Shown here: one piece after another, positions 1 to 32,921 of the stretch
Layout of the letters: the number at the start of each line of letters is the position of its first letter
Numbering within the stretch: the stretch's first letter is position 1
Source of the DNA: Clostridia bacterium
Lineage (GTDB): Bacteria; Bacillota; DULZ01
Assembly (NCBI GenBank): GCA_012512955.1
Contig: JAAZDD010000161.1
Span: 1 to 32,921, forward strand
Direction: 5' to 3'
Length of the DNA stretch: 32,921 nucleotides
Notes under the pieces: model-generated
The model's input: the letters and a program-made list of their open reading frames with translations, nothing else
Told to the model about the DNA's origin: nothing
The model's database searches: none
Translations under genes and position numbers: made by a program

Positions 1-1
1 C

Positions 2-1603
2 ATCTTGTTTCCCGGAGGATCCCTGACGGGAGGCAGCCACAAGAAAGTGGGAAGCGGTCTTTTAGGCAGAAACCGGGAGATTGGGGAACAGAAAAACCAG
101 TTGCGTAAATTGGAAGCCAAGGAGAGGGAACTTCAGCAAAAGCTTCGGGAAATGCTGGAGCATAAAGCTGACCTGGAAAAGCAATGGCAGCAGCTGGGTG
201 AAGAAAGCAGTAGGCTGGAAATGGAGATCGCCCGCCGGGAAGGAGAAAGAAGCAGGCTGAAAGGGGAGTTGGCTCAGCAGCAAAAGTTAATGGAACAGGG
301 CCGTTGGGAGGAAGAACAGCTAGTGACGGAAGAGAGCCGGTGGCAACGCCAACTGGCTGAAGTGGAACAAGCAAAGGCTGTTGCCGTAGCGGAAAGGGAG
401 GAGATCAGCCGGCAACTGGGGCAAAACAAAGCTAAAGGAGCCCGCCTTGAGGAACAGATCCGGTCTTTGACAAACCGCTTGACGGAGCAGAAAGTTCAGT
501 TGGCCGCTCACCGGGAGAAGTTGCGCTCCCTGGAAAGTTCTCTGAGTTATTACCGGCAAAATCACCAGGAAGCCCTGGAAGCAAGTGAACGCTTGAAACG
601 GGAATTAAACCAATTGGTTGAGCGGAAAGGGTTGCTTAATCAATCTTTGGCTCAGTTGGAGGAACAGGAGCACCTGTTGCTCCATGAATGTCACCGGATG
701 GACGGCCGGCTAAAGAACCTGGCCGTCCAGGTACAGGAGGCCCAGGCTGATGTGATTGGCTTGGAAAGGCAAGTAGGGCAGTTGGCCAAGGAACTTAAAG
801 ATTTGAAAGAACAGCATCACCAGGTGGCCATGCAGCTGACCCGGTTGGAAGTGGAATGGGATAATGCCGTGGGCAGACTCGGGGAAAAATTTCAATTGAC
901 CTGGGAGGAAGCGAAAGAAAAGCAGGTGCAGTTAACTTCCCGGCGGGAGGCGGAGAACCGGGTCAGGAGTTTGCGAAAAATGATCGACGGTCTTGGTTTG
1001 GTCAATCCCAACGCCATGACCGAGTATCAGAAGCTGGAAGAACGTTACCGGTTTCTCAAGAACCAGCAAGAAGACCTGTTGGAGGCCAGGGAAGGGTTGT
1101 TCAAAATTATTGCGGAAATGGAAAAGATCATGGGCCAAAGATTTAGGCAGACATTTAAGGAAGTGGAGAACGCTTTTCAGGAGGTATTTGCTTATCTCTT
1201 CGATGGGGGCAAAGCAGCATTGGAGTTAACGGATGGAGATAATCTGTTGGAATGCGGCATAGAGATCATTGCCCAGCCTCCCGGGAAGAAAATGCAGCAC
1301 TTATCCCTGCTGTCTGGAGGGGAAAGGGCTTTGACAGCTACTGCCCTTCTGTTTGCCTTGCTGAAGGTGAAACCAAGCCCCTTCTGTGTACTGGATGAAA
1401 TTGAAGCTAATTTGGATGAGACCAATGTGGACCGGGTGGCCAAATACTTAAGGCAGTTTGCCCAGCAGACTCAGTTTATTCTGGTGTCTCACCGCCAGGG
1501 AACTATGGAAGCAGCCGACGCTCTCTATGGGGTGACCATGGAGGAATCCGGGGTTTCCCGGTTGGTGTCCGTCCGGCTGACGCCAGCGGCGGAAGTTGGT
1601 TAG
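2..1603 (+). CDS. smc: Chromosome segregation protein SMC, C-terminal part (5' truncated by window edge)
   Basis: Long coiled coil followed by ABC-type C-lobe: LSLLSGGERALTATALLFALL and Walker B/D-loop FCVLDEIEANLDETNV; frame open to the window start. Confidence 0.95.
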   Translation: MLFPGGSLTGGSHKKVGSGLLGRNREIGEQKNQLRKLEAKERELQQKLREMLEHKADLEKQWQQLGEESSRLEMEIARREGERSRLKGELAQQQKLMEQGRWEEEQLVTEESRWQRQLAEVEQAKAVAVAEREEISRQLGQNKAKGARLEEQIRSLTNRLTEQKVQLAAHREKLRSLESSLSYYRQNHQEALEASERLKRELNQLVERKGLLNQSLAQLEEQEHLLLHECHRMDGRLKNLAVQVQEAQADVIGLERQVGQLAKELKDLKEQHHQVAMQLTRLEVEWDNAVGRLGEKFQLTWEEAKEKQVQLTSRREAENRVRSLRKMIDGLGLVNPNAMTEYQKLEERYRFLKNQQEDLLEAREGLFKIIAEMEKIMGQRFRQTFKEVENAFQEVFAYLFDGGKAALELTDGDNLLECGIEIIAQPPGKKMQHLSLLSGGERALTATALLFALLKVKPSPFCVLDEIEANLDETNVDRVAKYLRQFAQQTQFILVSHRQGTMEAADALYGVTMEESGVSRLVSVRLTPAAEVG

Positions 1604-1612
1604 GATCGCATA

Positions 1613-1652
1613 CTCCTCTGTCCAAAGGGAAAACTAAAGAGGATCAGAGGAG
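1613..1652 (+). promoter_or_regulatory. Inverted repeat CTCCTCTG(1613-1620)/CAGAGGAG(1645-1652) overlapping the Shine-Dalgarno of the next gene
   Basis: Perfect 8-bp complementary arms; the right arm overlaps the SD AGAGGAGGGG located before GTG 1660. Confidence 0.45.
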
Positions 1653-1659
1653 GGGTATT

Positions 1660-2799
1660 GTGAAAGAAATCAAAGGCATTGCCCATTTCCTGGTGGAGCA
1701 AATGGTTGAGCGGACCAGAGCCTTAGGACAGGGAAGAAATGTGGGCTGTTTCGGTTTTGTGGATGAAGACGGCTATATTTCTTCTCATACGGAATTGGTG
1801 GATGGGGGCTTAAGCGGTATTCCCTTACGGGTTTTATTGGGAAAAGTGGCAGTGATGGAGCATAATTCCATTATTGAAGGTTTGAAACAATTGCCGGAGA
1901 ATGCCGTGTTTATCACGACTCGTCCCGGTAAAACGGGACTGATCACCGATGTGACGGGAGTGGATTTTTTCAATTTGCCGGTGGTCAGTATCGGAGTAAA
2001 GAATGACGGGGTAGCCGGAATTGGCCTGATGATGCCCAAGCCCCGCCATTATGATTTGGCTACGGAGGCAGAGAAACTTAACCTGGAAACTTTGGACACT
2101 GATACCATGGAAGCGGAAAGAGAGGTCCTGCGCAAGACCAATGAATTGGGGTTGGCTTACCTGGAATTAAGTGAAAGCCTGGAAACGGTGGATCTACCTG
2201 AAAAACCGCCGGTCTGCCTGGCGTCCCGGAAGGACTATTGGCGTCTACCCAGAAGAAAGGTAGAGGCTTTGAACGGGGAATTGGCCAAAGAATTGGTGGC
2301 CAAATCTATCTCTATCGGTCAGGGACGTGAGGTGTCCGTGATGGGATTATTGGATGAGCAGGGAACAGTCCAGCCTTTAGGGAAAATCATCGCAGGAGGT
2401 ATGGGGTTTGTACCTGCCAGGTTGATGGCTTCCAGTGCGGCGGATATTGAGGGCAAGTCCCTCCGGGAAATCTACGGAGAGCTTTTGCCCCCCAATGCGG
2501 TGATTGTCCACACCCATCCCGGAGGAACCGGTGTCATGCATGTGGGAGATGCCAGCGCCGGCCCCGGTACCTGGGGACGGCCCATTGTGGCTATAGGCCA
2601 TGATCAGGACGGTGAGATCAAAGGAGCTACCGTCATTGAAGTAGAGGACCGTCTTTACCGGCTGGCTGATGAGGATGAAAAATTGAACCTGGCTTTCTTC
2701 GAGGCAGGTACTCCCGAAGCGGAAGCGGACATCAGGAATCGGAAATTTGGGATTGCCCAGGAATACACCGGATTGTGTAAACCCATTGAGCTGGTCTAG
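1660..2799 (+). CDS. Two-domain protein of unknown function; internal tandem duplication with JAMM/MPN-like HTHP-x9-D motif in C-terminal copy
   Basis: GTG start with strong SD. Copies (about aa 10-170 and 205-370) align: GQGRNVGCFGFVDEDG / GQGREVSVMGLLDEQG; LPENAVFITTRPGKTG / LPPNAVIVHTHPGGTG; PVVSIG / PIVAIG; EKLNLETLDTDTMEAE / EKLNLAFFEAGTPEAE. Confidence 0.8.
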   Translation: MKEIKGIAHFLVEQMVERTRALGQGRNVGCFGFVDEDGYISSHTELVDGGLSGIPLRVLLGKVAVMEHNSIIEGLKQLPENAVFITTRPGKTGLITDVTGVDFFNLPVVSIGVKNDGVAGIGLMMPKPRHYDLATEAEKLNLETLDTDTMEAEREVLRKTNELGLAYLELSESLETVDLPEKPPVCLASRKDYWRLPRRKVEALNGELAKELVAKSISIGQGREVSVMGLLDEQGTVQPLGKIIAGGMGFVPARLMASSAADIEGKSLREIYGELLPPNAVIVHTHPGGTGVMHVGDASAGPGTWGRPIVAIGHDQDGEIKGATVIEVEDRLYRLADEDEKLNLAFFEAGTPEAEADIRNRKFGIAQEYTGLCKPIELV

Positions 2800-2814
2800 G
2801 GCTTGTGGTAAAAT
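2786..2814 (+). promoter_or_regulatory. Putative sigma-A promoter for ftsY: TTGAGC - 17 bp - TAAAAT
   Basis: -35 TTGAGC 2786-2791, 17-bp spacer, -10 TAAAAT 2809-2814. Confidence 0.5.
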
Positions 2815-2818
2815 TATG

Positions 2819-2855
2819 AGGCTGGGGTCGGAAAGACCTTAGCCTTATCTTTTTA
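2819..2855 (+). terminator. Hairpin AGGCTGGGGTC-GGAAA-GACCTTAGCCT followed by TATCTTTTT; intrinsic terminator or attenuator
   Basis: 11-bp stem (two G-U pairs), 5-nt loop, U-rich tail; lies between gene 1660-2799 and ftsY and immediately downstream of the putative promoter at 2786-2814. Confidence 0.65.
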
Positions 2856-2869
2856 AGGGGGTTTTTGAT

Positions 2870-3790
2870 GTGGGATTTTTTGAGAAATTGAAAGCAGGCT
2901 TGGCGAAAACCAGGGCAGGTTTTGTGGATAAGGTCAATACGCTGGTGACGGGCAGGACCAAAATCGATGAGGAATTCTATGAAGAATTGGAAGAAATTTT
3001 GATCCAAAGTGATGTAGGAGTGGAGACCACCTTAAAATTGGTGGAACAAGTAAAAGCATCTGCCAAGGAAAGAAAGGCAACCAGCGGTGAGGAAGTTAAA
3101 GATATTCTAAAGGAAGAAATAGAGAATATTTTGAGTGCCAAAGATAGCAGCCTTAACTTCCAGGAGGACGGGCTAACGGTGATCATGGTGGTAGGTGTCA
3201 ACGGAGCAGGTAAAACCACCACCATCGGCAAATTGGCCGCCAATTTCAAGAGTGAAGGGAAAAAGGTACTCCTGGCCGCGGCAGATACCTTTAGGGCGGC
3301 AGCCATCGAACAGTTGGAAATCTGGGCAGAGCGAAGCGGTGTAGAATTGGTTAAACACCAGGAAGGTTCTGATCCTGCGGCTGTGGCCTTTGACGGGTTG
3401 AAGGCAGCTCAATCCCGCCAGGCAGACGTGCTGATCATTGATACGGCAGGGCGCCTACAGAACAAGAAAAACCTGATGAATGAGCTGAACAAAATATTCC
3501 GGGTATTAAATCGGGAGGCGTCCGGAACACCCCATGAGGTATTGCTGGTCATTGATGCCACCACCGGACAAAATGCTTTGTCACAGGCCCTGGTCTTTAA
3601 AGAAGCCGCCAATGTGACGGGGATTGTCTTGACCAAATTGGACGGCACAGCCAAAGGAGGGGTGATTATTCCCGTGGCGGATCAGTTGCAGATCCCGGTG
3701 AAGTTCGTGGGTGTCGGTGAAGGGATTGACGATTTAAAACCCTTTGATGCCAAAGATTTCGTGTCTGCTTTGTTCAGTGAGGAAGGTTAG
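2870..3790 (+). CDS. ftsY: Signal recognition particle receptor FtsY
   Basis: GTG start after AAGGGGG; SRP GTPase motifs GVNGAGKTTTIGKLA, DTAGRLQNKKNLM, TKLDGTAKGG, and C-terminal GVGEGIDDLKPF. Confidence 0.97.
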   Translation: MGFFEKLKAGLAKTRAGFVDKVNTLVTGRTKIDEEFYEELEEILIQSDVGVETTLKLVEQVKASAKERKATSGEEVKDILKEEIENILSAKDSSLNFQEDGLTVIMVVGVNGAGKTTTIGKLAANFKSEGKKVLLAAADTFRAAAIEQLEIWAERSGVELVKHQEGSDPAAVAFDGLKAAQSRQADVLIIDTAGRLQNKKNLMNELNKIFRVLNREASGTPHEVLLVIDATTGQNALSQALVFKEAANVTGIVLTKLDGTAKGGVIIPVADQLQIPVKFVGVGEGIDDLKPFDAKDFVSALFSEEG

Positions 3791-3809
3791 AATTGGAGGA
3801 GGGATTCCA

Positions 3810-5120
3810 TTGGCCAAGATCCTGATTAAGAATTGTGTGATCATCCCCATGGAGAAAGAGTTGGCTGATCCGGGAGAACGGTATTTTACCGGGGAAATTG
3901 CCGTTTCCGGCCGCCGGATTGTCCATGTGGGACCGCAGGGAACGGTGAGTAGCGATTTTCAAGCGGAGCGAGTCATTGACGGGACGGGAAAGGTGGCTTT
4001 GCCGGGCTTAATCAATGCCCATACCCATGCGGCCATGACACTCCTTAGGAGCTATGCTGATGATCTGCCCCTGATGCAGTGGCTGGAACAACGGATCTGG
4101 CCCCTGGAAGCGAATCTCACACCGGAAGATGTGTACTGGGGCACCAAACTGAGCATTCTGGAGATGTTGAAGGCAGGAATCACTACTTTTGCCGATATGT
4201 ACTTATTCATGGAGCAAGTGGCCCAGGCTGTTCAGGAAGGCGGAATGCGGGCCTCCCTGGCCAGGGGTATTGTCGGAGGAGAGCGGGGTTTGGCGGCCCT
4301 CCGGGAGACGGAGGAACTGGCGGACAAATGGCACGGCTTTGAAGAGGGCCGGATCACGGTGATGTTTGGCCCCCATGCTCCTTATACCTGCCCGCCGGAG
4401 TTCCTGAAAGAAGTGGTCAAGAAGGCTAAGCAATCAGGGTTAGGGATTCACATTCATTTGGCTGAAACCCTGGATGAGGTGCAGCGGATCAAAAACCGGT
4501 ACGGAAAGCTTCCCGTAGAGTTGATGGAAGAAGTAGGGCTCTTTGAAGTACCTGTAACGGCAGCCCACTGCGTTCACTTGGAACCCCACGAAATTAACAT
4601 ACTCAGAGATTATAACGTGAAAGTGGTTCATAATCCGGAAAGTAATATGAAATTGGCCAGCGGTATTGCCCCGGTTCCCGAAATGTTGGAGGCAGGAGTG
4701 ACGGTAGCCCTGGGCACTGACGGCGCAGCTAGCAACAACAATTTGGATTTGTTCGGTGAAATGCGGGCCGCCGCCTTGCTCCATAAAGTCAATAAACTGG
4801 ATTCCACCGTGATCAGTGCCTACCAGGCACTGCAAATGGCCACCAGAGCCGGTGCCAAAGCTTTGGGATTGGAGGATCTGGGGGTCCTCAAAGCGGGCTA
4901 TAAGGCGGATCTGATTTTAGTTGATTTGGAAAAGCCCCATCTCTATCCCCGGCACGATATAGTTGCCCATTTGGTTTATGCAGTACAGGCTGCCGATGTG
5001 GATACGGTCATGGTCGACGGGCGGATCCTGGTGGAGAAGGGGCAGGTATTGTCCCTTGACGAGGAAGAGATTTACCGGAAAGTGAAAGAAGCCAGTGATA
5101 GATTAACAGGTCAACATTAA
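3810..5120 (+). CDS. mtaD: Amidohydrolase; 5-methylthioadenosine/S-adenosylhomocysteine deaminase-like
   Basis: Metal-site motifs INAHTHAAMTLLRSYADDLPLMQWL, GPHAPYTC, IHIHLAET, AAHCVHL, LGTDGAASNNNLDLF. TTG 3810 after GGAGGG preferred over the track start, which overlaps ftsY. Confidence 0.85.
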   Translation: MAKILIKNCVIIPMEKELADPGERYFTGEIAVSGRRIVHVGPQGTVSSDFQAERVIDGTGKVALPGLINAHTHAAMTLLRSYADDLPLMQWLEQRIWPLEANLTPEDVYWGTKLSILEMLKAGITTFADMYLFMEQVAQAVQEGGMRASLARGIVGGERGLAALRETEELADKWHGFEEGRITVMFGPHAPYTCPPEFLKEVVKKAKQSGLGIHIHLAETLDEVQRIKNRYGKLPVELMEEVGLFEVPVTAAHCVHLEPHEINILRDYNVKVVHNPESNMKLASGIAPVPEMLEAGVTVALGTDGAASNNNLDLFGEMRAAALLHKVNKLDSTVISAYQALQMATRAGAKALGLEDLGVLKAGYKADLILVDLEKPHLYPRHDIVAHLVYAVQAADVDTVMVDGRILVEKGQVLSLDEEEIYRKVKEASDRLTGQH

Positions 5121-5123
5121 GGC

Positions 5124-5152
5124 TTGACAGGGAAACGGTAATTATGTAAAAT
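5124..5152 (+). promoter_or_regulatory. Sigma-A-like promoter for ylxM-ffh: TTGACA - 17 bp - TAAAAT
   Basis: Consensus -35 (5124-5129), 17-bp spacer, near-consensus -10 (5147-5152). Confidence 0.75.
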
Positions 5153-5157
5153 CACCC

Positions 5158-5179
5158 TGTAAAGCAAAAATACTTTACA
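5158..5179. repeat. Inverted repeat TGTAAAG-N8-CTTTACA
   Basis: Perfect 7-bp arms at 5158-5164 and 5173-5179, starting 5 nt after the -10 and upstream of the ylxM ATG. Confidence 0.7.
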
Positions 5180-5192
5180 TGGGGCTGAAGTA

Positions 5193-5543
5193 ATGTTAGA
5201 TAAAGTCACCAGGATGGCTTGGCTTTATGATTTTTACGGCTCCCTGCTGACGGAAAAGCAGCGGCGGTTTGTGGAGCTGTACTATCACCAAGACTTTTCC
5301 CTGGCTGAAATTGCTTCCCTGACCGGAATCAGCCGCCAGGCGGTTTACGATTTGTTGAAGCGGTCGGAAAACGCCCTGGAGGACTATGAGGCTTCTTTAG
5401 GTTTTTTGGAAAAATATCTTGAACAACAAAAAATTGTTGCTCAATTAAGGGAATTATTGTTAAAGGCCCAGGTACAGGAGGATCTTTTCCGGGGAGCTGA
5501 CCAATTGTTGACCAGCCTCCTGGAAGTATACCAGGAGACGTAA
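5193..5543 (+). CDS. ylxM: YlxM-family HTH protein, putative SRP-associated regulator
   Basis: Sigma-70 region 4-like HTH (LTEKQRRFVELYYHQDFSLAEIASLTGISRQAVYDLLKRSENAL) directly upstream of ffh. Confidence 0.92.
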   Translation: MLDKVTRMAWLYDFYGSLLTEKQRRFVELYYHQDFSLAEIASLTGISRQAVYDLLKRSENALEDYEASLGFLEKYLEQQKIVAQLRELLLKAQVQEDLFRGADQLLTSLLEVYQET

Positions 5544-5555
5544 AGGAGAGACAAG

Positions 5556-6908
5556 ATGAGTGCTTTTTCCAGTTTGGCGGAAAAACTCCAGAATACTTTC
5601 AAGAAGCTGAAAGGCAAGGGCAAACTGACGGAAAAAGATGTTCAGGAGGCCATGCGGGAAGTCCGGCTTGCCCTGTTGGAAGCAGACGTAAACTATAAGG
5701 TGGTAAAGGATTTTACCGCTACCGTTAAAGAGAGGGCTTTGGGTCAGGAAGTGATGGAGAGCCTGACTCCTGCCCAGCAGGTCATCAAGATTGTCAATGA
5801 GGAGCTAACGGCTCTCATGGGAGGGACCCAAAGCAAAATTACCCTGGCGTCGAAACCGCCGACGATTATCATGCTGGTGGGTCTGCAAGGAGCTGGTAAA
5901 ACAACCACCGCAGGTAAATTGGCAGGGTATTTTAAAAGGCAGGGGAGACGCCCCCTGCTGGTGGCTTGCGACGTTTACCGGCCGGCCGCTATCAAGCAGT
6001 TGGAAGTGGTAGGCGGCAAGCTGGAGATTCCGGTTTTTTCCCTGGGTGAGCGGGTCAGTCCTGTGGAAATAGCCCGGCAGGCAGTGGCCCATGCCCAAAA
6101 CCACGGTAATGACTTGGTTGTTTTGGATACCGCCGGCAGGCTGCATATCAATGAGGAATTAATGCAGGAACTGGAGAATATCAAGACTGCCGTAAAGCCC
6201 CATGAAATACTGCTGGTAGTTGATGCTATGACAGGGCAGGATGCGGTGTCGGTGGCGGAAAGTTTCCACCAGACCCTAGGCCTGGATGGGATTATTATGA
6301 CCAAATTGGACGGGGATACCAGGGGCGGTGCCGCTTTGTCGGTTAAGGCAGTAACCGGCAGGCCCATTAAATTCGCCGGGATGGGCGAAAAACTGGATGC
6401 CCTGGAACCCTTCCATCCCGACCGGATGGCTTCCCGGATTTTGGGAATGGGGGATGTTTTAACCCTGATTGAGAAGGCCCAGGCCAGTTTTGATCAGGCC
6501 AAGGCCAAGGAGATGGAGCGAAAGCTCAGGCAGCAGGAGTTCACCCTGGAGGATTTTTTGGATCAGTTGAATCAAATGAAATCCATGGGGCCCTTAGAAG
6601 ATATTCTGGGGATGCTGCCCGGTTTGGGACAGGCGAAACAGCTCAAAAATTTGCAGGTGGATGAGAAAGAACTGCAGCATGTGGAAGCGATTATTCAATC
6701 CATGACGCCTGCGGAGAGACGAAATCCGGAAATTATTAACGGCAGTCGCAAGCGGAGAATCGCCCAGGGAAGCGGTACCCGGGTCCAGGATGTGAACCGG
6801 TTGCTGAAGCAGTTTGCGGAAGCCAGAAAAATGATGAAACAGTTGGGCGAGATGGCGGGAGCAGCCAAGAAAGGCAAAAAAGGTTTCAAGTTTCCCTTAT
6901 TCAGATAA
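5556..6908 (+). CDS. ffh: Signal recognition particle protein Ffh
   Basis: [42 protein letters not shown]; methionine-rich M domain. Confidence 0.98.
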
Positions 6909-6953
6909 TAAGGGTAATCTTTAGATAAAGATGAACTTGAGGAGGTGGATTTT

Positions 6954-7226
6954 TTGGCAACAAGGATCAGATTAAGGAGAATGGGCAGCAAGAAAGCTCC
7001 CTTTTACCGGGTGGTAGTAGCTGATGCCCGCTCCCCCAGGGACGGTCGTTTTATTGAAGAAATCGGGTACTATAATCCCGTCAGCCAGCCGGAAGCGATT
7101 CAAATCGATACGGAAAAGGCGGTTAAATGGGTGAAGAATGGTGCCCAGCCTTCTGAAACCGTCAGGGCTCTCTTAAAGAAGGCCGGGGTTTGGAAGAAAA
7201 TTGCCGAAGAAAAAGCGGCTAAATAG
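6954..7226 (+). CDS. rpsP: 30S ribosomal protein S16
   Basis: [44 protein letters not shown] 6954 after GAGGAGGTGG preferred over GTG 6945, which overlaps the SD. Confidence 0.96.
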
Positions 7227-7244
7227 TTCAGAGGGGGTCTATAA

Positions 7245-7472
7245 ATGAGGGAACTGGTAGAGAATATTGCCAGAGCTCTTGTTGATCATCCGGATGAGGT
7301 TACCGTCAATGTGGTGGAAGGTGAAAAATCCGTTATTTTGGAGTTGAAAGTGGCACCTGATGACATGGGCAAAGTAATCGGCAAGCAGGGCAGGATTGCC
7401 AAAGCCATCCGGACTGTGGTCAAAGCGGCCTCTAGCAGAGAAAGTAAAAAGGTAGTAGTGGAAATTGTATAA
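7245..7472 (+). CDS. khpA: KH-domain RNA-binding protein (KhpA/YlqC family)
   Basis: About 75 aa with KH signature DDMGKVIGKQGRIAKAIRTVVKAAS between rpsP and rimM. Confidence 0.93.
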   Translation: MRELVENIARALVDHPDEVTVNVVEGEKSVILELKVAPDDMGKVIGKQGRIAKAIRTVVKAASSRESKKVVVEIV

Positions 7473-7989
7473 AGAGAAAGAGCCTTTGATTACCATAGGC
7501 GAAATTTTGACAACCCAAGGCCATAAAGGAGAAGTGAAGGTCCGACCTTATACCGATTTTCCCCAACGCTTCCAAAAGGGAGAACGAGTGTTGTTAGAAA
7601 AAGAAGGCCGGTTGGCTGAATATGAAATTGCGTCGGTCAGGCATCACAAACGCTGGGTGATCATCGGTTTTGCCGGAATAGCAGACATGTCTGCCGCGGA
7701 AAAACTGGCAGGGTATTTGATTAAAATTCCGCCGGATCAAGTATATCCCTTGCCTGAGGGACATTATTACGTTTTTCAGCTGGTGGGACTGCCGGTTTAT
7801 TCCTTGGAAGGCCGGTATTTAGGCGATTTGCAAAATGTCCTGCCTACCGGCGGCAACGATGTCTACCAGATTGTTCACCCGCAAACAGGTCAGGAGATCC
7901 TGGTGCCGGCAATCAAGGAATGCGTAGCAGCCATCAATTTGGAGGAGAAACGCATCACGGTGAAGTTGTTGCCGGGTTTGGCGGATTAG
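7465..7989 (+). CDS. rimM: 16S rRNA processing protein RimM
   Basis: [28 protein letters not shown] and C-terminal PRC-barrel ([29 protein letters not shown]). Start uncertain: TTG 7465 overlaps khpA by 8 nt and an in-frame TTG lies about 20 nt further on. Confidence 0.93.
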
Positions 7990-8000
7990 GAGAATTGACA

Positions 8001-8729
8001 ATGCGGATTGATGTGCTGACAATTTTCCCCGAAATGTTTGATAGCCCCCTCAAGGCCAGTATTCTCAAAAGGGCTATAGAAAAAGGGATTTTGGAAGTTG
8101 GCCTGACCAATATCAGGGATTATGCTACCGATAAACACCGTCGGGTTGACGATTACCCTTTCGGCGGGGGGGCGGGAATGGTCATGAAGCCGGAACCCAT
8201 CTTCCGGGCTTGGTCCGCTGTGAAGGAAAAAGCGCCGGAAGGGGTGGTAAGCAGAACCATTCTGTTGTGTCCCCAGGGGAAAGTGTTTAGCCAGGAATTG
8301 GCCTGGAAATTATCGCAAGAGGAACACCTGATTCTGATCTGCGGTCATTATGAGGGCGTTGATGAAAGGGTTCGCCTTCGTTTAGTTGATGACTCCATCT
8401 CTATCGGGGACTACATTCTCACCGGCGGGGAATTAGGCGCTCTGGTGCTCATTGACGCCGTGACCAGGCTATTGCCGGGAGCGCTGGGAGATGAACAGTC
8501 TCCCCAAGAAGAAACTTTCAGCGATGGGTTGTTGGAATATCCTCAATATACAAGACCAAGAGAGTTTTGTGGAATGGAAGTTCCGGAGATTCTTTTGTCG
8601 GGGCACCACGCCAAAATTAAAGAATGGCGGCGGTTGCAGTCCTTGTTGCGGACGAAGGAACAGCGACCGGATTTACTCCGGAAAGCAGCCTTGTCCCCGG
8701 CAGAGAAGAAGTTATTAGAATTGGAATAG
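8001..8729 (+). CDS. trmD: tRNA (guanine-37-N1)-methyltransferase TrmD
   Basis: [55 protein letters not shown] at 8001. Confidence 0.97.
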
Positions 8730-8757
8730 ATGATCCTGTGGAAAGGGGGTTACTGGC

Positions 8758-9102
8758 ATGGATATTGTCCAGGCTATTGGTCAAGAGCAGATGAAAAAAG
8801 ATATTCCCGATTTTAAACCTGGGGATACAGTGAATGTCCACGTTAAAGTTGTTGAGGGTAATAGGGAAAGGATTCAAATGTTTCAGGGCGTAGTCATTCG
8901 TCGCCGGGGCAAGGGATTACAGGAAACATTTACTGTCCGCCGGATGTCTTACGGTGTGGGCGTAGAAAGAACTTTTCCCGTTCATTCGCCCCGGATCGAT
9001 AAAATAGAAGTCAAGCGTAAAGGTAAAGTCAGAAGAGCAAAACTGTACTACCTGCGTGAACGGGTTGGAAAGTCCGCCAGAATTAAAGAGAAAAACCTGT
9101 AA
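8758..9102 (+). CDS. rplS: 50S ribosomal protein L19
   Basis: [74 protein letters not shown]. Confidence 0.98.
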
Positions 9103-9108
9103 CAATTG

Positions 9109-9137
9109 AAAAGGGACTGCTTAGTCAGTCCGCTTTT
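9109..9137 (+). terminator. Intrinsic terminator after rplS
   Basis: AAAAG-GGACTG-cttagt-CAGTCC-g-CTTTT hairpin with T-rich right arm. Confidence 0.75.
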
Positions 9138-9166
9138 CTTAGTTAAAAATAGGGCGGAGGTTTCCT

Positions 9167-9685
9167 ATGGTTAAAAAGAAATCAGCTATTTGGGAATGGA
9201 TCGAAACCATTGGCATCGCATTAATCTTGGCCCTGGTAATCAGGACCTTCTTGATCCAGCCTTTTTATATTCCCTCCGGTTCCATGGAACCAACCCTGGG
9301 TATAGGGGACAAAATCATCGTCAATAAGCTGGGAAGTTATTTTAAAGAGCCGGAGCGGGGGCAGGTCATCGTTTTCAAGTATCCCCTGGATCCTTCTCAG
9401 GACTTTGTAAAAAGGGTGATCGGAATGCCGGGGGAAACAATCGAGATTAAAGACAGTACCGTTTATATCAACGGAGAACCCTTGGAGGAAGAGTACTTGC
9501 CGGAGGATCTTGTTTACGGGGATTTCGGACCTGTTACTGTCCCTGAAAATGCTTATTTTATGCTGGGAGATAACCGGAATAACAGCCAGGACAGCAGGGT
9601 CTGGGGGCCCGTGCCAGAGGACCTGATTATTGGGCAGGCAAAAATCATCTTCTGGCCTTTGGATCGTATCAGTGTCATTAGGTAG
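9167..9685 (+). CDS. lepB: Type I signal peptidase
   Basis: N-terminal TM, catalytic PSGSMEPTL and KRVIGMPGE, GDNRNNSQDSRVWGPVP. Confidence 0.96.
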   Translation: MVKKKSAIWEWIETIGIALILALVIRTFLIQPFYIPSGSMEPTLGIGDKIIVNKLGSYFKEPERGQVIVFKYPLDPSQDFVKRVIGMPGETIEIKDSTVYINGEPLEEEYLPEDLVYGDFGPVTVPENAYFMLGDNRNNSQDSRVWGPVPEDLIIGQAKIIFWPLDRISVIR

Positions 9686-9693
9686 GTGAACCT

Positions 9694-10545
9694 ATGGACA
9701 TCCAGTGGTATCCCGGACACATGGCCAAAGCCAAACGCTTGTTAAGAGAACAACTGAAATTGGTGGATGTAGTCTTGGAAATCCGCGATGCAAGGATACC
9801 GGACAGTTCCGGCAATCCTGACCTGGAAAAATTGCTGGGAACCAGGAAACGTTTAATTGTGTTGAATAAGGCAGATTTAGCCGACGACCAAAGCAGCCGG
9901 GAGTGGATAGAATATTTTGCCGCCCAGGACATCAGGGCCGTTGCCGTTTCTGCCCGGCCCAATCAAGTTAGACATTTGCCGGGGTTATTCGGGGAGTTGG
10001 CTGAAGACAGGGAGCGATACCGCCGGGAAAAAGGGCTGGGAGGCCGCCCTCTAAGGGCCATGGTTGTAGGCATTCCTAACGTGGGCAAATCGTCCCTGAT
10101 CAACAGTGTGATCAGGAGAAGCAGTGCCAAAACAGGAGACAAACCGGGAGTTACCAGGGGTAACCAGTGGGTACGGGTAAAGCCAGGGCTGGACTTTTTG
10201 GATACTCCGGGATTATTATGGCCTAAGTTTTCTTCGCCGGAGACGGGCTTTTTTCTGGCAGTGACCGGAGCCATTAAGCAGGAGGTTTATGATCCCGTGG
10301 AGGTGGCTTGCCGGTTTATCGTCCTGCTGACCCAAAAGTGGCCCGGACTGCTGACCCAAACATATGAAGTGCCGGAACAGGAGGAAAGCCATCTCATTTT
10401 GACAGGTATAGGTCAAAAGTGGGGCTTTCTCAGGACAGGCGGAGCAGTAGATGTAGAGAAAGCGGCAGTGAGATTGCTGCAGGATTACCGGAAGGGAAAA
10501 TTGGGCCGGTTGACCTTGGAAAAACCGCCACCGCCAATAGATTAG
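9694..10545 (+). CDS. rbgA: Circularly permuted GTPase RbgA (YlqF), ribosome biogenesis
   Basis: IQWYPGHMAKAKR; permuted G motifs NKAD ... GIPNVGKSSLIN ... DTPGLLWPK. Confidence 0.96.
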   Translation: MDIQWYPGHMAKAKRLLREQLKLVDVVLEIRDARIPDSSGNPDLEKLLGTRKRLIVLNKADLADDQSSREWIEYFAAQDIRAVAVSARPNQVRHLPGLFGELAEDRERYRREKGLGGRPLRAMVVGIPNVGKSSLINSVIRRSSAKTGDKPGVTRGNQWVRVKPGLDFLDTPGLLWPKFSSPETGFFLAVTGAIKQEVYDPVEVACRFIVLLTQKWPGLLTQTYEVPEQEESHLILTGIGQKWGFLRTGGAVDVEKAAVRLLQDYRKGKLGRLTLEKPPPPID

Positions 10546-10549
10546 GAAA

Positions 10550-10578
10550 GGGGATAAAGGCTTCTGTCTTTATTCCCC
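10550..10578 (+). repeat. Hairpin GGGGATAAAG-N8-CTTTATTCCCC after rbgA
   Basis: 10-bp stem with one bulge; no U-tract follows. Confidence 0.6.
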
Positions 10579-10693
10579 GGTAGTAAATGCAAAGGTTCCA
10601 TTTCCTTCCGGATCAACAGCATTTTCAGGAATGGCGAAATTATTTTTTGAAAATTGTGCCAATGTTTAACAAAATTTCAAGGGGCGATGTCCG

Positions 10694-11464
10694 GTGGCTT
10701 TTCCGGGAACGGTTAAAGATTTAGAAAGAATGATCAATAGTAATACCACCATAGATGACGAATTGATGAGAATACTGGCTGCTGATCAGCGGGCCGGTAT
10801 CCAAAAGCTTTACCGGGTGCTGCTGGCCAGAAAAAGAGCTGATGAGGCTGAAAAGGAAAGGCTGAATAAACTTTTTGTCTGGGAGCGGCAACTGGGCAGT
10901 CCGGAAGCGGTGGTGGCCGGGGTGGATGAAGCGGGTAGGGGACCATTGGCCGGTCCGGTGGCAGCGGCAGCAGTGATCCTGGAACCGGGTACTTTCCTGC
11001 CCGGCCTGGACGATTCTAAACGAAAGTCTCCCAAAGAACGGGATTTTCTCGCCGCTTTGCTCAAAGAGAGGTGTAGAGCCTGGTCTGTCGGGTGGGCTAC
11101 CGTGGAGGAAATTGACAGTAGGAATATCCTCCAAGCCAGTTTTCTGGCCATGAAGCGGGCCCTGATGGACCTGCCTGTCCAGGTAGATTATGTTTTGGTA
11201 GACGGAACGGAAATTGCCGGGTTGACATTACCTCAAAAAGCCCTGGTCAAGGGAGACCGGGTATCGGCTTCCATAGCTGCTGCGTCCATCTTGGCCAAGG
11301 TAGCCAGAGACCGGTTGATGGAAGAAATGCATGAGCTTTATCCTCAATATGGTTTTAACCGGCATAAAGGATATCCCACCAGGGAACATTTTGCTGCTTT
11401 GGCTAAATACGGGCCGTGTCCCATCCACCGCCAATCCTTTAAAGGGGTGGGTGAAGGAAAATGA
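10694..11464 (+). CDS. rnhB: Ribonuclease HII with N-terminal extension
   Basis: VAGVDEAGRGPLAGPVAAAAVIL, YVLVDG, SASIAAASILAKVARDRLM, YGFNRHKGYPTREHFAAL. Confidence 0.96.
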   Translation: MAFPGTVKDLERMINSNTTIDDELMRILAADQRAGIQKLYRVLLARKRADEAEKERLNKLFVWERQLGSPEAVVAGVDEAGRGPLAGPVAAAAVILEPGTFLPGLDDSKRKSPKERDFLAALLKERCRAWSVGWATVEEIDSRNILQASFLAMKRALMDLPVQVDYVLVDGTEIAGLTLPQKALVKGDRVSASIAAASILAKVARDRLMEEMHELYPQYGFNRHKGYPTREHFAALAKYGPCPIHRQSFKGVGEGK

Positions 11465-11661
11465 ATTATTACATATTATTAACGTTTTTATTGCAAAAAA
11501 GTTTAGAGCTTGAGGCAGGTAATCAAGGCCCAATGTAGAATAGCTATTATGGCTGTGGGTGCCACTCACATGCTAATATCGACGGTTCACCCCTTAAAAT
11601 CTTTTGTTGCCCCTGGTGATTGTGATAGCAATAGAAATTTTTTAGAAAGGAGGGAAATTGG

Positions 11662-12015
11662 TTGGAACAGTATTTGGCTTTAGGTGTCTTCCTGGTGGTT
11701 GCTTTGGTGTTTGGGATTATCGTTTTGTTAGTAGCCGGTTTGGTGCGGCCCAAGAAGCCTTCGCCGGAAAAGCTGAGTACTTATGAATGTGGTCTGGAGA
11801 CCCAGGGACCCACATGGGTGCAGTTTAAAATCAGCTACTTCATGTACGCTTTGGTCTTTCTCATTTTCGATGTGGAAACTATTTTCCTGTACCCGTGGGC
11901 AGTTGAGTTTCAACAATTTGGGATCTTAGCTTTTGTGGAAATGATCATCTTTATCGGCATTTTAGTTATCGGTTTATGGTACGCTTGGAAGGAAGGAGCA
12001 TTGGAATGGTTGTAA
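11662..12015 (+). CDS. nuoA: NADH-quinone oxidoreductase subunit A
   Basis: [44 protein letters not shown] start after GAAAGGAGGG. Confidence 0.95.
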
Positions 12016-12524
12016 ATGCGAATAACCAACAGACCTTAACTCCGGAAGAACAAGTCAGCAAGAATATCATCTTGGCTTCCATCGATCAGGTTTTGGATTA
12101 TGCCAGAGCCCATTCTTTTTGGCCGGTTACTTTCGGCTTGGCTTGTTGTGCCATCGAAATGATGGCCGCCGGTGGTGCAAGGTACGACATTGCCCGCTTT
12201 GGTTATGAGGTATTCCGTCCCTCCCCCCGCCAGGCTGATTTGATGATCGTGGCGGGAACGATTACAGAGAAAATGGCTCCTCTGGTGAAAAGAGTTTACG
12301 ATCAGATGCCTGAACCGAAATATGTGATGGCCATGGGAAGCTGTGCCATTAGCGGAGGGCCGTTTGTAGACTCCTATCATGTGGTGCCGGGAGCGGATCA
12401 GTTTTTGCCTGTGGATGTGTATGTTCCCGGGTGTCCTCCCCGTCCGGAGGCCTTAATCCATGGTTTGATAACTTTAAGGGAGAAAGTCAAAAACCCGAAA
12501 GTGGTGATGAGGAAACATGGATAA
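12006..12524 (+). CDS. nuoB: NADH-quinone oxidoreductase subunit B
   Basis: [44 protein letters not shown] 12006 overlaps the nuoA stop by 10 nt. Confidence 0.95.
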
Positions 12525-12975
12525 GCAAATTCCCCTTGATGAGGTAATTGCCGGATTACAAGACAAATATCCCGAACAGTTGGCGGTTGTGGAGGGGTCT
12601 CTCCAGCCTGCTGTCAGAGTGAAAACGGAAGTCTTTCTGAAAGTGATGCAGGATTTGAAGAATGAGTACGGACTGGATTTCCTGGCAGACTTGACCGCAG
12701 TTGATCTGGGGGATGAGGGTTTTAGAGGAATTACCCATGTGATGTCTTGGCGGCCTTACCGGATGCTAAGAGTGGAAGTGGATACGCCTAGAAACCAGCC
12801 TCGCATTCCTTCCCTGGTGGATTTGTGGCCTGCAGCCGATGTCCAGGAGAGAGAGGCTTATGATATGTTTGGCATAGTTTATGACGGTCACCCCAAATTA
12901 ACAAGAATTTTATTGTCTGATAATTTTGAAGGTTATCCCCTTCGGAAGGATTTCCAGGTTGCCTCTAAAAGGTAA
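12517..12975 (+). CDS. nuoC: NADH-quinone oxidoreductase subunit C
   Basis: [43 protein letters not shown]. Confidence 0.95.
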
Positions 12976-13001
12976 GAGACAGGCATAAAGGAGGTGTGAG
13001 G

Positions 13002-14120
13002 ATGTCTTTAGCAGAAGACAAATTTCTACGCACAGAAGAACTGACTTTGAATTTGGGTCCCCAGCACCCCAGTACCCACGGTGTTTACAGGGCCATTTTG
13101 ACTTTAGACGGTGAATATGTCAAAGGAATGGAAAACGTGATCGGTTACCTTCACCGGGGGATGGAGAAGTTAGCCGAGGCCCGGACCTATACCCAGTTTA
13201 TCCCCTATCCGGATCGCCTGGATTACGCCTCCGGTATGCTGAATGAGCTGGGTTATGTGCAAGCGGTGGAAAAGCTGATGGGTGTAGAGGTTCCGGAAAG
13301 AGCTGAATACATCCGGATCATCATGGCGGAGCTGCAAAGAATGGCCAGCCATATGGTGATGCTGGGAAGCTATGCGTTGGATTTGGGCGGCTATACGCCC
13401 TGGATGTATTTTTTCCGGGACCGGGAAAAAATCCTGGATTTATTTGAAATGGTTTCGGGAGGCAGAATGACCTTAAATTATATGCGCATCGGCGGTGTGG
13501 CCGATGACCTTCCCCCTGAGTTTCTGCCCCGGTTAAAGCAGTTTATGGCTGAGATGCCGGCTTCCTTTGAAGAATATGACAATATCGTGACCGGTAACGA
13601 AATTTTTATCGCCAGGACCAAAGGTGTAGGAGTATTTAAAGCTGATCAAGCCCTTGCTTACGGAGTGACCGGTCCCAATTTAAGGGCCGCCGGGGTGGAT
13701 TATGACCTGAGAAAAGCAGCGCCTTACGGCATTTATGACCGTTTTGAATTCGATATACCTGTTTTTGAAAACGGTGATTGTTTTGACCGGTTTGTGATTA
13801 GGATCGAGGAAATGAAACAATCATTACGAATTATCGAGCAGGCGATTGCCGCTTTGCCCGACGGGCCGGTAAAAGCAAAGGTACCGAGAGTGATTAAACC
13901 GCCGCAAGGAGAGGTCTACCATCAGATTGAGGGTTCCAAGGGTTGTTTGGGCTATTATGTGGTCAGTGACGGAAGCAATAAGCCCTACCGCCTTCATATC
14001 CATGGGCCGTCTTTTATCAATGTAGGAGCATTGCCGGAAATGTGTATGGATTTAGTCCTGCAGGATGTAATCGCCACAATTGCCTCAATCGATTTTATTC
14101 TCGGTGAAGTGGATCGTTAA
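13002..14120 (+). CDS. nuoD: NADH-quinone oxidoreductase subunit D
   Basis: [37 protein letters not shown]-terminal [18 protein letters not shown]. Confidence 0.96.
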
Positions 14121-14146
14121 GAAAAACTAGTGTAGGGGAGAGGACT

Positions 14147-15193
14147 ATGGAAAATCTGTTTGTCAATATCTCCGGTGCACTTCGAGGGTGGTTTGCCGGC
14201 ATAGGGTTGCCGCCGATGGCAGTAGAGGCTGTGATGGCTTTGGTTTATCTGGTAGCAATTCTGGCCTTTGTTTTGCTGAACGTAGTCTACCTGGTGTACC
14301 TGGAACGGAAAATCTCAGCCTATATGCAGCAGCGGCTGGGTCCCAACCGGGTCGGCCCTCGAGGTTTATTCCAGACATTATTAGACGTGTTGAAGTTATT
14401 TGGAAAAGAGGATATTATTCCCAATGCGGCTGATCGTTGGGTATTCAGACTGGCGGCTATTTTAGTGATGGTGCCGGCCATTATGGCTTTTGCCGTAGTT
14501 CCCTTCGGTCAAGGGATGATCGCCGTTGATCTCAATATCGGTATTTTTTATTTTGTTGCTGTGTCCTCCACGGCTACCATCGCTTTCTTGATGGCAGGCT
14601 GGGGCTCCAATAACAAATGGGCTTTGCTGGGCGGTATGCGGACCGTGGCCCAGATGGTGAGCTATGAGTTGCCCATGGTCTTGTCACTGCTTGGTGTGGT
14701 GATGCTTGCCGGCTCGCTGAATATGTCGGATATTATGGCTGCCCAGAAAACCGTCTGGTTCGTTGTTTTGCAGCCGGTAGCTTTTCTGATTTACCTGGTG
14801 GCTTCCACCGCCGAATTGAATAGGCAACCTTTTGACTTGCCTGAAGGGGAACAGGAATTGACGGCCGGTCCCTTTACTGAGTACAGTGGTATGCGTTATG
14901 CCCTTTTCTTTCTGGCGGAGTATACCAACATGATTGCCGTCTCTGCCATTGCTGCGACTCTCTTTCTGGGAGGACCCCAGGGACCCTGGTTGCCTTCCTG
15001 GCTGTGGTTTGTAATTAAGGTTTATGTAATGATTTTGATTTACATGTGGTTCCGGTGGACCTTCCCCAGAATCAGAATTGACCATTTAATGGCTTTTAAC
15101 TGGAAGTTCTTAGTACCCCTCTCTTTGGCCAATGTTTTAATTACGGGAATTGGCTTGGAAATCTACAAGTGGTATCAGGTCATAAGGTGGTGA
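14147..15193 (+). CDS. nuoH: NADH-quinone oxidoreductase subunit H
   Basis: [69 protein letters not shown]. Confidence 0.97.
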
Positions 15194-15197
15194 TATT

Positions 15198-15602
15198 GTG
15201 TTAGGAGTAGGATTGGTTAAAGGGTTACGAGTTACTGCCGCCAATTTATTTGGCAAAGCCATTACGGAGCAATACCCGGAACGGAAGCCTAACCTGCCTC
15301 CCCGTTCCCATGGCAGTTTTCGCTTTGAACCTGAAAAGTGCAATGCCTGCGGTGTTTGCAGTAATTCTTGTCCAAACAATGTCATCACTGTCTCTTCTGA
15401 ACGTGATGAGAATAAAAAGCGTTACCTGACCGGTTATCAGATGGATTTGGGTTTATGTCTTTTTTGCGGGCTCTGCGTTGAAAGTTGTCCCAGTGATGCT
15501 TTGCATGTAGATAACAATTTTGAGTTGAGTGCTTATGTGCGAAAGGACACGGTGCATGTCCTATATGAAGGGGAACCAAAAAAACAGGCAGTTAACGAAT
15601 AA
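15198..15602 (+). CDS. nuoI: NADH-quinone oxidoreductase subunit I, 2x[4Fe-4S]
   Basis: Two ferredoxin motifs: CNACGVCSNSCP and CLFCGLCVESCP. Confidence 0.94.
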   Translation: MLGVGLVKGLRVTAANLFGKAITEQYPERKPNLPPRSHGSFRFEPEKCNACGVCSNSCPNNVITVSSERDENKKRYLTGYQMDLGLCLFCGLCVESCPSDALHVDNNFELSAYVRKDTVHVLYEGEPKKQAVNE

Positions 15603-15638
15603 TTCTTGATAGGGCTTAAGAAACGGGGTGATTATGCT

Positions 15639-16133
15639 ATGGTGTCACCGTTAGTATTTTGGATTGTAGCCGGAGTAACAATTCTGGCTGCTTTGGCTGT
15701 GGTAAATCTGACTAATTTGATTCATAGTGCCTTGTGGCTGGTGGTAGCCTTCATCGGTGTTGCCATAACCTATCTGATTCTGGAGGCCGAATTTTTGGCT
15801 GCCGTCCAAGTCATCGTTTATGCGGGTGCCATTGCCATCTTAATTGTATTCGGTGTGATGCTGACTAGACGCGGTGATATTCGGGAAAGCAATTTGTTCA
15901 ATAATTACCGGATCTTCGGTGGATTGGTGAGTTTGGGTCTGCTGGCCACCATTGTCACTATGGTAACCAAAACCCAGTGGGCCATTAGCGGGGCAGTTGT
16001 TCCCGCCAACCAGGTAGGCTTGTTGGCCCAAAATTTGTTAGGACAGTTTGTGGTTCCTTTCGAAATTGCGGCCGTCCTGCTGCTGGTGGCTTTAGTCGGA
16101 GCAATTATTATTGCGAAAGAGGTGAGGGATTGA
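15639..16133 (+). CDS. nuoJ: NADH-quinone oxidoreductase subunit J
   Basis: Multi-TM protein with [26 protein letters not shown] between nuoI and nuoK; ATG 15639 after GGGGTGA preferred. Confidence 0.93.
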
Positions 16134-16134
16134 C

Positions 16135-16443
16135 ATGATAACCCTTAATCATTACCTCATCCTTGCTGCTATCCTGTTTTGTATCGGTTTTTACGGTGCC
16201 ATTGCCAAGAAAAATGCCGTTGCAGTTTTGATGGGAATTGAATTGATGCTGAATTCTGTAAATATTAATTTGGTTGCTTTCAACCGTTTTCTTAGTCCGG
16301 GGGAAATGACAGGTCAGATTTTTGCCATCATGGTTATTGTGGTTGCAGCGGCAGAGGTGGCAGTGGGATTGGCACTGGTCCTGAACATTTATCGCCAGCG
16401 GCTGACTACTGATGTAAATGACCTTGATTGGCTGAAGTGGTAG
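16135..16443 (+). CDS. nuoK: NADH-quinone oxidoreductase subunit K
   Basis: 102 aa; [35 protein letters not shown]. Confidence 0.96.
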
Positions 16444-16475
16444 ATTGGGATTAAAAGGTAGGTGAAAAGAAACCC

Positions 16476-18368
16476 ATGATTAATCTTGCTTGGTTAGTAC
16501 CTGTATTACCGGCAATTGCCTTTGTGATTATCATCTTTCTCACCAGACGACTGCAAATGGTAAGTGCTTTGACTTCCATTCTTGCGATGGCCGGTTCTTT
16601 CATCATCTCCTTGGGAATCGTCTTTGAGGTCCTGGCAGGTCCCGTTACCATGGATAATCCGGTGGAACTGTCGGCCCGCTGGTTGGAAGTGCCGGGTAGC
16701 GTGTTTATCCAGGCCGGGGTTTTAATTGATCCCTTGTCTGCAGTAATGCTCTTTGTAGTGACTTTTATTGCTCTACTGGTCATGATTTACTCCATAGGCT
16801 ATATGAAGGGTGAGCCGGGATATTCTACTTTTTTCGCTTATTTATCCCTGTTCAGTTGCTCCATGCTCGGTCTGGTAGTATCAAATAATTATTTCCAGAT
16901 TTTCATGTTCTGGGAATTGGTGGGCTTATGCTCTTACTTGTTGATTGGTTTTTATTACCACAAGGATTCTGCTTCCCAGGCTAACAAAAAGGCTTTTATC
17001 ACCAACAGATACGGTGACTTCGGCTTTATGCTGGGCATGTTTTTCCTGTTCCTGCTGTTCGGAACCTTTAACTTCAGGGAACTGGCAGCGGTGATTCCTT
17101 CTTATACTAATGAAGCATTGCTCACCGTTGTGGCACTGCTGATCTTTGTAGGTCCCATTGCCAAGTCGGCTCAGTTTCCGCTCCATGTTTGGCTGCCGGA
17201 TGCCATGGAAGGTCCTACTCCCGTCAGTGCCCTGATTCACGCCGCAACCATGGTTGCTGCCGGTGTCTACCTGTTGGCGAGAGGGTTTGTGTTGTTTGAA
17301 AGTGCAACAACTGCGCTGATCATTATTGCCTTAATCGGTGGCTTCTCCTCCATTTTTGCCGCCAGCATCGGTTTAGTCCAGCGGGACATCAAGAGAATAT
17401 TGGCTTTCTCCACCATGAGCCAGTTGGGCTACATGGTAATGGCCATCGGCTTGGGCAGTATTACCGCCGGTATGTTCCACCTGACCACTCACGCTTTTTT
17501 CAAAGCGTTACTCTTCTTAGGTGCAGGTAGTGTGATCCATGCCGTTCACACCCAGGATATTTTTGAAATGGGTGGTTTAAGCAAAAAGATGAAAGTTACT
17601 ACCTGGACTTTTATTATCGGTTCTTTGGCCTTGGCAGGGATTTTCCCCTTGGCCGGTTTTTGGAGTAAGGATGAGATTTTATTGACTGCCGCTAATGCCG
17701 GCGAATATTTTGGCATTCCCATTCTGGGCCCCATCTTCCTAATCTTGGGACTGTCGGTGGCCTTTATGACTGCCTTTTATATGTTCCGCCTGATTTTTGT
17801 CACCTTTTTCGGGGAGGAACAGCCCGGCAGCCATGCCCATGAATCACCGGCTGTAATGACGGTACCCCTGATTATCCTGAGTGTGTTTGCCATCTTCTCC
17901 GGGTTTATCGGAACTCCCTTTACGCCCAATGGATTTGCCGAGTGGGTCTACTATGGTGAGCCTCACCACCCGCATCCCAACTATGGGATCATGATCATGT
18001 CCACCGTCGTGGCATTGGCAGGTATCTGGCTGGCTTGGCTGATCTACGGTAAAAGAGCCATTTCTGCCGAAATGTTGGCCAACCGGTTCAGCACAATCCA
18101 TAGGATACTTTACAACAAGTACTACATTGATGAAATCTACCTCTGGCTCTTCGATCGTGTGATGCTGGGTATTGCCGATGCTTGTCGTTGGTGCGACCGC
18201 AAGATTGTTGACGGAATTGCTGATGGTTTCGGGGATGGGATCCGGGCCATGGGTGCCAGGATGCGCTTCATCCAAACCGGAAATATGCAAAATTATGCCC
18301 TTGTCATCTTTGTAGCCGTGGTCATTATTGCCTTGGTCTTGGCAGTACCCGTTTTAGGAGGGATATAA
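16476..18368 (+). CDS. nuoL: NADH-quinone oxidoreductase subunit L
   Basis: Antiporter-like fold: FWELVGLCSYLLIGFYY, FPLHVWLPDAMEGPTPVSALIHAATMVAAGVYLL, long C-terminal helix region. Confidence 0.97.
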   Translation: MINLAWLVPVLPAIAFVIIIFLTRRLQMVSALTSILAMAGSFIISLGIVFEVLAGPVTMDNPVELSARWLEVPGSVFIQAGVLIDPLSAVMLFVVTFIALLVMIYSIGYMKGEPGYSTFFAYLSLFSCSMLGLVVSNNYFQIFMFWELVGLCSYLLIGFYYHKDSASQANKKAFITNRYGDFGFMLGMFFLFLLFGTFNFRELAAVIPSYTNEALLTVVALLIFVGPIAKSAQFPLHVWLPDAMEGPTPVSALIHAATMVAAGVYLLARGFVLFESATTALIIIALIGGFSSIFAASIGLVQRDIKRILAFSTMSQLGYMVMAIGLGSITAGMFHLTTHAFFKALLFLGAGSVIHAVHTQDIFEMGGLSKKMKVTTWTFIIGSLALAGIFPLAGFWSKDEILLTAANAGEYFGIPILGPIFLILGLSVAFMTAFYMFRLIFVTFFGEEQPGSHAHESPAVMTVPLIILSVFAIFSGFIGTPFTPNGFAEWVYYGEPHHPHPNYGIMIMSTVVALAGIWLAWLIYGKRAISAEMLANRFSTIHRILYNKYYIDEIYLWLFDRVMLGIADACRWCDRKIVDGIADGFGDGIRAMGARMRFIQTGNMQNYALVIFVAVVIIALVLAVPVLGGI

Positions 18369-19897
18369 TGGGCGATTTCCCGATTTTACTAACTATCGTT
18401 CTGGCCCCCGTAATTGGAGCGCTAGTGATCCTGTTCATTCCTGAGAAGGATGAGCGGCTTATTAAAATTACTGCTGCCATTGCCACTTTTGTATCTTTAG
18501 TTCTGTCGGTTTACGCCTATCTTGTTTATGACAAGACGGCGGGAGGCTTCCAGTTTACCCAGGATTTTGTCTGGGTCGAAAGGTTCGGGATCAACTTATC
18601 CCTTGGTGTAGACGGAATGAGCCTTCCTTTGGTGCTGTTGACGGCCATTGTCATCTTTACCGGCGTCTTTGCCTCCTGGGATATGCACAGCCGGGTCAAA
18701 GAGTTCTTTATTTTCCTGTTGGTATTGGTGGCCGGGGTTTTCGGGGTTTTCGTGTCCCGGGATCTGTTCTGGTTCTACCTGTTCTTTGAAGTGGCCGTGT
18801 TGCCCATGTATATCTTGATCGGTGTCTGGGGCAGTACCCGTAAGGAATATGCTGCCATGAAGCTGACCCTCTATCTGCTGGTAGGTAGCGCCTTCGCCTT
18901 AATCGGTATTATTGCCCTGTATGTCTACGCGAAGGCCCAGCTGGGTTTCGGTACTTTCGACATCATGACTTTGGGTACGGTGGAATTTGATGAAGCTTTC
19001 CAAAAGTTTGCGTTCTTCCTGATGATGATCGGTTTTGGCTTCCTGGTACCCATGTGGCCGCTCCATACCTGGTCTCCCGACGGGCACGTGGCGGCGCCAA
19101 CGGCCGTCAGTATGCTCCACGCCGGCGTATTGATGAAGCTGGGCGGTTACGGTTTAATCAGGGCAGGGGTGTTCCTCTTCCCCTTGGGAGCCAAGTATTG
19201 GGCACCCTTGATTGCGGTCCTGTGTATTGTTAACGTAGTTTACGGTGCTAGGGTAGCCATGGTACAGAAAGACCTGAAGTTCGTGATCGGTTACTCCAGC
19301 GTCAGTCACATGGGATATGTGTTGCTGGGTATCGCCTCTTTGAATTACATGAGTTTGGATGGGGCCGTGGCCCAGATGTTCGCCCACGGGATCATGACCG
19401 CCCTTTTCTTTGCGCTGGTTGGTAATGTCTATCATAAAGCACATACCCGGGAAATTGCTGCCTTTGGCGGTTTGGCCCATCAAATGCCCAGAGTTGCCAG
19501 CGGATTTCTCATTGGCGGTTTGGCTTCTTTGGGACTGCCGGGATTGAACAACTTTGTGGCCGAAGCTTTAATTTTCTTGGGTTCCTGGCAAGTGGAAAAA
19601 GTCTTGTTTGGCTGGTTGCATTTCCGGGTCCTGTCCATCCTGGCTATTTTCGGGGTGGTCATTACGGCTATCTATGTCTTAAGAGTGGTGCAAAGAGTTT
19701 TCTTCGGGCCTCGCAATCCCAAATGGGACCATCTTACCGATGCCCGGGGTGTGGAAATGGTGCCCATCGTCATTTTAATCGGTGTTCTGGTGCTGTTTGG
19801 TATCTTCCCGTCTCTCTTAATCGATACCATCAACGTTGGCGTCGGACCCTTGGTGGCCAAAATCTCTGCTGCCGCTGAAATAGGGGGTGTTTTCTAA
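18368..19897 (+). CDS. nuoM: NADH-quinone oxidoreductase subunit M
   Basis: FFEVAVLPMYILIGVWG, PLHTWSPDGHVAAPTAVSMLHAGVLMKLGGYG; 1-nt overlaps with nuoL and nuoN. Confidence 0.97.
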   Translation: MGDFPILLTIVLAPVIGALVILFIPEKDERLIKITAAIATFVSLVLSVYAYLVYDKTAGGFQFTQDFVWVERFGINLSLGVDGMSLPLVLLTAIVIFTGVFASWDMHSRVKEFFIFLLVLVAGVFGVFVSRDLFWFYLFFEVAVLPMYILIGVWGSTRKEYAAMKLTLYLLVGSAFALIGIIALYVYAKAQLGFGTFDIMTLGTVEFDEAFQKFAFFLMMIGFGFLVPMWPLHTWSPDGHVAAPTAVSMLHAGVLMKLGGYGLIRAGVFLFPLGAKYWAPLIAVLCIVNVVYGARVAMVQKDLKFVIGYSSVSHMGYVLLGIASLNYMSLDGAVAQMFAHGIMTALFFALVGNVYHKAHTREIAAFGGLAHQMPRVASGFLIGGLASLGLPGLNNFVAEALIFLGSWQVEKVLFGWLHFRVLSILAIFGVVITAIYVLRVVQRVFFGPRNPKWDHLTDARGVEMVPIVILIGVLVLFGIFPSLLIDTINVGVGPLVAKISAAAEIGGVF

Positions 19898-21342
19898 TGC
19901 AGATCCAGCTTGCCGATTTCGCTTTGATGATGCCGGAAATTGCTACAGCTGTTTTAGCTTTGGGACTGCTGGTGGTAGGCCTGGTGGTACCCAAAGAGCA
20001 GTCCAAGGGCATCGGGTATTTGACGGTAGCAGGGCTGACAGGCATTTGGCTGTTCAACTTCCTTTACTGGAATGAAGACGCTGCCCTTTTTGGGGGAATC
20101 TACTTAGTGGATTCCTATACCGTATTTTTCCGGTTCCTCTTTTTAACGGCTGCCGTTATTGTGGCCCTAGCATCCAGGGATTATGTGGCACGATTGGAGC
20201 GTAACCAAGGTGAGTTTTATGCCCTGCTGGTTGCCGCCACTTTAGGGATGATGCTGCTGGCCGGAGCCGGTGATTTAATCACCTTGTATATGGGCCTGGA
20301 ATTGATGACCATTACTTTCGTAATCCTGGTGGGTTATCAGAAGGCAGAGGCCAAGTCAGCGGAAGCGGGCGTTAAATACGTGGTTCTGGGAGCTATGTCC
20401 TCTGCAGTGTTACTTTACGGTTTGAGTTTAGTTTTTGGTTTCACGGGGACAACGTTTATTAACGACATGGTGGCTACCCTTAGCTCCGGCAATTGGTCAC
20501 CGTTGCTCCTCCTGGGAATTGTCTTTATGATTGCCGGCTTTGGCTTTAAGGTATCTGCTGTTCCATTCCATATGTGGTCACCGGACATTTACGAAGGCTC
20601 TCCAACTCCCGTCACTGCTTTTCTGGCGGTAGCTTCTAAAGCGGCGGGTTTGGCAGCTTTTGTCAGGATTTTTATGATTGCTCTCCCGGAACTCCAAGCT
20701 TATTGGATGAGCATCGTTATTGTCTTGACGGCTATTACCGTAGTGGTGGGTAACCTGATTGCCATTCCCCAAAGCAATATTAAACGGATGCTGGCTTTTT
20801 CCAGTGTTGCCCAGGCAGGCTATATCCTGTTCGGGCTGGTTGCCTTCTCATCTCTAGGGGTAGGAGCCATGCTGTTTCACTCCATCCTGTACGTGTTCGC
20901 CAATATTGGCGCCTTCGGGGTGGCCATTGCCGTTAAAAATGCAACCGGAAGCGATGAAATCAAGGATTACAGCGGGCTGGCACAAACCTCTCCCTTCCTG
21001 GCAGCGGTGATGCTCCTTTGCCTGTTATCACTGGCGGGGATCCCTCCGGTGGCAGGTTTTGTCAGCAAGTTCTATCTTTTTTTAGCTGTGATTGAAAAAG
21101 GCATGGTTTGGTTGGCCTTTGTGGGCATCGGGATGAGCATGGTCTCCGTTTATTACTATTTAATCGTGGCAAAAGCCATGTATTTAGGTACTCCGAAAGA
21201 AGCGGCTAAGCCCATTTCTGTCTCCGCCGGCACCCAGATTGCTTTGGTCATTTGTATGGTTGCGGTAATCTTGTTTGGTGTTTATCCTACACCGCTCTTG
21301 AATGCAGCTATGGAGGTTGGCTACAGTTTCTTTCCGTTTTAG
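19897..21342 (+). CDS. nuoN: NADH-quinone oxidoreductase subunit N
   Basis: LYMGLELMTITFVILVGYQK, PFHMWSPDIYEGSPTPVTAFLAVASKAAG. Confidence 0.97.
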   Translation: MQIQLADFALMMPEIATAVLALGLLVVGLVVPKEQSKGIGYLTVAGLTGIWLFNFLYWNEDAALFGGIYLVDSYTVFFRFLFLTAAVIVALASRDYVARLERNQGEFYALLVAATLGMMLLAGAGDLITLYMGLELMTITFVILVGYQKAEAKSAEAGVKYVVLGAMSSAVLLYGLSLVFGFTGTTFINDMVATLSSGNWSPLLLLGIVFMIAGFGFKVSAVPFHMWSPDIYEGSPTPVTAFLAVASKAAGLAAFVRIFMIALPELQAYWMSIVIVLTAITVVVGNLIAIPQSNIKRMLAFSSVAQAGYILFGLVAFSSLGVGAMLFHSILYVFANIGAFGVAIAVKNATGSDEIKDYSGLAQTSPFLAAVMLLCLLSLAGIPPVAGFVSKFYLFLAVIEKGMVWLAFVGIGMSMVSVYYYLIVAKAMYLGTPKEAAKPISVSAGTQIALVICMVAVILFGVYPTPLLNAAMEVGYSFFPF

Positions 21343-21395
21343 TCCGTTGGCAGCAACCAATTCAGTTCCTATGATGCGGGTTATCTGTTAAGATG

Positions 21396-21434
21396 GTTTT
21401 CGGCCTATCTACGGCCAATAGATAGGCCGAAAAC
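21396..21434. repeat. Perfect 15-bp inverted repeat downstream of nuoN
   Basis: GTTTTCGGCCTATCT-ACGGCCAAT-AGATAGGCCGAAAAC; no T-run follows on either strand. Confidence 0.9.
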
Positions 21435-21506
21435 ACCAGCATAATCCAGGAAGTTGATTTGGGAAGCTGCTATTTTTGTCTGTGACCGAAAAGGAGGGAG
21501 TACGTT

Positions 21507-21863
21507 ATGGACAAACGGCAGATTACCGGGAAAGAAGGAGAAGAATTGGCCGTTAAGTACCTGGAGGAACAAGGTTACAAGATCTTGGCAAGGAATTATC
21601 GTTGTCCACTGGGGGAAATTGATATCATAGCTTGTGATAATGAAGATTTAGTATTTATTGAAGTAAAAACAAGAACAAGTCTCAAGTTTGGTTTACCGGT
21701 GGAGAGCATTACCAAGTCAAAACAGTTCCGGATTCGCAAAATAGCCCTCCGTTACCTGGCAGAAACAAGACCTGTGTACAACAAGTACCGGTTTGACGTG
21801 GTTTCCATTATTTTAAAAAACGGCAAGGTTGATCAATTTGATATTATTCACAACGCGTTTTAA
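21507..21863 (+). CDS. yraN: YraN (UPF0102) family, endonuclease-like protein
   Basis: GKEGEELAVKYLEEQGYKILARNYRCPLGEIDIIACDNEDLVFIEVKTR. Confidence 0.95.
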   Translation: MDKRQITGKEGEELAVKYLEEQGYKILARNYRCPLGEIDIIACDNEDLVFIEVKTRTSLKFGLPVESITKSKQFRIRKIALRYLAETRPVYNKYRFDVVSIILKNGKVDQFDIIHNAF

Positions 21864-21955
21864 TATTTAAAAGGAAAATTAAGGTCTTATGTCAAACAAA
21901 TAGTCATAATATTCAATGTTTTTGTGAGGCAGTTACTGCTTAAGGGGATGGGTAT

Positions 21956-23491
21956 ATGCTGTCGGTGGTTAAATCAGTGGCTTTAGTTGGGATGGAAGCT
22001 GCGGCAATTCAAGTGGAGGTAGATATATCATCCGGTTTGCCCAGTTTTGATTTGGTAGGTTTACCGGACACTGCAGTGAAAGAATCCAAAGAAAGAGTTC
22101 GCACCGCCATCAAAAATGCCGGTTTCGAATTTCCCGCCAAACGCATTACCGTTAATCTTGCCCCTGCCGATTTGAAAAAAGAGGGACCTGGTTTTGATCT
22201 ACCCATTGCAGTAGGAATTTTGGCCTGTACCGGACAGTTATCAAATGATTATTGGTCGGAAAGTTTCTTTGTAGGTGAATTATCTTTGAATGGTGATCTT
22301 AGAGGGGTCCCAGGAGTATTGGCCATGTCCTGGTCTTTGGCTCAGGCATCGCATGAGGTAGTCTCCTTGGTTGTGCCGGAAGAAAACGGATATGAAGCCG
22401 GTTTGATCAGGGGCATTAGAGTGTTTCCTGTGCCGGATTTAAAGAAGCTGGTCTCTTTTTTGAACGGTTCGGAAGACATCAAACCGGTTAACATTAACCC
22501 GGATCGCTACTTGGGTGGAATTAGAGGTCCGGAGGTTGATTTCAGTCAAATCCGGGGTCAGGCCGGTGTCAAACGGGGCCTGGAGATCGCCGCTGCCGGT
22601 GGACATAATGTGCTCCTGATTGGGCCTCCCGGCGCCGGTAAGACCCTATTGGCCCGAAGCCTAAATTCCATTTTACCTCCCTTGGATCGGGAAGAAGCGC
22701 TGGAAGTTAGCCGGATTTACAGTGTTGCCGGTTTGCTTAGCAGGGACCGGCCTTTGATAACGGAGCGGCCCTTCCGGGCACCCCACCATACTGCCTCGAC
22801 GGCCAGCGTCATTGGCGGTGGCCGGACACCAAAACCGGGGGAGCTCAGTTTGGCAACCCATGGCATTTTGTTTTTGGATGAACTGCCCGAGTTTCGTCGT
22901 GACGTTTTGGAAGCATTGCGCCAGCCCCTGGAGGACCGGCGGGTGACCATTTCCCGGGTGCAGGCTGCCTATGAATATCCGGCGGATTTCATGCTTGTGG
23001 CAACGGCAAATCCATGTCAGTGTGGCTTTTACGGTGATCGGCAACGGGAGTGCAACTGTACCCCCTATCAGATCCAAAAATATCGCAGTAAACTTTCCGG
23101 TCCCTTGCTGGATCGGATTGACCTGCAGATGGAAGTGCCCAGGCTGACTCTGGAAGAATTACAGGGCCATGACGACGGTGAGGAATCCGAGAAGGTGAGG
23201 GAAAGGGTGGCTGCCGCCCGGCAACGTCAATGGCAGCGGTTAAAGCACTATGGCATCTATTATAATGCCCAGATTAAAGGAGCGATGGTAAGGAAACTGT
23301 GTCCCCTTACTCCTGAGGCCAATGAACTGCTCCAGAAAGCCTTTGCCCGGTTAGGTTTGAGTATGCGTGCCCATGACCGGGTGATTAAAATAGCCCGTTC
23401 TATAGCCGATTTGGCAGGCAGTGAACTAATTCAAGGTGCTCATCTTGCGGAAGCCCTTCAATATCGGCTATTAGACAGAGCAACAGGATGA
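21956..23491 (+). CDS. comM: YifB/ComM-family Mg-chelatase-like AAA+ ATPase
   Basis: SGLPSFDLVGLPDTAVKESKERVR, GPPGAGKTLLARSLNSILPPL, FLDELPEFRRDVLEALRQPLEDRRVTISR. Confidence 0.94.
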   Translation: MLSVVKSVALVGMEAAAIQVEVDISSGLPSFDLVGLPDTAVKESKERVRTAIKNAGFEFPAKRITVNLAPADLKKEGPGFDLPIAVGILACTGQLSNDYWSESFFVGELSLNGDLRGVPGVLAMSWSLAQASHEVVSLVVPEENGYEAGLIRGIRVFPVPDLKKLVSFLNGSEDIKPVNINPDRYLGGIRGPEVDFSQIRGQAGVKRGLEIAAAGGHNVLLIGPPGAGKTLLARSLNSILPPLDREEALEVSRIYSVAGLLSRDRPLITERPFRAPHHTASTASVIGGGRTPKPGELSLATHGILFLDELPEFRRDVLEALRQPLEDRRVTISRVQAAYEYPADFMLVATANPCQCGFYGDRQRECNCTPYQIQKYRSKLSGPLLDRIDLQMEVPRLTLEELQGHDDGEESEKVRERVAAARQRQWQRLKHYGIYYNAQIKGAMVRKLCPLTPEANELLQKAFARLGLSMRAHDRVIKIARSIADLAGSELIQGAHLAEALQYRLLDRATG

Positions 23492-23529
23492 GCCGGTAAA
23501 AGAAAAACATAGCAATCTGGGCCAGGGTT

Positions 23530-23538
23530 TGTTATAAT
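23530..23538 (+). promoter_or_regulatory. Extended -10 promoter element TGTTATAAT
   Basis: Consensus TATAAT with TGN extension; weak -35 (TAGCAA, 17-bp spacing). Confidence 0.6.
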
Positions 23539-23578
23539 ATGGATATGGTAGGAGCCATGTTAAGAGAGGAGTGACAGA

Positions 23579-23695
23579 ATGTTTTATCTGTATGCTTTTT
23601 TAGGAATGTTTTTGCAACTGTTTGTGCTGGTGTTGATCCTAAACGGTATTACCAAAGAAGATACACAAGTACAGCAAACGTGCACGCATCATTAA
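23579..23695 (+). CDS. 38-aa small membrane protein (single predicted TM), unknown function
   Basis: ATG preceded by AGAGAGGAGTG; translation MFYLYAFLGMFLQLFVLVLILNGITKEDTQVQQTCTHH*. Own promoter and terminator; below the ORF-track length cutoff. Confidence 0.65.
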   Translation: MFYLYAFLGMFLQLFVLVLILNGITKEDTQVQQTCTHH

Positions 23696-23714
23696 GGGGA
23701 ATTTCCCCTTTTTT
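23694..23714 (+). terminator. Intrinsic terminator overlapping the small ORF stop codon
   Basis: AAGGGGA-ATT-TCCCCTT then TTTT. Confidence 0.85.
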
Positions 23715-23831
23715 ATTTGTTGCGGGGAGCATGAGTTTCCCGGGCAGAGGTAAACTAATTCTTTGAAAGTATCATTTGTCCATCTGCGCTTAGACTCGCT
23801 TCAGAATGATGACGGGTGAGGGAGTGGGCCC

Positions 23832-24923
23832 ATGCGGGAAAGAGATTATTTGATTGGCTTGAAGCATATACCGGGATTAGGTGCGAAGCTTATCAAGTCT
23901 TTAATGCAGGAATTCAATAGTGCAGAGTATCTATGGCATATTTCCGAAAAAGAGTTAAGACAGCATCCTAAGCTTTCAGAATCATTTATTGAAAAGTTCC
24001 TGTACCATCGAAACCGACTGATCCTTCAGGAGATTATAGAGGGTCTCATAGAAAAAGGGATTCAAACCATTACCATCCTGGATGATGATTACCCGATCAA
24101 TTTAAGACAAATTCATGATCCTCCTCCGGTCCTGTTTTATTCCGGGCAGTGGAGTGACGAAGACGAGCGAGGATTTGGCATCGTTGGCTCCAGAAGGGCA
24201 ACGGTTTATGGACAAAAAGTAGCCCAACAGTTTGGCAAGGAATTGGCTCAGGCCGGATTTGTGATTGTCAGCGGAATGGCCAGAGGGATTGACAGTTATG
24301 CCCACTGGGGCTGTCTTGAGGCGGGAGGTAGGACCATTGCCGTGCTAGGGTCCGGTTTGGATGTTATTTATCCCAGGGAAAACCGCAAACTGGCGGAACA
24401 GATTGCGGAAAATGGGGTCGTGTTAACGGAATTTGTTCCCGGCACAGCTCCTTTGCCCCAGAATTTTCCCGTCCGCAACCGGATCATTGCCGGGTTATCC
24501 CTGGGGGTATTGGTAGTGGAGGCGGCGGCCAAATCAGGTGCTTTGATCACCGCTGATTTTGCCCTGGAATGGGGGAGAGATGTGTTTGCCGTGACCGGTC
24601 CCATTTCCAGCCCTAACAGCAGAGGAACCCATTATTTAATCAAACAAGGCGCAAAGCTGGTTGACCAGGTGGGAGATATCTTAGAGGAATATAATGTTGG
24701 CGAAGGTGCCCCTTACAGGGAGGGCCAGGATTCCATGTTCCTTTTAACAGCTGATGAACAAACTGTTTACAATATGCTGAACTGGACTCCCCAGCGAGTG
24801 GAAGAACTGATGGAAAAAACCGGTTGGACTCCGGACAGAATCCAACCAGTATTGACTTTGCTGGAGCTTCATGGACTGGTGGAGCAGCTTCCCGGCAGAC
24901 AATTCATCAGGAAAAGCCTTTAA
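23832..24923 (+). CDS. dprA: DNA processing protein DprA
   Basis: Rossmann motifs FGIVGSRRATVYGQK, VSGMARGIDSYAHWGCLEAGGRTIAVLGSGLDVIYPREN; C-terminal winged-helix-like segment. Confidence 0.96.
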   Translation: MRERDYLIGLKHIPGLGAKLIKSLMQEFNSAEYLWHISEKELRQHPKLSESFIEKFLYHRNRLILQEIIEGLIEKGIQTITILDDDYPINLRQIHDPPPVLFYSGQWSDEDERGFGIVGSRRATVYGQKVAQQFGKELAQAGFVIVSGMARGIDSYAHWGCLEAGGRTIAVLGSGLDVIYPRENRKLAEQIAENGVVLTEFVPGTAPLPQNFPVRNRIIAGLSLGVLVVEAAAKSGALITADFALEWGRDVFAVTGPISSPNSRGTHYLIKQGAKLVDQVGDILEEYNVGEGAPYREGQDSMFLLTADEQTVYNMLNWTPQRVEELMEKTGWTPDRIQPVLTLLELHGLVEQLPGRQFIRKSL

Positions 24924-24945
24924 AAGAGGAGTCTAAAGGTTTTTT
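24912..24945 (+). terminator. Weak terminator-like hairpin after dprA
   Basis: AAAAGCCTTT ... AAAGGTTTTT (one G-U pair), 13-nt loop, T-rich tail. Confidence 0.4.
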
Positions 24946-24997
24946 ACTTGACTATAATAATAGAGGTTAGTACCATTGTTACTTGAGGTGAATTCTA

Positions 24998-27094
24998 TTG
25001 TCCAAAGTATTAGTCATTGTCGAGTCGCCGGCTAAAGCAAAAACCATCGCCAACTTCCTAGGCTCTAAAAAGTATACGGTCAAGTCGTCAATGGGACATA
25101 TTCGCGATTTGCCCAAGAGTCAATTGGGAGTGGATGTTGAGAATAATTTTGAACCGAAATATATTACCATCAGAGGCAAAGGTGAACTCCTCAAGGAATT
25201 ACGTTCATTAGCAAAAAAAAGCGACAAAGTGCTACTGGCTCCTGACCCGGACCGGGAGGGTGAGGCCATCGCCTGGCATTTGCAACAAATTCTTGGCATT
25301 GATGAACAGGAAAAATGCCGGATTGAGTTTAATGAGATTACCAAAAAGGCCATCCAGGAAGCAGTCAAAAAGCCGAGACAAATTGATGAACACCGGGTTT
25401 GCGCCCAACAAGCGCGCCGGATTTTGGATCGGTTGGTAGGGTATAAATTGAGTCCTCTCCTGTGGGCCAAAGTGCGAAAGGGTCTCAGTGCCGGACGGGT
25501 ACAATCGGTGGCTGTACGGTTGATTGCAGAACGGGAGGAAGAGATCCAGAATTTCCGGCCGGAAGAATACTGGAGCCTGACTGCCAAATTGGGAAACCGG
25601 GATAATGAATATTTCTTGGCTAAACTGTTTAAGGATCCCGAGGGAAACGGAATCCAGATTGGCAGTGAGGCGGAAATGAATCAGGTAATGGAAAACCTGA
25701 AAAATGCCTCTTATCTGGTGACTACGGTAAAGAAAAGGGAGAGAAGGCGTAACCCTTACCCTCCCTTTACCACCAGCAGTCTCCAGCAGGAAGCCTATCG
25801 TAAATTAGGTTTTGTGGCTAAAAAGACCATGCGCTTGGCGCAACAACTGTATGAGGGTCTGGAACTGGGCAAAAAGGGAGGCACTCAGGGTTTAATTACC
25901 TATTTAAGAACGGATTCCACCAGGGTAGCTACGGAAGCCCAGGAGGAAGCCAGGCAGTATATTAATGAAGTAATTGGGGCTGAATATGTACCGGAAACCA
26001 CTAAACAGTATATAACCGGTCAGAAGAAACAGGATGCCCATGAGGCAATCCGGCCTACTTCAGTATTCAGGACCCCTGACAGTGTGAAGGAGTATTTGTC
26101 CCGTGATCAATGGCGCCTCTATCGGTTGATTTGGGAGCGCTTTGTGGCCAGCCAAATGAAACCGGCGGTCATCGAGGTGACTACTGTGGACATTACCGCC
26201 AACCGGTACCAGTTCAGAGCCTCAGGCTCCGTTATTAAATTTCCCGGGTTTCTGAAGGTGTATGGTGACCTGCCGGAGGAAAATGGGGAAGAAAGCGGTT
26301 TCTTGCCCGAACTGGCTGAGGGAGAAGTCCTGCAATTAAAAAGACTTGAGCCCAAGCAGCATTTTACCCAACCTCCTCCCCGTTATTCGGAGGCCACGCT
26401 GGTCAAAACTTTGGAAGAACTGGGGATCGGTCGTCCCAGTACCTATGCACCGACGATAGACAATATTCTTAATCGAGGTTATGTGGTCAGGGAAAATAAG
26501 CAATTTATACCTACTGAGTTGGGTATAATTATTGTAGACTTGTTGAAGGAGTTCTTCCCCGATGTAATTGATGTGGAGTTCACCGCTAATATGGAGCAGA
26601 AACTGGATGAAATAGAAGAAGGGGAAAGGGACTGGAAACAGGTGCTTCATGAGTTTTATGAGCCATTTGCCAAGTTGTTGGAACATGCCGAGCAGCAAAT
26701 GGGACCTGTTGCCATACCCGAAGAAGAAACTGATGAAAAGTGCGAAAAATGTGGACGGAACATGGTAATTAAGATGGGGCGTTACGGCAAGTTTTTGGCC
26801 TGTCCCGGCTTTCCTGATTGTCGCAATACACGACCCTTGTTGCAAACCATCGGAGTTCCTTGTCCCGCTTGCGGTGCAGATGTGGTAGTCAGAAGAACCA
26901 AAAAAGGTAGAGTTTTTTACGGTTGTAGCAAATTTCCTGAATGTGATTGGGTGTCCTGGAACAAACCTACCGGAGAAAAATGTCCCAATTGCGGAGAAAT
27001 GCTGGTGGAAAAAGCAAACCGCAAAGAGCAAAAGCTGGTTTGTTCCAGGGAAGGGTGTGGTTACGAAAGTTCAGCCAGACTAGCAGGGCAGTAG
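24998..27094 (+). CDS. topA: DNA topoisomerase I with C-terminal zinc-ribbon repeats
   Basis: [17 protein letters not shown], active-site [27 protein letters not shown] zinc modules; TTG start. Confidence 0.97.
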
Positions 27095-27107
27095 CGGAGG
27101 TACGGAG

Positions 27108-28418
27108 ATGAAGCAGTTAGTGGTTGTAGGTGCCGGTTTGGCCGGAGCCGAAGCGGCCTGGCAGGTCGCAAAAAGGGGCATCCCGGTGGAATTATGGGAA
27201 ATGAGGCCCCAAAAAATGACTCCGGCCCATGAAACCGGCTTGTTTGCAGAACTCATTTGCAGCAATTCATTAAAAGGAGCCTCTTTGGATAATGCGTCGG
27301 GGTTGCTGAAAGAGGAAATGCGCCTGCTGGATTCCCTCATTATCAAATGTGCCGACCAACATCGTATTCCGGCCGGCGGTGCCTTAGCAGTGGATCGCTA
27401 CCGTTTTGCCCAGGCCGTCACCGAAACGTTGGCCGGCCATCCATTAATCAAAATTGTCAATGAGGAAGTCACCTCCATTCCGGACCAAAGGCCGGCCATT
27501 ATTGCCACCGGTCCCCTGACCGATGGTGCTTTGGCCCAATCTCTTGCCGCATTGACGGGAGAAGAATATTACTATTTTTATGATGCTGCGGCACCTATAG
27601 TTACTTCTTCTTCAATTGATCAAAGTAAGGTGTTTCGGGCTTCGCGCTATGGGAAAGGAGAAGACGACTATATTAATTGCCCCATGACCGAAGAAGAGTA
27701 TGAGGTGTTCTATCAAGCTTTGCTGGGAGCTCAAATACATCCCAAAAAATCCTTTGAACGGGAGGTTTACTATGAAGGGTGTATGCCCATTGAGGTCTTG
27801 GCCCGGCGGGGCCGGCAAACCTTGTTATTTGGCCCCTTGAAACCGAAAGGATTAATCGATCCCAAAACCGGAAAAGAACCCTTTGCTGTGGTTCAGTTGA
27901 GGCAGGATAACCGGGAAGGGACTTTATATAACCTGGTGGGGTTCCAAACTAATTTAAAATGGCCGGAGCAGCAACGGGTGTTCCGGTTGATTCCCGGCCT
28001 GGAACAGGCAGAATTTGTCCGTTATGGTGTCATGCACAGGAACAGTTTTATCAATGCCACTAAATTGATGGAAGCTACCCACCAGTTAAAGGGTCAGCCG
28101 GGGCTTTTCCTGGCCGGACAACTTACGGGAGTAGAAGGTTATGTGGAGTCGGCGGCCAGTGGGTTGGTGGCCGGGATCAACGGGGCTCGCTGGTTAACAG
28201 GAGAAAAGTTGTTGTCTTTTCCCCAGAATACTGCCATTGGCGCCCTTCACCATTATCTGGTGACTGCTGCTGTTTCCTCCTTTCAACCCATGGGAATCAA
28301 TTTCGGCTTGTTGCCTACCCTGGAGCAGAGGGTAAAAAATAAAAAGGAACGAAATAAGCAAATTGCCCTTCGGGCACTGGCTTCCTTAAAAGAATTTATT
28401 CAGCTTAATAGGATTTAA
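27108..28418 (+). CDS. trmFO: tRNA (uracil-54-C5)-methyltransferase, folate/FAD-dependent
   Basis: [66 protein letters not shown]. Confidence 0.96.
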
Positions 28419-28480
28419 TATTGAACTTATTTAATTAATGTGGCAACATAGAGTAAAGGGTCTTGCAGGGGGAGCTTTTC

Positions 28481-29380
28481 ATGGAGACAATAGAGACATG
28501 GTTAGCTAAATACAGGCTGTTTTTGCAAGTAGAAAAAAATTACTCGCCCCACACGGTAAAAGGCTACATGCATGATCTCCATGAGTTTTTCCGGTACTTA
28601 TCATCAACAGCAGAGGACCAGTCATTGCTGGATCCCCTTGGCTGGCAGGTGCGAAGCTACTTGGGCCATTTGCGTCTAAAGGGACTGTCCAAAAGGACCG
28701 TTGCCCGGAAAATGGCAGCCGTCAGGGGGTTTTATCATTTTTTGTTGCGGAAAGAGGTAATTGGACGTAATCCTTTGGAGCTGGTATCTACTCCAAAACA
28801 GACCAAGCAATTACCCCGGTTTCTCCACTACCCTGATTTGGAGCAATTGCTCGACGCCATACCGGTCCATACCTGTCTTGGTCTCAGAAACAGGGCTATA
28901 ATGGAAACATTGTATGCCTCTGGGTTGCGGGTTTCAGAACTGGTAAGCCTTGACCTTGATGATCTTGATTTGGATGTAGGCAGTGTGCGGGTAACGGGCA
29001 AGGGGCAAAAGGAACGGCTGGCCCCCTTGGGAAAGATGAGTATAACATGGCTCAGGCGGTACCTGGATTCGGCCAGAAGCAGCCTGAAGGGCAATGAGGA
29101 TACAGAAGCGCTCTTTTTGAACAACAGGGGAAAGCGGTTATCAGACCGGGGTGTAAGAATGATCCTCGATAAATGTGTTCATGATGCCGCCCTGGCTTTA
29201 AAAATATCACCACACTGGTTACGACATTCTTTTGCGACCCACATGCTGGAGCGTGGCGCTGATTTGAGGGCGGTCCAGGAATTGTTGGGTCATGCCAATC
29301 TTGCCAGTACCCAGGTTTACACTCATGTCACAGGAGCCCGGCTGAAGGAAGTATATGAAAAGTCGCATCCCAGAGCTTAG
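28481..29380 (+). CDS. xerC: Tyrosine recombinase XerC-like
   Basis: Catalytic residues [56 protein letters not shown] 28481 after GGGGG preferred. Confidence 0.94.
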
Positions 29381-29390
29381 GGGGGAAAAA

Positions 29391-29918
29391 ATGCAGGCAA
29401 CTACCATTGTATGTGTTCGTAAAGACGGGCAAGTGGCCATGGCCGGAGACGGCCAAGTGACCATGGGCAATAACATGATCATGAAACAAGGCGCTCGCAA
29501 AGTGCGGCGGCTTTATCAGGGTAAAGTGCTGGCAGGCTTTGCCGGCTCCGTAGCAGATGCTTTTACCTTGTTTGAAAAGTTTGAAGGCAAGCTGGAAATG
29601 TATCGAGGCAATTTGCTTAAAGCGGCAATTGAATTGGCAAAGGAATGGCGTTCCGACCGGGTGCTGAGGCGTTTGGAGGCCTTGTTGCTGGTCGCCAATG
29701 AAGATACTTTGCTGGTTATTTCCGGCAACGGGGAAATAATTGAGCCCGATGAGCCTATTGGGGCCATCGGTTCCGGCGGCGGCTACGCTTTGGCAGCCGG
29801 TAAAGCTTTACTGAAACACAGTCAGCTTACCGCTGAAGAAATTGTGAGGGAAGCCCTGTTGACAGCTGCTTCCATCTGCGTCTATACCAACGATCAGATC
29901 ACCGTAGAAAAACTGTAA
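29391..29918 (+). CDS. hslV: ATP-dependent protease peptidase subunit HslV (ClpQ)
   Basis: [26 protein letters not shown] ... [31 protein letters not shown]. Confidence 0.96.
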
Positions 29919-29941
29919 GCCTGGAAAGCAAAAGGGGGAAA

Positions 29942-31351
29942 ATGATGGATAATTTTACTCCCAGACAGATTGTGGAGGAATTAGATAAATATATTGTCGG
30001 CCAGCAAGAGGCTAAACGCTGTGTAGCGGTGGCCCTTCGAAACCGTTACCGGAGGACATTTCTTCCTCCTTCCTTGCAGGAGGAAGTGACACCGAAGAAT
30101 ATCATCTTAATAGGGCCGACAGGGGTAGGCAAAACGGAAATCGCCAGGCGGCTGGCCAAGTTGGTGAAAGCTCCCTTTCTTAAAGTGGAAGTGACCAAAT
30201 TCACAGAAGTTGGCTATGTGGGTCGAGATGTGGAGTCTATGGTGAGAGATCTGGTGGAAGTAGCCATCCGGATGGAAAAGAACGAAAGAGTACAAGGGGT
30301 AGAGGAAAAAGCCCGGGAATTGGCTGATGAGCGATTACTGGATTTGTTGGTGCCTTATCCTCAAAATAATAAATCTAATCGAAATCCTCTGGAGTTTATT
30401 TTTGGATCACCTGTCAATAATAGTAACAAAGAAGGGTATCAAGAGCAATTTCAGGCTGAATTAAGGAAGGTGGAGGAAAAAAGGGCTATTTACCGTCAGA
30501 AGCTTAAAAGAATGGAGTTGGAAGATGAGTTAGTGGAAGTGGAACTGGAGGATCATACTCCATCTATGTTGGAGGTCTTTACCGGATCCGGTATGGATGA
30601 AATGGGTATTAATTTGCAGGATTTGCTGGGAGGGATGTTGCCCAAAAAGAAAAAGAAAAGAAGATTGAAAGTAGCTGAAGCTCGCAAATATTTGACTCAG
30701 GAAGAAGCAGACAAGTTGATTGACATGGATGAAGTCACCAGCAATGCTATTCGGCGAGTGGAACAAAACGGGATTATCTTTTTGGATGAAATCGATAAGA
30801 TAGCCGAAAGGGAAGGCACTTACGGGCCGGATGTTTCCAGAGGCGGTGTACAAAGGGATATTTTGCCCATTGTCGAAGGAGCTACTGTGGTTACCAAGTA
30901 CGGTCCGGTGAAGACCGATCTTATTCTGTTTATCGCTGCAGGGGCTTTCCATGTAGCCAAACCTTCCGATTTGATTCCGGAATTGCAGGGCCGTTTTCCC
31001 GTCAGGGTTGAACTCCAGAGCCTTACTGTAGAGGATTTTAAGCAGATCTTAACTGAACCGCAAAACTCTTTGATCAAGCAATATGTCGCATTATTGCAAA
31101 CAGAGAATATTCAGGCTGAATTTTCGCCGGAAGCCATTGCAGAAATTGCGAAAATTGCTTATGATATAAACGCTCGGAGTGAAAATATAGGGGCCAGACG
31201 TTTGCATACTATTTTGGAAAAACTGTTACAGGATTTGTTTTTCGAGGCTTCTGAAATGGGACCGGCTACTGTACGTATAGATGCTGAATATGTAAGGAAA
31301 CAGTTAGGACCTATTGTACAGGATGAAGACTTAAGCAAATACATTTTGTAG
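29942..31351 (+). CDS. hslU: ATP-dependent protease ATPase subunit HslU (ClpY)
   Basis: [50 protein letters not shown]-terminal [10 protein letters not shown]. Confidence 0.97.
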
Positions 31352-31383
31352 GATGAAAAGTCGCTAAGTATGAGAGAGGGGTA

Positions 31384-32175
31384 ATGAATGTGATGAATAG
31401 TTTGTTAGAAAAAACACGACTGATTAACAAGCAGTTGCAGAAGTCAGCAGGTAATCCCGTAGATTTTGATGAAATGGCCAAAATACTACGGGATGTGATC
31501 AATTCCAATTGTTACATTATCGGACGCCATGGAAAAATTCTTGGCTATGCATTTGTGGAAGGTTTTACATGCGAGATCATGGAAGATATTGTATACCGCT
31601 CTGAGCGTTTTCCCGAGGATTTCAACGAGGAGCTTCTGAGGATTAGTGAAACTAAGGCCAATTTCAATCAGGAAGGAAACACTTGTATTTTTGCGGATAA
31701 GACTGAATGTGTTTTTCAGAACAAAATAACAACTGTCGTTCCGGTTATCGGCAGCGGACAGCGTTTGGGCACCTTAGTGCTTTCTAAATTTAACATTCCT
31801 TTTACCGATGAAGACCTGATTCTGGCGGAATATGGAGCCACTGTGGTCGGCATGGAAATTTTGCGGGCCAAAGCGGACCGGATTGAAGAGGAAGCCCGGA
31901 AACGGGCCGCCGTGCACATTGCTTTAGGCACCCTTTCCTATTCAGAGTTGGAGGCAGTGGAACATATCTTTGCTGAACTGGAAGGGGATGAAGGAGTACT
32001 GGTAGCCAGCAAAATTGCAGACCGGGCCGGTATTACCCGTTCAGTAATTGTCAATGCCCTGAGAAAGTTTGAAAGTGCAGGAGTGATCGAATCCAAGTCC
32101 CTGGGCATGAAAGGTACCTATATCCGGGTACTGAACGACAATCTGATGGAAGAATTGAATAAGCTTAAGCGCTAA
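31384..32175 (+). CDS. codY: GTP-sensing pleiotropic transcriptional regulator CodY
   Basis: [37 protein letters not shown]-terminal w[47 protein letters not shown]. Confidence 0.97.
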
Positions 32176-32199
32176 AAGAACCGGAACCGGTTCTTTTTT
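32174..32199 (+). terminator. Intrinsic terminator after codY
   Basis: AAAAGAACCGG-AA-CCGGTTCTTTTTT. Confidence 0.9.
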
Positions 32200-32277
32200 G
32201 CTGTCATCTCTGCGGACGAGTGTGCATAGAGATAGGTATTTTTGGTAAAGATTTATATGGATAGCCTGCTTAAATTG

Positions 32278-32306
32278 TTGCGGTGGGTATTTACCTGTGC
32301 TATACT
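32278..32306 (+). promoter_or_regulatory. Putative rpsB promoter: TTGCGG - 17 bp - TATACT
   Basis: -35 at 32278-32283, -10 at 32301-32306. Confidence 0.6.
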
Positions 32307-32314
32307 AAGTTCTG

Positions 32315-32399
32315 GTGTAAAATACACACGCTTCTCAATTGAAGAAAGGGTGCCTGCGGGTCTTTCTTCAAAATGCGGGGAGTGGAGGTTTAAAACCAC
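32315..32399 (+). promoter_or_regulatory. Structured rpsB 5' leader (three potential hairpins)
   Basis: GTGTA-AAA-TACAC (32315-32327); TTGAAGAAAG-N13-CTTTCTTCAA (32339-32371, 10-bp perfect stem); GTGG...CCAC (32382-32399) just before the SD. Confidence 0.5.
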
Positions 32400-32418
32400 G
32401 GAGAGGAGGTGGAGCGTT

Positions 32419-32921
32419 ATGGCAGTGATTTCCATGAAACAGCTCTTAGAGGCCGGGGTTCATTTCGGGCATCAGACCCGCCGGTGGAATCCCAAATTGG
32501 CTCCTTACATTTTTACTGAGCGTAATGGGATCTATATTATTGACTTACAAAAGACAGTAAAAAAAGTTGAAGAAGCTTATGATTTTGTAAGGAATTTGGT
32601 TTCCGAAGGCAAGAGCATCTTGTTTGTCGGCACCAAAAAACAAGCCCAAGAATCTATTCGTGAAGAAGCAGAACGTTGTGGCATGTTCTATGTTAACGAA
32701 AGATGGTTAGGCGGTATGCTCACCAACTACCAGACTATTCGTAAACGGATTGAACGTTTGCATGAACTCGAGCGAATGGAAGAGGAAGGCAAGTTTGCCG
32801 TTCTGCCCAAAAAAGAAGTAGCGCAGCTGTTGGCTGAAAGAGATAAACTGCAGCGTTTCTTGGGTGGTATTAAGACCATGAACGGGCTGCCCGGGGCTCT
32901 GTTTATTGTGGACCCCCGCAA
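32419..32921 (+). CDS. rpsB: 30S ribosomal protein S2 (3' truncated by window edge)
   Basis: [57 protein letters not shown]... after GAGGAGGTGG; absent from the ORF track because it runs off the end. Confidence 0.97.

Follow-up and report, generated by a model that had tools for sequence, protein, structure and literature searches.

Genomic context

The window analysed here, a stretch of 32,921 nucleotides from a Clostridia bacterium, carries between smc and ftsY an open reading frame preceded by a good to strong Shine-Dalgarno sequence (Table 1). Its product, a protein of two JAMM-like halves, is called the double JAMM-like protein below, and its halves the N-copy and the C-copy. A predicted hairpin at 1606-1664 (-20 kcal/mol, z -2.6) would pair the Shine-Dalgarno sequence of the gene with an upstream CTCCTCTG.

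Table 1. Coordinates of the features discussed, in window positions.
Feature	Position	Strand	Remarks
smc, C-terminal part	5..1603	+	Conserved upstream neighbour; 35 of 37 loci with room
Double JAMM-like protein gene	1660..2799	+	379 aa, GTG start, TAG stop
N-terminal copy	1666..2190	+	Residues 3-177; degenerate, E/H/H ligands lost
C-terminal copy	2257..2793	+	Residues 200-378; JAMM-like domain, E/HxH/D signature intact
E224 codon	2329..2331	+	Predicted general acid/base (JAMM Glu); invariant 41/41
H284-T285-H286 codons	2509..2517	+	Predicted zinc ligands (H[ST]H); invariant 41/41
H294 codon	2539..2541	+	Position of the JAMM catalytic Ser; His 41/41, versus Ser 31/31 in HflX-N
D297 codon	2548..2550	+	Predicted third zinc ligand; invariant 41/41
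H314 codon	2599..2601	+	C-copy-specific second extra His; 41/41, and 29/30 in the other alignment
Promoter-like TTGAGC-17-TAAAAT overlapping the end of the gene, with palindrome/hairpin before ftsY	2786..2848	+
ftsY (SRP receptor)	2870..3790	+	Conserved downstream neighbour; 37 of 37 loci with room

In bacterial ubiquitin-like conjugation operons, JAB genes stand beside E1-, E2- or Ubl-type genes. The neighbours found in the window are ffh, ylxM, rpsP, smc, ftsY and a deaminase-like gene, and the flanks of relatives were compared against these only. Within this set the smc-ftsY arrangement is conserved, Formimonas and Carboxydocella being the exceptions for smc among the 37 loci. The divergence of the double JAMM-like protein tracks that of FtsY (r = 0.85, 38 loci), as expected from vertical inheritance. 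Such an arrangement agrees with a housekeeping function connected with translation or targeting. By itself the synteny shows no functional link, and part of it may be due to the ftsY promoter, which reaches into the end of the JAMM gene. In many lineages (many of loci L031-L048, and L069) a promoter-like TTGAG/TGnTAAAAT is conserved there, and after it a palindrome, GGTTAAGG...CCTTAACC; the exact GGTTAAGG-loop-CCTTAACC palindrome occurs once per genome, just downstream of the JAMM gene, in four of the five genomes checked. The element at 2786-2848 is a neighbouring feature and does not belong to the protein; it has no match in Rfam, and its palindrome may serve ftsY as an operator or as a hairpin in the 5' leader.

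An internal duplication with one intact signature

The protein is an internal duplication. Its halves align over about 175 residues with a local BLOSUM62 score of 222, compared with a best score of 64 in 1000 shuffles, and the family profiles of the two copies match each other with a probability of 99.9 (E 6e-32). A first-pass annotation, made from the letters of the window alone, had already described halves that align along their length, and every residue number that it cited is correct.

The JAMM motif is written EXnH[S/T]HX7SXXD (PMC300881). The C-copy carries H284-T-H286 and D297 at exactly this spacing (H-T-H-x7-H-x2-D), with His for Ser as the one exception, and E224, the counterpart of the upstream catalytic Glu of JAMM/MPN+ proteins, lies 60 residues ahead of the HxH. 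No substitution of E224, H284, H286, H294 or D297 occurs in 41 sequences reaching down to about 42% identity, nor in an alignment of 30 sequences; T285 and P287 are likewise invariant in the 41. The cognate positions in the N-copy vary freely in the same 41 sequences, with 10 residue types at N27, nine at T86 and five at R88, so that the contrast between the copies noticed in the one sequence holds across the family. It had also been claimed that all four putative ligands are gone from the N-copy. For the Glu and both His this stands; the fourth position is D97, not a Thr, in the gapped alignment of the halves, where the residue facing D297 depends on how the alignment is made. Only 23 of the 41 sequences have Asp at position 97, so the N-copy Asp is not maintained.

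Predicted fold and relationship to known JAMM families

None of the protein-family databases consulted (Pfam, NCBIfam, PHROGs) recognises the double JAMM-like family. Neither single-sequence nor profile searches of these databases and of PDB sequences returned a match to the 379-residue protein, and none of 27 family members matched Pfam Prok-JAB, RadC or JAB above the curated cut-off; the Pfam comparison proposed in the first-pass annotation thus gives no direct match for the protein or its C-copy. No description of the family was found in the open-access literature.

Structure prediction is more informative. AlphaFold2 models of the whole protein (27 relatives; mean pLDDT 94.2, pTM 0.90) and of the C-half alone (35 relatives; mean pLDDT 94.3) resemble JAMM/MPN domains, which make up nearly all of the best 50 Foldseek matches in the PDB for either model. 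The top matches include Pyrococcus JAMM1 with SAMP2, Rpn8/Rpn11, BRCC36, CSN5, the bacterial BubCD and AMSH, and the best 50 contain no deaminase. The E-values are modest (best 3e-3 for the whole model and 1e-3 for the C-half, with TM about 0.3-0.5), which makes the fold match, taken by itself, good but short of overwhelming.

A sequence route to JAMM was found through HflX. The C-copy profile weakly matched three open reading frames of about 610 residues. These encode HflX GTPases extended at the N terminus by about 195 residues (HflX-N), which no Pfam or NCBIfam model covers. A profile of three HflX-N sequences recovers the double JAMM-like family in four genomes, that of the window included (E 5.7e-6 to 6.7e-5). 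In hhalign, C-copy and HflX-N align with a score of 45.9 (E 9e-7; maximum of 25.1 in 60 column-permuted controls), and HflX-N and RadC with a score of 47.0 (E 3e-7; permuted maximum 21.3). In the PDB, HflX-N finds JAMM deubiquitinases of the AMSH type (E 5e-4), and at a lax limit of E 1 single members match Prok-JAB in 14 of 25 cases (best E 3e-4) and the RadC model in 8 of 25 (best E 5e-4). This bridge is needed because the C-copy aligned directly to Prok-JAB scores at noise (18, permuted maximum 20) and to RadC only suggestively (26, permuted maximum 20). In the alignments displayed, the catalytic residues stay in register along the chain from C-copy through HflX-N to RadC, Prok-JAB and AMSH, E224 aligning with the invariant HflX-N Glu and with the Glu of the RadC RE-H motif. 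Homology of the C-copy to known JAMM families is thus shown, indirectly, by way of HflX-N, and what had been a by-eye JAMM assignment now draws on this chain, on the invariant E/H/H/D residues and on the predicted fold.

Could the site nevertheless be something else? A metal site unrelated to that of JAMM, housed in some alpha/beta fold (cytidine-deaminase-like or other) and resembling the motif by chance, would agree with the fact that no curated model matches the protein directly, and JAMM itself shares a deaminase-like topology (PMC300881). However, the structure matches are JAMM proteins and include no deaminase among the best 50, and the homology chain reaches RadC, Prok-JAB and AMSH with the catalytic residues in register. 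This reading is already disfavoured and we consider it very improbable.

HflX-N is the closest sequence relative detected, with the NRE/REI Glu, the HTHPxG[ST]G, the x2-D and the A[IL]G strand in register. It differs in being a single copy fused to HflX, with the canonical Ser in place of His294 and mostly Val in place of H314; the JAMM-motif Glu, HTHP, Ser and Asp are invariant in 31 HflX-N domains. RadC (PF04002), a bacterial JAMM protein with RE-H and HNHP motifs that the C-copy matches weakly, has HNH instead of HTH, retains the catalytic Ser and contains one JAMM domain; the genome of the window encodes a separate RadC. The archaeal JAMM1 proteins (PfJAMM1, AfJAMM) share the ligand spacing and provide the best fold match of the whole model (5lda, PfJAMM1 solved with the ubiquitin-like protein SAMP2), but they are single domains with Ser.

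Long HflX GTPases of the Bacillota, that of the window's genome included, thus carry an unannotated N-terminal JAMM domain (G000:C252:1689-2204, which is locus L148; L143-L172), and no description of a JAMM domain on HflX was found in the open-access literature. Among 250 genomes, 34 carry the double JAMM-like protein, 46 carry HflX-N and 18 carry both (Fisher p 7e-7, a value that ignores kinship); the denominator assumes that both searches drew the same genomes, and the enrichment is not taken as evidence of a functional link.

A Ser-to-His switch in the C-copy

We favour, with a probability of about 0.7, the reading that the protein is a single-chain pseudo-dimer in which the C-copy, a predicted active-type JAMM zinc hydrolase, is joined to a putative pseudoenzyme partner, the N-copy. 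The JAMM pseudo-dimer is the well supported part. A zinc hydrolase is likely, and confidence is moderate to weak that it is a peptidase or isopeptidase and that it is linked to targeting or translation. E224 would act as the general base and H284, H286 and D297 would bind zinc. With zinc, E224 and H294 the C-copy would most likely hydrolyse a peptide or isopeptide linkage, and its role would be a housekeeping one connected with smc/ftsY, a locus of protein targeting and translation.

The place of the catalytic Ser in SxxD is taken by His in all 41 sequences, as the first-pass annotation had noted in one, so membership of the C-copy in the MPN+ class is incomplete. A second extra His, H314, lies at the end of the following strand, where most N-copies and HflX-N domains have Val (IGV), for which reason H294 and H314 appear to be derived in the C-copy. 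An invariant His at the JAMM Ser position together with a second invariant His is new here. What could His294 do? According to Ambroggio et al. (PMC300881), Ser77 of AfJAMM, beside the oxyanion hole, stands at the place of the side-chain nitrogen of thermolysin His231. By analogy, a His at this position could do the same work as His231: it would replace the oxyanion-stabilising Ser and yield a thermolysin-like arrangement.

The main rival is a JAMM-derived protein that is no longer a peptidase, in which H294, and perhaps H314, would be an additional metal ligand and create a saturated or two-metal site for metal sensing or other chemistry. Both His are invariant in the family at positions where HflX-N has Ser and mostly Val, and the JAMM Ser is essential in CSN5, whose activity is abolished by S128A (Ambroggio et al., PMC300881), so that its loss could mean a loss of peptidase activity. 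On the other hand, E224, the catalytic Glu that hydrolysis requires and metal binding alone does not, is invariant as well, and the thermolysin residue with which the Ser position is equated, His231, is itself catalytic (PMC300881). We give this rival roughly a one-in-five chance, substantially less than the favoured reading.

A degenerate but constrained N-copy

The N-copy lacks the metal ligands in a JAMM-type fold and is otherwise conserved, as MPN- partners are. It retains QGR (Q24-G25-R26), GGxxGxPxR, TxPGxTG (87-93), G90, G93, G112, K114 and E138, among others. Mean identity is 62% in the C-copy and 52% in the N-copy, compared with 21% in the linker, and in a same-genus pair dN is 0.10 against a saturated dS of about 1.8, with both halves low (N-copy dN 0.096). 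The N-copy is under strong purifying selection; with both halves constrained, some function maintains the dead copy. In the pseudo-dimer it may act as a structural or stabilising partner, or as one that positions the substrate, as MPN- subunits do for MPN+ enzymes.

Conserved motifs that are not catalytic could also belong to a protein in which both copies are pseudoenzymes, used as a scaffold for binding at SMC or at the SRP receptor. Such motifs are strongly conserved in both copies (QGR, GGxGxPxR, TxPGxTG), and the locked smc/ftsY synteny would agree with this role; but a scaffold gives no reason for E224, H284, H286 and D297 to be invariant while the N-copy loses its counterparts, and we think it improbable.

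Distribution and inheritance

Of 399 genomes drawn from across the phylum, 40 carry an orthologue, under about 17 family labels, and both copies are always present: in each of the 40 carriers the C-copy profile finds exactly two strong matches within a single open reading frame, and no single-copy version of the protein. A second scan, of 84,980 species genomes, yielded 40 loci in Thermincola, Carboxydocella, Formimonas, Orenia, Natroniella, Halanaerobiales and uncultured Clostridia or Bacillota; because it required strict peptide motifs, distant relatives elsewhere could be missed. The best explanation is that the duplication preceded the spread of the family in deep Bacillota lineages. A contig labelled Candidatus Nealsonbacteria (L055) has an smc-JAMM-ftsY locus of the Bacillota type and was probably assigned to the wrong bin.

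Two paralogues, full-length but diverged (about 42% identity), lie outside the smc-ftsY locus in Orenia and Halonatronum (L065:5004-6128, L066:4998-6125). They keep all motif residues of the C-copy, and their neighbours are unrelated (transport, PTS) and give no functional hint. No relative turned up in the phage, plasmid and viral collections, so there is no support for a role in mobility or defence.

A putative active/dead JAMM pair in one chain

Discussion of paired active and dead JAMM domains usually centres on eukaryotic complexes (Rpn11/Rpn8, CSN5/CSN6, BRCC36/KIAA0157), and eukaryotes employ such pairs in ubiquitin removal. These pairs are among the top fold matches, but they consist of separate chains in complexes and have the catalytic Ser, whereas the bacterial protein is one self-duplicated chain with His in its place. 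The Rpn11/Rpn8 analogy drawn in the first-pass annotation survives as a logic; the halves come from a duplication inside the family and do not correspond by descent to the eukaryotic subunits. The protein would thus resemble an MPN+/MPN- pair in its working and not in its origin.

If so, the one-chain bacterial version would show that active/dead pairing evolved more than once, and a single polypeptide would offer a simple system for testing why an inactive copy is required. The invariant exchange of Ser for His likewise makes a 20-year-old analogy, between the JAMM Ser and thermolysin His231, directly testable. The unannotated domain on HflX, a ribosome-splitting GTPase, suggests that ribosome and targeting factors of bacteria have a JAMM group attached to them. 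More speculatively, there may be a JAMM clade devoted to translation and protein targeting, with an HflX-fused branch that keeps the Ser and an ftsY-adjacent duplicated pair with a thermolysin-type His; this is a tentative idea that we hold to be rather less probable than its opposite. Were it true, nature would have run an experiment in JAMM catalysis, and active/dead pairing would have arisen independently in this clade.
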